From: a candidate division KSB1 bacterium
Lineage (GTDB): Bacteria > Electryoneota > RPQS01
Assembly: GCA_016214895.1 (NCBI GenBank)
Contig: JACRMR010000008.1
Span: 186,001-250,000, forward strand
Length of the DNA: 64,000 bases
Direction: 5' to 3'
In this document: positions 1-64,000 of the stretch, in pieces
Layout of the letters: each line of letters begins with the position of its first letter
How positions within the stretch are numbered: position 1 is the stretch's first letter
Notes under the pieces: generated by a model
What the model was told of the DNA's origin: nothing
The model's input: only the letters and a program-made list of their open reading frames with translations
Databases searched by the model: none
Position numbers and translations under genes: made by a program

Positions 1-1
1 C

Positions 2-1042
2 GTCCGGCAGCTGGAGCGTTGGACCCGCGAATTCGGCATCGGTCGCATCGCTACCGTCGGCGGTCGCTATTATGGGATGGATCGCGACAAGCGCTGGGAC
101 CGTGTTGACAAGGCTTATCGAGCGCTTTGCTTCGGCGAAGGAAATCCGGAACCTTCGGCGGAGGCGGTGGTTCAGCATTCGTACGACAAAGACGTGACCG
201 ACGAGTTCGTCCTCCCCTCCGTGATCGGAGATTTCCACGGCCGGCCGCTGCTGGCGGCGAACGACGGTGTCTTCTTTCTCAATTTCCGCGCCGACCGGGC
301 GCGCCAACTCACGGACGCGCTGACCGATCCGGCCTTCACGGGCTTTCCGGCTCCGCGCAAGGTCAAGTACTACGTGACGATGACTCGCTACCGCGAGCAA
401 TATGCGTTTCCCATCGTCTCCGCGACGCAGTCGCTGGCGCGCATTCTCGGCGCCGAAGTTTCCGCGGCCGGGCTTCGCCAGTTTCGCATTGCCGAAACCG
501 AGAAGTATCCTCATGTTACCTTCTTTTTCAATGGGGGAGAGGAGACGCCGTTCCCGGGTGAAGATCGCTTCCTCGTGCAGTCGCCGCGGGTCGCAACCTA
601 CGACTTGCAACCGTCGATGAGCGCGCGCGAGGTCACGGACAAGCTGCTCGATGTCATCGCCGCCGGACAGCACGAGTTAATTGTCGTGAACTTTGCCAAC
701 TGTGACATGGTCGGCCACACCGGCGTCCTCGCCGCGGCGGTCGCGGCGGTCGAGACCGTGGATGCCGCCGTGGGTCGCATGCGTGCGGCGGCGGCTCAAC
801 ACGGCTACGATATTCTGCTTACCGCCGATCATGGCAATGCCGAAGAGATGTGGGATCCTTCGACCAACGGCCCGCATACCGCGCACACGACGAACCTCGT
901 GCCGCTGGCTCTGATCTCCGCGGATTCCTCGAAACGCCTCCGCGATGGCGGCCGTCTCGCCGATCTGGCGCCCACGATTCTGCGCCTGCTGGACCTTCCG
1001 CAACCGCCGGAGATGACGGGCCAGTGCCTGCTCGTTGAATGA
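2..1042 (+). CDS. gpmI: 2,3-bisphosphoglycerate-independent phosphoglycerate mutase (C-terminal part)
   Basis: Glycolytic interconversion of 3- and 2-phosphoglycerate by the Mn-dependent, cofactor-independent mutase. The frame is open from base 2, and the residues before the first ATG at 77 (ending GRYYGMDRDKRWDRV) are already typical GpmI, so the gene starts upstream of the window and the ATG at 77 is internal. The alkaline-phosphatase-like metal sites are present: NCDMVGHTG and, near the end, LTADHGNAEEMW followed by a conserved HTAHTTN. About 346 residues are seen of a family length near 510. The stop overlaps the next start (ATGA at 1039-1042), suggesting co-translation with the glycan genes downstream. 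Confidence 0.95.
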   Translation, partial: VRQLERWTREFGIGRIATVGGRYYGMDRDKRWDRVDKAYRALCFGEGNPEPSAEAVVQHSYDKDVTDEFVLPSVIGDFHGRPLLAANDGVFFLNFRADRARQLTDALTDPAFTGFPAPRKVKYYVTMTRYREQYAFPIVSATQSLARILGAEVSAAGLRQFRIAETEKYPHVTFFFNGGEETPFPGEDRFLVQSPRVATYDLQPSMSAREVTDKLLDVIAAGQHELIVVNFANCDMVGHTGVLAAAVAAVETVDAAVGRMRAAAAQHGYDILLTADHGNAEEMWDPSTNGPHTAHTTNLVPLALISADSSKRLRDGGRLADLAPTILRLLDLPQPPEMTGQCLLVE

Positions 1043-2211
1043 TGGTCGCTAACCGTGTGCTTCCGCTGCCGGCGCTGCTCGCGCTGGTTCTCGGCGGCGC
1101 ACTGCGCATCTTCTTTGTCTATGCGACTCCGGTCGGTACGGAATCCCGACCGCACGCGCTCTCATCCTATAACGACGAGATCGCTCACGTCAACTACGTT
1201 CGCCATCTCCAGGCGACCGGCACACTTCCCGGGCAAGTCGAGGCGATTGACGCACCCGGCGCGCTTGCCCACGGACAGTTTGAGAACTATCAGCCGCCGC
1301 TCTATTACGCGCTGACCGCCGCCGTCGGCGCGCTCTGCGGTATCTCGGCTCCCGCACCCCTGACGATTCTCGGCCGCTGGCTGTCGCTGCTCTTTGGGCT
1401 TGCACTATTTTTCATTTGGTTTGCCATCGCGCGCGAACTGGCGCTCTCCCATCGCGCCGCCGCTTGGGGTGCAATCTTTCTGGCGCTGAGCGGTCCCCTC
1501 GTCCGCTTCTCCACGACGGCGGGAAATGAGTCTCTGGCCTGGCTGACCTGCGGCTGGCTGATCTTGCACGCGATCCGTCGCGCACATCGGCCGATGTTGG
1601 CAAACGAAATCGCGAGGCTCGCCCTGATTCTGGCGCTCGGCTTCTGGTCGAAACTGTCCATCATCGTGCTCCTGCCACTCCTGTTGGTCGGTCCGCTGCG
1701 TCGGCGATCGGCGCGCGAGTTAGGACTCGTCGGCTTGGCCGTGGCATTCGCACTCCTGCTCACTTATCAGCTTTGGGCTCGCAACCTCCGCGACTTTGGC
1801 GAGCTCATCCCCTTGACTTCCGGCTTCGGCATTTCTGCGTGGTCGATGCCGGGCCCGGACTCCGTGATCTTTGCCCTTCGCTCCTTCGTGAATCCCTGGT
1901 GGGAGTTCTGGCACGGTTGGTCCGATCTCTGCTTCATCGGCCCGCTCCTACTGTTGATGCTGTGGCGACTCCGTGACCTGCTCGCGCGGTTACCCGGCGT
2001 GTTAACTTTATCGCTCCTGCTCTCGTTCTTAGCATTTCTCTTCTTGAACTTTCAATATCGCCAGGCCGAAGCCCGTTATCTGTTCATTGCCTGGCCCGTG
2101 TTTTGTGCCGGACTCGCGGCGGATTCAAAACAATCCATATCCGCTTGGATTCTGCTCGCGGCGCTGCTGCTTCCTTACGCGCCGTTAGCCCGATCACTCA
2201 TAGGCGGTTGA
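1039..2211 (+). CDS. Polytopic membrane glycosyltransferase, GT-C/GT39-like
   Basis: This 390-residue hydrophobic protein has about ten predicted membrane helices. The first extracytoplasmic loop carries an acidic pair (D46-E47 in YNDEIAHVNYVRH), followed by FENYQPPLYYAL; this layout is typical of GT-C enzymes that use polyprenyl-phosphate sugars (PMT/ArnT superfamily). It probably adds a sugar to an envelope glycan or protein on the outer face of the membrane; the acceptor is unknown. It overlaps gpmI by ATGA and is followed with no gap by a flippase gene, so it belongs to a surface-polysaccharide cluster. The exact family is inferred from topology and the DE and QPP motifs, not from close similarity. 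Confidence 0.65.
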   Translation: MMVANRVLPLPALLALVLGGALRIFFVYATPVGTESRPHALSSYNDEIAHVNYVRHLQATGTLPGQVEAIDAPGALAHGQFENYQPPLYYALTAAVGALCGISAPAPLTILGRWLSLLFGLALFFIWFAIARELALSHRAAAWGAIFLALSGPLVRFSTTAGNESLAWLTCGWLILHAIRRAHRPMLANEIARLALILALGFWSKLSIIVLLPLLLVGPLRRRSARELGLVGLAVAFALLLTYQLWARNLRDFGELIPLTSGFGISAWSMPGPDSVIFALRSFVNPWWEFWHGWSDLCFIGPLLLLMLWRLRDLLARLPGVLTLSLLLSFLAFLFLNFQYRQAEARYLFIAWPVFCAGLAADSKQSISAWILLAALLLPYAPLARSLIGG

Positions 2212-3678
2212 GTGTTAGAGAAGCTCAAGGGCCTCACCAAAGACTCCCTGATTTACGGCGTCGGGCACATCGCCACCCGCATGCTGACCTTCTTGTTGCT
2301 GCCGTACTACAGCCATCACCTGAGTCCGGCGGAGTATGGCGAAGTCACGCTCTATTTCATCTTTGTCGGCGTGGTCCAGACGTTCTACCTCTACGGCATG
2401 GACATCGCCTTCCTGCGCTACTACAATCTGACGACTGACCGGCGCGAACGCGGCGAAATCACGGGCACCACCGTCGTCACGTCGCTCTGGACTTCCGCCG
2501 GATTCACCCTGCTGATCTTTGTCGGTGCCGGAGTAATCGGTCCGCTGGTTGTCTTTGAACCGGTGCACCCGGAGACGTTGCCGACCATGATCCGGCTCTG
2601 CGCCGGCATCTTGTTCTTTGACACCATCTCGACGTTCCCTTATTTGATTCTGCGCGGCGAGCGCAAGCCCGTTCGTTTCATCGGCGTCAAAACGTTTAAC
2701 GTGGCCGTCAATCTTGGCCTGAATATCTACCTCGTCGGTGCCCGCGACATGTCCGTGGCCGGCATCCTCTGGGCGAATCTGATCGCCAGCGCCGTCACCA
2801 CCGTAATCATGTGGCCGGACATTTCGCGGATTTGGATCGTGCGTGTGGACTGGCGGCGGTTCCGGGAAATGATCGCCTTCGGTTTGCCCAATATCCCTAC
2901 CTTCCTCTTTGTGATGGTCACCGAGGCCGCGGGCCGCAAGATTCTCGAAGTAAACAACGGCTTGGGCGAAGCCGGTTTGTACAGCGCGGGATACAAACTT
3001 GGCATGTTCATGGCCGTCGTGACGGCCGCATTTCGCTTCGCTTGGCAACCGTTCTTTCTGTCGCACGCCAAGGACGAGGACGCACCGCGGCTGTTTGCCC
3101 GCGTGATGACCTATTACCTGCTGGTCACCTGCGCGCTGTTTCTCTTCCTCACCTACTTCACGGGTCCGGTACTCTATACGCAATGGCCCGGCCTCGGTTA
3201 TCTGATCGCCCCGGAGTTCTGGGCCGGCTTATCGGTATTTCCGATAATTCTCCTCGCGCATATCTTCGACGGCGTGTACGCGAATCTGATGCCCGGTGTG
3301 TATATCAACAAGCTCACCCGCCGGCTTCCGTTGGTCACCGGAGCCGCCGCCGCGCTCAATATCGGCGGAAATCTGCTCTTGATCCCGGTCTATGGGATGC
3401 TGGGTGCCGCCTGGGTGACGGTCGCGTCATTCGTGCTGCAGGCCGTTCTGCTCTGGCTGGTGGTCCGACGCGCGTATGCGGTACCCTACGAGTGGCCGCG
3501 ACTCCTTAAGCTTGCGCTGGTCACCGGAATTCTCGCCGGACTCGCCTTCGCGCCCGGCCTCGGCACCGTCGGGCCGCGTGTGATCTTGCTGCTCTGCTAC
3601 ATCCCCCTGCTCCTGGCGCTGCGCTTCTTTGACGAGCGCGAACTGAGCGCAGCGCGCCGCCTCGTCGGACGGAAATGA
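2212..3678 (+). CDS. Polysaccharide flippase (MATE/MOP superfamily, Wzx-like)
   Basis: This 488-residue polytopic membrane protein begins with a GTG directly after the preceding TGA. The N-terminus (KDSLIYGVGHIATRMLTFLL) and the following PYYSHHLSPAEYGEVTLYF are characteristic of oligosaccharide flippases that move lipid-linked glycan units across the inner membrane. Twelve to fourteen hydrophobic segments run through the whole length, with no soluble domain. It lies between a membrane glycosyltransferase and two soluble glycosyltransferases, consistent with export of a surface glycan. The stop overlaps the next ATG (ATGA at 3675-3678). MurJ is a less likely alternative, because the neighbours are glycan rather than division genes. 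Confidence 0.85.
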   Translation: MLEKLKGLTKDSLIYGVGHIATRMLTFLLLPYYSHHLSPAEYGEVTLYFIFVGVVQTFYLYGMDIAFLRYYNLTTDRRERGEITGTTVVTSLWTSAGFTLLIFVGAGVIGPLVVFEPVHPETLPTMIRLCAGILFFDTISTFPYLILRGERKPVRFIGVKTFNVAVNLGLNIYLVGARDMSVAGILWANLIASAVTTVIMWPDISRIWIVRVDWRRFREMIAFGLPNIPTFLFVMVTEAAGRKILEVNNGLGEAGLYSAGYKLGMFMAVVTAAFRFAWQPFFLSHAKDEDAPRLFARVMTYYLLVTCALFLFLTYFTGPVLYTQWPGLGYLIAPEFWAGLSVFPIILLAHIFDGVYANLMPGVYINKLTRRLPLVTGAAAALNIGGNLLLIPVYGMLGAAWVTVASFVLQAVLLWLVVRRAYAVPYEWPRLLKLALVTGILAGLAFAPGLGTVGPRVILLLCYIPLLLALRFFDERELSAARRLVGRK

Positions 3679-4763
3679 AGTTCCTCTACATCGCGGCCGA
3701 GCATGTATCGGGCACTCTCTCGCTCTTTCAGGCCGAGCATCGTCGCCGCGGCCACGACTGCCGCTTCGTGACCTTCTGGCACAGTCGCTGGAACTTCCCC
3801 GATGATATCTGCCTCAATCTCCCGTTCATGCCTGATCGCGGCTGGGTACGCCAACTTCGCGGCGCCGTCTCCACGCCGCACGATGTCGCGACGGTGTACA
3901 CCCTCGATCACTTGCCCTACTGGGATCCCAACGTCTTGGGTCGGACGCTCTTTTCCCTGCGCGACGCGCTGAACTGGCCGCGCATCCGTCGCGCCATCGG
4001 CGAGCATGCGCTCGACAGCTTCGACGTGATTACGCTTGACGGCGGACTTGATTTCACTCGCGACGCCCGGTTCGTCCGTGATTGTCGCAGCCGGGGCGCG
4101 CACATTGCCGCTTTCTATCACGGCACGGATCTCCGCAATCGCGGCATCATTCGTTCGGCCGACGAGTGCATTGAGCTTCGCCTGACGAGTGAATGGGATC
4201 TGCTCGAAATCGATCAGCGACTCCAGTACCTCTATCTTCCCTTCGAAACCTCGCGCTTCGCGCCTCGCGACTATCGCTTTCATCGGCCCCTCCGCATCGG
4301 CCACGCCGCGCGTAATCCGTACAAGGGCACGGCGCGCCTCCGGACCGCGCTGGATTCCCTCAGCAAGCGCCACCCGCTCGAACCGCGCTGGTTTACTGAC
4401 CTGACCCATGAGCAAGTGCTCGCGCAGCTCACCGAAATCGATATCTTTGTGGATCAGCTCACCAACGCCGGAGGCTGGGGCTACGGTATGAGTTCAGTGG
4501 AGGCTCTCGCGGCGGGCGTTCCCGTGATCACAAACATACCGGCCGCCATGCAGAATCGCTTGGACGATCATCCCTTCGTGCAAGCCGATGAACTCACGGT
4601 GGAAACGGTTCTGGAGCAGTTGATTCTGGACGAACAGCGCTGTCGCGAGCTTTCCACGCGCGGTCGCGCTTGGGTGGTCGGGCGTCACGATCTGCATTCG
4701 GTCACCGACAATCTGTATTCCTACTATGAGCGACTGGGATGGCTGCGGAACGCCTCGCGCTAA
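3675..4763 (+). CDS. Glycosyltransferase, GT-B fold (GT1/GT4-like)
   Basis: This 362-residue cytoplasmic protein is likely to transfer a sugar from a nucleotide donor during surface-glycan assembly. The C-terminal half carries the GT-B signature region: an IGHAARNPYKGT segment where the donor domain starts, then GYGMSSVEALAAGVPVITN, which contains the conserved E..A.G.P.I block that contacts the nucleotide sugar. The N-terminal half begins MKFLYIAAEHVSGTLSLF and contains a HGTDLRNRG loop. It overlaps the flippase by four bases and the next glycosyltransferase by 25 bases. Donor and acceptor cannot be deduced. Confidence 0.8.
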   Translation: MKFLYIAAEHVSGTLSLFQAEHRRRGHDCRFVTFWHSRWNFPDDICLNLPFMPDRGWVRQLRGAVSTPHDVATVYTLDHLPYWDPNVLGRTLFSLRDALNWPRIRRAIGEHALDSFDVITLDGGLDFTRDARFVRDCRSRGAHIAAFYHGTDLRNRGIIRSADECIELRLTSEWDLLEIDQRLQYLYLPFETSRFAPRDYRFHRPLRIGHAARNPYKGTARLRTALDSLSKRHPLEPRWFTDLTHEQVLAQLTEIDIFVDQLTNAGGWGYGMSSVEALAAGVPVITNIPAAMQNRLDDHPFVQADELTVETVLEQLILDEQRCRELSTRGRAWVVGRHDLHSVTDNLYSYYERLGWLRNASR

Positions 4764-5692
4764 GCGTAGTCGTCACGTCGTACAATCAGCGGTCTGAGCT
4801 GGAACGCCTGTTACCGCGACTGTGCGATCAAACCCTGTCGGGCAATCGGTATGAGATTCTGGTCGTTGACGACGGCTCAACCGACGGCAGTCGCGAGTGG
4901 CTCGCAACGCGGCCCTCACCCGTTCGCCCGTTGATTGGCTCCACCGATCGCGGCCGTTCGCGATCCCGGAATGCCGGCATCGCCGCCGCCCAAGGCGAGA
5001 TTGTGGTCATGCTCGACGGCGATCACATGGTCTCCCGCGACTTTCTCGAGTGTCACCTCGCCGCGCATGCCGCTGAGCACTGCGCCATTGTGGGCAAGTC
5101 GGTATTCGTCGATCACCCTGACTTTCGCGCACTGAACGCGTACTTGAATGACTCCGGCGCCGCGAAACTCCCGCGCGGAACACGACTGCCGGGCCGCTAC
5201 TTTCTTACGCGCAATTGTTCTGTTCGTCGTCAAACGCTGCTTGATCTCGGCGGATTCGATGAGGAGTTCACCGCCTGGGGCGGGGAGGACCTTGATCTCG
5301 GGGTACGGCTGGAATGCGCGGGCGTGCCGATCTATGGATTGCCCGCCGCGCTCGCCATCCATCATCATCTCCGCCCCTTGCCTGATCTCCTCCGTAACTT
5401 GTACCGCTATGGCCGGGATGGGATTCCGCTTTTGCTCCGCAAGCATCCATTCCTGTTCAGCGAATTGAATCTGGACCACATCCTGGTGTCGCCTCAGGGC
5501 CAGAGCCGCTTTAGCGGACTTCATCGGCTGTGGTTCCGCGCGCTGATCTCCGCGCCGATCTACATCAGTCTGCGCGCCCTCGCACATTTGCTGCGTCGCC
5601 ACACTCTCCCCCGCGCGCTGTTCGACTATCTTCACCTGCGGCAGTACGCTCGCGGCTACATGGATTCCCTCAGAGCTTCAGGCCTTCGTTAA
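4739..5692 (+). CDS. Family 2 glycosyltransferase
   Basis: A 317-residue GT-A enzyme. The N-terminus has the nucleotide-sugar binding signature (LSVVVTSYNQRSELERL, then ILVVDDGSTDGSREWL), a metal-binding acidic motif (LDGDHMV) in the expected place near residue 95, and a FDEEFTAWGGEDLDLGVRL segment typical of the acceptor-side GWGxEDxD motif. It starts inside the 3' end of the preceding glycosyltransferase, which argues for translational coupling. It probably extends the same surface glycan; specificity is unknown. The last 100 residues are basic and partly amphipathic and may sit against the membrane. Confidence 0.88.
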   Translation: MAAERLALSVVVTSYNQRSELERLLPRLCDQTLSGNRYEILVVDDGSTDGSREWLATRPSPVRPLIGSTDRGRSRSRNAGIAAAQGEIVVMLDGDHMVSRDFLECHLAAHAAEHCAIVGKSVFVDHPDFRALNAYLNDSGAAKLPRGTRLPGRYFLTRNCSVRRQTLLDLGGFDEEFTAWGGEDLDLGVRLECAGVPIYGLPAALAIHHHLRPLPDLLRNLYRYGRDGIPLLLRKHPFLFSELNLDHILVSPQGQSRFSGLHRLWFRALISAPIYISLRALAHLLRRHTLPRALFDYLHLRQYARGYMDSLRASGLR

Positions 5693-5704
5693 TTACACCC
5701 GATT

Positions 5705-6601
5705 GTGTCCAAATTGATCGACGGAAAATCCGTCGCTGCCCAAATCCAATCCGAAGTTCAGGCGGGCGTGGACGAGCTCCGCGACGAGCACGGGATCATC
5801 CCCGGGCTTGCGGTGGTGTTGGTGGGCGATGATCCGGCCTCCCGGACCTATGTGTCGATGAAGGCGAAGACCTGCGTAAAACTCGGTATGCACTCCCTCA
5901 ACGAGCATTTGCCGGCGGACACATCCGAGTCCGTCCTGCTTGCGCATATCGACCGCCTGAATCTCGATCCTTCCATTCACGGCATTCTCGTTCAGCTTCC
6001 GCTGCCGGCGCGGATCTCAGCTCATCGCGTGACCGACCGCATCGATCCGCTGAAGGACGTTGACGGCCTGCATCCCGAAAACGCCGGTCTACTCTGTCTG
6101 GGTCGGCCGCGTTTCATCCCCTGTACTCCGCTGGGCATTTGCGAGCTGCTCGTCCGCTCGAACGTCCCCATCAAGGGCCGGCATGTGGTCATCGTCGGTC
6201 GCAGCAATCTCGTCGGCCGTCCGCTCTCGATACTGATGTCGTTGCGTCACGAATTCGGCGACGCAACCGTAACCGTATGCCACTCGGCATCTCAAGACCT
6301 TGCCGCCGTTACGCGTCTCGCGGATATTCTCGTCGTCGCCATCGGTCGCCGCGAGTATATTCGCGGAAACATGGTGAAGCCGGGCGCCGTCGTCATCGAC
6401 GTCGGGACCAACCCCGCGCCGGAGGCCGGCGGCAAACTTCGCGGCGATGTCGCTTTCGACGAAGTCTCCGCGGTTGCCTCCCGGATAACTCCGGTCCCCG
6501 GCGGTGTCGGACCGATGACGATCGCCATGTTGATGCGCAACACGTTGCACGCTGCGCGTCTGGCGCTGGCGTCCCGCACTGACGCGCCGTCGCCGGCCTG
6601 A
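5705..6601 (+). CDS. folD: Bifunctional methylenetetrahydrofolate dehydrogenase/cyclohydrolase
   Basis: FolD oxidises 5,10-methylene-THF to methenyl-THF and hydrolyses it to 10-formyl-THF in the cytosol, feeding purine and formyl-Met synthesis. All family blocks are present in order: the SRTYVSMKAKTCVKLG segment with the catalytic Tyr and Lys, ILVQLPLP, PLKDVDGLHPENAG, PCTPLGICELL, the NADP-binding VIVGRSNLVGRPL, and the C-terminal ITPVPGGVGPMTIAMLM. Length (298) is normal. The start is the GTG at 5705; no ATG fits. It follows the glycosyltransferase genes after 12 bases but is functionally unrelated to them. Confidence 0.97.
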   Translation: MSKLIDGKSVAAQIQSEVQAGVDELRDEHGIIPGLAVVLVGDDPASRTYVSMKAKTCVKLGMHSLNEHLPADTSESVLLAHIDRLNLDPSIHGILVQLPLPARISAHRVTDRIDPLKDVDGLHPENAGLLCLGRPRFIPCTPLGICELLVRSNVPIKGRHVVIVGRSNLVGRPLSILMSLRHEFGDATVTVCHSASQDLAAVTRLADILVVAIGRREYIRGNMVKPGAVVIDVGTNPAPEAGGKLRGDVAFDEVSAVASRITPVPGGVGPMTIAMLMRNTLHAARLALASRTDAPSPA

Positions 6602-6605
6602 TTCG

Positions 6606-8798
6606 ATGTCGGCCTCGCGGAATCTCCGTTCCGTGTCCGTGCGCGAATTGGTCGGGAATCCCGACCTCGCCATTCCCGCCGACCGCGCCTGGCAGCACAT
6701 CCATCATGCGGTACAAGCCAAGCTGCGGCGCAAACACAAATCCTTCCGCTCTGAATTGCCGCTCCGTGCGGAGTTCGCTCTTTCAAACGAAATCATCGCG
6801 GTCAGCGGTCGCCTCGACGGTCTTCGCCGCGCTCGCACCGGCGCCATCCTCTATGAGATCAAGCCCGTTCCGTCGTCCCCCCGGGCGTGGCTCGGATCTC
6901 CCGCACTGGAGCCTGCTCGCCGTCAACTCCGCTTCTATGCCGACCTGGCACTCGCCGGTGGCGAGCTTTCCGCGGCGCCATATCGACTGGTCCTGCTGCT
7001 CGTGGGGCCGGACGGCAATCAGGTTGAGGAAGACGTCCCGTACGCGCCCGACGCGGCATACTTGCGGCGACGGTTATTTGCGCTCTTTGACCACCCGCTT
7101 CAACGTCGTCGCTCACAACTCATTCCGCGCGAGCTGTTTGTGCGCGACGCGTGCGCGGACCGCCCCCTGCAACTCCGCGCTTGGTCGGAGCTCTGCTCGG
7201 CCGATTCGTCAACCCTGCTGCTTGCCCTGCCGCCGGGCAGCGGCAAAACTCGCATCGCTCTTCGCTTCGCCCTTGAGCACGCGTCCACGACGGGTTTGCC
7301 GATTCACTGGATCACATCCAAGTCCCGCGGCAGGGAGGAAGTGCTCCGTGAGCTGGCTCGCCTGAGCGAACTCGGCCTCACGGCGCGCACCGTGTGGAAG
7401 ACCTCGCTCGAGCGCCGCTGCCCCGACTGTCCGCAGCCGCAGCAATGCGAGCGCAGACTGCTTACGGAGCAGATTCTGTTCTTTGGTGACTTGGATTTGG
7501 CCGCCGAACCGGCCTTCAGGGCGCCGGAATCCGCCGATCACTGGGCGCGCGATCACAACCTGTGCCCGCATGCGCTATCTTCCGGCTTGGAGCCGCTGGC
7601 GGATCTCATCGTCGCCGATCTGAACTATCGATTGATCGATTCGACAATCGCCTCGCGCGCCGCGATCAACGTGATCGACGAGGCTCAGAACGTCGCTCAA
7701 CGCGCACGCGACTTGTGGAGCATTCACGTCCCGGACGCGGATCTCAGGGCAACGCTTCGGTCACTCACTCCCGGTTCGCGTTCGCACTTCCTCGCATTGC
7801 TTGATCCCATGTCAGAGGCCGACGCTTCCACGTCAAGCCTCTGGAGCGATCTCCATTCGCTCCTCCGCGAACAGTCTCGGCGGGATCGCTCACCGGTGTT
7901 TCGCTTCGCGCAGGCGGTTTCGCTCTGGCAACGCGACTTCGTGATCGCGCGCGGTGCGGAATCCGGCGCGGGCTTCTGGATCGGCATTCCCCGCAATCTT
8001 TCTGAGTCGATCCACTCCCGTATGCTGGACGGCGACGGCATCACCCTCGCCTTGACCGGCTCCTTGCCAGCGGCGGAGCCTTCGCGCAAGAGCCTCCTGC
8101 CCGGCTTTGAACGCTTTCACATCATCGAGCCCGCTCCCGGCTACTCGCCGCCCGTGCACGTGATCCCGCTGCTCGAGTTCACGTATCCATTGACGTTGTA
8201 CGACCACGAGCAGGCGGTGTCATCGCTGCAAGCCATCGTCGCCGTGACCGGACCGTCGATCTTGGTCTTCGGTCAAAACGCGGAGTCTAATCAGCTGTTG
8301 TGTTCGCGCCTGCGTGGTCTGGGAGCAACATCATTGCTGGACGCCGACCTCGGTCAGGATTGGCAACTGGCCGTTGACTGTCAACCGGACTTCGTCCTCA
8401 CGGTGCCCGGATCTAATCTGGCGGAGTCGATCTCTCCTCCGGAGTCCCTCTTTCGCGCCGCCGTCGTACTATCCGCCGGTCACCGTCCGCCGTCAGCGGT
8501 GGATCGTTTTGAGAGTCACTTGCGCAACACCGGACTGAACGATTACGACTCCCCGCCCGCCGCTGTCGCCTCCCGCTGGCGGGTCGAGGCCGCGTCGCGA
8601 ATCGTTCAGGCGATGGGTCGTCTGAATCGCCGTCCGGAGTCTTGCAAACCGGTCTTCTTGTTGAATCGCGCCTTCGCTGAACCGGACTGGCTGCAACTCT
8701 GGCCGCGACACTGGTCCGCGCTCCCGTCAGGAATCGCGCGTTGGGACTCGCTGCCGGACTGCCTCGCCAATGTTAGGGCAAGTCATGCGGCGAACTGA
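6606..8798 (+). CDS. PD-(D/E)XK nuclease fused to XPD/DinG-like Fe-S helicase
   Basis: A 730-residue two-part protein. Residues about 60-115 show a RecB-type nuclease core: D71 (GRLDG), E84 and K86 (YEIKP) and a QxxxY element (QLRFY near 107-111). A superfamily 2 helicase follows: Walker A LPPGSGKT near 209-215, four cysteines (C272, C275, C281, C320) spaced as in the Fe-S domain of XPD/Rad3, VADLNYRL, a DEAQ motif II near 358-361, and a motif VI QAMGRLNRRPE near the C-terminus. It probably unwinds and trims DNA in repair. Domain names rest on motifs read by eye. It starts 4 bases after folD. Confidence 0.8.
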   Translation: MSASRNLRSVSVRELVGNPDLAIPADRAWQHIHHAVQAKLRRKHKSFRSELPLRAEFALSNEIIAVSGRLDGLRRARTGAILYEIKPVPSSPRAWLGSPALEPARRQLRFYADLALAGGELSAAPYRLVLLLVGPDGNQVEEDVPYAPDAAYLRRRLFALFDHPLQRRRSQLIPRELFVRDACADRPLQLRAWSELCSADSSTLLLALPPGSGKTRIALRFALEHASTTGLPIHWITSKSRGREEVLRELARLSELGLTARTVWKTSLERRCPDCPQPQQCERRLLTEQILFFGDLDLAAEPAFRAPESADHWARDHNLCPHALSSGLEPLADLIVADLNYRLIDSTIASRAAINVIDEAQNVAQRARDLWSIHVPDADLRATLRSLTPGSRSHFLALLDPMSEADASTSSLWSDLHSLLREQSRRDRSPVFRFAQAVSLWQRDFVIARGAESGAGFWIGIPRNLSESIHSRMLDGDGITLALTGSLPAAEPSRKSLLPGFERFHIIEPAPGYSPPVHVIPLLEFTYPLTLYDHEQAVSSLQAIVAVTGPSILVFGQNAESNQLLCSRLRGLGATSLLDADLGQDWQLAVDCQPDFVLTVPGSNLAESISPPESLFRAAVVLSAGHRPPSAVDRFESHLRNTGLNDYDSPPAAVASRWRVEAASRIVQAMGRLNRRPESCKPVFLLNRAFAEPDWLQLWPRHWSALPSGIARWDSLPDCLANVRASHAAN

Positions 8799-10650
8799 AA
8801 CCACGATCGCCGCCCTCGTCTTTGCGATCGTGTTTGCGATCTATGCGCGAACATCGGCTCCCGGCCTCGGTACGGTTGATTCCGGCGAATTGACAACGGT
8901 CGCGGCGACGCTCGGCATCGCGCATCCGACCGGTTATCCGCTCTATGCGCTGCTCGGCCGTGTCTGGCTGCTACTCACACCGGGGTCGCCGGACCGTGCC
9001 ATGGTGCTCTTTTCGGTGCTGGCCGGAGCGTTGACCGGCGCGGTGCTTGCCGCCGGTGCGTATCGGCTGTTGCGCCAACACACGCAAGCGGCGCCCGCTC
9101 TGGCCGCGCTCAGCGCTGGGCTGCTCGCGCTCAGTTGGGCGCTCACGTCCGTGGCTTGGGAGTCGGTCGCCTTCGCGGAAGTCTATCCGCTCTCCTCGCT
9201 CGGCACGGCGATCTTGCTCTATCTCGCAATTCTGGCGGACACCGCGCCACCGGATTCATCGTTTCGGCTTGCGCTGCTCGCCGCCTTCGTCTGGGGACTT
9301 GCCTTCGGCAACCACTTGACCATCATCTGGCAATTCCCCCTCGTTCTTTTCATCCTGTCCCGTGGTCGTTCATGGATAGCGTCGATTCGGCTCCTGCCGT
9401 TCTCTGCCGCCGCCTTCGCGCTCGGCTGCTCGCTGATTCTGTTTCTTCCCATTCGCTCCTCACTCGAACCGTCGCTGGACTGGGGCGATCCCGAAACCTG
9501 GACCAACCTCCTGCGCCACATGTCCGCCTGGCAGTACCGCGTCTGGATGTTCACCGGGGACATCAAGTCCCAAGTTCTGAAGCTCCTCAGCTATGTCGCG
9601 GCGTTGCCTCCGCTCTGGGGTTGGCCGTTAATCGTGCTGTCGGCGGCCGGCGCCATCGGTGCGCTGATCTGGCGTCGCTGGCTGGCGGTGGCGGCGTTCC
9701 TGGCGTGGCTGATCAGCGCGCTGTACAATCTCAACTACGACATTCCGGACATCAACACCTACGAGATCGTGCCGTTTCCGGACATCTTCCTGCTCGCGCT
9801 GTTTGGCCTGCTTGCCGTTTACGCGATCGTTCCGCTTCTGCAGCGTGTCGCCGTGCTGCGCGCCGCCTTCTTCCTGCTGTTCTGCGGACTGCCCGCCGTG
9901 CTGGGATTCGCCGCCAATCATCAACGGGCCGACGTCTCCGGCGCTCGCTTCGCTTCCGCGTTCGCCCGCGAACTGCTCCGCACCGTGGACTCCAACGCCG
10001 TGATCTTGCACGGCAATTGGGACATTCAAAGCCCGGCGATCTACGAGCAACAACTTAATCGCTACCGTCGCGATGTCGCGATCTTTGACCTGAACCTGCT
10101 GCAGCGCTCCTGGTACTTCCCGTCGCAGCGTCGCGATCATCCCTCGCTCTGCGAACCCTGCCAAGCCGACTACGAGCGCTTCCTCGCCGCCGTTCGACCC
10201 TTCGAAGCGGACCAGCCGGTTGATGGCGCTCAAATCGAAGACGCCTACACGCGGATGACCAATTGCGTCGTTCAGCAGGCGCGTGCGCAGGGCCGGCCGG
10301 TTTACCTCAGGGATCTGGCCAGCGTGAACCATCCGGGCGTCGGCGTGGGTCTGGCTCGCATCCCCGGCGCCTATTTTGATCTGCTAAGTGATTCCGGCGT
10401 CGCTCAATCGCTGCTCGAATTTGCCAACATTGACACCACCCATAGCATGCGCGATCCCCACGTCCGCGTGTGTCTGCGCGAAGCGGTAAACTCGACCATC
10501 CATCGCGGATCGTATCTCGCCTCCATCGGCGATTCGACCGCCGCTCTGGAACTCGCGCACATCGTCAGCAACTTCGCCCCCGGCCTCTCCGCGGTGAGCA
10601 ACTTCCGCCGTCAACTCGGCCTGCCTCCTCTCGTGGATTCCGCGAAATGA
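8770..10650 (+). CDS. DUF2723 (TMEM260-like) polytopic membrane protein
   Basis: A 626-residue protein with about ten membrane helices in the first 400 residues and a soluble C-terminal part. The N-terminus contains the DUF2723 hallmark: GTVDSGELTTVAATLGIAHP followed by TGYPLYALLGR, with the acidic DSGE in the first loop. Human TMEM260 of this family is an O-mannosyltransferase, so a GT-C type transfer to exported proteins is a fair guess, but no bacterial substrate is implied. The ATG at 8770 lies inside the preceding gene; an in-frame ATG at 8785 is an alternative start. The stop overlaps the mpl start (ATGA). Confidence 0.8.
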   Translation: MLGQVMRRTETTIAALVFAIVFAIYARTSAPGLGTVDSGELTTVAATLGIAHPTGYPLYALLGRVWLLLTPGSPDRAMVLFSVLAGALTGAVLAAGAYRLLRQHTQAAPALAALSAGLLALSWALTSVAWESVAFAEVYPLSSLGTAILLYLAILADTAPPDSSFRLALLAAFVWGLAFGNHLTIIWQFPLVLFILSRGRSWIASIRLLPFSAAAFALGCSLILFLPIRSSLEPSLDWGDPETWTNLLRHMSAWQYRVWMFTGDIKSQVLKLLSYVAALPPLWGWPLIVLSAAGAIGALIWRRWLAVAAFLAWLISALYNLNYDIPDINTYEIVPFPDIFLLALFGLLAVYAIVPLLQRVAVLRAAFFLLFCGLPAVLGFAANHQRADVSGARFASAFARELLRTVDSNAVILHGNWDIQSPAIYEQQLNRYRRDVAIFDLNLLQRSWYFPSQRRDHPSLCEPCQADYERFLAAVRPFEADQPVDGAQIEDAYTRMTNCVVQQARAQGRPVYLRDLASVNHPGVGVGLARIPGAYFDLLSDSGVAQSLLEFANIDTTHSMRDPHVRVCLREAVNSTIHRGSYLASIGDSTAALELAHIVSNFAPGLSAVSNFRRQLGLPPLVDSAK

Positions 10651-12023
10651 AAGCGGTTTACCTGATGGGAATCGGCGGCATCGCCATGTCCAATATTGCC
10701 GTGCTGCTCAAGCAGGCGGGCTACGATGTCAGCGGGTCTGACGAGGGTGTTTACGAACCCGCGGCTACGATCCTGCGCAATTCCGGAGTCCGGGTCCACA
10801 CTCCCTACGCGGCGACGAATCTGCCTGCTGACGGGACACCCGTCATCGTCGGCAACGCTCAATCCCGTGGTCATGTCGAGGTGGAAGCCGCGCTCGACCG
10901 CGGCCTGCCGCTGTTCTCGTTCCCGGAGTTTCTCTGTCGCCATATTCTCCCATCCCGGCACACCATGGTCGTGGCGGGCACACACGGCAAGAGCACGACG
11001 TCCGCTGCGCTCACGCACCTCTTGGCCGCGACCGGCCGGCAACCCGGTTACCTGATCGGGGCACAGCCCCTCGATCTGCCCTTTGGCGCGGACCTCGGCG
11101 CCGGCCCTCCCTTTGTCATCGAGGGCGATGAATATGACAGCGCGTTCTTTGACAAGCGCTCGAAATTCCTGCACTACTTCCCCCGCACGCTGATTCTCGG
11201 TTCCGTCGAATTCGATCATGCGGACATCTTCGCCAATCTCGACGAAGTGCTGCTCGCCTTTCGTCGCTTGCTTCGCACACTGCCGTCCAACGGCGCCCTG
11301 ATCTACGATCACGACGCCCTGCACAGCCGCGAGCTGGCTGCGCACGCTCCCTGTCGGGCGATGGCTGTCGGCAGGGGGGAGGAGTGCGACTGGCGGCTGC
11401 TCGACAATTCAACCGACTTCGAATTCCGCGCCCCGGACCGCCGCATTTATCGCTGCGCCTTCATCCCGGTCGGTGCGCACAATCGACGCAACATGCTCAT
11501 GGCGCTCGCCGCCGCCTGCGTCGAACGCGGAAACCCGGAAGCTTATCTCGGCGCGATTGCGTCTTTCCACGGTATTCGTCGCCGCCTCGAGCGCCTCTAT
11601 CAGACCGCCGACTTGATCGTGTACGATGATTTCGCGCATCATCCGACGGCCATCCACGCCACGCTCAGCGCCCTGCGCGAGCGCTATCCCGGTCACCGCT
11701 TGATCGCCGCGATCGAGCCGCGTTCCAATACGATGGTCCGCAATATCTTTCAGCATGAGCTTCCGCGGGCGCTGGCCGTCGCCGACGAAATCGTCATCGG
11801 AGACATCCACCGCCTGGAGCGAATCCCGGTCGCCGAGCGCCTCGACTATGACGCCATCTCGCTCGAACTCGACCGAGTCGGCGTGGCCGTCTCCCACGCC
11901 CGTAACCGCGAACTTGCGGACGATTTGCTTTCCCGCTTGAACGGCCGTCCTGCGGTGATTGTCTTCATGAGCAACGGCGGCTTCTCCGGCATCCCGCACT
12001 CCTTCGTCGCTCGCTTGCCATAA
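10647..12023 (+). CDS. mpl: UDP-MurNAc:L-Ala-gamma-D-Glu-meso-DAP ligase (Mpl)
   Basis: Mpl reattaches the tripeptide recovered from old peptidoglycan to UDP-MurNAc (murein recycling, cytosol). The start is the ATG at 10647 in an ATGA overlap; the frame is open further upstream, but the MurC-like N-terminus (MKAVYLMGIGGIAMSNIA) begins here. The Mur-ligase motifs follow: AGTHGKSTTSAALTHLL as ATP loop, EGDEYDSAFFDKRSKF, the NRRNMLMALAAA segment, and YDDFAHHPTAI with IEPRSNTM near the C-terminus. The EGDEYDSAFFDKR and EPRSNTM blocks favour Mpl over MurC. Length 458 is normal, and the presence of Mpl implies meso-DAP peptidoglycan. Confidence 0.92.
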   Translation: MKAVYLMGIGGIAMSNIAVLLKQAGYDVSGSDEGVYEPAATILRNSGVRVHTPYAATNLPADGTPVIVGNAQSRGHVEVEAALDRGLPLFSFPEFLCRHILPSRHTMVVAGTHGKSTTSAALTHLLAATGRQPGYLIGAQPLDLPFGADLGAGPPFVIEGDEYDSAFFDKRSKFLHYFPRTLILGSVEFDHADIFANLDEVLLAFRRLLRTLPSNGALIYDHDALHSRELAAHAPCRAMAVGRGEECDWRLLDNSTDFEFRAPDRRIYRCAFIPVGAHNRRNMLMALAAACVERGNPEAYLGAIASFHGIRRRLERLYQTADLIVYDDFAHHPTAIHATLSALRERYPGHRLIAAIEPRSNTMVRNIFQHELPRALAVADEIVIGDIHRLERIPVAERLDYDAISLELDRVGVAVSHARNRELADDLLSRLNGRPAVIVFMSNGGFSGIPHSFVARLP

Positions 12024-12027
12024 CCCC

Positions 12028-12203
12028 CCGCCGAGCGGGGTGCCCTCGCCCCGCCGGAATCGGAGCCTCAGCACTCCGTGCGGCGGCACGTCTCTTGAGA
12101 CTTGACGTGCCCCGCTCTTCCCCCCGCCGAGCCGTGCGTCCCCGCGCGGCCGGAATCGGGATCTTCTTCGCCGAGCGGGGTGCCCTCACCCCGCCGGAAT
12201 CTC
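12028..12203. repeat. Mosaic of dispersed palindromic repeats
   Basis: This intergenic stretch between mpl and tRNA-Sec is built of repeat modules that recur elsewhere. 12030-12060 and 12170-12202 carry a GCGGGG/CCCCGC hairpin whose reverse complement reappears at 44566-44609. 12081-12116 is a REP-like palindrome with stem GGCACGTC/GACGTGCC. 12129-12158 matches the second hairpin of the 96-bp array beyond pckG. The rest, up to about 12290, is low-complexity pyrimidine-rich sequence with no gene. Confidence 0.85.
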
Positions 12204-12296
12204 GCACAGCCGCGCAGCGCAGCCCACGAAGGCCAGCCGCGGCGCCCTGAGTTTCCGCATTTCCGCTTTTCACTTTCACGTGGCATCTGCCCACGT

Positions 12297-12391
12297 GGGG
12301 ACGGATGGGGCACTGGTGGCCCCCGCGGTCTTCAAAACCGTTTGCGTCCGCCTCGCGGCGGAGGGCTGGGTTCGATTCCCAGACGTTCCCG
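12297..12391 (+). tRNA. selC: tRNA-Sec (anticodon TCA)
   Basis: The cloverleaf can be folded by hand. The acceptor arm pairs 12297-12303 with 12384-12390 (one G-U). The D arm is GC-rich. The anticodon stem GCGGT/ACCGT encloses loop CTTCAAA with anticodon TCA. A long variable arm pairs TCCGCC with GGCGGA, and the T arm CTGGG/CCCAG encloses TTCGATT. A 95-nt class II tRNA with a UCA anticodon is diagnostic of selenocysteine tRNA. CCA is not encoded. No selenoprotein or selA/B/D gene is seen in the window. Confidence 0.93.
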
Positions 12392-12487
12392 CAACTGACC
12401 TTGACGCTCATGCCGGTCGTGGATAGAGCCCGGCCGGATTCGGGGATGATGATCCCCTCTACATTCTAAGGGTTAAGGAACCTGACC

Positions 12488-14233
12488 ATGACTGCGAACA
12501 GCGAAGTCACGAAATGGGTTGACGACGTCGCCAAACTTACGACGCCGGATCGCATCCACTGGTGCGACGGCTCTGCTGCCGAACATGAGATGCTCGTCAA
12601 GGGCATGCTCGATCGCAAGGAATTTACCACCCTCAACCGGGACAAGTGGCCGGGATGCTACTTGTACCGTTCCGATCCGACCGATGTCGCGCGCACGGAA
12701 AAAGTCACGTACATCAATTGCGCGAACGAAGCGGACGCCGGACCGACCAACAACTGGTTGTCTCCCGCCGCCGCCGAACAGCAGGTACTCCCGCTCTTCA
12801 AGGGTGCGATGCAGGGTCGCACCATGTACGTCATTCCGTACATTATGGGCCCCGTCAACGGTGTGAATAGTCGCGTCGGTTTCGAAATCACCGATTCGCC
12901 CTATGTCACGCTCAACATGCGCATCATGACCCGCATGGGCCAGGTCGCGTTGGACCGTCTCGGCAACAGCAGCGATTTCGTCAAGGGCATGCATTCCATC
13001 GGTGATCTCAAACCCGAGCACCGCGCGATCTGCCACTTCCCCGAGCGCAACGAGATTTGGTCCGTCGGCTCCGGCTACGGCGGAAATGCGTTGTTGGGCA
13101 AGAAGTGCCACGCGCTGCGCATCGCCACCTCCCAGGCCCGTCGCGAAGGCTGGATGGCCGAGCACATGCTGATTCTCGGTCTGGAGAATCCGCAGGGTGA
13201 GGTGTTCTACATTGCCGCGGCGTTTCCTTCGCAGTGCGGCAAGACCAATCTGGCGATGGTGATCCCGCCCGATTCCATGCCCGGCTGGAAGGCCTGGACC
13301 GTCGGCGACGACATCGCCTGGATTCGCGTCGGTGACGATGGCCGCCTGTGGGCGATGAATCCGGAAGCCGGCTTCTTCGGCGTCGCGCCCGGAACGAGCA
13401 TGAAGACGAACGCAAATGCGATGCTCACGGCTCAGCGCAACTCGATCTTCACCAATGTCGCGCTCGTGGGGGACGATGATGTCTGGTGGGAGGGCATGGG
13501 CCCCGCACCCGCCACGGCCGTGGACTGGCAGGGTCGCCCGTGGACGTCGTCGAGTGCGGAGAAAGCTGCGCATCCGAATGCGCGATTCACGACGCCCGCC
13601 GCGCAATGTCCTTCCATCTCCAAGCACTGGGAAGACCCGCAGGGGGTTCCCCTCTCGGCGATTTTATTCGGCGGCCGTCGTCCGCACATGACCCCGCTGG
13701 TCATGGAGGCCTACAATTGGAATCATGGCGTACTGATGGGCGCGTCAGTCGCCAGTGAAACCACCGCCGCGGCCACCGAGCAGGCGGGCGTCCTGCGGCA
13801 TGACCCGATGGCCATGCTGCCCTTCTGTGGCTACCACATGGGCGACTATTTCGCTCACTGGGTCAATATCGGAACGAAGGTCAAGCATCAACCGAAGCTC
13901 TTCACGGTCAATTGGTTCCGCGCCGGCGACGACGGCAAGTTCCTCTGGCCCGGTTATGGCGACAATGTTCGCGTATTGAAGTGGGTGCTTGAGCGCTGTC
14001 AGGGTAGGGGAGAGGCGGTGGAGACCCCCATCGGTTTCCTGCCCAAACCGAAGGCCATTGACACGACGGGCATCAACGTGAGTGATGCCACACTGAACGA
14101 CATTCTTTCTGTTGACAACGCGCGCTGGAAGAATGAGCTGGTCGAGAATCGGAAATACTTCTCAACCTTTGGCAATCGCTTCCCATCAGAGCTCACAACC
14201 GAGTTGGACGCCATCGGCAAGCGCCTCGGCTAA
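12488..14233 (+). CDS. pckG: Phosphoenolpyruvate carboxykinase (GTP)
   Basis: Converts oxaloacetate and GTP to PEP, CO2 and GDP at the entry to gluconeogenesis. The 581-residue length and motifs fit the GTP-type enzyme rather than the ATP type: EGWMAEHMLILGLE, the kinase loop FPSQCGKTNLAM with the hyper-reactive cysteine, the YNWNHGVLMGASVASETTAA segment, and FCGYHMGDYFAHW. The ATG at 12488 is preceded by AAGGAA. The upstream 90 bases hold a possible TTGACG-N17-TAGAGC promoter and a short GGGGAT/ATCCCC hairpin. Its neighbours are tRNA-Sec and repeat arrays, so it is probably a single-gene transcript. Confidence 0.97.
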   Translation: MTANSEVTKWVDDVAKLTTPDRIHWCDGSAAEHEMLVKGMLDRKEFTTLNRDKWPGCYLYRSDPTDVARTEKVTYINCANEADAGPTNNWLSPAAAEQQVLPLFKGAMQGRTMYVIPYIMGPVNGVNSRVGFEITDSPYVTLNMRIMTRMGQVALDRLGNSSDFVKGMHSIGDLKPEHRAICHFPERNEIWSVGSGYGGNALLGKKCHALRIATSQARREGWMAEHMLILGLENPQGEVFYIAAAFPSQCGKTNLAMVIPPDSMPGWKAWTVGDDIAWIRVGDDGRLWAMNPEAGFFGVAPGTSMKTNANAMLTAQRNSIFTNVALVGDDDVWWEGMGPAPATAVDWQGRPWTSSSAEKAAHPNARFTTPAAQCPSISKHWEDPQGVPLSAILFGGRRPHMTPLVMEAYNWNHGVLMGASVASETTAAATEQAGVLRHDPMAMLPFCGYHMGDYFAHWVNIGTKVKHQPKLFTVNWFRAGDDGKFLWPGYGDNVRVLKWVLERCQGRGEAVETPIGFLPKPKAIDTTGINVSDATLNDILSVDNARWKNELVENRKYFSTFGNRFPSELTTELDAIGKRLG

Positions 14234-14255
14234 TCTCGTTCCCCTCGTGCCCCCC

Positions 14256-14712
14256 TTCCGGCCGTGCGTCCTCGCACGGCCGGAATCGGAGCGTCAGCAC
14301 TCCCTGCGGCGGCACGTCGCTTGAGACTTGACGTGCCCCGCTCTTCCCCCCGCCGTGCCCTGCGTCCCCGCGCGGCCGGAATCGGAGCGTCAGCATTCCC
14401 TGCGGCGGCACGTCTCTTGAGACTTGACGTGCCCCGCTCTTCCCCCCGCCGAGCCGTGCGTCCTCGCGCGGCCGGAATCGGAGAGTCAGCACTCCCTGCG
14501 GCGGCACGTCTCTTGAGACTTGACGTGCCCTGCTCTTCCTCCCCCCGAGCCGTGCGTCCTCGCGCGGCCGGAATCGGAGAGTCAACACTCCCTGCGGCGG
14601 CACGTCTCTTGAGACTTGACGTGCCCCGCTCTTTCCCCCGCCGAGCCGTGCGTCCTCGCGCGGCCGGAATCGGAGAGTCACCCCGAGCCGGGTCTCCAGA
14701 CCCCGCCGGAAT
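14256..14712. repeat. Tandem array of 96-bp double-hairpin units
   Basis: The REP-like core (stem GGCACGTC/GACGTGCC) begins at 14307, 14403, 14499 and 14595, a constant 96-bp period. Each unit also carries a second palindrome, best preserved near 14262-14285 as CGGCCGTGCG/CGCACGGCCG around TCCT. A partial unit precedes and another follows, ending in a different hairpin (GGGTCT/AGACCC, about 14688-14701). Units differ by a few substitutions. Because 96 is a multiple of three, the array is open in several frames on both strands; these frames are not genes. There are no spacers, so it is not a CRISPR array. Confidence 0.92.
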
Positions 14713-14781
14713 CTCGCTCAACCTGAACCCGACATTTCGCGTTTCTGCATTTCCGTATTCGGCATTTTCCGGAGTGCTCAC

Positions 14782-15642
14782 ATGAATCGCCACCTCGCCG
14801 TTTTCCTGCTCGCCCTCACCGCGTCTACCGCTCTGGCCGAGCCGCGAGTCGTCGTCCTGCCCTTCGATCCCGTCACCGATTCGCTCTATCAGTGGAAGGG
14901 CGGGAAGGAGTCCGTGCTTGACTACCGCCCCGCGCTGCAAACCATGTTGGTGACGGAACTCGCCCGGCACGAGGAAATCCGTGTGGTCGAGCTCGCGGAC
15001 CTCGCCCGTCTGCTCAAGAAGAAAGACCTGAACCCGGAACGCTGGAACGATCCCATCCTTGCGGCGGAACTCGGCGCGGCGTTGAACGCGGACTACGCGA
15101 TCATCGGCACCTACGGCGAATTTTCCCGCGAGCTGCGTGTCGATGCGCGCATCGCGGTTGTGGCCACGAAGGAGGTCCCTCCCGGCCATACGGTTTCCGC
15201 CACGGCGACATTGTGGGAGGATCTGCCCTCCGCGGCCACGCGCGTGGCCGCGGGCATCGTTCCCATCGTTACCGCCAGTGGCCGGGTGAAACCCTCATCC
15301 AAGGGGATGCTCTTTCCCGAGGGCGATCTTGCCGATTACGATGTCGGCGGTCGTACCCCTGCGGCCTCCGCGCGACTCGTCGTGTGGACGAACGCTCCCG
15401 CGCCAGTGATTACGGCGGGCGACATTCGCTTCGCGCGCTGTGACCGCATCGACCTTTCGCGCATCCCCCCGGCGCAGCAACGCACCAAATCCTGTCGGGT
15501 GGCCGTGCTCCGCGCCGGTGACGTCGCCCTCAGCGTCGTGCACCGTGGCTTCCTCCCCTACCGCGAGACGCTCACGCTCGCCCCCGGCAAAGCCTACCGT
15601 CTCGAAGTCATCTTGCAAGAAGTCGAGCTACGCGTTCGGTAA
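14782..15642 (+). CDS. Exported CsgG-like protein with C-terminal PEGA-like region
   Basis: A 286-residue protein with a clear signal peptide (MNRHLAVFLLALTASTALA, cut before EPR). The mature N-terminal half (RVVVLPFDPVTDSLYQW, then MLVTELARHEEIRVVELAD and ALNADYAIIGTYGEF) resembles the nucleotide-free Rossmann-like fold shared by CsgG/FlgO/TolB-N type periplasmic proteins that start with 'vvvlpF'. The C-terminus (VVHRGFLPYRETLTLAPGK) looks like a PEGA-type beta domain. It probably acts in the periplasm or at the outer membrane. It stands alone between the palindrome array and a second secreted gene; the precise function is unknown. Confidence 0.6.
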   Translation: MNRHLAVFLLALTASTALAEPRVVVLPFDPVTDSLYQWKGGKESVLDYRPALQTMLVTELARHEEIRVVELADLARLLKKKDLNPERWNDPILAAELGAALNADYAIIGTYGEFSRELRVDARIAVVATKEVPPGHTVSATATLWEDLPSAATRVAAGIVPIVTASGRVKPSSKGMLFPEGDLADYDVGGRTPAASARLVVWTNAPAPVITAGDIRFARCDRIDLSRIPPAQQRTKSCRVAVLRAGDVALSVVHRGFLPYRETLTLAPGKAYRLEVILQEVELRVR

Positions 15643-15849
15643 CTCCTGTCATTTCGCGGATTCCTCCATGGCAACCATCACCCGCCGGATGAGGGCGAGG
15701 AGGCAGGTGCAGCGGTCAAGCGCCGGTCTGCCCGCATCTGGCGGATAGTCAGGTTAGGCAAGGACGCATCCTCAATCTGCTTCGTGGGTTAGGCCTTTTT
15801 CATTCAGAGTGCTCAAAAAGCGGAATTGTCAGTAACGTGTTACCAGATA

Positions 15850-15879
15850 TTGACTGATTACATGGTCCTGAACTATATT
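15850..15879 (+). promoter_or_regulatory. Sigma70-type promoter of the secreted-protein gene at 15920
   Basis: TTGACT at 15850-15855 and TATATT at 15874-15879 are separated by 18 bases, about 40 bases before the ATG at 15920, which has AGGAG just upstream. An inverted repeat GTAAC/GTTAC at 15832-15843 lies just before the -35 box and could be a regulator site. The rest of 15643-15919 shows no gene. Confidence 0.6.
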
Positions 15880-15919
15880 ATTGCCAAGCTGTCCGATCCA
15901 ACTCATCTTAGGAGATACA

Positions 15920-17371
15920 ATGAAAGTACTATTGACAGTCGCTTTCCACATCGCGTTGAGCCATTTCTGTTGGGCGCAGCCTGTGGACAGCCTGTGGAGT
16001 CGGATGCTGGGCGGGACGGGCACGGACCAATGCACGGCCGTATTGCAAGCGAGCGACGGGGGATTCGTATTTTCGGGCCGTACGGACTACAGTCCCACGG
16101 ATGTGGATGCCTGGGTGGTCAAGACCAATCCGCTGGGTGACATAGAATGGAGCCGTACCATCGGCGGCGGCGCGGCGGAACTCGCCTTCGACGTGGTAGC
16201 GCACAGTGGGGGAGGATATGCCATGGTCGGTTATACGGCATCCTACGGCGCCGGCTTGGCCGACGTCTATTTTGCCACTCTGTCTTCACAGGGTGAGATT
16301 CAGGACATCAGCTTCTGGGGCGGAACCGAGTACGAATCAGGCAACGCGCTCGCGGCCACGGCGGACGGTGGTTTCGTCATTGGCGGGGAGACCAGTTCAT
16401 TTGGTGCGGGTTCGTCTGATTTCTGGCTGATCAAGACCGATGGGGATGGTGCGGCGTCGTGGACCCAGACCTATGGCGGAAGTCAGCAGGACATTTGCTA
16501 CGCCGTGCGGCAAGTAACCGACGGCGGCTACGCCCTCGCGGGCTACACCACGTCATTCGGATCGGGTGGCGCGGATGCCTGGCTGGTCCGGACCAGCTCC
16601 AGCGGCCAGATCCTGTGGAGTCGCACCTTCGGCTGGGCCACCGATGACGTTACCTACGACATGATCCAGACGTCGGACGGCGGCTTCGCGCTGGCCGGGC
16701 ATACGCAAAATGGCGGATCCGGAGAACGGGACTTCTATCTGGTCAAGACCGACGCCTACGGCACACAGCAATGGACGCACTCCTACGGCGGAGTGAACGA
16801 CGAATTCTGTCGCTCGATTCAGCAGACCTCAGACGGCGGGTACATTCTGACCGGATCAACCTATTCGTTCGGTACCGGTAGTCAGGACATTTGGTTGATT
16901 CGGCTCTCGTCGTCGGGCGCTTTGCTTTGGAGCAGAACCTTCGGCGGCACCGGCACAGACGACTGCAATTCGGTCGCCGTGACCTCGGATGGCGGGTTCG
17001 TATTGGGCGGCCAGACCACGTCGTTCAGCGCGACCCAGTGGGATATCTGGTTGATCCGAACGGGCGTGGACCCTTCACTCGAAGCGGAGGACTATCGCCC
17101 TCTCCTCGCCGACTTCGCTCTCCACCCCATTTTTCCCAACCCCTTCAACAACGCGGCAAGCATAACGCTCGACTTGCCGCGCGACGTGAGCGGAAGCGTG
17201 GTCGTGTATGACGCGCTGGGCAGGATGGCGAACACGTTATATGAAGGGCCGTTGTCGGCCGGCAGGCACGCGCTGCGTTTCAATGCGAACAACATGTCAA
17301 GTGGTTGCTACTTCGTGAGATTCGAATCAGCGAACTACAACGCGGCACAACGGGCCGTGCTGCTCAAGTAG
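15920..17371 (+). CDS. Secreted repeat protein with type IX-type C-terminal sorting domain
   Basis: The start is the ATG at 15920, with AGGAG spaced correctly upstream and an immediate signal peptide (MKVLLTVAFHIALSHFCWAQ); the in-frame ATG at 15881 lacks these. The mature protein has about eight repeats of roughly 50 residues with the pattern DGG(F/Y)...G.T.S(F/Y)G.G..D.WL(I/V)(K/R)T...G...WS(R/Q)T(F/Y)GG, likely blades of a beta-propeller. The C-terminus (HPIFPNPFNNAASITLDL, later GCYFVRFES) is a Por/T9SS type A sorting domain. It is therefore an outer-membrane-translocated surface or extracellular protein of unknown binding activity. About 483 residues. Confidence 0.85.
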   Translation: MKVLLTVAFHIALSHFCWAQPVDSLWSRMLGGTGTDQCTAVLQASDGGFVFSGRTDYSPTDVDAWVVKTNPLGDIEWSRTIGGGAAELAFDVVAHSGGGYAMVGYTASYGAGLADVYFATLSSQGEIQDISFWGGTEYESGNALAATADGGFVIGGETSSFGAGSSDFWLIKTDGDGAASWTQTYGGSQQDICYAVRQVTDGGYALAGYTTSFGSGGADAWLVRTSSSGQILWSRTFGWATDDVTYDMIQTSDGGFALAGHTQNGGSGERDFYLVKTDAYGTQQWTHSYGGVNDEFCRSIQQTSDGGYILTGSTYSFGTGSQDIWLIRLSSSGALLWSRTFGGTGTDDCNSVAVTSDGGFVLGGQTTSFSATQWDIWLIRTGVDPSLEAEDYRPLLADFALHPIFPNPFNNAASITLDLPRDVSGSVVVYDALGRMANTLYEGPLSAGRHALRFNANNMSSGCYFVRFESANYNAAQRAVLLK

Positions 17372-17390
17372 CTCTCCTCGCAGAACTGGG

Positions 17391-17420
17391 GGCCGATCGC
17401 GCGACCGGGCACGATCGGCC
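17391..17420. terminator. Inverted repeat between convergent genes
   Basis: A perfect 9-bp stem, GGCCGATCG with CGATCGGCC around an 11-base loop, lies 20 bases after the stop of the secreted-protein gene and about 100 bases before the end of the convergent leuS. No good T-run follows on either strand, so a terminator role is only likely, not shown. Confidence 0.4.
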
Positions 17421-17525
17421 AAATCTGTTGCCTGTTTACTCAACATAATATCCCTTATGTGACTTTCGGGAGCGGACAAGAAACGGGGTCGAACGCCCCC
17501 CCTTTCACATGGAACACTCGCGGCC

Positions 17526-20123
17526 CTACCGCACCACTATGTTCACGATCTTGTTCGGGACGACGATGGTCTTCACCACCTGCTTGCCATCCAAGTGGGC
17601 GGCCACCTTGTCCAGCCCCTGCGCCAGCGCCGCCACGACATCGTCGGGCGAGTTAAGCGGAACCCGCAGGGTCTCCCGCAGCTTCCCATTCACCTGCACG
17701 GCAATCGTCACCTCGTCATCTCGCGCCTTGTCTTCGTCAAACGCTGGCCACGGTTCGTCAAACACACTGCCCGCGTGCCCGAATCCGTGCCAAAGCTCCT
17801 CGCACAAATGCGGCGCGCACGGGGCCAACAGCACGATCAATTTCTCGACGACCGCCTGCGTTGCGGGCGTCCGTTCCACGTGCTTCAGGTCGGATCCCAC
17901 CCAGCCATAGACCAGATTCGTCAGCTCCATCAGCCTCGCCAGCGCCGTATTGAACTGGAACTGCTGCAAATCCACGGATACCGCCTTAATCGTCTGATGC
18001 AGCTTCCGTTCGACATCGGCCGGTACTTCGGAATTCGGATTTCGGATTTCGGATTTTCCGACTGCCATTCCCAGCCGCCACACCCGGGCAATGAACCGCT
18101 CAACCCCCGTGATTCCCTGATCCGACCACTCGCCGCCCAGCGTGTAGTCGCCCATGAACATCATGAAGCACCTGAGCACATCGCTTCCGTGCTTCTTGAG
18201 CACGGCTTCCGGCGCGACGGAATTACCCTTGGACTTGGACATTCGCATGCCCTTGTTCAAGATCATGCCCTGATGAATCAGCCGCTGGAACGGCTCCTCA
18301 GAGTCAAGATACCCCGCGTCCTTTGCCACTTTCGTGAAGAACCGCGAGTAAATCAGATGCCCGGTCGCGTGCTCGGAACCGCCCACGTATTGGGCAATTG
18401 GCAGCATCTTGTTAAGACTTTGCTTAGTGAATGCCGCGCTGTCTAACTTCGCCTCAGGATAACGCATGAAGTACCACGAGGAATCCACAAACGTGTCCAT
18501 CGTATCCGGATCGCGCTCCGCCGGACCTCCACACGTGGGACAGGTCACGTTGATGAACGATTCCACGGCCGCCAGCGGTGACCTGCCCTTCGGTTTGTAT
18601 TCAACCACATTCTCAGGCAACAGCACGGGAAGGTCCGCCTCTGGCACAGTTACAACTCCGCACTTCGGGCAATAAATGACCGGAATCGGTGCCCCCCAAT
18701 AGCGCTGCCGGGAGATCGTCCAGTCCCGCAAATGCCAGGTCGTGGTCGGATTCCCCTTCCCGACCGCCTTCAGCTTCTCCCCCACCTTCCGAATTCCGGC
18801 GTCTGATTTCAGCCCGTCGAATTCCCCCGAGTTCATCATCACGCCATGATCCGTGAACGCTCCTCGGGGCTCCCCTCCACTTCCTGTGGGGGGGCCGGAG
18901 GGGGAGACTGGCCGGATCACTTCCTTAATCGGCAACCCGTACTTCTTGGCGAATTCGAAATCCCGTGTATCGTGCGCCGGCACGGCCATGACGGCACCGG
19001 TTCCGTACGACCCGATCACATAGTCTGCCACCCAGATCGGGACGCGCTCGCCTGTCAGGGGATGGGTGGCGTACGTCCCGGTGAACACACCGGTCTTCTC
19101 CCGGTCGCCCATGGTCCGATCCACCTCGGAGAGCGCCGTTGCCTCCTCGACATACGCCCGCACCTCCGCAGTCCGATCGGGCGAAACAAGATCCCACGCT
19201 CGTGGGTGCTCCGGCGCCAGCACCACATAAGTCACCCCAAACAGCGTATCCGCCCGCGTCGTAAACACTCTGATCGTCTGTCCCCCCCCCAACTCGCTTG
19301 GGGGGGCAGGGGGGGTTCCGGTTGATCCCCCTCCGTTCACGGGGGGGTTAGGGGGGGGACTCGGAACTTCAATTTTCAATTTTCGATTTTGAATTTCAAA
19401 TTCAATCTCCGTCCCCTCCGACTTCCCGATCCAATACCGTTGCATGGCCTTAGTCTTTTCAGGCCAGTCAATGCTGTCGAGCCCCTCCAGCAGCCGCTGA
19501 TTGTACTCCGTGATCTTATAGAACCACTGCTTCAGCTTCTTGCGGATGACCGCCGTCCCGCACCGTTCGCAGGTATTATCGGCCGCGACCTGTTCGTTGG
19601 CCAGCACGGTCTGACAATTCGGGCACCAGTTGACCAGCGACTCTTTCTGATACGCCAGCCCGCGCTTGTACATCAGCAGGAACCACCACTGTGTCCATTT
19701 GTAGTAGTCCGGCTGGGAGGTATTGACCTCGTAATCCCAGTCGTACATCGCGCCGATGCGTTTGAGTTGCTCGCGCATGAACTTAATGTTCTGCTGTGTC
19801 GAGATCGCCGGATGCACCCCGGTCTTGATCGCGTAGTTCTCGGCGGGCAGGCCGAACGCGTCAAACCCCATCGGCTCGAACACGTTATAGCCCTGCATGC
19901 GCTTGAACCGCGCGTAGGTATCGGTCGGCGCGTAGCAGTACCAGTGCCCCATGTGCAGCTTATCGCCGGACGGGTAGGAGAACATGGTCAGCACATAGTG
20001 GACCGGCTTCGGCGAGTCCGGATCAAACCGGTACGTCCCCTGCTCTTCCCACCACGACTGCCACTTCGCCTCCACCTCGGCGAACGGGTACTGCTGTTCG
20101 GAAATATGTTTGATTTCGTTCAT
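17526..20123 (-). CDS. leuS: Leucyl-tRNA synthetase with repeat-derived insertions
   Basis: Class I synthetase charging tRNA-Leu. The start is the ATG at 20123 (MNEIKHISEQQYPF); the frame is open further upstream, but that sequence is repeat-like and not LeuRS. Signatures are HMGH (in DKLHMGHWYCYAP), NWCPNCQTVLANEQV with a zinc-knuckle CxxC pair, the CP1 editing domain, SRQRYWGAPIP, and RMSKSKGNS. Length 865. Three surface loops contain material matching dispersed repeats: about residues 240-281 (Pro/Gly-rich, roughly 30 residues longer than usual), about 405-420, and about 688-700. These keep frame, so the enzyme should be functional. Upstream 20124-20280 is full of palindromes. Confidence 0.96.
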   Translation of the reverse strand: MNEIKHISEQQYPFAEVEAKWQSWWEEQGTYRFDPDSPKPVHYVLTMFSYPSGDKLHMGHWYCYAPTDTYARFKRMQGYNVFEPMGFDAFGLPAENYAIKTGVHPAISTQQNIKFMREQLKRIGAMYDWDYEVNTSQPDYYKWTQWWFLLMYKRGLAYQKESLVNWCPNCQTVLANEQVAADNTCERCGTAVIRKKLKQWFYKITEYNQRLLEGLDSIDWPEKTKAMQRYWIGKSEGTEIEFEIQNRKLKIEVPSPPPNPPVNGGGSTGTPPAPPSELGGGQTIRVFTTRADTLFGVTYVVLAPEHPRAWDLVSPDRTAEVRAYVEEATALSEVDRTMGDREKTGVFTGTYATHPLTGERVPIWVADYVIGSYGTGAVMAVPAHDTRDFEFAKKYGLPIKEVIRPVSPSGPPTGSGGEPRGAFTDHGVMMNSGEFDGLKSDAGIRKVGEKLKAVGKGNPTTTWHLRDWTISRQRYWGAPIPVIYCPKCGVVTVPEADLPVLLPENVVEYKPKGRSPLAAVESFINVTCPTCGGPAERDPDTMDTFVDSSWYFMRYPEAKLDSAAFTKQSLNKMLPIAQYVGGSEHATGHLIYSRFFTKVAKDAGYLDSEEPFQRLIHQGMILNKGMRMSKSKGNSVAPEAVLKKHGSDVLRCFMMFMGDYTLGGEWSDQGITGVERFIARVWRLGMAVGKSEIRNPNSEVPADVERKLHQTIKAVSVDLQQFQFNTALARLMELTNLVYGWVGSDLKHVERTPATQAVVEKLIVLLAPCAPHLCEELWHGFGHAGSVFDEPWPAFDEDKARDDEVTIAVQVNGKLRETLRVPLNSPDDVVAALAQGLDKVAAHLDGKQVVKTIVVPNKIVNIVVR
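18021..18060. repeat. AT-rich GGATTTC-type tract inside leuS
   Basis: This is a run of near-repeats of GGATTTC (GGAATTC, GGATTTC, GGATTTC, GGATTTT) that codes for SEIRNPNSE on the minus strand, in the variable linker before the LeuRS anticodon-binding domain. Similar pyrimidine-rich tracts lie beside palindromes at 14741-14770 and 24690-24740. Confidence 0.6.
18862..18908. repeat. G/C-rich palindrome inside leuS
   Basis: CTCCCCTCC and GGAGGGGGAG form arms around an inner CCAC...TGG segment. On the minus strand the palindrome codes for the Ser/Gly/Pro-rich SPSGPPTGSGGEPRG in the loop before the conserved GVMMNSGEFDG of LeuRS. It is in frame, and its composition is unlike the flanking coding sequence. 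Confidence 0.6.
19281..19405. repeat. Double palindrome plus AT-rich tract inserted in leuS
   Basis: Two homopolymer-rich hairpins (C7/G7 around AACTCGCTT; CCCCC/GGGGG around the following segment) are followed by an AT-rich tract of TTCAATTTT and TTTCGATTTT units. The tract recurs next to a REP copy at 24697-24740, where the shared stretch begins CTCGGAACTTCAATTTT. On the minus strand it codes for a Lys-rich then Pro/Gly-rich peptide interrupting LeuRS between the WIGKSEG and VFTTRADTLFG blocks, which are normally about 15 residues apart. Confidence 0.75.
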
Positions 20124-20130
20124 GGTTCTA

Positions 20131-20290
20131 TCGTAGGGGCGGGTCCGCGACCCGCCCGCGTTAGTAGCGCCGCACAGCCGTGCGCGATCTTCCCGAAGCA
20201 CCTCACGAACCAAAATTCGCAGCCAATTCAAAACCCCACTGTCGTCCTGAAGGCCGTCTTCGGCCTGACGGATCACTGACAGTCTCTAAT
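20131..20290. repeat. Palindrome-rich intergenic region upstream of leuS
   Basis: 20137-20157 is a perfect 9-bp hairpin (GGGCGGGTC/GACCCGCCC, 3-base loop). About 20250-20268 holds AGGCCG/CGGCCT around TCTT. GATCACTGA near 20271 is complementary to TCAGTGATC near 20310, close to the end of the AlbA_2 gene. These resemble generic dispersed intergenic palindromes. No gene is seen between 20124 and 20332, and no clear leuS promoter. Confidence 0.6.
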
Positions 20291-20332
20291 TTCAGTCAAC
20301 GATATCTCAGTGATCATATAGTGAGATCGAGC

Positions 20333-22336
20333 CTACCTCGGAGAACGGGCATTCCGAGCCTCCCATTCAGCGTATGACGATTTGAACTTCTCCTCAGTCG
20401 GGAGCAGCTTTATTGCATTGTCATAAGCGGCTCTGATATCTCTGGCTTGTCCACGAACTCGCTGAAGTGTAACAGCCAAATCAAGATAGTACCATGCGAT
20501 TTGCTGAGGATCGACGCCAAGCTGGGTGGAGCGCCGGAGAAGCTCGATTGCCTCTAGTCTTAGCCGCTTGATTGTATGCCAATTAGTGTTGCGCGCATGA
20601 TACATCTCATTCGCAATTGCAATCTTGACCTTGGCATAATCGTGCAGGAATTCAGAGTTTGTATCGAAGGAAGCATACACCTGAGCCATCAATACATGAG
20701 CTTTCTGATTCTCACGTACGCGTTTGAAGGCAATCGCAACATCGTACGGCGCATTTGCGTACTCTGTCTCCGGCAATTCGTCGATGACCTGCCGCGCCTT
20801 CAAATTTAGATTAGAACCCAAGTAGATTCTAAACATTCTTAGATAAGGTTGTTCTCCCTCGGATCGCAGTGGCTGCGCTCGGAATTCGTTGAACACTCGT
20901 TCGGCTGCTGGGAGATCGTCGCGCTCGGCATAAAACTGAATCAGCTGGGCCGCAACTGCGCCAGAGCTCGGCTGCCCTTTGAACACGTCTTCCAGTCTCC
21001 TTATGGCAGGAGCCCGCTCGCCGATCGACCACATGTAGGCGGCCTCACTTACCGCCTGTAAAACAATGTACTTAGGGTGAGCTGGCAGAATCACGCGAAA
21101 GTACGTTCGTTCAACATCGAAATCAAAGACTGGACGACTTGAACCATGATCCGCCATCACGCGCCGCATCTTGGGAATGCCAGTTCCACGCATTTCAGCG
21201 AGTTGAAGTTCTTTCAACAATTCTCCAATTCGCCGGTTGCGGGCTGGAACTGGAGGAACGGGTCGCGCTGATTGCAAATGCTCCATCGTTATTCCGGGCA
21301 CAGGACCGGGATAACTTATGATTTCAAGTCTGTCTGGATAAACATGAATCTTATTGGGTTCGCTTGGTTGGTCATATCCACGGTGATAATATGCGTTGAC
21401 AACTGCCTCCTCTAGAGCCTCGTAAGGATACCCGACTGTCCGTTCTGCAAGTGCTCTTCCCGGAATCTTCCTCACATGAGCGTTCGTCAAATTCTCTAAA
21501 TAGCTCAATATCTCCGTGATCTGATAGCTGATTGGACCCGTGAATAGCTTCTCTTCAAAGAGATTGCCCCCGGCGTCGTCGCGATACATCGCGAGTTCCA
21601 ATTTGCAGCCAGGAAAGTGCCGCTCTGGTTTCTCGGCGAAAAAGAGTAATCCGATATTTCGCGGAACAAGTTTCCCGCCGACATCCTTTGTGACTCGAAT
21701 CGACTCGTAGAGGGCTGTATCGGGAATCGGTGGTGTTGAGTTCAACAAGTCGCTTCCAATATCTTGCAGAAATCTCTTAACCAGCAGCGGCGAAATATCC
21801 GTAAGTGTTGAGGCGTGGTTTGGCCTATCGTCAAATGGAATCTTCGCTGTCTGTTCGCGGAGCTGAGCTTCTTGTGCCGTTGTCGCCTTGACCGTTTCTG
21901 AGTTTACTCGAATTGGCAAACAGTTCTCACTGAAATTCCGTGGGTCAGGACCGATGTGTGGCCTGTTGTCGCTAGCGGGTGCCCAGACTACAAGCAAGTG
22001 CTTGCTATCATAGACAAGCGGTACAATGATCGGTTGAAATTCTGTTTGAACTCGAGTCTTACACAGACGACGGATTTCTTGTTGAGTCGCTTCCAATGAC
22101 TCTGCTGGAAGACCAGCTGGCGGAAGAATCGGAAGTCCATCTTTAGTATCTATTCCAATAATAACGTATCCGCCGTTTACATTCTGAAAATCATTCGCAA
22201 ATGCAACAATTGTAGCGATAATATGCGGCTTAGTGGCCACTGAAAAGCCCCTCTTGTACTCAATTCGATTGCTTTCGACGGTACGGGCCTGGACCAGATC
22301 GTCAATGTTGATTGGTAAGAGATTCATGAGATTCAC
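20333..22336 (-). CDS. AlbA_2 (Schlafen-type) / RecG-like ATPase-fold protein with C-terminal TPR region
   Basis: A 667-residue protein. Residues about 15-125 match the AlbA_2 putative DNA-binding domain (ESNRIEYKRG, then GGYVIIGIDTKDG). Residues about 225-420 match the HATPase_c_4 module of RecG-like/Schlafen-type regulators (EEAVVNAYYHRGY and MRGTGIPKM). From about 425 to the end is helical and TPR-like. G+C is visibly lower (near half) than in flanking genes, suggesting transfer. Such proteins are known as regulators and in defence islands; the role here is unproven. It neighbours RAYT and HEPN/MNT genes. There is no obvious partner gene in an operon with it. Confidence 0.75.
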   Translation of the reverse strand: MNLMNLLPINIDDLVQARTVESNRIEYKRGFSVATKPHIIATIVAFANDFQNVNGGYVIIGIDTKDGLPILPPAGLPAESLEATQQEIRRLCKTRVQTEFQPIIVPLVYDSKHLLVVWAPASDNRPHIGPDPRNFSENCLPIRVNSETVKATTAQEAQLREQTAKIPFDDRPNHASTLTDISPLLVKRFLQDIGSDLLNSTPPIPDTALYESIRVTKDVGGKLVPRNIGLLFFAEKPERHFPGCKLELAMYRDDAGGNLFEEKLFTGPISYQITEILSYLENLTNAHVRKIPGRALAERTVGYPYEALEEAVVNAYYHRGYDQPSEPNKIHVYPDRLEIISYPGPVPGITMEHLQSARPVPPVPARNRRIGELLKELQLAEMRGTGIPKMRRVMADHGSSRPVFDFDVERTYFRVILPAHPKYIVLQAVSEAAYMWSIGERAPAIRRLEDVFKGQPSSGAVAAQLIQFYAERDDLPAAERVFNEFRAQPLRSEGEQPYLRMFRIYLGSNLNLKARQVIDELPETEYANAPYDVAIAFKRVRENQKAHVLMAQVYASFDTNSEFLHDYAKVKIAIANEMYHARNTNWHTIKRLRLEAIELLRRSTQLGVDPQQIAWYYLDLAVTLQRVRGQARDIRAAYDNAIKLLPTEEKFKSSYAEWEARNARSPR

Positions 22337-22351
22337 TCACTTGTTTATTTC

Positions 22352-22671
22352 GCGGCGGCATGTGTCGGCACCAGTGGTGTCTAATTATAAGTTGAGCAGG
22401 GATCTGCGGTTAGTGTTGGTGGGCCTTCGTCCAGATGCAAGAGGTTTTATCGCGGCGGCATGGTGTCGGCACATGCCCCGCTCGGGATAAGTCCTGCAGT
22501 GACACGCGTCATTCGCATCGGCGTGTCCCGCTTCATGAATTCACATCCGGGACCGGTGACGGTCCCGGTATTTCTACTGCGGCGGCATGTCTCTTGAGCA
22601 TTGACATGCCCCGCTCGGGATAACTTTCGCGGCAACAGGCGTCGTTCGCATTGACATGCCCCGCTCGGGAC
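22352..22671 (+). repeat. Cluster of REP-like palindromes upstream of the RAYT gene's 3' side
   Basis: Degenerate copy at 22352-22380, copy at 22452-22486, full copy at 22580-22620 (stem GGCATGTC/GACATGCC, tail CCCGCTCGGGA), and a 3' half copy at 22649-22671. Between them are other hairpins: GACACGC/GCGTGTC (22501-22527) and CCGGGACC/GGTCCCGG (22547-22568). The cores share one orientation on the + strand. The region between 22337 and 22690 holds no gene. Confidence 0.88.
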
Positions 22672-22690
22672 TCCCCGCGCGTGTCGCAAG

Positions 22691-23224
22691 TCAGCTCAGC
22701 TTCGGCCCAATCAAATCCGTCGCGACCGTCACAATCCCCTTCCCAATCTCCCAGTAGTCCCGCGCGCTCGACCAGAGGTAGCGTTCGGGTGCTTCGACAA
22801 ATTCGCGCTTCACCGGATTCGCGTGAAGGTAATCCAACATCGTGTGCGCAACTGCGTTGTTTATCACCGCCACATCATCGAAGCGTCGTCGCCAACGCAG
22901 TTCTCCGAGCGGGGCATGTCCGGCCTCAAGAGACATGCCGCCGCGAATCAGATTCCAGTCTCGCGCTGTGGACACCTTGAAGGCGCGTACCAATTCCGAG
23001 ATCTGATCGCCGTCCTCGGTTTGCATCAGCAGCGCGTGCAGATGATCCGGCATCAGCACGTAGCCCGCGCATTGGATTCCGAGCCGGCTGCGGCAGCGCT
23101 CGAACTCAAGCAGTATCGCGCGACAGATCGGCTCGCGCACAAACCAGCTCCCCCGCTCTTCCGTCACCGCGGTGATGAAATGCACACCACCCGCTACCGA
23201 ATTCGTGCGATGTCGTCGCAACAT
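22691..23224 (-). CDS. REP-associated tyrosine transposase (RAYT, Y1/IS200-like)
   Basis: A 177-residue single-strand DNA transposase of the Y1 (Transposase_17) family. It shows HFITAVTEERG near the N-terminus, the HUH metal motif in VLMPDHLHALLM, and the catalytic tyrosine in DYLHANPVKREFV. RAYTs bind and cut REP palindromes, and matching REP copies flank this gene on both sides at 22580-22671 and 23251-23294. A complete REP palindrome lies inside the coding sequence (22903-22944), adding RGGMSLEAGHAPLGE between the helical part and the conserved WRRRFDD. The frame is intact, so the protein is probably active. It is a single gene without terminal repeats of its own. Confidence 0.92.
   Translation of the reverse strand: MLRRHRTNSVAGGVHFITAVTEERGSWFVREPICRAILLEFERCRSRLGIQCAGYVLMPDHLHALLMQTEDGDQISELVRAFKVSTARDWNLIRGGMSLEAGHAPLGELRWRRRFDDVAVINNAVAHTMLDYLHANPVKREFVEAPERYLWSSARDYWEIGKGIVTVATDLIGPKLS
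22903..22944 (-). repeat. REP-like palindrome within the RAYT coding sequence
   Basis: Read along the gene, this is CGGCGGCATGTC, an 11-base loop, then GACATGCC-type arm and CCCGCTCGG, which is the same core as the flanking REPs but in the opposite orientation on the chromosome. The 8-bp stem is perfect. It is translated in frame. Confidence 0.85.
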
Positions 23225-23250
23225 GACTTAGATCTCTGGATCGGATTCGT

Positions 23251-23294
23251 CCGCGGCGGCATGTCTCTTGAGCATTGACATGCCCCGCTCGGGA
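23251..23294 (+). repeat. REP-like palindrome
   Basis: Full-length copy with stem GGCATGTC/GACATGCC and tail CCCGCTCGGGA, between the RAYT start (23224) and the HEPN gene. It is in the same orientation as the copies at 22580-22671, so the RAYT gene is bracketed by direct repeats. Confidence 0.88.
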
Positions 23295-23313
23295 GAGCTT
23301 TCAACATGATAGA

Positions 23314-23697
23314 TTACGTCAACCTCGCCCTGACGAATTCACAAATTGTCTCCGCCATCTTGAGTGCTCGCTTGGCATTGGTCTGGCTTGGCCAAAACAT
23401 GTCGTCATACCGCATTTCGACGGCGAACGGACTCAGCTCCTGTCCGATTTCCTTGATTTCCGAGAACGCGCGATCCCGCGACTCACACAACGTGATCAGC
23501 TTCTCAAGGTTGTGAATGAACGGAAACTCAATCTCGAACCGAGCGAGGTAAGCTTTCAGGAACTTCTCCGCCGCCTGCTGCGCATGAAAACACGCGGAAT
23601 CGAGGGAGACTCCGGCCTCTATGAGCGTGCGAGCAGCGGCGAGATCGCTTTCCCCTTTCGCGATCATTCCCGCCGCCAATTCACGCGGGCCGTTCAT
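23314..23697 (-). CDS. HEPN-domain protein
   Basis: A 127-residue all-helical protein of the HEPN family (PF05168 type): ACFHAQQAAEKFLKAYL followed by FIHNLEKLITLC. The start is taken as the ATG at 23697 (MNGPRELAAGM), which overlaps the end of the upstream nucleotidyltransferase gene by 17 bases, the standard MNT-HEPN layout. The R-x4-6-H ribonuclease motif of HepT-type toxins is not visible, so whether it acts as an RNase toxin is uncertain. The pair may be a toxin-antitoxin or a minimal nucleotidyltransferase system. Confidence 0.8.
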   Translation of the reverse strand: MNGPRELAAGMIAKGESDLAAARTLIEAGVSLDSACFHAQQAAEKFLKAYLARFEIEFPFIHNLEKLITLCESRDRAFSEIKEIGQELSPFAVEMRYDDMFWPSQTNAKRALKMAETICEFVRARLT

Positions 23698-24007
23698 ACA
23701 ATACCTTTCCCTCTCGAACGGCCGTGGTAATGAACGCCTGCCGTACATCCTTCCATGCTTCGATTTCCGCCGGGGTATAAACCAGCAAGTCGGTCTGGAC
23801 CATGATGTCGCTCAGGGTCCCATAGATCGGAGCGGCGCGTTCCCAGCGCGGCTTGTCCGAGTCAGCCACAACCAGCAAGTCTAAATCACTGTGGGCATGC
23901 TCGGTACCGCGCGCGCGACTTCCGAACAAGATCACTTTGTGCGGATGAATTGCCTTGACGATTCGATCAACGATTTCGCTGATGACTACCTGGTTCAGAC
24001 TTTGCAT
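23681..24007 (-). CDS. Minimal nucleotidyltransferase (MNT)
   Basis: A 108-residue NTase-fold protein partnered with the downstream HEPN gene. The catalytic signature is complete: LFGSRARGTEHAHSDLDLLV (GSxARG then DxD), with a third acidic residue in VQTDLLVY. In characterised MntA-HepT pairs the NTase AMPylates and silences the HEPN toxin; here only the family assignment is supported. It is transcribed first, and its stop lies inside the HEPN start region. It sits in the accessory island among REP elements. Confidence 0.85.
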   Translation of the reverse strand: MQSLNQVVISEIVDRIVKAIHPHKVILFGSRARGTEHAHSDLDLLVVADSDKPRWERAAPIYGTLSDIMVQTDLLVYTPAEIEAWKDVRQAFITTAVREGKVLYERPA

Positions 24008-24031
24008 GCATGCTTGCTTTCTGTGCAGTTC

Positions 24032-24604
24032 TTACACTCTAACCGCCCCCCGAAACCCCCTCGCCGCATAGTAAGACTCCGCGCCGTTGTGATACGTGAA
24101 GACATGGTCGTAGCGACGATCGCAAAAGATCGCGCCGCCGAGTTTTCTGATCTCAGCCGGTGTTTTCACCCAGCTCGAGGTCTTCGTATCGAAATTTCCC
24201 AGGGCTTGCAGTTCGCGATATTGCTCTTCGGTCAACAGCTCAATCCCCATCGCCGTTGCCAGATCCAGCGCGCTATTTTCCGGCTTATGCTCTTTCCTCG
24301 ACTCCAGCGCTTCCCGGTCATAGCACAGACTTCTGCGCCCCTTCGGACTTTCCGCCGCACAATCACAAAAAATGATCTCGCCCGTCTTTTTGTCGTGACC
24401 TACCACATCCGGTTCGCCGCCGCTGCGCTCCATTTCAGAGAGCGACCAAAGTTGGTCCGGCTTGGCCTCGAGCCTCGCCTGCACCTTGGCCCATTCCAGA
24501 CCCTTGTGCCGGTTCATATTCTGTTCAAACCGGGCTTTCAAGACTGTGAGCAATTCTGCCCGCCGTGCTGTTGACAAATGCTTGTTGCTGCTCTTGTTAC
24601 TCAT
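24032..24604 (-). CDS. DUF4256 family protein
   Basis: A 190-residue cytosolic protein; the ATG at 24604 (MSNKSSNKHLSTARRAELL) is chosen because the frame upstream runs into a REP element. Recognisable DUF4256 features are LKARFEQNMNRHKGLEW, SGGEPDVVGHD, FCDCAAESPKGRRSLCYDRE and, at the end, CDRRYDHVFTYHNGAESYY. The family is widespread as a single-copy gene in unrelated bacteria and has no established function. It ends 24 bases before the MNT gene start but is probably unrelated to it. Confidence 0.85.
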   Translation of the reverse strand: MSNKSSNKHLSTARRAELLTVLKARFEQNMNRHKGLEWAKVQARLEAKPDQLWSLSEMERSGGEPDVVGHDKKTGEIIFCDCAAESPKGRRSLCYDREALESRKEHKPENSALDLATAMGIELLTEEQYRELQALGNFDTKTSSWVKTPAEIRKLGGAIFCDRRYDHVFTYHNGAESYYAARGFRGAVRV

Positions 24605-24645
24605 ACTCTGATCTTGTCTCCTTCTTAGCGCTTCAGCCCTTTTGC

Positions 24646-24686
24646 CCGGCGGCATGTCTCTTGAGCATTGACCTGCCCCGCTCGGA
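24646..24686 (+). repeat. REP-like palindrome upstream of the DUF4256 gene
   Basis: Core CGGCGGCATGTC, TCTTGAGCATT loop, GACCTGCC arm (one mismatch in the stem) and tail CCCGCTCGG. The AT-rich tract that follows (24690-24740) is the one also found inside leuS. Confidence 0.85.
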
Positions 24687-24878
24687 ATCGGAATCTCGGA
24701 ACTTCAATTTTTGATTTTCAATTTTCGGTTTTCGATTTCCCTCCCCCCGCCTCTCCCCCACCATTTCTGCCCCACCAACCCAAATTTACAACTATTTTCC
24801 GTTCAACGCCTTAGCGTTTGCAGCTCCCCGCGCAAGTCCTAAATGTTCAACTATTTGTTGCTTTTATAAAAATATCGC

Positions 24879-24908
24879 TTGACTCTTGGTTGATTTCAGT
24901 AGTATATT
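24879..24908 (+). promoter_or_regulatory. Orphan sigma70-type promoter
   Basis: TTGACT (24879-24884), 18-base spacer, TATATT (24903-24908), in an AT-rich patch that contrasts with its surroundings. It has the same -35, spacing and -10 as the promoter at 15850. No + strand gene follows before the convergent hydrolase gene ends at 25168. Confidence 0.5.
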
Positions 24909-25072
24909 AACCGCGTCACATCACTCCCCACCGAGGCGCATCAAGTCCCCGAACCCGCCGGCCACAGCATCGGCCTCATCGTTCACCATTCCTCGTTTAT
25001 CGTTTCCTCCCCTCGCCGAGCGCACGCATGCTGCGCGACCAAAGCTCATTCATGGCCGCTCAGCTTCGCAGC

Positions 25073-25113
25073 CCGTCCCCCCTTTCAAGGGGGGACGATA
25101 GGGGGGTTCAGTC
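25073..25113. repeat. GTCCCCCC/GGGGGGAC palindrome in a gene-free stretch
   Basis: A perfect hairpin around TTTCAA followed by a G-run, akin to the palindromes inserted in leuS. The whole stretch 24690-25167 holds this element, an AT-rich tract, the orphan promoter and GTTCCTTG-type low-complexity sequence (25133-25160), with no supportable gene. Confidence 0.6.
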
Positions 25114-25167
25114 ATCGGAGCCGGCGTTCACTGTTCCTTGTTCCTTGATCCTTGTTCCTTTCGTCCC

Positions 25168-25941
25168 TCATCCCTGCGAGCGCACGAACTCCCCACACCT
25201 CTTCACCACCGCCTCCCCCGCGTCGCGATGCGGCGTATGACCCGTGTACGGCACGACAAACGTCGCGACCGGACCGGATACACTGCGCGCAACCGCTTCG
25301 ACTTGCGCCAGCGTTCCGTACTCATCCTGTTCACCCTGCACGACCAGCACCGGACAGTGAACGCTCTGCAATTCACGCTCAATCGACCAGTCGTGGAATT
25401 TGTCGGCTAACCAGGTATCCGACCACGCGCGAAACAACGCTTCGGTCTTCTCGCCATGATAACGCTCGAGTCGTGCGCGCAGCTCTCCCGATTCATAGTC
25501 TTCCACGGACACGCGAATCGCCGCGCGGCTGAACTCGTCCATGAACACATGCACGCCTTCCGCGATCAGCGATTTCACCCGTTCCGGAAACATCGACGCG
25601 GCGAGCAGCGCAACCATGCCGCCGTCACTGTGGCCGAACAGCACCGCCTCGCGAATCCCCAGCTTAGCCAGGAACTCGTTCAACGAGGCAGCTTCCCGAT
25701 GCAGATAGTCCAAATCGCGCTTGTCCGGACCGAACGGGGCCGACTTCCCATAGCCGCGCCGGTCATAGACAATCGCGTCGTGGCCGGTGGCGAGCGCCAA
25801 TCGGGCCGGAAAGTCGCGCCAGGCGTCGATACAACCGAACGAATCATGCAGGAAGAAGATCGTGCCCTGCCCGCGCTGCGACAACCGCCGCACACGCAAC
25901 ACATGATCGCCGAGCGCGACATCGAAGTCCGTGATCCTCAA
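25168..25941 (-). CDS. Alpha/beta hydrolase
   Basis: A cytosolic hydrolase of about 257 residues. The nucleophile elbow GHSDGG, an acid in GEQDEYG and the terminal histidine in YTGHTPHRD form the expected triad; FLHDSFGCIDAW supplies the oxyanion HG-like turn and IVYDRRGYGKS the usual strand 4 motif. An open frame continues upstream into dedA, but the start proposed here is TTG at 25941, which overlaps the dedA stop as TTGA; it removes a non-homologous leader. The substrate is unknown; the family includes esterases, haloperoxidases and C-C hydrolases. Confidence 0.82.
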   Translation of the reverse strand: MRITDFDVALGDHVLRVRRLSQRGQGTIFFLHDSFGCIDAWRDFPARLALATGHDAIVYDRRGYGKSAPFGPDKRDLDYLHREAASLNEFLAKLGIREAVLFGHSDGGMVALLAASMFPERVKSLIAEGVHVFMDEFSRAAIRVSVEDYESGELRARLERYHGEKTEALFRAWSDTWLADKFHDWSIERELQSVHCPVLVVQGEQDEYGTLAQVEAVARSVSGPVATFVVPYTGHTPHRDAGEAVVKRCGEFVRSQG

Positions 25942-26579
25942 CTTCGCTTCCTCGCGCGCTCCTTCACGAAATGGACCGCCATCGGCAGCACGGACGTGCC
26001 GATGATGGCGAAAATCACGAGCGAGAAATTCCGCTTGACGATCGGAATATTGCCGAAGAAGTATCCCGCCAGCACGCACACGCTGATCCAGAGCACCGTC
26101 CCGCCCACGCTGAAGCTGAGGAACTTGGCATAGTTCATCTTGCCGATCCCCGCGACGAACGGCGCAAACGTGCGGAAGATCGGCATGAACCGCGCGATAA
26201 TCACCGTCTTGCCGCCGTGCGTCTCATAGAACGCGTGCGTCTTGTCCAGGTACTCCCGCCGCAGCCACCGCGAGTTTGACGAGAACACCCGCGGCCCGAC
26301 GAATCGGCCGATCCAATAGTTCGTGGAATCTCCGAGAATCGGCGCCGCATACAGAATCAGGAGCAGCAGCATCAGCTCGAGCGAGCCCAGCGCCGCAAAA
26401 GCTCCCGCCGCGAACAGCAGCGAATCCCCCGGCAGGAACGGCGTCACCACCAACCCCGTTTCGCAGAAAATGATGATAAACAGGATCAGATACGTCAACG
26501 TTCCATAATCCGAAATCACCTGTCCGAGGTGCACGTCCAGATGCAGGAAGATGTCCACGAATTGCGCGAGCAAATCCAT
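25938..26579 (-). CDS. DedA family membrane protein
   Basis: A 213-residue inner-membrane protein of the DedA/VTT family, whose members act in undecaprenyl-phosphate or lipid flipping and envelope homeostasis. Diagnostic blocks are ETGLVVTPFLPGDSLL, GDSTNYWIGRFVG and IARFMPIFRTFAPFVAG, the last containing the conserved arginine pair. Four to five membrane segments are evident. The ATG at 26579 lies about 20 bases after the tRNA-Pro terminator hairpin, and its stop overlaps the hydrolase start. Confidence 0.92.
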   Translation of the reverse strand: MDLLAQFVDIFLHLDVHLGQVISDYGTLTYLILFIIIFCETGLVVTPFLPGDSLLFAAGAFAALGSLELMLLLLILYAAPILGDSTNYWIGRFVGPRVFSSNSRWLRREYLDKTHAFYETHGGKTVIIARFMPIFRTFAPFVAGIGKMNYAKFLSFSVGGTVLWISVCVLAGYFFGNIPIVKRNFSLVIFAIIGTSVLPMAVHFVKERARKRS

Positions 26580-26599
26580 ACGATGGGGGGATAGAGAAA

Positions 26600-26624
26600 G
26601 AGCCGCCCACGGGAAGGGCGGCTC
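26600..26624 (-). terminator. Hairpin terminator after tRNA-Pro(CGG)
   Basis: Perfect 9-bp stem GAGCCGCCC/GGGCGGCTC with a 7-base loop; on the minus strand it is followed by CTTTCTC. It sits between the tRNA 3' end and dedA, so it should end the tRNA transcript. Confidence 0.65.
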
Positions 26625-26633
26625 CGTTTGTTA

Positions 26634-26708
<75 letters not shown>

Positions 26709-26734
26709 GAATATGTAGCCGCCGCGAGCGACGG

Positions 26735-27385
26735 CTACGCGAGATTATTCTGCCAACCCTCCCGGCCGATCAGCGGCACGAAGGACACTTGTCCGGCTTC
26801 GCGCATCACGGCTTCGTTATCGTGTTTCTCGACAAACATGAGTTCCTGCGTCCGCTTCTCCCCCATCGGGAAGACCATCAGGCCGCCATCGACCAATTGC
26901 GTGAACAGCGTTTTCGGGAAAACGGGTGTTGACGCGGAGATAATGATGCGGTCAAACGGCGCGAACTCACTCCAACCGATCGTACCATCGCCGTGTTTAA
27001 GGACGGCGTTCTTGCAACCCTGCTCGTCCAGCGTGCGCCGGGCCCGCTGCAACAGCGGCATGTGGCGTTCGATGGAATAGACCTTGTAAGCCAGTTCGGC
27101 GATGACCGCAGTCTGATAGCCCGATCCCGTGCCGATTTCCAATACTTTGTGCGCGGGCTGGACATCGAGCAGGCTGAGCATCCTCGCCACGACATAGGGC
27201 TGGCTGATGGTCTGACCTTCTTCCAGCGGCAGCGGCGTATCCTCATAGGCCCGTTCGCGAAACGCCGGTTCGACGTAATAGTGGCGTTTCACGGTCCGCA
27301 TGGCTTCCAGCACTCGGGCATCGCGGATTCCGCGGCGTTCGAGCTGCGTGAGGACCATGTCTTCTCTCGCCAACTGAAAGTTCAT
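26735..27385 (-). CDS. pcm: Protein-L-isoaspartate O-methyltransferase
   Basis: Repairs isoaspartyl damage in proteins using S-adenosylmethionine, in the cytosol. The 216-residue length is normal. The conserved substrate segment PLEEGQTISQPYVVARML is followed by the SAM-binding motif LEIGTGSGYQTAVIAEL, the acidic ERHMPLLQRAR loop, and the DRIIISAS block. The C-terminus (FVPLIGREGW) fits the family. It starts 65 bases from the end of a cupredoxin gene and ends just upstream of tRNA-Pro. Confidence 0.96.
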   Translation of the reverse strand: MNFQLAREDMVLTQLERRGIRDARVLEAMRTVKRHYYVEPAFRERAYEDTPLPLEEGQTISQPYVVARMLSLLDVQPAHKVLEIGTGSGYQTAVIAELAYKVYSIERHMPLLQRARRTLDEQGCKNAVLKHGDGTIGWSEFAPFDRIIISASTPVFPKTLFTQLVDGGLMVFPMGEKRTQELMFVEKHDNEAVMREAGQVSFVPLIGREGWQNNLA

Positions 27386-27450
27386 CGCGCGAGAGTTCGA
27401 AGTAACATCGCCGGATCCGGTTTCAGCGGAGGCGATGCGCGCCCCCGGCT

Positions 27451-28299
27451 TCAGTTGTTAATCGCTCGAACCTCGTAGAACGATTTGGCCGGCAGGACCG
27501 CTCCACCGAAATGCGTGAAGGTCGTGTCGGGGGTGGCCCCCACCAGTTCCGTAAACGCCGCCGGCGAAAAGTCGGGCGTCTTACGATAGATCAGATAACA
27601 AGTCGCTCCCGCGACGGATCGCCAGTTCAGGATCACATCACTAACGGCCGCACGCGTCACCAATTCGGTGGGAGCAGCAGGTGGCGCGGGTGGCGCCACA
27701 ACATTTACGGTTCCCGTCATGGTCGTGTGCAGCTGGCACAAATAGGGATAGCTGCCCACTCCCACCGAGCACGGCCAGACATAGGTCGTCCAGGTTGCAT
27801 TCACCGTTCCGCTGTGGAATCGCATCGGGACACTCGTATTGTGGACATTGTGTCCGATGCCCCCGCTATTGCGCGTCCAGACGACGGTATCGCCGGTCTG
27901 AACCGTGACTGAAGCCGGGGTGAAGGCGAAATTGACGACACTCACATCAAACCGCTGCGGCGGTCGAACCACCGTAATCGCACCCCACATCAGGTCCGGG
28001 TGAACCTCACAGAGGTAGGGATAGGTTCCGACCGCGGCACCGTTGCCGACGGAAAACACGAACTGATAGACCCAGGGGGCGTCAGCGCTGAGATTGCTGA
28101 AGAGCGGATCTCCGCACGCCTCGACTACATTGTGAAAGCCAAGGACATTAGTCCAAACGACGGTGTCCCCGAGGCTAATCGTCAAGGCCGACGGTGAGAA
28201 GGCGAAGTCAGCAACCGACACATTCCAGACGGCGGCTTCCGAGCGGAAAGCACTACCCAGTACAAAGAACAAGAACACAGCAGATACCTTGCGGGTCAT
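27451..28299 (-). CDS. Exported protein with two cupredoxin domains and an FN3-like domain
   Basis: A 282-residue protein with a signal peptide (MTRKVSAVFLFFVLGSAFRS, cut near EAA). Two plastocyanin-like domains follow, each with VSVxxFAFxPxxxTxxxGDTVVWT and a type 1 copper set: FHNVV with YLCEVHPDLMWG in the first, GHNVHN with YLCQLHTTMTG in the second (His, Cys, His, Met). The last 70 residues form an FN3-like domain (APTELVTRAAVSDVILNW). It is likely to bind copper outside the cytoplasm, as an electron carrier or sensor; the partner is unknown. GGAGG precedes the ATG, and a strong promoter lies at 28393-28421. Confidence 0.85.
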   Translation of the reverse strand: MTRKVSAVFLFFVLGSAFRSEAAVWNVSVADFAFSPSALTISLGDTVVWTNVLGFHNVVEACGDPLFSNLSADAPWVYQFVFSVGNGAAVGTYPYLCEVHPDLMWGAITVVRPPQRFDVSVVNFAFTPASVTVQTGDTVVWTRNSGGIGHNVHNTSVPMRFHSGTVNATWTTYVWPCSVGVGSYPYLCQLHTTMTGTVNVVAPPAPPAAPTELVTRAAVSDVILNWRSVAGATCYLIYRKTPDFSPAAFTELVGATPDTTFTHFGGAVLPAKSFYEVRAINN

Positions 28300-28392
28300 C
28301 GGTCCTCCGTTTCATGCGATTCAAAAACAGCATGTTGCGATTCAGTCAACCCCTCGGTGAGGGGCGGAGGTACTGGACCAGCTAAGACTCCC

Positions 28393-28421
28393 AAGTTAAG
28401 CAGGTCCGATCAAAAAGTCAA
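28393..28421 (-). promoter_or_regulatory. Promoter of the cupredoxin gene
   Basis: On the minus strand TTGACT (28421-28416), 17 bases, TAACTT (28398-28393), about 94 bases before the ATG. The -35 lies in CCCTTGACTTT, an 11-base string shared with the promoters of tRNA-Arg (44493) and purM (51974). Confidence 0.65.
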
Positions 28422-28744
28422 GGGACAAACCAATGAATTTGCGGCAACTGGCCCCGGCAGCAGAGGCCCGCTTTGACGGCTGGGTTGGCAGCCGAATTCA
28501 GCAAGCAAGCGCAGCGCGAGGGCGAGATGACACCAGTATCGGACATCCATAGAAAGCTTATCCTATTAACTTGAACGCACAAGAGTCGAGCTTGTGCCAA
28601 GTCCCGGGGACTAAATCAAAATATTCTCGTTCAGACTGCCAGCCGTACGCGGGACATCGGATCCAAACCCACCTCCGATGCGACAACTGCGACAAGAGTG
28701 CCGCAGATCGACACCCGTGGCACGCGCCAGCACCCGCCCCCTGA
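28422..28744. other. Gene-free intergenic stretch
   Basis: I see no coding sequence, tRNA or clear repeat here between the promoter at 28393-28421 and the end of the next cupredoxin gene. Short open frames present do not show coding character. Confidence 0.6.
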
Positions 28745-30451
28745 CTACTGAGTGGCCGCCCTCACGAAATAGTAGTAGGTCTCATAGCCGATGAGCGTAA
28801 ACGTATCCACCCAGAATGTGTCCGGCGTGGTCACCAGGAACTCGGGTGGGCCAACGTATTCATAGCTCGGGATTCGATAGACCGAGTAAGAGCCTGCGCC
28901 ATCCACCGACGGCCAGGCCAGCCGGAGGTTCGGAACTTCGATCCCCACCACGAGGCTTTCCGGAGCCGTCAGCAATTTGAGTTCAAACTCGCCGTTAGAG
29001 AGGTCAGCAATAGCGGAGTCGAAAGCGGCTTGAACCCGCACCCGGCAGTTTGCCGAGGGGAGTCCGTCAGCGACCCATACCTGCGGCGTGTCCGCCGGGG
29101 CATCATCGAGAATGAGTTCCCACCCGGATTCCGGATTGGCCACGAAATCACGATTCAGATAGATATCGAACGGCGAAATCCCGCCGTTGGCCGCCCACGA
29201 GATGTTCACGGAATCGCCGATGAAGTAAGTCTCTCCGCCATCTGGTGCGATCACATCGAGGTCCGGAAGGAAGATGGAGAAGTTGGAATCGGATTGATCG
29301 ACCACCGCGGGAATCGTCACCGTAATGACCCGCATGCGGCAGGTCCCGGAGGTCGGCTCGGTGGTGACCCAGAGGTGAGGGTCGGCCTGCGCGGTGTTTG
29401 TGAAGAGTCTTACCCACGAACCGAGCGGATAGTCACGATTGAGATCCACGTGGAAATTGGAGGAAATCGCCTGCGACGTCCAGGTCACGGAGACGGTATC
29501 ACCCACCAAAAAATCCTCGCCGCCGTTGGGGGTGAGGATCGTAATCTGCGGAGAGACAATCGTAAAATCAGCGTCCGAAGTATCCGCCACCGACGTCTGC
29601 GAAGAGCGTTGGACACGCACACGGGCATGTGTCGAGCTGGGGAAGGTCACGGTCCAGTCGAACGCGCCATCATTCGTCGTATTGGAGGCGAGCAACTCCC
29701 AGTTTCCCGTCGGAAAGGTCCGATTGAGATGGATATTTACGCTGGAGGTAAAGCCAATCGTGCTCCATTGAATCGTGCGCACCTCATCTTCAATCCAGAT
29801 CTCGCCGCCGTTCGGACTGCTGACGGTGACGGACGGCAGGACAATCGAGAAATCGGCATCGGAGGTGTCAGCGATGGAACCGGAGATCGTGCTTGTCGTG
29901 AGTGCGCGGACCCGGATCCGTGCGTGGTCGGACGCCGCACCGGTGAGGTTGAACGAGTGCGTCCCGTCATTCGGCGTGCTTGCCACAATGACTTCCCACG
30001 TCGGACCCGGGAACCCCCGGTTCATTTCGATCGCCACGTTCGCCGTGGGCGACAGGTTCACGGAGGTCCAGTTGATCGTGCGTGAAGCATTGGTGGCCCA
30101 GACCTCGCCGCCGTTGGGTGCCGTGATGGTAATGTCGGCGACGTTTACAGTGCCTGTCATGGCCGGGTGCTGCTGACAGATGTACGCGAGCGCACCCGTC
30201 CCCACGGAGCACGCCCAGACATAGGTCGTCCACGTGTCGCTGATCTCGTTGTGGAACTTCGGCGTCGCCACGTTATGGTGAACATTGTGGGTGCCGATGG
30301 AGCGCGTCCAGACGACCGTATCCCCGGTGGCGAGCGTAATCGCCGACGGTGTAAACGAGAAATTCGTCACCGTCACCCCGAGGGACGCCGCGGCGCCCGT
30401 CTGAACTATCATGCCAAAGAGCATTCCGAAAAGCAGACTCAACTTCTTCAT
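28745..30451 (-). CDS. Exported cupredoxin with four PNGGE Ig-like repeats and FN3
   Basis: A 568-residue protein with a signal peptide (MKKLSLLFGMLFGMIVQTG). One cupredoxin domain (TVTNFSFTPSAITLATGDTV; ligands in THNVHHN and YICQQHPAMTG) is followed by four repeats of about 90 residues beginning with the pattern (I/V)x(A/S/T)PNGGE(V/I/D)(W/F), each ending in a RVRV(Q/R/I) strand and an IADxSDxxF hinge, similar to Kre9/KNH (PF10342) domains. A C-terminal FN3-like domain closes it. It is probably a surface or periplasmic copper-binding protein. It shares the cupredoxin-plus-FN3 plan with the gene at 27451, so the two are likely paralogues. GGAGG precedes the ATG. Confidence 0.82.
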   Translation of the reverse strand: MKKLSLLFGMLFGMIVQTGAAASLGVTVTNFSFTPSAITLATGDTVVWTRSIGTHNVHHNVATPKFHNEISDTWTTYVWACSVGTGALAYICQQHPAMTGTVNVADITITAPNGGEVWATNASRTINWTSVNLSPTANVAIEMNRGFPGPTWEVIVASTPNDGTHSFNLTGAASDHARIRVRALTTSTISGSIADTSDADFSIVLPSVTVSSPNGGEIWIEDEVRTIQWSTIGFTSSVNIHLNRTFPTGNWELLASNTTNDGAFDWTVTFPSSTHARVRVQRSSQTSVADTSDADFTIVSPQITILTPNGGEDFLVGDTVSVTWTSQAISSNFHVDLNRDYPLGSWVRLFTNTAQADPHLWVTTEPTSGTCRMRVITVTIPAVVDQSDSNFSIFLPDLDVIAPDGGETYFIGDSVNISWAANGGISPFDIYLNRDFVANPESGWELILDDAPADTPQVWVADGLPSANCRVRVQAAFDSAIADLSNGEFELKLLTAPESLVVGIEVPNLRLAWPSVDGAGSYSVYRIPSYEYVGPPEFLVTTPDTFWVDTFTLIGYETYYYFVRAATQ

Positions 30452-30546
30452 CGTAACCTCCGGTTTGATTTGCCAATCACCGGCATGTCATCATCACATC
30501 ATGCAATCCGCCTTCATCCGTACCCGCCGAATGGACCGGCCGGCAT

Positions 30547-30622
<76 letters not shown>

Positions 30623-30628
30623 AAACGT

Positions 30629-31021
30629 CTAACGATTTAACAGCGAGAGTATTTCTTTCAGTTCCTGTCTGACCTCCGCAATGACCGGCGGATCGACCGG
30701 ATTGCCGTTCGCTTTCGGTTTTCCGTCGAGCTGCACTCGCGCGCCGGCGATCGTGAACTTTTGATCGTAAAGCAACGAGCGGATTTGCTCGAGCAACTTG
30801 ACATCCCGTTCCTGATAGAGCCGATTACCGCCCTTGCCTTTTTTGGGATGCAGGACGGAGAACTCGGTCTCCCAATACCGCAGGACATGGGCGGGGACTC
30901 CGATCAGTTCGGAGACTTCGCCGATAGTGTAGTAGAGCTTCCGCAGCGCGGGGCCCTTCGGCTTGGAATCCGGGTGTTCCGTCGACAACAAGTCCAATTG
31001 CAACGGTGGTTGAGGTGACAT
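30629..31021 (-). CDS. MerR-type HTH regulator
   Basis: A 130-residue protein with a MerR winged-helix domain in residues about 28-100: YYTIGEVSELIGVPAHVLRY is the HTH, followed by a wing (KKGKGGNRLYQERDVKLLEQ) and a short helix. There is no effector domain and there are no metal-binding cysteines, as in the short MerR/HlyU-like regulators found near translation genes in many FCB and delta-type bacteria. Target genes are unknown. It is last in the rimP-to-dut gene series, 26 bases after dut and directly before tRNA-Pro. Confidence 0.85.
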   Translation of the reverse strand: MSPQPPLQLDLLSTEHPDSKPKGPALRKLYYTIGEVSELIGVPAHVLRYWETEFSVLHPKKGKGGNRLYQERDVKLLEQIRSLLYDQKFTIAGARVQLDGKPKANGNPVDPPVIAEVRQELKEILSLLNR

Positions 31022-31047
31022 CAGGCGGCTCCGCTACCGCCGGGAGA

Positions 31048-31494
31048 CTAACGGTGACCCGTGCTGCCAAACCCTCCGGCGCCGCGGCCGGAATCGGGCA
31101 ACTCGGTCACGACCTTCCAGATTCCGCGCGCGACCGGAGCGACGACCAGTTGCGCGAAGCGTTCGCCGGATCGAATGGTGACCGGCTCGGCGCCGCCATT
31201 CATGACGAGCACCTTGAGTTCGCCGCGATAATCCGAGTCGATAGTTCCCGGCGCGTTGGGCAGGAACAGCCCCGTCTTCAGCGCAGTGCCCGACCGCATA
31301 CGCACCTGACCTTCAAAACCGCGCGGAATCGCGATGCAGAATCCGGTCGGCAGCAACGCGCGTTCGCCCGGTTTCAGGGACACATCCTCAGCGGCGAGGA
31401 TCAGATCCATGCCCGCGGAACCAGCGGTCTGGTAAGACGGAAGTTCAGCGGGCGCGTGCCCCAGACGCTGAATCTGGATCTCGACGGAGTCCAC
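31048..31494 (-). CDS. dut: Deoxyuridine triphosphatase (dUTPase)
   Basis: Hydrolyses dUTP to dUMP, keeping uracil out of DNA and feeding thymidylate synthesis (compare thyX at 55102). The five trimeric dUTPase motifs are visible: AGSAGMDL, RMRSGTALK, GTIDSDYRGELKV, ERFAQLVV and the C-terminal GRGAGGFGSTG. The start is set at GTG 31494 (MDSVEIQIQRL), giving the usual 148 residues; the longer open frame upstream overlaps the M16 peptidase gene and is not dUTPase-like. A 23-base gap separates it from the M16 stop. Confidence 0.95.
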   Translation of the reverse strand: MDSVEIQIQRLGHAPAELPSYQTAGSAGMDLILAAEDVSLKPGERALLPTGFCIAIPRGFEGQVRMRSGTALKTGLFLPNAPGTIDSDYRGELKVLVMNGGAEPVTIRSGERFAQLVVAPVARGIWKVVTELPDSGRGAGGFGSTGHR

Positions 31495-31517
31495 GAGTAC
31501 AGACGGGTTCCGCGAGA

Positions 31518-32789
31518 CTACGTTCGCCTCGCCGGCTGCGCGCTTTTGCGCTTGCGCTCGGGCTCGACAATCGTTGTCACCATGCGATCCGCGGTCCATA
31601 ACTGGCGAGCCAATTTCTGCACTTTAGCCGGTGTGACCACATCGATTTGCCTGCTGACGTCTTCCAGCGAATGGTAGCGGCCGAGGTAGATTTCCATACG
31701 CCCGAGTCGCATCATTCGATTGGAGACGTTCTCCAAGCCGAGCATAATATTACCCTTGAGCTGAGTCTTGACGCCGTCGATCTCGGCTTTGGTCAGCGGA
31801 GTCTCACGCAGCGCTTCGAATTCCTTCAGGACCAACTTGCGAGCCTTGTCCACCCGCTCCCGGTCGGTGGCGAGATAGACTCCGACCGCGCCGGTATCGG
31901 CCATCGAATCCGTGAACGAGTAGATCGAGTAGCAGACGCCATGTTTTTCCCGGATATTCTGGAACAGGCGCGAAGACATTCCGCCCCCGAGCACGGTGTT
32001 CATGACCGACATCGTGAAGCGATCCAGCGATCCATACGGCAGGCCGCGCGTGCCCATGACCATGTGCGCCTGCTGGATCGGCCGCGGGAAGCGCCGCAGT
32101 TTGCGGGTGAGCTTGCCGATGCGTTCGGACTTCACGGCTTTGCCGCGCTTCGCAAAGCCAAGTTTGTCTTCGACCATCCGCGTCAGTGCGCGATGTTGCA
32201 GATTGCCGGCCGCGGCGACAACGATGCGCGACGGCAGGTAGTGCTTGTCGATATAGCGGATCAGATCATCCCGCGTGAAGCCCTTGACATTTCGCGGCGG
32301 TCCGAGAATCGGCCGGGCGATCGGATGCTTGCCGAACAATTCGCGGATGAATCGTTCGTGGCAGACGTCGTCGGGCATATCTTCGTGATCGCGGATCTCA
32401 TCGAGAATGACCTGCTTCTCTTTTTCAATTTCGCCGGGATCAAAGACCGAATCGCGCATCACGTCGGCGAGAATGTCCAGGGCCAGCGGCATCCGCTCAT
32501 CGATGACATGGACATAATAGCAGGTCATCTCTTTGCCGGTGAAGGCATTGACGAGACCTCCGCCCTGCTCGATGGACCGGGCGATATCGAGGGCGGAACG
32601 CGTTTGCGTGCCCTTGAAGGCCATGTGCTCGATAAAGTGCGACAGGCCATTCTCGGCGGCGGTCTCGAAGCGGGAGCCGACGATGACCCAGATGCCCAGC
32701 GAGACCGAACGGACACCGGGGATGCGCTCACTGACGACTCGGATTCCGCCGGGCAGAACCGTCTTATTGTACGAAGAAGTTTTTGGCAA
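31518..32789 (-). CDS. M16 family zinc peptidase (processing-peptidase type)
   Basis: A 423-residue metallopeptidase. It has the inverted zinc motif HFIEHM (HxxEH) near residue 51, the distant glutamate in EKEKQVILDEI, and the central SSRLFQNIREKHGVCYSIYSF region. Members of this group, often located after pnp in bacteria, are related to mitochondrial processing peptidase. No signal peptide is visible. The start appears to be TTG at 32789, as no ATG or GTG fits. It is in the same direction as pnp with only a repeat element between. Confidence 0.92.
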   Translation of the reverse strand: MPKTSSYNKTVLPGGIRVVSERIPGVRSVSLGIWVIVGSRFETAAENGLSHFIEHMAFKGTQTRSALDIARSIEQGGGLVNAFTGKEMTCYYVHVIDERMPLALDILADVMRDSVFDPGEIEKEKQVILDEIRDHEDMPDDVCHERFIRELFGKHPIARPILGPPRNVKGFTRDDLIRYIDKHYLPSRIVVAAAGNLQHRALTRMVEDKLGFAKRGKAVKSERIGKLTRKLRRFPRPIQQAHMVMGTRGLPYGSLDRFTMSVMNTVLGGGMSSRLFQNIREKHGVCYSIYSFTDSMADTGAVGVYLATDRERVDKARKLVLKEFEALRETPLTKAEIDGVKTQLKGNIMLGLENVSNRMMRLGRMEIYLGRYHSLEDVSRQIDVVTPAKVQKLARQLWTADRMVTTIVEPERKRKSAQPARRT

Positions 32790-32798
32790 TCGAGACTC

Positions 32799-32831
32799 AA
32801 ATCCGGCGGTGTCCGGAGACCCCGCTCGGGG
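32799..32831 (-). repeat. Dispersed palindrome between pnp and the M16 gene
   Basis: On the minus strand this reads CCCCCGAGCGGGGTCTCCGG then ACACCGCCGGATT, matching the terminal module of the array at 14681-14712 (CCCCGAGCCGGGTCTCCAGA). The arms can pair. It fills nearly all of the gap between the two genes. Confidence 0.65.
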
Positions 32832-32838
32832 GATTCAC

Positions 32839-35040
32839 TTAGTTATCGACCTTGGACGGCTTGCGATGATGTCCGCCACCGTGATGCCCGCCACCGCCTC
32901 CGCTTCCGCCCCGCCGCTCGCGCGGTTCACCGCTGGAGTCTTCGGCCGGCGGTCCGCCTTCGGGCGGTGGCAGCAGGACTTTGCGGGACAGATCAAGCTT
33001 GCCCTGCGAATCGACGTTCAGCAACTTTACGGTCACGGCGTCGCCGAGTTGCAGATGGTCCGTGACTTTGCGCACGCGATGATGTTCGATTTCGCTGATG
33101 TGCAGCAGGCCTTCGCGACCGGGGAGGATTTCGACGAAGGCGCCGAAATCGGTGATCTTCTTCACCTTGCCGTGATAGACTTTGCCGACTTCCGGCGACT
33201 CGGTCATGCCGCGGATAATGTCCATCGCCTGATTGACGTTTTCGGTGTTGGACGAGGAGACGCAGACCGTGCCGTCGTCCTCGATGTCAATCGAAGCGCC
33301 GGTGCGGGAAATGATATCGCGGATGTTCTTGCCGCCGGGTCCAATGATCATGCCGATTTTGTCCGGATCGACCTTCATAAAGACGATCTTGGGCGCGAAG
33401 GGCGAGATCTCCGGACGCGGTGCGGAGATCGACTCGGCCATTTTGCCGAGGATGTGCGTGATGCCTTCGCGCGCCTGCAGGATGGCGGTCTTCATGAGTT
33501 CAAGGGAGATGCCCTTGATCTTGATGTCCATCTGACAGGCGGTGATGCCGTCGGGAGTGCCGGTGACTTTGAAGTCCATGTCGCCGAGGTGATCTTCGTC
33601 GCCGAGAATGTCGGAGAGAATCGCGACTTTCTCGCCTTCTTTGATCAAACCCATCGCGATGCCGGCAACGGGCTTCCTGATCGGGACACCGGCGGCCATC
33701 ATGGCCATGCAGCCGGCGCAGACGGTCGCCATCGAAGACGAGCCGTTGGATTCGAGTACTTCGGAGACGACGCGAATGGTATAGGGGAAGTCTTCCCACG
33801 CGGGCAGGATCGAATGCATGGCGCGCCAGGCGAGATTACCGTGTCCGATTTCGCGGCGGGACTGGCCGAGAAATTTGCGAATTTCGCCGACGCTAAAGGG
33901 CGGGAAATTGTAATGCAGCATGTACGGTTTGGTGTACACGCCGTCGAGGCCGTCCACACGCTGCTCGTCAAATTTGATGCCGAGCGTCACGGTGCCGAGG
34001 GCCTGCGTCTGACCGCGCGTGAAGAGCGCACTACCGTGTACCTTCGGCAGGATATCGACTTCCGTCGTAATCGGTCGGATCTCGCGGGTCCCACGGCCAT
34101 CGAGCCGCCAGCTCTTGTCCACGATATTAGCGCGGACGCGAACCTGAGCGCGATCGTGGACCCAGCTCTTGATCGTCTTCTCGTCGTTGGGATAGGTCTC
34201 GAGCAGTCCGGCAATCGCCGCGGTTTCGATCAGCTTCCAGGCGTCGCGGCGCTTGGACTTGTCGGTGATCTTGCAGGAGTCATCGACTTGCGCACCGAAC
34301 GTGGCTTCGAGGGTCGCGGCGAGGTCCTTGTTGGTCTCGGCGGGCTTGAATTCGCGCTTGGGAACACCGCAACGCGCCACGAGCTCTTTTTGCAGAGCAA
34401 CGAGGCGTTTGACTTCGGCGTGTCCCCGGGCGATGCCTTCGAGAAATACGTCTTCAGAGACTTCTTTGGATTCGCCTTCGATCATAATAATCGAATCTTC
34501 GGTACCGGCCACCACGAGGTCCAGTTCGGTCTCTTCGAGCTGCTTGAACGTGGGATTGATGATGTATTCGCCGTTAATCCGGCCGACGCGGACGGAGCCG
34601 ACGGGGCCGAGGAACGGGCATTCGGAGATCGCGAGCGCCGCCGAGGTGGCGATCGTTCCGAGCGTATCCGGATCATGTTCTCCGTCCGAGGAGAGCACGT
34701 TGATCATGACCTGAATTTCCTGATGGAAGCCATCAGGAAAGAGCGGCCGGATGGGCCGGTCGGTCAGGCGGGCGGAGAGGATTTCCTTTTCGGAGGGACG
34801 TCCTTCGCGTTTGAAAAATCCGCCGGGGATTCTGCCGACGGCATAAAGTTTCTCACGATAGTCAACGGACAGCGGAAGAAAATCCAGCTCATTTTCCGCA
34901 TCAAGATTCGCCACTACAGTAGCGAGCACGACCGTATCGCCGCAGGTTAACCAAATCGCACCGTCCGCCTGCTTGGCGATGCGCCCGGTCTCAAGTTCGA
35001 GCTTAAGACCTCCCAGTTCCATCGAGACTTTGTGAACCAT
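32839..35040 (-). CDS. pnp: Polyribonucleotide nucleotidyltransferase (PNPase)
   Basis: Phosphorolytic 3'-5' exoribonuclease of the RNA degradosome. Two RNase PH domains occupy about residues 1-540, with the FPYTIRVVSEVLESNGSSSM block in the second. They are followed by KH (KIGMIIGPGGKNIRDI) and S1 (GKVYHGKVKKITDFGAFVEI) domains, and a Gly/His-rich tail (GGSGGGGGHHGGGHH) that is unusual but disordered-tail-like. Length 733 is normal. GGAAGGGA precedes the ATG. It lies 72 bases after rpsO, the universal rpsO-pnp order. Confidence 0.97.
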   Translation of the reverse strand: MVHKVSMELGGLKLELETGRIAKQADGAIWLTCGDTVVLATVVANLDAENELDFLPLSVDYREKLYAVGRIPGGFFKREGRPSEKEILSARLTDRPIRPLFPDGFHQEIQVMINVLSSDGEHDPDTLGTIATSAALAISECPFLGPVGSVRVGRINGEYIINPTFKQLEETELDLVVAGTEDSIIMIEGESKEVSEDVFLEGIARGHAEVKRLVALQKELVARCGVPKREFKPAETNKDLAATLEATFGAQVDDSCKITDKSKRRDAWKLIETAAIAGLLETYPNDEKTIKSWVHDRAQVRVRANIVDKSWRLDGRGTREIRPITTEVDILPKVHGSALFTRGQTQALGTVTLGIKFDEQRVDGLDGVYTKPYMLHYNFPPFSVGEIRKFLGQSRREIGHGNLAWRAMHSILPAWEDFPYTIRVVSEVLESNGSSSMATVCAGCMAMMAAGVPIRKPVAGIAMGLIKEGEKVAILSDILGDEDHLGDMDFKVTGTPDGITACQMDIKIKGISLELMKTAILQAREGITHILGKMAESISAPRPEISPFAPKIVFMKVDPDKIGMIIGPGGKNIRDIISRTGASIDIEDDGTVCVSSSNTENVNQAMDIIRGMTESPEVGKVYHGKVKKITDFGAFVEILPGREGLLHISEIEHHRVRKVTDHLQLGDAVTVKLLNVDSQGKLDLSRKVLLPPPEGGPPAEDSSGEPRERRGGSGGGGGHHGGGHHRKPSKVDN

Positions 35041-35093
35041 TCCCTTCCTCTGCTTCCTTCCTTCTTGTGCTTCTGCCCGTATGGGCGGTATCG

Positions 35094-35110
35094 CGCCGCG
35101 GGGCGCGGCG
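35094..35110 (-). promoter_or_regulatory. Hairpin between rpsO and pnp
   Basis: Perfect 7-bp stem CGCCGCG/CGCGGCG with a 3-base loop, just after the rpsO stop. In other bacteria the rpsO-pnp spacer holds a terminator/RNase III processing hairpin; this could serve the same role. No T-run follows. Confidence 0.4.
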
Positions 35111-35112
35111 GA

Positions 35113-35382
35113 CTATCGGCGCAGGTCGAGGGCTTCGACCAGCTTGCGATAGCGAGTGATATCGAGCTGTGAGAGATAGTTGAGCAAGCGCCGGCGTTGG
35201 CCGACAAGCAGCAACAATCCACGGCGCGAGTGATTGTCTTTTTTGTGCGTCTTGAGATGTCCGGTCAGATGATTGATCCGCTGCGAGAGCAGCGCGACCT
35301 GCACTTCGGGGCTTCCGGTGTCCCCCGGTTTGGGGGCGAACTTGTCGATGACGACCTTGCGGTCGACAGCGGTGATAGCCAT
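35113..35382 (-). CDS. rpsO: 30S ribosomal protein S15
   Basis: An 89-residue S15, binding the 16S rRNA central domain. The start is the ATG at 35382 ([15 protein letters not shown]), with AGAGGA upstream; the frame is open further but not homologous. The [20 protein letters not shown] and [20 protein letters not shown] blocks are diagnostic. The 127-base space to ribF contains a CCGCGG hairpin and a possible TATAGT -10 about 15 bases before the start, so rpsO-pnp may have its own promoter. Confidence 0.97.
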
Positions 35383-35509
35383 GGTTTCCTCTGCGGTACT
35401 ATAGGAATTGTTTGATTGTGTTGAGCAAGCTTTCGGCGGATTGACGCCGACCCGCCCGGCGACGCGGACGATTCCGGGCCCCCGCGGACGGGTGCCGCGG
35501 CGAACGGAA

Positions 35510-36463
35510 TTACGAGACGCGGCGACAGACGCCGCGGGCTTCGAGCAGTTCCGCCGCGACGCGCACATCATCCGCGATTTGCGCGATCAGATCATCGATG
35601 GCGGCGAACTTCTTCTCATCGCGAATCCGCTCGACGAACTCGATCGTGATGGGTTCGTCATAGATATCATCATCGAAGCCGATCAAGTGGGCCTCAACGG
35701 AATGGCGGCCTTCGCCGAAGGTCGGATTGTAGCCGTTGGAAATGGCGGCGGGCCAGGCCTCGGATCTGACCGTGGCGATCCCGGCATAAATGCCGTCGCG
35801 GGGAACGAGTTTCGCGGGGTCGATGCCGCCGAGATTCGCCGTGGGGCAATTCAGCTGCCGGCCGCGGCCAAAGCCGTGTACGACAACGCCGGCGACCGAA
35901 TAGTAACGGCCAAGGGCGGCCGCGGCGCGCGCGACGTCGCCGGACTGCATCGCCTGTCGAACCAAATCGGCGGATACGATTTGGTCATCGGAGCGGACGG
36001 GATTAACGACTTCGACGTAGAATCCCATCGCGCGGGCCATCGCGATCAGGGATTCGCGGTCGCCGGACAGGTTTTTGCCCAACTGATGATTGAATCCGAT
36101 CACCAGCCGCTTCAGCCCGACACGTCCTTTGAGAATGATCTGTACGAAATCGTGGGCGGACAGCTGCGAGACCGTCTGATCGAAGTTGATAACGAGGAGT
36201 TGGTCAACGCCCATGCCGGCAAGCTGCGCGATCTTTTCCTCGACGGTCAACAGCAACCGCGCGCCTCCGCGGTTCCCATTGCCACTTTCGGCTCCGCCTT
36301 CGAAGGCGACGACCACGCTGCGCAGGCCCTGTGCGCGCGCGGAGTCAACGGTTTGCCGAATGACCGCCTGATGACCGAGATGCAGGCCGTCGAAGCTGCC
36401 GACGGCGATCACCGAGTCAGCGGGATTCGTAAAATTCGACCACGATCCGCGAAAGACGTCCAT
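35510..36463 (-). CDS. ribF: Riboflavin kinase/FAD synthetase (RibF), atypical adenylyltransferase domain
   Basis: Makes FMN and FAD from riboflavin. The start is the ATG at 36463, 1 base after truB. The N-terminal FMN adenylyltransferase domain has the HxGH core ([11 protein letters not shown]), but the usual T-F-[DE]-P-H-P segment reads AFEGGAESG and the G(F/E)DFxFG block reads IGFNHQLGK. The C-terminal kinase domain is canonical ([19 protein letters not shown]). Length 317. Kinase activity is expected; adenylyltransferase activity is in doubt. The truB-ribF-rpsO order is the common bacterial one. Confidence 0.93.
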
Positions 36464-36464
36464 T

Positions 36465-37130
36465 TCAGGAAGCGGCGAATTCAGCTCGCCGACGTTGGAT
36501 TTCAGAGAGGTCAAGCGCCTGCTCGACACGGTAGGGACCGATTGCGGTCCGGCGCAACGCGGCCAGCGTACCCCCGCATCCGAGGTCCCGTCCCAGATCG
36601 CGGGCGACCGAGCGGATGTAGGTTCCGGCCGAACACTGAACACGGAATTCGAGTTCAGGGGCGCGATAGCCGATCAGATCAAAATGATAGAGACTAACCC
36701 GGCGCGCTGGCAACTCGACGGCACGTCCGGCGCGCGCGAGTTTGTAGCTGCGTTTACCGGCGACCTTTACCGCCGAATACGCGGGAGGCACCTGTTCAAT
36801 GTCGCCGGTCAGTTTCGCGAGGGCGGTCCGGATCGCGGATTCATCGCACGCGACGGGGGCCTCGGCGATGATCTCGCCCTCGAGATCATCGGTGGCGGTC
36901 TCCATGCCGAGGCGGATGGTGCCGCAATATTCCTTCGGCAGTGACGAGAATTCCGTCGCACGGCGGGTCGCGTCGCCGAACAGCACGATCAGCAGGCCGG
37001 TCGCCGCGGGATCGAGTGTTCCGGCGTGTCCCACGGACTTCCATTTCAACAGGCCGCGCAATTTGTTGACGACATCGAAGGATGTCCAGCCTCGCGGCTT
37101 ATCGACGGTCAGAATGAGCGCTCCGCTCAG
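36465..37130 (-). CDS. truB: tRNA pseudouridine-55 synthase TruB, apparent CTG start
   Basis: Makes pseudouridine 55 in the tRNA T-loop. The catalytic aspartate is in [13 protein letters not shown]; later blocks are [20 protein letters not shown] and [15 protein letters not shown]. The first in-frame ATG (37061) would delete the essential N-terminal strand [19 protein letters not shown], which is plainly coded upstream. No ATG, GTG or TTG exists there; the best start is CTG at 37130 in a CTGA overlap with the nrnA stop, giving [12 protein letters not shown], a normal TruB beginning. Length is 221 residues, so the C-terminal PUA domain is absent. Confidence 0.93.
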
Positions 37131-38116
37131 ACGGCCACACTTCCCGGACGCGGGACTTGGTTCACGGCCGCCAGCAGCGTCGGCAGGATTCGGTCGCGCA
37201 CGGATGGCAAGGTCCCCTGCATGCGAAATCCGGCCGCGCGTTCATGCCCCCCCCCGCCGAAGCTCTCGGCGATGCGGGACACGTTGACGAAGTGCTTGGA
37301 TCGCAACGAGACCCGGATCTTGGCCTCGGCCTCGCTCAACAACACGGCGACTTCCACTCCGCGAATCGACAGTCCGAGGTCCACAATGCTGTCAGGATCT
37401 TCCACGAGATTCGCCGCGGGGACGAACATGGTGCTGATCTTTCCATCGGCGAAGAGTTCCAGCGATCCGTAGATCTTACTCATCGACTGCAGGTCGCGCG
37501 CGGGCAGATCAAAGTACAGGGCATTGGTCACCGCGGTGATGTCCGCGCCGGCTTCGAGCAGGCGCGCGCAGGCGCGCAGACAAGCCGGAGTCGTGTTTGA
37601 ATAGCGAAAGCGCCCCGTATCGGTCAGCATCCCGGCCAGCAGATTGGTGGCCAGCGCGGGGGTGATGCGCAGTTGCAGGCCGTCGCAGATATCATAGAGC
37701 AATTCGCCGGTCGCGCAGGCGGCAGTATCGACGACATTCACGCCGCCGAAATTGTCATTGGAGACGTGATGATCGATATTGAAGATCATTGCGGTCGGAC
37801 TCAGAAATCGCTCGACCTCGCCGATGCGTGAGCGACTGCCGCAATCGACGATGAAAGCGCGCTCGAAGCGAGCATCAGGATTCTGCGACGCGACGTTTTC
37901 AGCCAGCGCGGAATCGGGCAACCAGCGGATGCGCGGGGCGAACCCGTTTTCCAGCACGATCCGGGGTCGGCCGCCGAGCTGCAAGAGCATTTCCCGGGCC
38001 GCCAGCACGGATCCGACGGCGTCGGGGTCGGGATGGACGTGCGTGGAGACCAGAATCGGCGCGCCGTCGGCGCAGGCCGCACGAATTGCCGCGAGGTCGG
38101 GCGGGCGGATACTCAC
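37127..38116 (-). CDS. nrnA: DHH-family oligoribonuclease/pAp phosphatase (NrnA-like)
   Basis: Degrades short RNA oligomers and pAp in the cytosol. The 329-residue protein has the DHH-DHHA1 layout: [25 protein letters not shown], the [14 protein letters not shown] signature (DHH), [11 protein letters not shown], and the C-terminal [16 protein letters not shown]-binding motif. It lies between rbfA (ATGA overlap at 38113-38116) and truB, its usual place in many phyla. Confidence 0.95.
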
Positions 38117-38517
38117 GGGTTGTCCTCGCGCTCTTCGCGTTCATCGCGAACTTGTTTGAGCAGCGTTTCGATACGCGCGGCGCGCGCGGGCACCGGATCC
38201 CAATGAAAGTGCAGTTCCGGATGCTGGCGCATCACGAGCAGGCGGGCGATTTCGCTGCGCATCGCGCCGCGCCGGGCGGACAGCAAGCGTCCGACCAGCG
38301 CGCCGGTGAGTTCTTCGTTCGCGCCTCCGATCACGCTGAAGAAGACCTTGGCATGAGAAAGATCAGCCGACAACTGGACGTCCGTGATGCTGACGAGCAG
38401 GCCCTCCGGGATCGTCACGAGCCGGCGAATTAGACCGGGTAGATCGCGCTGGATCTCGGCGGCGACGCGCTTCGGCCGCGTCCCCGTTCCTTGCGGACCG
38501 TGAGTGTGCTTATTCAT
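38113..38517 (-). CDS. rbfA: Ribosome-binding factor A
   Basis: A 134-residue KH-type factor for 30S maturation. Recognisable elements are RPKRVAAEIQRDLPGLIRR, the VSITDVQLSADLSHAKVFFS strand pair, and LVMRQHPELHFHWDPVPA with a basic tail. It overlaps ylxP by 8 bases and nrnA by 4, within the nusA-infB-rbfA-truB series. Confidence 0.95.
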   Translation of the reverse strand: MNKHTHGPQGTGTRPKRVAAEIQRDLPGLIRRLVTIPEGLLVSITDVQLSADLSHAKVFFSVIGGANEELTGALVGRLLSARRGAMRSEIARLLVMRQHPELHFHWDPVPARAARIETLLKQVRDEREEREDNP

Positions 38518-38800
38518 AGAATCGCATTCGCGGCATCATCACATGCACCCGTTCATCCTGTTCGACAAACCCGGCGACATCGTGCAAGACGCGCTCGACG
38601 CGGGCGGCATCGGATCCCGCGGCGGAGATGATCAGTCCGGCTCGCTGCCACAGGTCGCCGACATCGGCTTCGGCCACGGAGACGTTGAATCGCTGGCGCA
38701 CGCGCGTTTTGAGTGAGTTCATCACGGAGCGGCGATCTTTCAGCGACTGACTGAACGGCAGGTGCAATTCAATCGTCAAGACGGCAAGCGCGCACTTCAG
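38510..38800 (-). CDS. ylxP: DUF503 (YlxP-like) protein, probable CTG start
   Basis: A small protein encoded between infB and rbfA in many bacteria, probably a ribosome or RNA-related factor; function unsettled. The family N-terminus (VLTIELHLPFSQSLKDRR) begins with a strand that needs residues upstream of the first TTG (38779). The frame runs back to CTG at 38800, overlapping the infB TGA as CTGA and giving MKCALAVLTIELHLP, 96 residues. The TTG at 38779 (89 residues) is the alternative. The rest (RFNVSVAEADVGDLWQRAGL) is typical. Confidence 0.85.
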   Translation of the reverse strand: MKCALAVLTIELHLPFSQSLKDRRSVMNSLKTRVRQRFNVSVAEADVGDLWQRAGLIISAAGSDAARVERVLHDVAGFVEQDERVHVMMPRMRFYE

Positions 38801-41619
38801 GCCGATGTGTGCTCGAGTTTACGTTTGATTTCGACGATCTCGAAAACTTCGAGCGAATCGCCGACTTTGACTTCGAGATTCGTCTCAAGTCCGATTCCGC
38901 ATTCCTGACCGGCGCGAACTTCTTTCACGTCATCTTTGAAGCGACGCAGCGACGCGAGCTTGCCGCGCCAGATTTCGCGTCCGTCGCGGATCAGGCGCAC
39001 CTGACTGGCGCGCACGATCTTGCCGGAGACGACGTAGGACCCGGCAATCGTGCCGACCTTGGGGACGACGAAGGTTTGCCGGATTTCGACGAGGCCGACG
39101 ACGTCTTCGCGGGTATCGGGAGCGAGCATGCCCTCGAGTGCGCTGCGGATATCGTCTTCCATTTCGTAGATGACGCGGTAAACGCGGATATCCACCTGTT
39201 CCCGTTGGGCCAGTTCGCGGGCTTTGAGGTTGGGATGGACATGGAAGCCGAGAATAACGGCTCCGGTGGCGGAGGCCAGAATGACGTCGCTTTCGGAGAT
39301 GGCCCCGACTCCGCGATGCACGATGCTGACGGCAACTTCGCTGGTCGAAATTCGCTGGAGCGTGTCGCAGATGGCTTCCACGGAGCCGTCGGCGTCACCC
39401 TTGACGATGAGTTGCAACTCACGGACGCCGCCTTCCTTGATGCGCTGCGAGATTTGATCGAGGCTCAGCATGCGAATTTGGCGGAAGGTCTGTTCGCGCT
39501 GCAAGAGCTGGCGGCGCATGGCGATTTCCTTGACTTCGCGCTCGGACTCGAACACGACGAAATTATCGCCGGCCTGGGGCGGTCCGGAGAAGCCGACGAC
39601 CTGCACGGGTTCGCCGGGAGTGCAGCGGGGGATGGGCGCATTGAACTCGTTCAGGAGCGCCCGGACCTTGCCGTATTGCTGTCCGGCTACGAAGTTATCG
39701 CCGACGCTGAGGGTTCCGGCCGTGACAATGACGGTGGCGACCATACCGCGGCCTTTGTCGAGGCGGGTTTCGACGACGGTCCCGCGCGCGCGGCGCTCGT
39801 AATTGGCTTTGAGCTCGAGCAGGTCGGCGGCGAGCAGCACATTTTCGAGCAGTTCGTCAATCCCCTGTCCGAATTTCGCGGAGATCTCGGCGGATTGATA
39901 CTTGCCGCCCCACTGTTCGACGAGCACGTTTTGTTCCGCCAGTTGCTTGCGGATGCGCTCGGCGTCGGCGGTCGGCTTGTCGATCTTGTTGATGGCCACA
40001 ACGATCGGCACGCCGGCGGAATGCGCGTGATTGATGGCTTCGATGGTTTGCGGCCGGACCTGATCGTCGGCGGCGACGACGAGAATCACGATGTCGGTGA
40101 CTTGCGCTCCGCGGGCGCGCATGGCGGTGAAGGCCTCGTGACCGGGCGTATCGAGGAAGGTGATCGCGCGGTCTTTGTAGCGGACTTTGTACGCGCCGAC
40201 GTGCTGGGTGATGCCACCGTGCTCGCCGGAGACGACCGAGGTTTTGCGCAGAAAGTCGAGCAGCGAGGTTTTGCCGTGATCGACATGGCCCATGACGGTG
40301 ACGACGGGCGGCCGGGGCGCGAGCTCCTCGTCGAGTTCGGGCTCCTCATCGACTTCGACCTCCGTTTCGTGATCGCTGACGAACTCGACGCGGAAGCCGA
40401 ATTCATCGGCGATCAACTCAATCAAGTCCTTGTCCAGCCGCTGATTGATGGAGACGAGCTTGCCCATACCGAGGAACTTGGCAATCACTTCATTGACTTC
40501 GACGTCCATGAGGTTGGCGAGTTCCTGATTGGTGACGAACTCGGTCAGGCGCAGGACACTGGTATCCTCGACTTCGATCTCGGCTCCGCGCTCGCGGCGG
40601 CGGTGTTTTTTCTTGGAGGCATCCATCGACGCCAGCGTCTGCTTAATCGTCGCGGAGACTTCGTGTTGATCGACGCGTTTGCGGCGCTGGCGACGGCGCG
40701 CGGCGGCATCGCGTTCCATTTCGATGGCCGCTTTGCGATACTTGTCAGCCTTTTGCTGGGCCAATAAGCGCTTCTGTTTTTCGAGCGCCTCAATATCTTC
40801 CTTGGTGGGCCGCTTGCGCGTCACTTCTTTCGGTTTGGCGGCGGCGGCGGCGCCGGTAGCGGGAGCCGCGGTCCCCGGTGGTCGCGGGCCTCGCTCAGCG
40901 GAGGGCGGTCGCGGAGTCGCGGGGCGCGGTCGTTGCGCTTGATCCTGCGCGGGCGGGCGCGCAGCACCGTCGGCGGCGCGGGGCCGGCCATCGGGACGCG
41001 GAGCGCCGGGAGCGGCGTGCGGTCTGCGATCACCGCGGTCATCGCTGCGTCGCGTCTTCTGCTGTTCGGCTCTGGCCTGTTGCGCGGCACGCGCTTTGAG
41101 AATGGCTTCCCTGCGCTTGGCGGTTTCGAGGTCTTCCTGCTCCTTGCGGGCCTTGACGTCCGCCGCTTTGGCGGCCTGATCCGCTTCCTCCGCGAGTCGC
41201 TCGATCTCAGCCGGGTGAATCACCTCGACAATTTCGGCGGGGGGCGGGGGTGGCGGGGGTGGCGGCGGTGGAGCTTGCTCGACCGTGGGGGCGGGCTCGG
41301 GCCGGCTGAGCACTTCGGCCGCCTCCGTCGCCTGGCTGGCGAGTTCATCGAGCAATTTTAACGACTGCTCGGTGCGCGCCCGTTCCGCGTCCGCGCGCCG
41401 CGCGCCTTCGACGGCCCGCGTTTCCTCTTCGAGCTGACGGTTCCAACGCGCGGGATCGAACTTCTTGACGACCTCGGCATACATGTCTTCGGACACGGGA
41501 GACATGTGTTTCTTGGCCACGTCGAAGCCTTTATCCTCGAGGAACTCGATGATCGCGTGGTGAGCGACGTTCAGCTCTTTGGCGATTTGGTAGATTTTTT
41601 TCGCTTTTTCGGCGGACAC
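38797..41619 (-). CDS. infB: Translation initiation factor IF-2
   Basis: A 940-residue GTPase that places initiator tRNA on the ribosome. The N-terminal IF2_N module (IYQIAKELNVAHHAIIEFL) is followed by a long low-complexity linker with a run of prolines and Arg/Pro/Ala-rich sequence (about residues 110-260), then the G domain (VMGHVDHGKTSLLDFL, DTPGHEAF, NKID) and C-terminal domains. GTG start at 41619, 36 bases after nusA. The linker is long but such linkers vary widely. Confidence 0.97.
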   Translation of the reverse strand: MSAEKAKKIYQIAKELNVAHHAIIEFLEDKGFDVAKKHMSPVSEDMYAEVVKKFDPARWNRQLEEETRAVEGARRADAERARTEQSLKLLDELASQATEAAEVLSRPEPAPTVEQAPPPPPPPPPPPAEIVEVIHPAEIERLAEEADQAAKAADVKARKEQEDLETAKRREAILKARAAQQARAEQQKTRRSDDRGDRRPHAAPGAPRPDGRPRAADGAARPPAQDQAQRPRPATPRPPSAERGPRPPGTAAPATGAAAAAKPKEVTRKRPTKEDIEALEKQKRLLAQQKADKYRKAAIEMERDAAARRRQRRKRVDQHEVSATIKQTLASMDASKKKHRRRERGAEIEVEDTSVLRLTEFVTNQELANLMDVEVNEVIAKFLGMGKLVSINQRLDKDLIELIADEFGFRVEFVSDHETEVEVDEEPELDEELAPRPPVVTVMGHVDHGKTSLLDFLRKTSVVSGEHGGITQHVGAYKVRYKDRAITFLDTPGHEAFTAMRARGAQVTDIVILVVAADDQVRPQTIEAINHAHSAGVPIVVAINKIDKPTADAERIRKQLAEQNVLVEQWGGKYQSAEISAKFGQGIDELLENVLLAADLLELKANYERRARGTVVETRLDKGRGMVATVIVTAGTLSVGDNFVAGQQYGKVRALLNEFNAPIPRCTPGEPVQVVGFSGPPQAGDNFVVFESEREVKEIAMRRQLLQREQTFRQIRMLSLDQISQRIKEGGVRELQLIVKGDADGSVEAICDTLQRISTSEVAVSIVHRGVGAISESDVILASATGAVILGFHVHPNLKARELAQREQVDIRVYRVIYEMEDDIRSALEGMLAPDTREDVVGLVEIRQTFVVPKVGTIAGSYVVSGKIVRASQVRLIRDGREIWRGKLASLRRFKDDVKEVRAGQECGIGLETNLEVKVGDSLEVFEIVEIKRKLEHTSA

Positions 41620-41655
41620 GAATTCGGGCCTTGTGGAGCAGGAATTACGGACGAA

Positions 41656-42975
41656 TTAAGCCGCGGACGATGACGGGTCGGTGGCGGGGGCGGTCTGGGG
41701 GACGGCCTCGGCGTCGGCCTCGGTTTCGGCGGCGGGTTCGCCGGTTTCAATGAAGTAGGCGGCCAGGACTTCGAGGACGTGATCGGCGGATTCTTCATCG
41801 AGGCCGTCGATCAGGAGCAGTCGTTCCTTGCCGGCATCGAGCACGGTCTCCGCGGATTCGAAGCCGGCTTCGATAAGTTTGTGCTTGACCAGATCGTCGA
41901 GTTCCGCCACGTCGGCGACGAGCAGTTCTTCGGGCGCGAGGTATTCGGATTCCTTGATCGGCTGGATATTGTAGCCGGTCAATTGCGAAGCGAGTCGCAC
42001 GTTCTGGCCGCGGCGGCCGATGGCGAACTGAATCTGATCGTCGGGCACGATGGCGGTGGCACTGCGGGATTCTTCGTCAACGGTGACCAGCAGCGGCGTC
42101 ACGGGGGCCATGGCGCGTTTGATGTACAGTTCGGCGTCCTGACTCCAATGCACGATATCGATTTTTTCGTTGTTGAGTTCGCGCACGACGGCCTGAATGC
42201 GGATGCCTTTCATGCCGACGCACGCGCCGACGGGATCGATGCGTTTGTCGTGACTCATGACGGCGATTTTTGTGCGATCGCCGGGTTCGCGGGAGATGCT
42301 CTTAATCTCGATGATATTATCGAAGATCTCCGGGACTTCCAACTCGAACAGGCGGCGCACGAACATAGCGTCGGCGCGGGACAGCACGATCTCGGGGTCC
42401 TTGGTCGTGCGGTTGACTTCCTTGATTACGGCCCGGATGGCCTTGCCGCGAACGTATTTTTCGTTGTAGATCTGTTCGGGCTTGGGGACGATGGCGTCAT
42501 GGCGATCCAGATTCACGCGGATTTCGCGGCGGTTGATCTGATGGATTTCGCCGGTGACGACTTCACCGATGCGGGCGGAGAATTCCTGGTAGATATTCTC
42601 CTTTTCGATTTCCTTGATCTTCTGGGTCAGATTCTGGCGCGCGGACGTGACGAGTCGCCGGCCGAAATCATCGACATTGACCAGTTCGGCGTAGGTTTCG
42701 CCGATATCGAGGTCGTCGTCGATTTTCAGAGCCCGGGAGAGCGGGATCTGGGTGACGGGATCGGTGACGTCGTCATCATCGACCACGACTTTTTCGCAGA
42801 AGATTTCGATATCGCCTTTTTCGAGGTTAAAGATGACCTCGAAGTTATCCGCATGGCCGTATTTCTTTTTGATCATCGTGAGGAAGACGCCCTCGATGAT
42901 TTCCTGAAACACGTCGCGGTCGATGTTCTTGTCGCGGAGGATTTGACCAACCGCTTCAACGATGGGGGCATTCAT
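41656..42975 (-). CDS. nusA: Transcription termination/antitermination protein NusA
   Basis: Binds RNA polymerase and nascent RNA. The ATG at 42975 overlaps the rimP stop (ATGA); an open frame upstream is not NusA. It has an N-terminal polymerase-binding domain (FQEIIEGVFLTMIKKKYG), S1 (VTGEIHQINRREIRVNLD), KH1-KH2 (HDKRIDPVGACVGMKG, IQFAIGRRGQNVRLA) and a C-terminal helix-hairpin-helix region. The tail is acidic and Ala-rich. Length 439. Confidence 0.97.
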   Translation of the reverse strand: MNAPIVEAVGQILRDKNIDRDVFQEIIEGVFLTMIKKKYGHADNFEVIFNLEKGDIEIFCEKVVVDDDDVTDPVTQIPLSRALKIDDDLDIGETYAELVNVDDFGRRLVTSARQNLTQKIKEIEKENIYQEFSARIGEVVTGEIHQINRREIRVNLDRHDAIVPKPEQIYNEKYVRGKAIRAVIKEVNRTTKDPEIVLSRADAMFVRRLFELEVPEIFDNIIEIKSISREPGDRTKIAVMSHDKRIDPVGACVGMKGIRIQAVVRELNNEKIDIVHWSQDAELYIKRAMAPVTPLLVTVDEESRSATAIVPDDQIQFAIGRRGQNVRLASQLTGYNIQPIKESEYLAPEELLVADVAELDDLVKHKLIEAGFESAETVLDAGKERLLLIDGLDEESADHVLEVLAAYFIETGEPAAETEADAEAVPQTAPATDPSSSAA

Positions 42976-43478
42976 CGCTGCGTCTCCTTCGCTTCGGCCT
43001 TCGGCTGTTTCGCAGGTTTGCCGGCCGCCGGGGTCTTGAACTCGGGCAGGACGACGGCGGACTGACATTCGGCGAAGGCAGGATGCCACTCCTGTTTGTC
43101 GCCGGTCAAGGTGAAGCCGTCGTCGGTGATCTGGGATAGTCTGCCGCTGATTTCGCGGGGGCCTTTTTCGCCGGGGACGCGGATTTTCAGGAGCCGACCG
43201 AGGTTCTTTTCAAATTGCCAGCGTTCGCGCAGCGGGAAGTCCAGGCCGGGCGAGCTGACTTCGAGTTTGTAATTTTCGGAGATGATTCGTTTTTCCGCGA
43301 CGAGAAATTGAATTTGACGCGCGAGATTCACACAATCATCAATCGTGAGTCCACCGACTTTGCGATCGGCGATCACGCGGATCTGGGTCGTTCCGCCGGA
43401 TACCCGAGCGGAGAATTCGAGCGTGGTGACGCCTTCCGTATCCAGCAAATCGCGGATTTCTGATTCCAGTCTGGTCAT
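42972..43478 (-). CDS. rimP: Ribosome maturation factor RimP
   Basis: A 168-residue factor for 30S assembly, first gene of the nusA-infB series. The N-terminal domain contains VIADRKVGGLTIDDCVNLAR and LEVSSPGLDFPLRERWQF, the family signature. The C-terminal SH3-like domain is followed by a Lys/Ala-rich tail. It starts 72 bases after a terminator hairpin, so the operon promoter should lie in 43479-43549; I could not pick a convincing one. Confidence 0.95.
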   Translation of the reverse strand: MTRLESEIRDLLDTEGVTTLEFSARVSGGTTQIRVIADRKVGGLTIDDCVNLARQIQFLVAEKRIISENYKLEVSSPGLDFPLRERWQFEKNLGRLLKIRVPGEKGPREISGRLSQITDDGFTLTGDKQEWHPAFAECQSAVVLPEFKTPAAGKPAKQPKAEAKETQR

Positions 43479-43549
43479 GCGAGGTGCGGAGCGTCACGCC
43501 TTGGCGATCGCGACGGTGGGCGGTCGGGTTCAGATTTCGTTCAAAGAAA

Positions 43550-43569
43550 AAGTGGGCTCAGGCCCACTT
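43550..43569 (-). terminator. Rho-independent terminator after the TPR gene
   Basis: On the minus strand a perfect 8-bp stem AAGTGGGC/GCCCACTT with a 4-base loop is followed by TTTCTTTG. It separates the TPR protein gene (ending 43629) from rimP. Confidence 0.85.
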
Positions 43570-43628
43570 CAATTGCTGTACCAATATACGGATAATATCG
43601 AAGAATCGCAAATTCGGTCCGATGGGAC

Positions 43629-44306
43629 TCATTGCAGGTTGTCCAGTTCCTTCTTGGCCTGCTGCGCCAGCGAACTTTCGGGGTACTTTTCGCGCAGGGT
43701 TTGCAGGAGGTCGATTGCCTTATCTTTTTGATTTAACTTAAGATAGTTGCGTTCGGCATCCAGCAGACTTTGGGGAGCATAGGGCAAATCGGCGTGGGAC
43801 TTCGCGAGTTGTTCGTAGAGCTTGGCGGCTTCCTCGTATTGTCCGAGGGCTTCCTTGGTGGCCGCCAGCCCGGACATGGCGGACGCATCGACGAACTTAT
43901 CGACCGCATAGTCCTTCAAATACGCTTGAAAGTTCGCTTCCGCAGTTGAAAAGTCATTTTGTTCGAAGGCGATCCGGCCCAGGAAATACTTAGCCTCTCC
44001 GGCGGCAGCACCCGTGTACTTGCCAACAACTTTGTCAAACTCTTCCTTGGCCTGCGCGAGGTTGCCGGTGCCATAGGCGGTCTTCGCAATCGTAAGCTCA
44101 TAGCTTTCTTCAAGCTTAGCACTGGACATCATCCGGGACACGACGACGGCGCCAGCGACAACGACGAGAATGGCCACGGCGGCGCCAAGGACGAGGTTCT
44201 TGTGGGCGGTATAATAGTGTTCGAGCTTGTAGGTCAGGTCAACAAGCTTGTCTTGCTTGAGTTCGTGGCGGGTCAGTCGGCCTTTGGTCGCAGCCTTGGT
44301 TGCCAT
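43629..44306 (-). CDS. Membrane-anchored TPR protein (YfgM/Tol-Pal-type)
   Basis: A 225-residue protein. A basic cytosolic N-terminus is followed by one membrane helix (about residues 37-58, NLVLGAAVAILVVVAGAVVV) and three to four TPR repeats (AKYFLGRIAFEQNDFSTAEA; QYEEAAKLYEQLAK; NQKDKAIDLLQTLREKYPES). The topology resembles YfgM, a chaperone linked to the Sec translocon, but this rests on layout only. It lies between tRNA-Arg and a good terminator, so it may be transcribed from the tRNA-Arg promoter. Confidence 0.75.
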   Translation of the reverse strand: MATKAATKGRLTRHELKQDKLVDLTYKLEHYYTAHKNLVLGAAVAILVVVAGAVVVSRMMSSAKLEESYELTIAKTAYGTGNLAQAKEEFDKVVGKYTGAAAGEAKYFLGRIAFEQNDFSTAEANFQAYLKDYAVDKFVDASAMSGLAATKEALGQYEEAAKLYEQLAKSHADLPYAPQSLLDAERNYLKLNQKDKAIDLLQTLREKYPESSLAQQAKKELDNLQ

Positions 44307-44371
44307 CGGTTTCGGGGTTGGATTAAGAACTGAAGCGGAGTCGGACGTGGTTGCGGCGCGTGGGCGAGTAG

Positions 44372-44446
44372 TACCCCCGAGAGGACTCGAACCTCCGACG
44401 CAGAGTTTAGGAAACTCTCGCTCTATCCATACTGAGCTACGGGGGC
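44372..44446 (-). tRNA. tRNA-Arg (anticodon CCT)
   Basis: A 75-nt cloverleaf on the minus strand. Acceptor GCCCCCG pairs CGGGGGT with a G-U at the first position, D arm GCTC/GAGC, anticodon stem AGAGT/ACTCT around TTCCTAA (anticodon CCT), and a T arm with GGTTCGAGTCC. CCA is not encoded. A strong promoter lies 19 bases upstream. Confidence 0.95.
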
Positions 44447-44464
44447 GGGTTTCCGTAAGCTTAA

Positions 44465-44493
44465 AAGATACAAAGATCCGGGCGCAAAGTCAA
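44465..44493 (-). promoter_or_regulatory. Promoter of tRNA-Arg
   Basis: On the minus strand TTGACT (44493-44488), 17 bases, TATCTT (44470-44465). The -35 lies in CCCTTGACTTT as at two other promoters in the window. Confidence 0.75.
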
Positions 44494-44565
44494 GGGAATG
44501 TAAGGTGTTGAGTTTGTATTAACATAGCCAGTATTCGCCCCGGACCGTTCCGGTTGAAGCGGAAA

Positions 44566-44609
44566 GACCCCGACTTCGGCGGGGTGAGGGCACCCTGCTC
44601 GGCGGAGAA
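44566..44609 (-). repeat. Dispersed palindrome downstream of the GlcD-like gene
   Basis: On the minus strand this reads CCGCCGAGCAGGGTGCCCTC then ACCCCGCCGAAGTCGGGG, a copy of the module at 12030-12060 and 12170-12202. Arms GGGGT and ACCCC-type pair around the GCCCTC loop. It could double as a terminator for the gene ending at 44615. Confidence 0.7.
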
Positions 44610-44614
44610 CCCGC

Positions 44615-46006
44615 CTATTCCGGCAACAGCTTTCCAGGGTTGAAGATGTTGAGCGGGTCAAGGGCGCGTTTGAGGGAACGCTGGAATTCGATCTCGGCGG
44701 GGGACATGGCGAGATGCAGGTAGCGACGCTGCACATGCCCGATGCCGTGCTCACCGGAGACCGTGCCGCCGAGACTGACGGTCAGACGGAAGATCTCGTG
44801 GACGGCGTCGTGCAGCTCGTGTTCCCAGACGTGATCGCTGACACCGAATTTCAGGATATTGCAGTGGACATTGCCATCGCCGGCGTGACCGTAGCAGATG
44901 ACGCGCAGGCCCCAGCGATCACAGATTTCGTGAACGCCTTTGACGAGCGCGGGCAGCTTTGAGCGGGGAACGACGGTATCCTCTTCTTTGTACGGACAAA
45001 TGGACTTGACGGCTTCACCCGCAGCGCGGCGGATGGCCCAGATTTCCGTTTGTTGGGCCGGGGAGCCCGCCAAGAAGATATCGGCCGCGCCCGCGGCGTC
45101 GAGCACGGCACTGATCGTCTCCATTTCGGAGTCGAGAACCGCTTCGGAATTGCCGTCCACTTCGATCAACAACACGGCGGCCCGATCGGAAAACGGGATC
45201 TTTTCGCCGCGATGATTCTGAATCGCCAGCAGGCAGGCCTGCTCCATGAATTCCATCGCGCAGGGGACGACGCCGGTACGCATGACGGCCGGGACGGCGG
45301 CCGCGGCCGCGACGAGCTCATCAAAGGGTACGAGCAAGGTGCGGCGGAATTTGGGCAGCGCGATCAGCTTGAGCGTGATCTCGGTAACGATGCCGAGCGT
45401 GCCCTCGCTGCCGACGAAGAGCTGGGCCATGTTGTAACCCGTCACGTCTTTGTAGCGCTTGCCGCCGAAGGTCAGCAACTCGCCGCCGTGCGTGACCACC
45501 TTCACGCCATAGACATAGTCGCGGGTGACGCCGTACTTGAGGGCGCGTGGGCCCCCGGCGCCTTCCGCGACGTTGCCGCCGATGGTGCAGGAGCCGCGGC
45601 TGGCCGGATCGGGGGGATAGAACAGGCCGCGCGCTTCGACAGCCTCCTGAAGCTGCTGCGTGATGACACCCGGCTCGCAGACGACGAAGAAGTTTTCTTC
45701 GTCAATCTCCCGAATCCGATTCATGCGATCGAGACTGAGAACGATTCCGCCGCGTGTCGCAAGTGCACCGCCGGATAGTCCCGTGCCGCCGCCGCGGGCA
45801 ACGAGGGGCAGCGCGCGTCGCTCGGCCAGCCGGACGACCTCCTGAATTTCAGTCGCGGTATCTGGCCGAACCACGAATTGCGGCGGGAAGACCAGGTCCT
45901 CGGTCTCATCGTGTTCGTACTTGCCGAAATCGTCGTGGCCAGGCCGCAGCAGATAGCGCTCACCGACTATTCCGGAGAGATCGCGCGCTATGTGTTCCGA
46001 TGCCAT
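44615..46006 (-). CDS. FAD-linked 2-hydroxyacid dehydrogenase (GlcD-like)
   Basis: A flavoprotein of 463 residues oxidising glycolate, lactate or a related 2-hydroxyacid. It has a PCMH FAD domain (VARGGGTGLSGGAL, GSCTIGGNVAEGAGGPRALK, LFVGSEGTLGIVTEITLKL) and a FAD-oxidase C domain (CYGHAGDGNVHCNI; SGEHGIGHVQRRYL; DPLNIFNPGKLLP). The start is the ATG at 46006, 1 base after the acylphosphatase stop; the upstream frame overlaps that gene. No GlcE/GlcF partner is nearby, so it may work as a single-subunit dehydrogenase. Confidence 0.9.
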   Translation of the reverse strand: MASEHIARDLSGIVGERYLLRPGHDDFGKYEHDETEDLVFPPQFVVRPDTATEIQEVVRLAERRALPLVARGGGTGLSGGALATRGGIVLSLDRMNRIREIDEENFFVVCEPGVITQQLQEAVEARGLFYPPDPASRGSCTIGGNVAEGAGGPRALKYGVTRDYVYGVKVVTHGGELLTFGGKRYKDVTGYNMAQLFVGSEGTLGIVTEITLKLIALPKFRRTLLVPFDELVAAAAAVPAVMRTGVVPCAMEFMEQACLLAIQNHRGEKIPFSDRAAVLLIEVDGNSEAVLDSEMETISAVLDAAGAADIFLAGSPAQQTEIWAIRRAAGEAVKSICPYKEEDTVVPRSKLPALVKGVHEICDRWGLRVICYGHAGDGNVHCNILKFGVSDHVWEHELHDAVHEIFRLTVSLGGTVSGEHGIGHVQRRYLHLAMSPAEIEFQRSLKRALDPLNIFNPGKLLPE

Positions 46007-46007
46007 C

Positions 46008-46283
46008 TCAGCGGACGCGAAAAACAGTGCGGCCGGTCGGAGCGCCGGGCAAGATCTCGACAGCATCGACGCGCGATTGCGGCGGGCCTTTGTGCAACAG
46101 CCGGACCAACTCGTCCACCTGCTCCGGCGGGCCTTCGATCAAGGCCTCCACCCTGCCGTCGGCGAGATTGGTGACGTAGCCGCCCAGCCCGAGTTTTTCG
46201 GCCTGTTCGATGACGAAGAACCGATAGCCGACACCCTGCACTCGTCCGGAGACGACGGCGTTGACACAGACGATCTCACTCAC
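46008..46283 (-). CDS. acyP: Acylphosphatase
   Basis: A 91-residue enzyme hydrolysing acyl phosphates. It has the phosphate-binding loop SGRVQGVGYRFFV with the catalytic arginine, and the GGYVTNLADGRVEALIEG block with the catalytic asparagine. It overlaps the upstream secreted-protein gene by four bases (ATGA) and is followed by the GlcD-like gene. Confidence 0.96.
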   Translation of the reverse strand: MSEIVCVNAVVSGRVQGVGYRFFVIEQAEKLGLGGYVTNLADGRVEALIEGPPEQVDELVRLLHKGPPQSRVDAVEILPGAPTGRTVFRVR

Positions 46284-47956
46284 GGGGTCACGGCCCGCAC
46301 ATGGTAGATGAGCAGATTGCCCGCGCCCGGGGCGGTGAGGTCGGTGTAGCTATTTGTCGGCGAGTTGCCGATCAGCAAACCATCCGCGCCGTCGGCCAGC
46401 AGACCGCGGTAAATGTTGTACCCACTGACGGTCACGGGATTGCCATTGACATCTTGCGTGACGGGAGACCAATTCAGCAGAATATGTCCGGCGGATTGGA
46501 TTGCCGTCAGGTTCAGTGGGACTTGCGGAGCCGCGGGAACCGTGAATACGGCGTTGAAGACAATCGGACCGGCCGACCCGGCGGCGGGATGGAAACCGGT
46601 GTTAAAGAAGCCGGAGTTGTCCACCGCTTCGAGATAATAGCGGATAATCGTGGTGGAACTGATCCCCGGAATCGTGAAGTGGTAGGCGCTCCCCGTGTTA
46701 CTGTCCGAGGGCGCCTCCTGCCACGCGCCGCCGCCGAATTTGTAATGAATAGAGGCGAACAGAATGCCGTTGTCATCGGTGATGGTGGCATGGACGGGAT
46801 AGGGCCCGTTGAAATTCGTCGGCGAGGGCCAGACGGTTACGGACGAGAATGCCGGAGGAATGTTGTCATTGATCCAGTTAAACGAGTAGTTGGTTCCCGG
46901 CGCACCGGCCGGTGACACGGCGGTATTGGCGTTGGTTGCCGCATCACGCGCCCAGACATAATAGCGGACGTTCTGGACCGGGCTGCCGGACATCTGCGGA
47001 ATCTGGAAGCTGAACACATCGCCGATTACACTCTGCGGACCGACAGCTATCCACGGCCCGGCGGCGATGGAATAGAAGAGGGCCGCGGAGTCGATCCCGC
47101 TGGCATCGGTAATGGTCGCGTTCACGGCGTAGGGCCCGGGGAAAGGCGTGTCCGTCAACACGGTAACGCCGGCGATGGTGGGATCGAGCAGGTCGCCGCC
47201 GAGGTTGCTGGCGCTCAGGCGGTAGTAGCCCGCGGCCGTGGTAAAGTTCCAGTTTGCTTCCATGCTAACGGACTGGATCGTGCAAACGCTGCCGATGCCG
47301 GGGACCACCCATTCGTAGATGCGATAGTTTTCGTCGGAATAGGGGATGCCAAGAATATCGATGTGATCCGTCGAGTACGTGCGGATTACCAGACAACTGA
47401 GCGGGCCGCCGAAGGGGACCGTCACGGTTCCCCAACCCACGACGCTATTGACTCGGCTGGAGGTGATGTCCATGCCCTCGGTCGGGGACCAAGTCCAGGC
47501 GGACGTCCAGGCGCTGCCCATGGTCATCGGATAGTGATAGATGTTCCATTGGGGCGCGTTGTAGGTATAGACACTTCCATTTTGCGAGATTCCGCGCCCC
47601 CAGGTGCCGTCCGCCAGTTCATCTTCGTACACCCATTGCGCACTGCCGCCCATCGTCTGATACTCGGTGTAGGAGGTATTGGCCGGAGCCGGAGCCGGCG
47701 CATCGCCGGTGGCATGGATTTCGGAGGTGGCGGTGGAAGTGGTAGGGCCGTTCGTGAAGTCCCAGTTGCCGCCCTGCGCGGAGGGATTGAGGGCGGCGAT
47801 GTTGACGGGGGTGTTTGAGGCGGTATTGAAGTAGTCCCAGTAGTTTCCGATCTGATCCGCGCCGTAGGGCCAGTTCGTGGCATCGATGGTCACTTGGGCG
47901 AATACGGAGCAGGCAGAGAGCAGAGCAAAGACCAAACTGATCGTGGTTTTCATCAT
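46280..47956 (-). CDS. Secreted FN3-containing protein of unknown function
   Basis: A 558-residue exported protein. The start is taken as the first ATG of the ATGATG at 47956, with GGAG six bases upstream and signal peptide MMKTTISLVFALLSACSVFA; an in-frame ATG at 47968 is possible. The N-terminal 230 residues are Trp/Tyr/Thr-rich with no recognised family. Residues about 255-440 hold two Ig-like repeats with the pattern PxPxxxPYxVxATITDxxG(I)xxAxxxY(S/K) and a C-terminal FN3 domain (VPLNLTAIQSAGHILLNW). There is no sorting domain. It overlaps acyP. Confidence 0.75.
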   Translation of the reverse strand: MMKTTISLVFALLSACSVFAQVTIDATNWPYGADQIGNYWDYFNTASNTPVNIAALNPSAQGGNWDFTNGPTTSTATSEIHATGDAPAPAPANTSYTEYQTMGGSAQWVYEDELADGTWGRGISQNGSVYTYNAPQWNIYHYPMTMGSAWTSAWTWSPTEGMDITSSRVNSVVGWGTVTVPFGGPLSCLVIRTYSTDHIDILGIPYSDENYRIYEWVVPGIGSVCTIQSVSMEANWNFTTAAGYYRLSASNLGGDLLDPTIAGVTVLTDTPFPGPYAVNATITDASGIDSAALFYSIAAGPWIAVGPQSVIGDVFSFQIPQMSGSPVQNVRYYVWARDAATNANTAVSPAGAPGTNYSFNWINDNIPPAFSSVTVWPSPTNFNGPYPVHATITDDNGILFASIHYKFGGGAWQEAPSDSNTGSAYHFTIPGISSTTIIRYYLEAVDNSGFFNTGFHPAAGSAGPIVFNAVFTVPAAPQVPLNLTAIQSAGHILLNWSPVTQDVNGNPVTVSGYNIYRGLLADGADGLLIGNSPTNSYTDLTAPGAGNLLIYHVRAVTP

Positions 47957-47999
47957 CCGGTTCTCCATTTACATTGAGCGGGGCGTATGGAGGCCCTGC

Positions 48000-49319
48000 T
48001 CAGGGTTTCAGGCGCGACATCATCCGCGGGAAAGGAATCGTTTCACGAACGTGCGGGAGGGCGCAGATCCAGGCGACCGTGCGCTCGAGTCCCAGGCCGA
48101 ATCCGGCGTGGGGTACGCTGCCGAATCGGCGCAGATCAAGATACCAATCGTAGGCATCTTGCGGGAGGTTTTCATGTTTGATGCGGGCGATCAGCGTATC
48201 GCAGCTATCTTCACGGACACCGCCGCCGATGATCTCGCCTTTGCCCTCGCTGGCGAGCATGTCGAAGCCGAGCGCCAGTTTGTCATCCTGCGGATCGCGC
48301 TTCATGTAGAAGGCTTTGATCGCCGACGGGAAGTGGTGCATCATGACGGGGCGATCGAACTGATTGGAAATTGTGGTCTCTTCGTCCGCGCCGATGTCTC
48401 CACCCCACTCGATTTCGTGACCGTTCCGGCGCAGGATTTCGATTCCTTCGGAATAGGTGATCCGCGGGAACGGACGGCGGATCTTTTCGAGGATGGCCGT
48501 ATCGCGCTCGATAACCTTCAGCTCTTCCGGCCGGGTTTCGAGTACGCGCGCCACGATGAACTCGATCATCTCCTCGGCGAGGGACATATCGCCGTCGAGA
48601 TCCAGATAGGCGACTTCCGGCTCGATCATCCAGAATTCGGTGAGGTGGCGGCGCGTCTTGGATTTTTCGGCGCGGAAGGTTGGGCCGAACGTGTAAATTT
48701 TGCCGAAGGCCATGGCGCCGGCTTCGCCGTAGAGCTGTCCGGATTGCGTCAGGTAAGCGGGTTCGCCGAAGTAGTCGGTCTCGAAGAGGGTTGACGTACC
48801 CTCGCAGGCGGCCGGAGTGAAGATGGGCGGATCGAAGAGCGTAAAGCCGCGCGCATCGAAGAAGTCGCGGATCGCCTTGACGATGGTATGGCGGATGCGG
48901 AGAATGGCATGCTGACGTTTGCTGCGAATCCACAGGTGGCGATGATCCATCAGGAAGGCCGTGCCGTGCTCTTTGGGCGTGATCGGGTATTCCTCGGCGA
49001 GGGCGACAACGATCAGGCTCGCGATGGTGAGTTCGTGTCCGCCGGGCGCTCGCGCATCGGCGCGGACGGAACCGGTGACCAGCAGCGAAGATTCCTGGGT
49101 GAGCGCATCGATCTCGGCGAGCACCTGTTCGCCGACATCGGCCAGCGACGCGACGCACTGGACGATGCCGGTGCCGTCGCGCAGCACGACGAAGCGGATC
49201 TTGCCGGACGAGCGCATGTGATAGAGCCAGCCCTTGACCGTGACGATCTGGCCGACGTGGTGAGACAGGTCCTCAACATAGACCTGCGGGAGCTTGGTAA
49301 TAGCCGGATCAGCGTTCAT
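48000..49319 (-). CDS. asnS: Asparaginyl-tRNA synthetase
   Basis: Class IIb synthetase charging tRNA-Asn. It has an N-terminal OB domain ([20 protein letters not shown]), motif 2 in [20 protein letters not shown], and motif 3 at the end ([16 protein letters not shown]). The [12 protein letters not shown] segment and the AsnRS-type motif 2 favour Asn over Asp. Length 439 is normal. Its presence means direct Asn-tRNA formation. It is last in the purM-plsY-gpsA-asnS series, 27 bases after gpsA. A TTGACT box lies upstream, but its -10 would put the start site at or inside the ATG. Confidence 0.95.
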
Positions 49320-49346
49320 GATATGTAGATTCGAGGGTGAGTCAAG

Positions 49347-50339
49347 TCAATTTTCGCTCTTCAGGGACCGCATCATGAGTTCACGAAGGGCGAGACGCGC
49401 ATCTTTGCCCGCAAAGAGGATTTCGGAAACCGCGGTAGTGATGGGCATTTCGATGCGGTGTTGGGCGGCCAATTCGAGGGCGGCGCGGGCGGTCCAAACG
49501 CCCTCGGCGACCTGTGTCATGGAGGCGAGCACCTGGTCGAGGGATTCGCCGCGGCCGATGCGCTCGCCGACGGTCCGATTGCGGCTCAGCGGTGAGGAGC
49601 AGGTCGTAACCAGATCCCCCATCCCGGCCAGCCCGGCGAAGGTGGCGCGTTTGCCGCCCAGCGTCTCGCCGAGGCGAGTCATTTCGGCAAGGCCGCGCGT
49701 GATCAACGCGCCGATGGCGTTTTGGCCGAGGCCGAGTCCGGAGGAGACGCCGGCCGCGAGGGCAATCACGTTTTTTAGTGCTCCGGCGAGTTCGACGCCG
49801 ATCAGGTCGTCGCTGGAATAGAGCCTGAATTGCGGTCCGGAGCATTCCGCTTGGACGCGTTCGGCGGTGGCCGGGTTTGTCGAAGCGACGACGGCAGTCG
49901 CGGGCATGCCCGCGGCGATTTCTCCGGCAAGAGTCGGGCCAGAGAGCGCCGCGAAATGTTCCAGCGAAAAGCCTTCCCACGCCTGCTCGATAATCTGCGA
50001 GACCCGGGCGAGGGTTTTCTGCTCGATGCCCTTTGACAACGAGATCGCGGACCGGGGATATCGCGCCGGGCGTAGCTGACCCAGTGCGCCGCGTAGGTGT
50101 TGAACCGGAACGGCGAGGAAGCAGAGCTCCACGGATGCGAGGCAATCCCGGTCCGAGGTCGCGCGGACTCCGGAAGGAATTTCGACGTCGGGGAGGTAGC
50201 GCGCATTGACGCGGTTCGTGGTGACGTCGCGCACGACGGACGGCTCGTTGGAATAGAGCGTGATCTCGTGACCCTGCCGCGCGAAGAGGACGGCGAGGGT
50301 GGTCCCCCAATTTCCGGCTCCGAGAATCGTCGCTTTCAT
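49347..50339 (-). CDS. gpsA: Glycerol-3-phosphate dehydrogenase [NAD(P)+]
   Basis: Reduces dihydroxyacetone phosphate to sn-glycerol-3-phosphate for phospholipids. Rossmann motif ILGAGNWGTTLAVLFARQGH at the N-terminus, LSKGIEQKTL and ALSGPTLAGEIA with the catalytic lysine following in LAGALKNVIALAAGV. Length 330. It directly follows plsY (6-base gap), which uses its product. Confidence 0.97.
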   Translation of the reverse strand: MKATILGAGNWGTTLAVLFARQGHEITLYSNEPSVVRDVTTNRVNARYLPDVEIPSGVRATSDRDCLASVELCFLAVPVQHLRGALGQLRPARYPRSAISLSKGIEQKTLARVSQIIEQAWEGFSLEHFAALSGPTLAGEIAAGMPATAVVASTNPATAERVQAECSGPQFRLYSSDDLIGVELAGALKNVIALAAGVSSGLGLGQNAIGALITRGLAEMTRLGETLGGKRATFAGLAGMGDLVTTCSSPLSRNRTVGERIGRGESLDQVLASMTQVAEGVWTARAALELAAQHRIEMPITTAVSEILFAGKDARLALRELMMRSLKSEN

Positions 50340-50345
50340 GCGCGG

Positions 50346-50939
50346 CTACACAATCGGGCGCTCTTTGCGCGCCAGCAATCGTTGGATGTTTCCGCGATGG
50401 GTGAAGATGATGAACAAACCCAGCGCGGCGGAAAACAGAATCACGACGGGCGACGCGTCGCCGGCGAACCAGATGATCAGCGGGAGCGAAATAACCGCTG
50501 CCAGCGAGGCGACGGAGACGATGCGCATCGCGGCGAAGAAGACGGCCCAGACGAGTGCGGCGAGGCCGAGCGACGTGGGGTCGATCGCGAGCATCACGCC
50601 GGCACTCGTGGCCACACCTTTACCTCCGCGAAAACCGGCGAAGGGGGTGAACACATGGCCCAGCACGGCGGCGGCGCCCACGATGACACCCGCCAGGGGT
50701 TGATCGGTTGCGGGAAAGAACTGGGTGACAGCCAGCGTCGGCACAAGTCCTTTGAGCGTGTCGAGTACGAGCACGATGACGGCCCATTTGCGGCCCAGTA
50801 CACGGGAGACATTGGTGGCTCCCGAACCGCCGGAGCCGGCGGCTCGCGGATCCATACCCTTGACGGCCCGAGTGATCCAGATCCCGGTGGGAATTCCGCC
50901 GACAACGTATCCGATCAGCGCCGCCCAGATAAGATTCAA
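50346..50939 (-). CDS. plsY: Acyl-phosphate:glycerol-3-phosphate acyltransferase PlsY
   Basis: Membrane enzyme making lysophosphatidate from acyl-phosphate and glycerol-3-phosphate. The 197-residue protein has five membrane segments and the three PlsY motifs: GSGGSGATNVSRVLG, HVFTPFAGFRGGKGVATSAG and a C-terminal FTHRGNIQRLL. It overlaps purM by ATGA and precedes gpsA, a logical phospholipid pair. Confidence 0.96.
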   Translation of the reverse strand: MNLIWAALIGYVVGGIPTGIWITRAVKGMDPRAAGSGGSGATNVSRVLGRKWAVIVLVLDTLKGLVPTLAVTQFFPATDQPLAGVIVGAAAVLGHVFTPFAGFRGGKGVATSAGVMLAIDPTSLGLAALVWAVFFAAMRIVSVASLAAVISLPLIIWFAGDASPVVILFSAALGLFIIFTHRGNIQRLLARKERPIV

Positions 50940-51937
50940 TGCTCGATTCGCCCCATGGTGTAAACGCGCTCACCGGCATTTTCGAGCATCGCGGCCAGCT
51001 CCGGCGCGGCCGCGACATCGACGATGGCGATGGCGCCGATTCCGAGATTGAAGACCTGTCGCATTTCCGGCTCCGGGACCTGCCCGTGAGATTGAATGAG
51101 TTCAAATAGTTCCGGCCGGGGCCAACTGCTCCAGTCAACATGCAGGTGCAGGGACTTGGGAATCACGCGCTCGGTATTTTCGACGATACCGCCGCCGGTG
51201 ATATGACTCAGGGCATGCAGTTCGGGATGGCCGATGAGCTTGCCCAGCGACGGCAGGTAACAGCGGTGTGGCTCCATCAGGGCCGCGGCGAGGAAGCGGG
51301 AATCGTTGAGTCGGTATTGCTGTAATTCTCCGCTCGCGATCCAGTCGGCGAAGACCTTGCGAATCAGCGAATAGCCATTCGTGTGCGGGCCGTTTGCGGC
51401 CAGACCGAGCAGCACATCGCCCGCTTTGACATTTCGGCCATCGAGCATCTGATCGCGGCGCACGCGGCCGACGATGGTTCCGGCGAGGTCAAAGTCCCCG
51501 GGGGCGTACAATCCGGGCATCTCGGCGGTTTCGCCACCGATCAGGGCGAGGCCGTGATCGCGGCAGGCCGCGGCCAGACTTTCAGCGAGGGTCGCGGCGG
51601 TGTCGGGGTCCATCCGTCCGAAGGCGAGGTAGTCGAGAAAGAAGAGTGGCCGCGCGCCGCACATGAGGATATCGTTGACGCTGTGCTGAACGAGATCGCG
51701 ACCAAGTCCGTTGATCATTCCGAGCTTTACGCCGAGCAGGAGTTTTGTACCGACGCCGTCGGTGGATGCAACGAGCACATCGGCATCGGGTCCGTCGGCG
51801 AGGGCAAAGCAGCCGCCGAAATGGCCAACGTCGCTGACGACTCCGGGAGTGAACGTGGTGCGGGCCGCGGCGGCGATCCGGGCCTTGGCGGATTGGGCTC
51901 GATGGAGATCGACTCCGGCGGACAAATAGCTTTCCAT
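50936..51937 (-). CDS. purM: Phosphoribosylformylglycinamidine cyclo-ligase
   Basis: Closes the imidazole ring in purine synthesis (AIR synthetase). PurM signatures: SAGVDLHRA near the start, STDGVGTKLLLG, HSVNDILMCGARPLFFLDYL, GGETAEMPGLYAPGDFDLAG and the C-terminal THITGGG-type block (ALSHITGGGIVENTERV). These exclude the related SelD. Length 333. The start ATG lies only 8 bases after a good -10 box and has no Shine-Dalgarno sequence, suggesting a leaderless or nearly leaderless transcript. Confidence 0.97.
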   Translation of the reverse strand: MESYLSAGVDLHRAQSAKARIAAAARTTFTPGVVSDVGHFGGCFALADGPDADVLVASTDGVGTKLLLGVKLGMINGLGRDLVQHSVNDILMCGARPLFFLDYLAFGRMDPDTAATLAESLAAACRDHGLALIGGETAEMPGLYAPGDFDLAGTIVGRVRRDQMLDGRNVKAGDVLLGLAANGPHTNGYSLIRKVFADWIASGELQQYRLNDSRFLAAALMEPHRCYLPSLGKLIGHPELHALSHITGGGIVENTERVIPKSLHLHVDWSSWPRPELFELIQSHGQVPEPEMRQVFNLGIGAIAIVDVAAAPELAAMLENAGERVYTMGRIEH

Positions 51938-51945
51938 ATCAGTGC

Positions 51946-51974
51946 AGTTTAAGCAATTACGGGCGAAAAGTCAA
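51946..51974 (-). promoter_or_regulatory. Promoter of the purM operon
   Basis: On the minus strand TTGACT (51974-51969), 17 bases, TAAACT (51951-51946). CCCTTGACTTTTCGCCCG resembles the tRNA-Arg promoter even beyond the -35. The expected start site is within a few bases of the purM ATG. Confidence 0.75.
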
Positions 51975-52037
51975 GGGATCCGGAGATGAAGCCGATCAAA
52001 CCCGCAGGAGTGAGGAACCGCTTGAGCGCCGAGAGAC

Positions 52038-52079
52038 TTGACATTGTGAATAGAATCACTTAATTGCGATAGCGCAATT
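52038..52079 (+). promoter_or_regulatory. Promoter with overlapping palindromic operator for the bd-like oxidase operon
   Basis: TTGACA (52038-52043), 17 bases, TAATTG (52061-52066). A perfect inverted repeat AATTGCG-ATAG-CGCAATT (52062-52079) covers the -10 and the likely start site, a good position for a repressor. GAGGAG and the TTG start codon follow. Confidence 0.65.
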
Positions 52080-52094
52080 TGAGGAGTTCGTCTA

Positions 52095-53447
52095 TTGTAC
52101 TATCCGATTTGGGATTTGCCGGTGGCTGGCGGCGCCTTGGCGATTGCCGGGATCGCCATTGTGCACGTGATCATCGCGCATTTTGCGGTGGGCGCGGGGA
52201 TCTTCAACGTGCTGACGGAGCGCCGGGCTCGAGTGACGGCGGACGCGACCTTGTTGGGGTTCGTGCGCGAGAACTCGCGATTCCTGATCTACCTCTCGTT
52301 TGTGGCGGGCGCGATCACCGGGGTCGGGATCTGGTTCACGATCGGTCTGGTGTCACCGGAGGCGACGACCTACTTGATTCGCGTGTTCTTCTGGATCTGG
52401 GCGATCGAATGGGTGTTCTTTGTCGTCGAGTTGGCCAGCGGCTACGTTTACTACTATACATGGGATCGACTATCGCCGGTCCTGCACGAAGCGGTGGGCT
52501 GGATCTACGCGGGCAGTGCGTTTATGTCGCTCGTGATGATCAATGGAATCTTGACGTTCATGCTGACGCCGGGCGATTGGTTGCAGACCGGGGCCGTATT
52601 CGACGCGTGGCTGAATCCGTCGTTCTGGCCGTCGCTGTTCCTGCGTCTGGTTTCGGCACTGTCCTTGGCGGGGATCTTTGTGGCCCTGGTGGCGGCGCGC
52701 ACGAAGCGGTATGCCGCGGCGGAGCGCACGCGGATCGTGAAGTGGGGCGCGTATTTCCTGCTCAGCATGGCGTTCATGCCGCTGTTGGCCGTCTGGTATT
52801 TTTCGACGATCCCCGCGGCGTCGCGCGATCTGGCGCTGGGCGGCGCGATCGCGATGAGCTTTATCTTCGTGTTCGGCGCAATTTTATCGTTTTTGGCCGG
52901 CGTGTACGCGTATTTCGGGGTGTTGCGAAAGGCGCGGGATATTAATTTTGAGACGGCGGTTCTACTCGCCGTGATCGCGTTCATGGCCACGGCGTCGATG
53001 GAATTTGTGCGGGAGGGGATTCGCAAGCCGTATGTGATCCGGGACATCATATACTCGAACGGTATTCTGCTGGCGGACGTGGCGAAGTTCAATCAGGAGG
53101 GGATATTGGCCAACTCGCGCTGGGTGCAACCGGACTCCGCACTGGGCGGAAGCGAGTCGGCGCGGGGGGAAGCGATCTACAAGCTGCAATGCTTACGGTG
53201 TCATCAGATCGAGGGTTACAACGCGATGGTCCCGCTCATCAAGACCTGGAACCGACCGTTGGTGATGTCGGCGCTGGACCATCTCGACTTGCTGAAGGGG
53301 TTCATGCCGCCGTTTATCGGCACGGAATCCGAGCAGTTGGCGCTCGCGACGTACTTGATGACACTCACCGACCGACAAGGGTGTGCCGTAGCGACCGACA
53401 GTCTCGAACTTGAATTGGACAGCGTGGACACGGAGGAAACTCCATGA
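52095..53447 (+). CDS. Cytochrome bd-type subunit I homologue fused to cytochrome c domain
   Basis: A 450-residue membrane protein; TTG start at 52095 with GAGGAG upstream. The first 325 residues have about nine helices and align by eye with CydA: HVIIAHF (H24, H29) where CydA has H19, and IEWVFFVVELASGYVYYYTW (E105, E112) at the E99/E107 glutamates, then DRLSPVLHE. The His that ligates heme b558 in CydA (H186) appears to be Arg (FLRLVSALS). Residues about 355-425 form a cytochrome c domain with CLRCH (366-370) and Met404 in FMPPF. It is probably an oxidoreductase taking electrons from a c-type heme rather than quinol. Confidence 0.75.
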   Translation: MYYPIWDLPVAGGALAIAGIAIVHVIIAHFAVGAGIFNVLTERRARVTADATLLGFVRENSRFLIYLSFVAGAITGVGIWFTIGLVSPEATTYLIRVFFWIWAIEWVFFVVELASGYVYYYTWDRLSPVLHEAVGWIYAGSAFMSLVMINGILTFMLTPGDWLQTGAVFDAWLNPSFWPSLFLRLVSALSLAGIFVALVAARTKRYAAAERTRIVKWGAYFLLSMAFMPLLAVWYFSTIPAASRDLALGGAIAMSFIFVFGAILSFLAGVYAYFGVLRKARDINFETAVLLAVIAFMATASMEFVREGIRKPYVIRDIIYSNGILLADVAKFNQEGILANSRWVQPDSALGGSESARGEAIYKLQCLRCHQIEGYNAMVPLIKTWNRPLVMSALDHLDLLKGFMPPFIGTESEQLALATYLMTLTDRQGCAVATDSLELELDSVDTEETP

Positions 53448-54574
53448 CCGGATTCCCGGCGGTACCGGCTTCTGCGTTCCTGCTCGATCATTTGCTCGGG
53501 CTGCTGTTTATCCTGCACGTGTTGTTCATGAACTACGTGTTGATCGCGCCGTTTGTGATCGCCTGGTTTCTGATTGCGAAGGGCAACCGGGGCCGCTTGC
53601 GGGCGCGTTGGATGTCGGCGGCGTTGCCCGTCGCGTACACCTTCGCGATCAATCTCGGAGTGGCCTGTCTGCTATTTGTGCAGGTGCTGTTTCCCGGCAA
53701 GTTCTTCACGGCGAACATCTTGATCGGTTCGGCCTGGTTGGGCGTCATCGGATTGTTGTTGGCGAGCTTCTATGGCGTGTATCTCGTCAAGCTGTGGATT
53801 GAGAATGAGCGGGTGCATGCGATTTGGCCCGGGCTGCTCTCATTGGCGGTCGGGTTGCTCGTCGTTGGCATCGGACTGACGATGATCGCGAACTACTTTG
53901 TGACGACGACGGAGGCGAGTTGGCCGGATTATCAGACGAACGCGTCGCTGGTGCTCAAGGCCAGAACGTTGCTGCCCCGCTCGCTGCACTATCTACTCGG
54001 AGCCATGGCCATCACCGGGTTCTGGATGGTCTGGATCGCGGGATGGCGCTCGCGGCTCGTTGCGGATGCCGGTGAACTCGACAAGCTGCGGCGGCAGGGG
54101 TTGCTGATCGCCGCCGGAGCCACGGCCGGTCAGGTGGTGATCGGAATCTGGTACTTACTCTCGCTGGAGCCGGTGTATTGGGACAAGTTGTTTAGCGGCG
54201 GATTCGCCAGCATCGTTTGGATCAGCGGCGTAGCGGCCGGGCTGATTTTGCTCGTGGTCCTGATCGTTGCCAATTTTATTCCGCAGCAACGGCAGTGGCA
54301 GCGAATCGCGTCCGTGCTCTTGGCCTGGACGCTGGTGGGCATGGTTTCTGGTCGGGAGCTGATCCGAATCACATCGTTCGGGGCGGACTTTGACCTGCGC
54401 GGACTGCCGAGCCAGACTCAGCAAGGTCCGATGTTGATGTTCAGTTGGCTGCTGCTTGGCGCCCTGGCGATCCTGGCAGGGTTGTTGTTCGTCGTGCTGC
54501 GGGCCGTCCGGCAGACTGCGGCGAACGCGGGAACGTCAACCGGAGCAGACATCCCCGCCTCACCTGAGAATTGA
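53444..54574 (+). CDS. Membrane partner subunit of the bd-like oxidoreductase
   Basis: A 376-residue protein with eight to nine membrane helices, starting in an ATGA overlap with the cytochrome-fused subunit, so the two are certainly co-translated. The first helix (LLDHLLGLLFILHVLFMNYV) carries two histidines, H16 and H25; the second contains YTFAINLGVACLLFVQVL followed by FFTANILIGSAWLGVIGLLL. It does not look like canonical CydB. I do not recognise a named family. The pattern of paired small-residue and His-bearing helices suggests a heme-binding or structural partner. Confidence 0.55.
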   Translation: MTGFPAVPASAFLLDHLLGLLFILHVLFMNYVLIAPFVIAWFLIAKGNRGRLRARWMSAALPVAYTFAINLGVACLLFVQVLFPGKFFTANILIGSAWLGVIGLLLASFYGVYLVKLWIENERVHAIWPGLLSLAVGLLVVGIGLTMIANYFVTTTEASWPDYQTNASLVLKARTLLPRSLHYLLGAMAITGFWMVWIAGWRSRLVADAGELDKLRRQGLLIAAGATAGQVVIGIWYLLSLEPVYWDKLFSGGFASIVWISGVAAGLILLVVLIVANFIPQQRQWQRIASVLLAWTLVGMVSGRELIRITSFGADFDLRGLPSQTQQGPMLMFSWLLLGALAILAGLLFVVLRAVRQTAANAGTSTGADIPASPEN

Positions 54575-54637
54575 GGCGGAGGCAACGGCGAACCGGAACC
54601 CGGCCTGGAGGGGGCGTGGAAAGCTTCAGAACACGAG

Positions 54638-54663
54638 ACAGCCTCGCATCGATGCGAGGCTGT
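54638..54663. terminator. 26-bp perfect palindrome between convergent units
   Basis: ACAGCCTCGCATC joined directly to its complement GATGCGAGGCTGT, with no spacer. It lies 63 bases after the oxidase operon and 14 bases beyond the tRNA-Leu 3' end (minus strand), so it could stop both. No T-run follows, and a factor-binding site is an alternative. Confidence 0.5.
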
Positions 54664-54677
54664 ACGCTGTTGGACGG

Positions 54678-54763
54678 TGCCGAGGGCCGGAATCGAACCG
54701 GCACGGAGCCAAAGCTCCGGCAGATTTTGAGTCTGCTGCGTCTACCAGTTCCACCACCCCGGC
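54678..54763 (-). tRNA. tRNA-Leu (anticodon CAA)
   Basis: An 86-nt class II cloverleaf on the minus strand. Acceptor GCCGGGG/CCTCGGC (one G-U), anticodon stem GCAGA/TCTGC around CTCAAAA (anticodon CAA), a long variable arm CGGAGC/GCTCCG, and a T arm with GGTTCGATTCC. CCA is not encoded. Confidence 0.95.
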
Positions 54764-54782
54764 GATTGAAGCGATCCGACAG

Positions 54783-54900
54783 AAAAATAAACCACTGGCC
54801 AAGCGGAGCTTGATAAACGTGGGGGGCCATTTACCAAAGCTACAACGCAGCCAGTGGTAATCCACAGTGACCGAATTGAAGTGGTCTCTCGACCGTTAGG
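54783..54900 (-). ncRNA. Candidate structured small RNA upstream of tRNA-Leu
   Basis: A promoter at 54907-54935 points into a stretch without reading frames that folds well. Near the 5' end GGTC-GAGA-GACC is a hairpin with a GNRA-type loop. An outer 9-bp stem ACCACTGGC (54858-54850) pairs GCCAGTGGT (54799-54791), and an inner stem pairs AGCTT-GGTAAA-TGG with CCA-TTTATC-AAGCT, including a G-U. The outer stem is followed by TTATTTTTCT, as in an intrinsic terminator. The predicted RNA of about 115 nt ends before the tRNA. It matches no RNA family I recognise (not 4.5S, 6S, tmRNA or RNase P). It could also be a tRNA leader or attenuator. Confidence 0.5.
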
Positions 54901-54906
54901 AGTCTA

Positions 54907-54935
54907 AATATAGCAGGTTCAGGTCAAAAACGCAA
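54907..54935 (-). promoter_or_regulatory. Promoter of the candidate small RNA / tRNA-Leu
   Basis: On the minus strand TTGCGT (54935-54930), 17 bases, TATATT (54912-54907), with an extended -10 (TGC before TATATT). Confidence 0.6.
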
Positions 54936-54998
54936 CTCTTGCCCGATTAGTTCCTTACGGCGGCTCGGGCGGAGGGCTGAATTATCAGGGTTCCCCGC

Positions 54999-55025
54999 TT
55001 GAGAATGCCGGGAATTTGCTATATT
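54999..55025 (+). promoter_or_regulatory. Possible thyX promoter
   Basis: TTTGCTATATT gives an extended -10 (TATATT at 55020-55025). The nearest -35-like box, TTGAGA at 54999-55004, is only 15 bases away, so recognition may rely on the extended -10. About 76 bases before the thyX ATG. 54936-54998 shows nothing else. Confidence 0.4.
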
Positions 55026-55101
55026 ACAGGTTCTACTTGAAATGGCGGGATTCTTCCGACTGGCAGATGAATCTCATTAAGGAATCATAACTTACCGACC
55101 G

Positions 55102-56652
55102 ATGGCACTGTTCGTAAGACTGGCAGGATTCAACATAGATGCTGACCTGTTGGCTGATGTTGTAGAAACCATACAGCAGGTTATCCGTGAGGCGCCGTCA
55201 CCGGGTTCAGGCTCAGGAGGCGACCCCCGGGCGCTCGTGGAGCAGCTGGGGGCGATGGCTCGCGAGCGGTTGTCGGTAGATTCGTTCACGCCGGAGACGA
55301 TTTCGGCGGCTTATGCGAGGATCAGTCGCGACCCCAGCCACGTTAGCGAGCTCCGGCAGTCAGCGCGGTTCGGGGTGGCTCGTGCCCGGAAATCGAATGA
55401 GACCATAATCTTCGGGCTTGGACATGCCTCTGTGGCGGAGCACGCTTGCTTCAATTTCGACGTTTCGGGGATCTCCCGGTTGGCCTCGGAGGAGTTGCAA
55501 TCGCATCGGCTGGCGAGTTTTACGGAGAAGTCGCAGCGCTATATTACGATCGGCAGCGAGTACGTGCTGCCGCCGGAAGCCGTGGACAGCGATGTGGCGC
55601 GCGAATTCATCGCCGCAATGCCGGAGTTGTTCCGCACGTATGACCGGCTGACCACGACGCTATCCGAGCGCTACGTTTCGCAGGCGGCACCGGACGCGAG
55701 TCGGGGCCAGATTCGAGATCTGGAGACGCGGGCAAAGGAAGACACGCGCTATCTGTTGCCGCTGGCGTGCGCGACGCAAATGGGAATGACCATGAATGCG
55801 CGCAACGTTGAGCATGTGGTCTGCGAGCTTTCGGATCATCCATTGCAGGAGTTGCGTGACTTGGGAAGGGCGATCGCAAATGCGGTGGGGCCGTTGGCTC
55901 CGTCACTGGTCAAATACACGGTGCGGGGTGACTACCCGCGCCGGAACCGGGAACGGCTGAGCCAAAGTTCGCGCGGCACGGCTGCGAAGCAGAGTGGTCC
56001 ACTCGACGTGTTCAGCGGACCGCGAGTTCGGATCATCTCACATACACCGGACGCGGAGAGCCGGATCCTGGCGGGCATCCGGTTTACGAGTGGCCATGGG
56101 GCCTGGCCGCATGAATTGCCCGATGCAGCCGACGCGGCGGTTTGGCTTGAGGTATTTCGCTCGATGGGAGCGCACGATCCGGCGCTCCGGGAGTTTGAGT
56201 TGGCGAGTATCACATTTGAAGCTGAGGTCAGCGCATCGTGCTTCGCACAACTCAAGCGACATCGCATGATGACGCTGCTGCACCAAGCCTACGAGCTGGA
56301 CGCCGGGATCGTCTTGCCGCCGAGCATCCGCGAAGCCAGATTGGACGCGGAATTCCTCGGCGCCGCAGGACAGGCCTTGCAGGCGGCACGTCGCGTCGCG
56401 GCGCATGCCCCGCTCCTGGCTTCATACTTGCTGACCAATGCTCACCGCAAACGCGTTGTGATGCAGGCAAACGCCCGGGAGCTCTATCATTTTTCGCGTC
56501 TGCGTTGCGATGCCCATGCGCAGTGGGAGATTCGGGAATTGGGGCAGCAGATGATGGATCAAGCATCGCGCCTGTGGCCGAGGGTGTTCCTGCTCGCTTG
56601 CGGGAAGGATAAGTATCAGGAGACGTACGAGCGAGTATTCGGGGCGGAGTGA
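55102..56652 (+). CDS. thyX: Two-domain flavin-dependent thymidylate synthase (ThyX)
   Basis: ThyX methylates dUMP using methylene-THF and FAD. The 516-residue protein is about twice the usual length and contains two ThyX-like halves. Half one has GLGHASVAEHACFNFDVSG and the substrate motif SHRLASFTEKSQRY (residues 134-147, matching RHRxxSxNxxSxRY with R to S and N to T). Half two has TFEAEVSASCFAQLKRHR with a decayed motif (RHRMMTLLHQAYEL), but the canonical C-terminal block NARELYHFSRLRCDAHAQWE, which is poorly kept in half one (NARNVEHVVCELSDHPLQE). It is a single gene with folD and dut elsewhere supplying the pathway. Confidence 0.88.
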   Translation: MALFVRLAGFNIDADLLADVVETIQQVIREAPSPGSGSGGDPRALVEQLGAMARERLSVDSFTPETISAAYARISRDPSHVSELRQSARFGVARARKSNETIIFGLGHASVAEHACFNFDVSGISRLASEELQSHRLASFTEKSQRYITIGSEYVLPPEAVDSDVAREFIAAMPELFRTYDRLTTTLSERYVSQAAPDASRGQIRDLETRAKEDTRYLLPLACATQMGMTMNARNVEHVVCELSDHPLQELRDLGRAIANAVGPLAPSLVKYTVRGDYPRRNRERLSQSSRGTAAKQSGPLDVFSGPRVRIISHTPDAESRILAGIRFTSGHGAWPHELPDAADAAVWLEVFRSMGAHDPALREFELASITFEAEVSASCFAQLKRHRMMTLLHQAYELDAGIVLPPSIREARLDAEFLGAAGQALQAARRVAAHAPLLASYLLTNAHRKRVVMQANARELYHFSRLRCDAHAQWEIRELGQQMMDQASRLWPRVFLLACGKDKYQETYERVFGAE

Positions 56653-56698
56653 GAGATTGCGGCGGCGCGGGGACGCACCGTTTGGCGGATTTGAGAAA

Positions 56699-56729
56699 AA
56701 GACCCGCGGCGAGATTCGCCGCGGGTCTT
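56699..56729. terminator. Bidirectional terminator
   Basis: Perfect 14-bp stem AAGACCCGCGGCGA/TCGCCGCGGGTCTT with a 3-base loop. It is preceded by AAAAA (T-run for the minus strand), lies 46 bases after thyX and 25 bases beyond the end of the convergent gene. Confidence 0.8.
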
Positions 56730-56753
56730 GCTCACGCTGGAACCGGCGGGTAA

Positions 56754-57239
56754 TCAGCCGCCGATTACTTTGTATGACTGCTGGGTGTGCGCGAGCGTGT
56801 CACCGCTGCCGGTCTGAATCGCCCACGCATTGATGGTCTCGTGGTTATCGGCATCGCCGTCGCCCCAATAGAAAACCGCCGGCGTGGAGCCCCACCAGGC
56901 GAAGTTGGTATCGAGGCGAGTGGTCACGTTCGGGGTGACGAAGGGTCCGGTTGCCGCCACACACGCGACGAGGATTCCGCTCTTGGCCGCGCCGTCGGTG
57001 CCATAGACGCGTACCGTGATCGTGTCGTTGGTCCCGCGCACCAGGGCCTGGCCGTGAATCAGTCGAATCGACCATTCGCCGATGGGGACACCGGTCGAGT
57101 CGTCGTTGCCCGTGCTTTTCTTGCGACAGGAGTTGCCGGTAAGAGCGAGCACCACAAGTCCCAACCACAGCAGCCGCGACAGCCACAGCAAGCGCGCGGA
57201 GGGGCCAACAAGAAGCCGTGCCATGACAGATCCCTTCAT
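56754..57239 (-). CDS. Small exported or lipoprotein-like protein of unknown function
   Basis: A 161-residue protein. The hydrophobic N-terminal segment (LLWLGLVVLALTGNSCRKK) ends at a cysteine, but the lipobox is imperfect (TGNSC), so lipidation is uncertain. The rest is a beta-rich domain (GEWSIRLIHGQALVRGTNDT, ITVRVYGTDGAAKSGILVAC) that resembles an Ig-like fold. It overlaps the receiver-domain gene upstream by ATGA, so the two are co-expressed. I recognise no family. Confidence 0.6.
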   Translation of the reverse strand: MKGSVMARLLVGPSARLLWLSRLLWLGLVVLALTGNSCRKKSTGNDDSTGVPIGEWSIRLIHGQALVRGTNDTITVRVYGTDGAAKSGILVACVAATGPFVTPNVTTRLDTNFAWWGSTPAVFYWGDGDADNHETINAWAIQTGSGDTLAHTQQSYKVIGG

Positions 57240-57706
57240 CGAGTGAGCAGCATTCGTACGAGGATACCCAATAGAATCCAGACCGGAATCGAAATCAACA
57301 AGGCCGTATTAATTCCGCGAACGGTGGTCAGGTTGCTGCGCAGTTCCAGCGTCGCCAGCGCGCGATTCATGACCATGGCAAGCTGGTGCATCTCGACGGG
57401 TTTGATGAGAAAGTCGTAGGCCCCGTCGCGGATGGCCTGTTTGGCGGTGTCCAGGGCGGGGTAGCCGGTGACCATGACAAACAGGACTTTTGGATTGACG
57501 CGCTTTAGCTCATGCAAGAGGTCCATGCCGGTCTTGACGGGCATCATCAGGTCGGAGATGACGAGATCGATTTTCTCATGGAGGAAGACGTTCATACCGA
57601 CATCGACTCCGTCCGCCTCGAGCACCGTGTGGCCCTTGTCCTCGATAAACCCACGCAAGACCGCGCGGTAGGCGGGGTCGTCATCGATTACGAGAATTCT
57701 GGCCAT
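57236..57706 (-). CDS. Response-regulator receiver domain with C-terminal membrane helix
   Basis: A 156-residue protein. Residues 1-118 are a complete receiver domain: VIDDDPAYR acidic pocket, phosphoacceptor Asp in VISDLMMPVKTG, switch Thr in VMVTGYPALDTA, Lys in FLIKPVEM. There is no DNA-binding output domain; instead residues about 131-153 (INTALLISIPVWILLGILV) form a membrane helix with a short basic tail. It is probably a membrane-tethered phosphoreceiver. It is co-translated with an exported protein (ATGA overlap). No histidine kinase is nearby. Confidence 0.8.
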   Translation of the reverse strand: MARILVIDDDPAYRAVLRGFIEDKGHTVLEADGVDVGMNVFLHEKIDLVISDLMMPVKTGMDLLHELKRVNPKVLFVMVTGYPALDTAKQAIRDGAYDFLIKPVEMHQLAMVMNRALATLELRSNLTTVRGINTALLISIPVWILLGILVRMLLTR

Positions 57707-57742
57707 GGCTATCCTCCGAGTTGAAGCGGATGTGATCCGGGA

Positions 57743-59284
57743 TTAGAGCGGGATATTGCCGTGTTTTTTGCGCGGGTTGGCATCGACCTTGTGCTCGAGT
57801 AGTTGCAATCCGGCGATCAGGCGCGAACGCGTGTCGGCCGGGTCGATCACTTCATCGACGTAGCCGCGCGCGGCGGCGGAGTAGGGATTCGCGAATTTCT
57901 CGGTGTATTCGGCGACCTTTTCATCCTTGGTCTTGCCGGGGTCGGCGGCGGCCTTGATTTCGCGGGCAAAGATGATCTCGACGGCACCGGCGGCACCCAT
58001 GACGGCGATTTCCGCGGACGGCCAGGCGAAGTTGAGGTCGCCGCGGATGTGCTTGGAATTCATGACGTCATACGCACCCCCGTAGGCTTTACGGGTGATG
58101 ACGGTGATTTTGGGGACGGTGGATTCACAAAACGCGTAGAGCAGTTTGGCGCCATTGCTGATGATGCCGCGCCACTCCTGGTCGGTCCCGGGCAGGAAGC
58201 CGGGCACATCTTCAAAGACGATGAGCGGGATGTTAAACGCGTCGCAGAAGCGCACGAAGCGCGCGCCCTTGCGTGAGGAGTCGATGTCGAGGCAACCGGC
58301 CAGCACCGCGGGCTGATTCGCGACGATGCCAACGGAGTAGCCGCCGATGCGGGCGAAGCCCACGACGATATTCTGCGCCCAATCGCGATGCACTTCGAGG
58401 AAGGAATCCGCGTCCACCACGCGCGTGATGACGTCCTTGATGTCATAGGGCTTGTTGGCATTGTCCGGGATCAGCATGCGCAAGGACTCGTCCTGGATCG
58501 GCTGATCGGGCGCGGGCAGCCGCGGTGGATCTTCGAGGTTGTTCTGCGGCATGTACGAGACCAGGCGGCGAATCGTCATCAGACAGTCGGCCTCATCCTC
58601 GTTGGCGAAGTGCGCGACGCCGGAGCGTCCCGCGTGGGTATCCGCGCCGCCGAGGTCCTCGCTCGAAATATCCTCGTGGGTGACGGTCTTCACGACTTTG
58701 GGTCCGGTGACAAACATGTAGCTTGTTTTGCGGACCATGAGGGTAAAGTCCGTGATCGCGGGACTGTACACGGCACCTCCGGCGCAGGGTCCGAGTACCG
58801 CGGAGATTTGCGGGACGACGCCGGACGCCAGCGTGTTGCGGAGGAAGATCTCGGCATAGGCGCCGAGCGAAACGACGCCTTCCTGCACGCGGGCGCCGCC
58901 GGAGTCGTTCAGGCCGATCACGGGCGCGCCCGTCTTCATGGCCATATCCATGATCTTGCAGATCTTTTCGCCATGCGCTTCGGAGAGCGAACCGCCGAAC
59001 GCGGTGAAGTCCTGCGAAAACAAATAAACATTCCGGCCGTCAATGCGTCCGAAACCGGTCACGACGCCGTCGCCGAGGATTTGCTGTTCGTCGAGGCCGA
59101 AATCGTGGGAGTGATGCATGACCAGCGCATCCAATTCAACGAACGAGCCGGGATCGAGCAGGATATGGATCCGCTCCCGCGCGGTCAGCTTGCCTTTGGC
59201 GTGTTGGGCCAGAATGCGGTCTTCGCCGCCGCCCAACTGCGCCTGAGCCCGCCGCTCATTCAGAATTTGCAGTTTGTCCAGCAT
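57743..59284 (-). CDS. Acyl-CoA carboxylase beta subunit (propionyl-CoA type)
   Basis: A 513-residue carboxyltransferase transferring the carboxyl group from biotin to an acyl-CoA or, in decarboxylase complexes, the reverse. Two crotonase-like domains: [20 protein letters not shown] and [17 protein letters not shown] (N-terminal oxyanion hole), [16 protein letters not shown] and [20 protein letters not shown] (C-terminal). N-terminus [20 protein letters not shown] is typical of PccB/MmdA. No biotin carboxylase or biotin-carrier gene is in the window, so the substrate (propionyl-CoA or methylmalonyl-CoA) is inferred from family. Confidence 0.93.
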
Positions 59285-59297
59285 AGATGATATGAGT

Positions 59298-61484
59298 TTA
59301 CAGCATTCCGCTGCGCTTGCGGAGCATCCATTCGGCGGCGAGCAGAGCGATGACGATCCAGAGCATGGTTGACTTGTTCCACAAGGGGATTTCGCGCTTG
59401 CTGGTCACGACGCGGGATTCCGGCTGAATTGCATTGAGCAGAGCCGCGGCACCGGACGCCGGCGCAAATGAGCCGTTGGAGAGTTCCGCTACTCTTGTTA
59501 GTATATCAAACCGCGCGCGCGGGTCAACGAGCTCGATATTGAATGCTTCGACGCCGAAGATCCCGCCATCCGAACCGAGCGTGTCCGTTCCGGCGAGCGC
59601 CCGCCCGCTGAACCGATACTCGCCTTCCGCCCAGGGGACCAAGTCGCCCTCGTAGCGGCCATTGCCGCGGCTTCGCATAGGAACGCGCTCGGCGCGATCG
59701 CCTGACGTCGCGGTAAGGTCGATGGTGGCGTCGTCGCGCGGCTGGAGGTCCGAGCCATAGACCTGCGCGATGAATCGCGCGCGTTCTCCACCGGAATAGA
59801 GTTTTTTGGCGGTCTTGATGATGACCCGTCGTTCTTCGGCGGGGGCAATCAGCCACTTGACGGTTCGCGACATCAGTTCATCATAGAACGTCGCCGCGTT
59901 TCCGCCGGACGCGAGCTGCAGCCTCCAGCGTTGGGTACCCCAGCAGAAGATCGCGGCTCCGCGGCGACCGGGAAAACACCAGTAAGCCACGGCCGGCTCG
60001 TCTTCGGGGATTCCCAGCGCCGCGCGGGACAAGCGGGCGACGACTTGCACTCCGGCGTCCACGCGGTAGTTGCCGTTCCCGCCGAAGGCGGGCGGAAGCG
60101 CGGACCATTCCGCGGGCAGTGGATTCTTGCTGGCGAGAGCGGGATGAGTGCCGGACTCGCGCAGCGTGACGCGCTCCGCGGAGGGCAACTGCTTGGTCAG
60201 CTCAAACGGCAGCAGCTCTCTGAGCTGGGCCAAACGGCCGGAGGCGACTTGGCCGCCCGCGAGAAATAGTACGGGGATGCGCTGGTCCGTTGCCGCTCGG
60301 AGCAGGGTGTTGAGCGTGGATTCGGAGGTGAACCGGGTCGGGAAATTGGCGAGGATGATCAGCTTGGCCGCTTCCAGTTCGGAGGCGGTGGGCGCGTCGT
60401 TGCGGTCGATGAATTTGCCCTGTCCGGCCTCGACGAACGCAGTCAGCTCGATGGTGGAGTCCATTTCGAGGGACTGGCGAAGCATCGTCAGGTCGGGCGC
60501 GGGCGGACCGGACAGGATTACGACCCGTGATTTGTTTTCGAGCACGGTGATGATGACCGAGCGTCGGTTATTGTCGGCTGTGACTTCGCCGGGAACGCTA
60601 TCGAGCACCGCGGTAACCCGGAGATCGCCGACGGAAGCGGCTTCGAACTCCATGCTGACGGTCAGCTCGGTTTGGTCCTCGGTGAACCGCAGATTCTCCT
60701 CCCCGAGCGGCGCACCCTGCGGTCCGAGTAGCCGCAGGCGCGCGGACCGGGACTTGAGCCCTTTGGCGCGCACACGCAAGTCCACGGGAACACGCGAATG
60801 GAGGTAGGTGAGTTCGTTGGTCAGGATGTCGGCGATGACCGCGTCGTTTCGTGAACTCGTATCGCCGAGACCGATCGTGTGAATCGGTATGGCCGCCGAG
60901 CTGGCTTCACGTTCCGGACTTGCGCCCAGATTGTAAGAGCCATCGGTGAGCATGATCATGCCAACCAGGTTTTCGGCGGCGAGGGCCTTCCGCGCTGTGC
61001 GCCAAGCACCCGCCAGGTCGGTTCCCACGCCCGCCGCAGGCAAGCGCTGGAGCGAATCGAACGGGCACTCAGTGGCGGTATCGGCGAAGCTGAACGTTCG
61101 AAGCTGCACACGCTCGGCCAGGTGTTTCAACTCTGGTGAGCGCAGCAGGGCGTTGGTGGTCGCCAAGCGGTTGTCGCCGAGCGCGGACACGTCCATCGAA
61201 GCAGACTTGTCAACCAGCAGGGCCACGGTCGGCCGCTGGCGCTCCGAGCGGAAGAAGCTCAAGACCGGTTCGAAGAGCATCAACAAGATCAGGATGAGGG
61301 CGAGGCTGCGCAGGAGCCAAAGCACGGTGCGGCGCACGGCAGCGACCGGCGGGAGCGTGTAGCGATAGACCACGACGGCCAGCGCGACGGCGGCGATCGC
61401 GAGCAGGACATAGAACCAGACGCTGGACCCGAATGTCAGCCGAAAATTGGAGAGCAAGAGGGGTGGAATTGAGGGGGCTGACAC
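59298..61484 (-). CDS. vWA-domain membrane protein
   Basis: A 728-residue protein. GTG start at 61484 directly after the tsaD stop. Two N-terminal membrane helices ([19 protein letters not shown] and [19 protein letters not shown]) precede a vWA domain with the metal site VDKSASMD (DxSxS) and [10 protein letters not shown]. The next part ([20 protein letters not shown] through LIILANFP) is flavodoxin/GATase1-like. A beta domain and a final membrane helix ([15 protein letters not shown]) close it. The layout is that of the large BatA-type vWA/GATase-like proteins of FCB and Planctomycetes; the function is unknown. Confidence 0.75.
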
Positions 61485-62501
61485 TTATTGGATGGTGGTC
61501 ACGTTGACGGCGTCAAGCGGCCAGCGCGGCAGCGCGGCGTCGTTCGCATCCGGCATGGCGGCGCGTTCGAGTTTGTAGGCCAAGTACCCGATCATGGCGG
61601 CGTTATCCCCGCAGTATTGCAGAGCGGGGTAGTAGAATGGAATCGCGGAGGCGCTGGCGCTCGACGATAGCCGGGTTCGCAAGAGGGAGTTCGCGGCTAC
61701 TCCGCCGGCGCAGAGGAGCGCGCGCGGTTGGAGCGTCGATATGGCGCGCCGGGTCTTGAGAACGATGGACTGCACGGCGGCTTCGCGGAAGGCGGCGAAC
61801 AAGTCGCGGAAGTCCGACTCGCTCGGCGATCCACCGAGATCGCGCAGGGCATAGAGGAACGCGGTCTTCAGACCGGAGAAGCTGAAATCGTATGAGTTAT
61901 CCTGCATCGGAACGGCGAACTTGAAGCGTCGAGGATTGCCTTGTTCGGCCAATGAATCAAGCGACGCGCCGGCGGGAAACGGCAGGCCGCCGAGCTTTCC
62001 GACCTTGTCGAACGCTTCCCCAACGGCATCGTCGATGGTGGAACCGAGCAGGCGATATTCCCGCAGTCCAAGTACTTCGACCAGCAGCGTGTGACCGCCA
62101 CTGGCAACGAGTCCGAGGAACGGCAACGGCAGTTGACCGTGTTCGATTTCAGGCGACCAGAGATGCGCTTCGATATGATGGATTCCGCGAAACGGCTTGT
62201 TCGCCGCGAGGGCCAGACCCCGGCAGAAGTTCGTACCGACGAGCAGTGAGCCGACCAACCCGGGCCCGCGTGTAGCGGCGAACAGATCTACGGAAATTGG
62301 ATTGACGCCGGCCGCGCATAGTGCTTCGTGAGCGAGCACGGGAAGCAACTCCAGATGGGACCGTCCCGCGAGCTCGGGGACCACTCCGCCATACTGGGCG
62401 TGCACGGACTGGGTCTCCGTTCGTGTCGCCAGGACATCGGTATCCGATAGAATGGAGCAGGAGCTCTCGTCGCAGCTCGACTCGATTGCAAGCGTAATCA
62501 T
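61485..62501 (-). CDS. tsaD: tRNA N6-adenosine threonylcarbamoyltransferase TsaD
   Basis: Catalytic subunit making t6A37 on ANN-decoding tRNAs. The metal site HHIEAHLWSPE, GLVASGGHTLLVEV, DDAVGEAFDKVGKLGG, CAGGVAANSLLR and YCGDNAAMIGYLAY are all in place. Length 338 is normal. The start ATG overlaps the stop of the class II aldolase gene (ATGA). Confidence 0.97.
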   Translation of the reverse strand: MITLAIESSCDESSCSILSDTDVLATRTETQSVHAQYGGVVPELAGRSHLELLPVLAHEALCAAGVNPISVDLFAATRGPGLVGSLLVGTNFCRGLALAANKPFRGIHHIEAHLWSPEIEHGQLPLPFLGLVASGGHTLLVEVLGLREYRLLGSTIDDAVGEAFDKVGKLGGLPFPAGASLDSLAEQGNPRRFKFAVPMQDNSYDFSFSGLKTAFLYALRDLGGSPSESDFRDLFAAFREAAVQSIVLKTRRAISTLQPRALLCAGGVAANSLLRTRLSSSASASAIPFYYPALQYCGDNAAMIGYLAYKLERAAMPDANDAALPRWPLDAVNVTTIQ

Positions 62502-63169
62502 GAAGGCGGCGAGGCCTTCGCGCTACCCGGCCCCGGGGAAGCAGTCCGCAGCTCGGCAAGCTGGGTCTCTGTGAGCGGCATGGTCCGGCCAAGGATTGTC
62601 GCCTGAATCTCGGCGACGGCGAGGAATTCGGCGCGTTCCATCCGGTGCAGCGCTTCCGTGATCGTGCCGCCGACCGTGACCGAACCGTGATTAGCGAGGA
62701 TGTAAACGCCGGCATCACGGTCCGTGGCGATCAGTGTCTCGCCGAGCGCTGCGGTGCCCGGGCTGACAAATGGCACCAGCGCCACACGACCGAGCAGTAA
62801 CGCGGATTCCGCGAGCAGGCTTGCGTCCGGTACGCGACGCGCCACCGCGAACGCGGTCAGGCCGGGCGCATGCGCATGCAGTACACAGGCGATTTCGGGA
62901 CGAGCGCGATACAGGGTCTGGTGCAACCGCCATTCGCTCGATCCGCCCTCAGGCGCGGGATCGTCGACTCCACTGACCACAAAGTCGTCCTGCCGCAGCT
63001 CCCGTTTTTCGATCGCTTTGCGGGTCAAGACGACTCGGGTCGCATCGAGGCGGGCGGAGAAATTGCCGTCCGTGGCGGGGAGACAGTGGGCGGCGGCGAG
63101 CACCCTCGCGACATGCTGCAATTCGCGGATGACGGCTGCGAGGTGCCCCTCCACCCTATTGCACCCCAC
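62498..63169 (-). CDS. Class II aldolase/adducin family protein
   Basis: A 223-residue Zn-dependent aldolase-fold enzyme. Substrate loop [10 protein letters not shown] (GN.S.R), zinc ligands in LHAHAPGL (HxH) and a third His in [11 protein letters not shown], with the catalytic acid expected in the [10 protein letters not shown] region. Relatives include fuculose-1-phosphate aldolase, ribulose-5-phosphate epimerase and methylthioribulose dehydratase (MtnB); the sequence alone does not decide. It overlaps serS by 14 bases and tsaD by 4. Confidence 0.85.
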
Positions 63170-64000
63170 CAGGCGTAATCAATCCGAATCCGGTATATTT
63201 CTTCAATGCGGCCGGAACGGTGAAGGTTCCGTCGTCATTTTGACAGGATTCAAGCATGGCGACGATGACGCGGGATGTGGCGAGGCCGGAGCCGTTTAGC
63301 GTATGCACGTATTCCGGTTTGCCGGACTCCTTGCGACGGAAGCGGATGTTAGCGCGCCGTGCCTGAAAGGACTCGAAATTGGAGCAGGAGGAGACCTCGA
63401 GCCAGCGTTTTTCGGCGGGAGCCCAGACCTCGAGATCGTAACACTTCGCGGCGCCGAACGAAAGGTCGCCGGTGCACAGCAGCAGGACGCGATAGCGTAG
63501 GTTCAGCGCTTCGAGCAACGCCGTTGCGTCGGTTACCATGGATTCCAGTTCATCGTAGGACGTCTCCGGAACGACGAACTTTACCATCTCGACTTTGTTG
63601 AATTGATGGACGCGGAGGAATCCGCGCGTGTCCTTGCCGTAGGATCCCGCTTCACGCCGGAAGCAGGGTGAATATCCGCAATAACGAATCGGGAGTTGCG
63701 CTTCGGGCAGCAACTCATCGCGATGGAAGTTCGTAATCGGGACTTCAGCCGTGGGAATCAGGAACAAGTCGTCGATTTCGCAGTGGTAGAGCTGGTCCTC
63801 AAATTTCGGCAGTTGCGCGGTGCCTTCGAGGCTGGTGCGATTGACGACAAACGGAGTTGAGATTTCGGTGTACTTGCCGGCCGTGCGGTGCGAATCGAGG
63901 AAGAAGTTGATCAGCGCGCGTTCGAGAATAGCGCCGGGACCGACGTAAACCGGGAAGCCCGGTTCGGTAATCTTGGTGCCGCGGGGGAAGTCGAGCATCT
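63156..64000 (-). CDS. serS: Seryl-tRNA synthetase (C-terminal part)
   Basis: Class IIa synthetase for tRNA-Ser, and also the enzyme that charges tRNA-Sec with serine, relevant here because of the selC gene at 12297. Only about 281 residues of the catalytic core are inside the window; the N-terminal coiled-coil arm and the start lie beyond 64000. Motif 2 ([20 protein letters not shown]) and motif 3 ([17 protein letters not shown]) are intact, as are [14 protein letters not shown] and [16 protein letters not shown]. Confidence 0.96.

Follow-up and report, generated by a model that had tools for sequence, protein, structure and literature searches.

Can the gene of a REP-associated tyrosine transposase (RAYT) hold, within its own reading frame, a copy of its own REP, and, if so, where did the copy come from and is it of use to the gene? 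The question is raised by a RAYT gene found in a 64,000-nucleotide stretch of DNA from a candidate division KSB1 bacterium (contig JACRMR010000008.1), hereafter the window, in which an earlier note had reported a complete REP element inside the coding sequence.

The RAYT gene and its product

The encoded protein belongs to the REP-associated tyrosine transposase family, scoring 99.9 bits with the NCBIfam model NF047646 (cut-off 80); with Y1_Tnp it scores 22.9 bits, just below the cut-off of 23. The HUH motif is D60-H-L-H63 and the single catalytic tyrosine is Y132, in YLHANP; both motifs are invariant, or nearly so, across 27 aligned sequences. The Y----Q motif of class 3 TnpA_Y1 is absent from the protein, which has YLHANP instead, with no Q. 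The AlphaFold model reaches a mean pLDDT of 90.9, and its top PDB match, sharing the same fold, is 4ER8, E. coli TnpA_REP with a REP hairpin (E 5e-9).

Directly upstream of the RAYT gene, genes for a HEPN protein and an MNT-type nucleotidyltransferase are found at 23314-24007 (minus strand), in the same layout as in HEPN/MNT toxin-antitoxin pairs; a nucleotidyltransferase-like gene occupies the same relative place beside L112, a related RAYT gene described below. Downstream, the REP cluster is adjoined by a gene (20333-22336, minus strand) whose 667-aa product contains a Schlafen AlbA_2 and a RecG C-terminal-like domain and matches TPR marginally.

A complete REP in the reading frame

The REP reported by the earlier note is indeed present in the gene, complete and in frame, and is of the same type as the REPs flanking the gene (Table 1). 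Read along the gene it has the sequence CGCGGCGGCATGTCTCTTGAGGCCGGACATGCCCCGCTCGGAG; the interval originally given, 22944-22903, marks the right site but starts one base late, the first codon being a CGC that begins at 22945. The perfect 8-bp stem already described is formed by GGCATGTC and GACATGCC, and lengthens to 12 bp when GCGG/CCGC and one bulged C are included. Across 10 REP copies of several kinds, 99.2% of the cells of the 12-bp stem are paired, two stem positions vary on both sides, and no slid structure comes near.

Table 1. Coordinates of the RAYT gene, of its internal REP and of the surrounding REP copies (positions in the window)
Feature	Position	Strand	Remarks
RAYT gene	22691..23224	-	177 aa
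Internal in-frame REP	22903..22945	-	encodes RGGMSLEAGHAPLG(E)
Internal REP, stem arms	22944-22941 + 22939-22932; 22920-22909
Internal REP, loop	22931-22921
Internal REP, CCGA foot	22905-22908		plus-strand reading
REP just upstream of RAYT start	23252..23294	+	41 nt, 90% complementary to internal copy; inverted to it
REP downstream of RAYT	22579..22620	+	40 nt, 90% complementary to internal copy; inverted to it
Degenerate REP downstream, 3' half intact	22626..22670	+	72% complementary to internal copy over 43 nt
Variant REP downstream (GGCGGCATGGTGTCGGCACATGCCCCGCTCGG)	22445..22487	+
Partial REP, 5' half	22349..22366	+	94% complementary to internal copy over 18 nt
REP 1.4 kb upstream of RAYT, one stem pair broken	24646..24686	+

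The internal palindrome is not a chance occurrence, since it finds inverted matches of 40-41 nt, at 90%, in the flanking REPs (22579-22618 and 23252-23292). The two full flanking copies have the same orientation, the internal copy alone being inverted to them. Exact matches to the 14-nt end CATGCCCCGCTCGG number five in the window, all of them inside 22472-23292; when up to 2 mismatches are allowed there are 7 matches, versus 1.45 expected from shuffled sequences.

The foot of the element is CCGA, directly 5' of the stem on the foot-first strand, as in flanking REPs of L112 and of a paralogue of the gene in this genome (L006). It is not the GT[AG]G foot of the GTAG class, and neither end of the REP carries the tag of the CGTC class; a CnGA foot has been described for class 3 TnpA_Y1 (PMC6006769). 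The stems differ according to the RAYT: ATGTC here, AGGTG at L006, ACTTG at L007 and ATGTG at L112.

Stem and foot of the internal copy are those of the flanking copies, and the differences are confined to the loop. A standard REP placed in this frame would read RGGMSLEH*HAPLG, with a TGA stop in the loop; in the internal copy CATT is replaced by GCCG, by which the stop is lost and the frame is open. Four independent changes would all fall in the 11-nt loop with a chance of 0.003; the four may however represent one event. Loops also vary among intergenic REP copies, and no other genomic copy listed has the loop sequence of the internal one. The standard loop is present in three genomic copies, two of which flank the RAYT gene.

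REPs across the genome

A general REP pattern produced 131 matches in the genome and none when reversed as a control. The element is, as is usual for REPs, a short palindrome, present in many copies and mostly intergenic. The census is based on pattern searches, with the first 100 match places listed among the 131, and the setting was analyzed at a sample of 29 REP sites and 52 more. All but one of these sites are intergenic, upstream of likely starts, as for dnaN (L030), a dehydrogenase E2 gene (L010) and an Mrr endonuclease (L181), or within seemingly spurious ORFs. When ten long REP-containing ORFs were compared with Pfam, domains were found in the Mrr ORF only, from residue 168, the REP being near residue 27. 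A match in an efflux-pump-like ORF (L178) was discarded as a chance match with no proper stem. Among the sites analyzed, no other palindromic copy lies inside a recognised protein domain, and the RAYT is the sole convincing gene with a REP in its body within the sites sampled.

Other REP families were noticed along the way. At 14261-14680, downstream of a seeming PEP carboxykinase gene, a 96-bp unit that holds a related REP of the ACGTC kind is repeated in tandem (4.4 copies); a further ACGTC-type copy, at 12080, is near a selenocysteine tRNA (12297-12390, plus strand; Rfam RF01852, 56.4 bits). A second RAYT of the genome lies amid a long array (L007, 970-3190) of about 20 REPs with a GGCACTTG stem, mostly spaced by 42-47 bp, on both sides of the gene.

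Position of the insert in the protein

In the AlphaFold model, helix alphaC (residues 74-94) is followed by coil and then by strand beta4 (116-120), and the REP-encoded peptide is located in the coil between them. Its pLDDT is about 71-73, versus 94-98 on either side; the corresponding insert of L112 has values of 51-60. The loop between alphaC and beta4 is accordingly predicted to be flexible.

In E. coli TnpA_REP, residues of the beta4 region, including Q95 and R104, touch the GTAG foot (PMC8266576; PMC6006769). In the alignment, W94 of that protein corresponds to W111 here, and Q95 and R104 to R112 and I121. As judged from this correspondence, the insert adjoins, in sequence, the putative foot-recognition region around beta4. 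The presence of R112 and I121 in place of Q95 and R104 is in keeping with a foot other than GTAG.

Comparison with related RAYTs

By an alignment-based scan of genome contigs, 56 relatives were collected; scanning the contigs with the single protein as the query had returned none. Among the 27 RAYTs aligned, the linker between K83 and W111 has 17 residues in 23 relatives and 18 residues in one further relative; in the gene studied here it has 27, in L006 24 and in L112 51. The gain of residues that the earlier note had expected from an insertion is thus clean and at one point, with a net difference of 10 residues from the 17-18-residue linker of the 24 relatives. It had also named, as an observation that would speak against insertion, the same peptide in a homologue free of REPs; no such homologue is present among the relatives aligned. 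The RAYT under study, L112 and L006 form one clade, with support 99/95; the tree is compatible with a sister relationship of the two REP-bearing genes as well as with its absence (AU p 0.5).

L112 belongs to a Calditrichota-labelled draft genome, and the gene is identical to L048 of genome G005. Its insert is made up of the REP of its own lineage (stem GCATGTG/CACATGC), in two full copies plus part of a third, at the same site as here, in reverse orientation and encoding a different peptide (GAGHVKNEDTCRRE...). In G005, the first of the internal copies most resembles the REPs next to that same gene, with one loop base different. Inverted REP pairs about 55-60 bp apart, resembling REPIN dimers, were also seen repeatedly on G005 contigs C174, C207, C267, C314, C405 and C430; they are of two kinds, with GGCATGTG and GGCACGTG stems. 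In the 24-residue linker of L006, a search for a decayed REP detected none. In a set of 94 distinct RAYT ORFs, drawn from several phyla, a palindrome of the flanking type is found in the catalytic body of just two, the gene studied here and L112. L140, L143 and L054 were considered as further cases and rejected, as the repeat precedes the likely start or sits in the C-terminal tail.

A second case with the same architecture and a different REP bears on the chance that the gene is a product of assembly, two fragments having been misjoined at the 42-nt repeat. The genome is a draft of 26 contigs and the element occurs several times at this locus; the frame, however, is kept, the internal loop matches none of the other genomic copies listed, and a joined gene is made unlikely by the fact that L112 and L006 are the nearest relatives of either half of the protein. 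Taken with the second genome, these observations render an artefact highly improbable.

Origin of the internal copy

The reading that we favour, and consider probable, is that the RAYT's own REP was copied in frame into the alphaC-beta4 loop, most likely from the REPs at the locus, and was tolerated there. The source would most likely have been one of the REPs crowded around the gene, with copying as the presumed mechanism. Local copying is the most economical explanation because REPs are dense at the locus, the internal copy of G005 is closest to its neighbours and the loop is, in this clade, tolerant of changes in length. The insert would have persisted because the loop accepts extra residues and the copy, lacking the standard stop, reads open; its effect on the protein would be near neutral. 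Since the inserts here and in L112 have opposite orientations and different stems, they were presumably independent insertions, and local copying of a cognate REP possibly happened twice.

All three members of the clade have a longer linker, and L006 has no REP in it, which makes it conceivable that a single early insertion later decayed, was inverted or underwent concerted change. The REP would then have entered the gene of the clade ancestor and have been kept, being repeatedly converted by local REPs to the REP type of each lineage. An old insertion would also agree with the fact that, out of 28 genes, the two REP-bearing ones alone are preceded on the same strand, at a distance of about 0.7 kb, by an MNT-type nucleotidyltransferase motif. 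The two nucleotidyltransferase genes, however, match over just 47 residues (38%), and a gene order shared with L112 was judged weak on this account; opposite orientation and different stems also argue against common descent of the inserts, as does the lack of any detectable remnant in L006. A single old insertion is therefore regarded as rather unlikely, and separate local copying is preferred.

Possible regulatory role

Autoregulation through the internal REP and self-targeting, both suggested by the earlier note, are conceivable, the former in view of the predicted mRNA fold. In such a model the REP would be a kept regulatory element, bound by the RAYT in the gene or in the mRNA, or lowering expression by pairing with the upstream REP. 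Pairing is suggested by the predicted mRNA fold, in which upstream and internal REPs are joined (-268.3 kcal/mol, z -3.9), and in both cases the nearest upstream REP is inverted to an internal copy; this arrangement in both, however, has a chance of 1 in 4. What the two cases have in common is the palindrome, not the peptide, and here the four differences all spare stem and foot, at the low probability given above for independent changes; against this, they may be a single event, and loops vary in the intergenic copies too. Moreover, 26 of the 28 RAYTs of the group are without an internal REP. A kept regulatory element appears unlikely on this evidence. In its more extended form, the internal REP would be a long-kept cis element of the RAYT lineage, two genera carrying the REP of their own lineage at a common site; the enzyme would read it at the DNA or mRNA level, possibly when paired to the upstream REP, so as to limit its own expression or copying. 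This we regard as quite unlikely.

Relation to known systems

Quentin et al. (2018) described REPs inserted in frame in tnpA_REP genes, mainly of subclass 2.4, corresponding to RAYT group 4 (PMC6006769). There, as here, the REP lies within a tnpA_REP gene without breaking the frame. Subclass 2.4, however, has a variable insertion domain between beta3 and alphaC, REPs with GT[AG]G feet and the motif NH[IFV]H (PMC6006769), whereas the present RAYT has its insert between alphaC and beta4, a CCGA foot and the motif DHLH. Insertions in the same alphaC-beta4 loop, near the REP-recognition region, are known from subclasses 2.2 (10 aa) and 2.6 (21 aa), but are described as subclass insertion domains and not as REPs (PMC6006769).

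Di Nocera et al. (2013) reported in-frame intragenic REPs of the GTAG and CGTC classes from several hosts, including O. terrae, R. conorii and the recB gene of Xanthomonas, where two species hold different REPs at about the same site (PMC3733652). They are palindromes in frame inside genes, as here, with different feet (PMC3733652); the main text of that paper names no RAYT gene among the hosts. Rickettsia palindromic elements are also short palindromes in frame within protein genes, but they are not tied to a resident RAYT and end in CGTC (PMC3733652).

As in-frame REPs in tnpA_REP and other genes had been described before, the present finding is a modest extension of a known phenomenon; what differs is the RAYT lineage, the loop and the REP foot. 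In-frame REPs inside RAYT genes now extend to a KSB1/Calditrichota-type RAYT lineage with CCGA-footed REPs, and the insert found here adjoins beta4, the region of foot recognition in E. coli TnpA_REP. Two related genes, whose inserts share a site but differ in REP and have opposite orientations, offer a natural pair for two questions: do RAYTs act on the genes that encode them, and do REPs spread for the most part in the vicinity of their RAYT?
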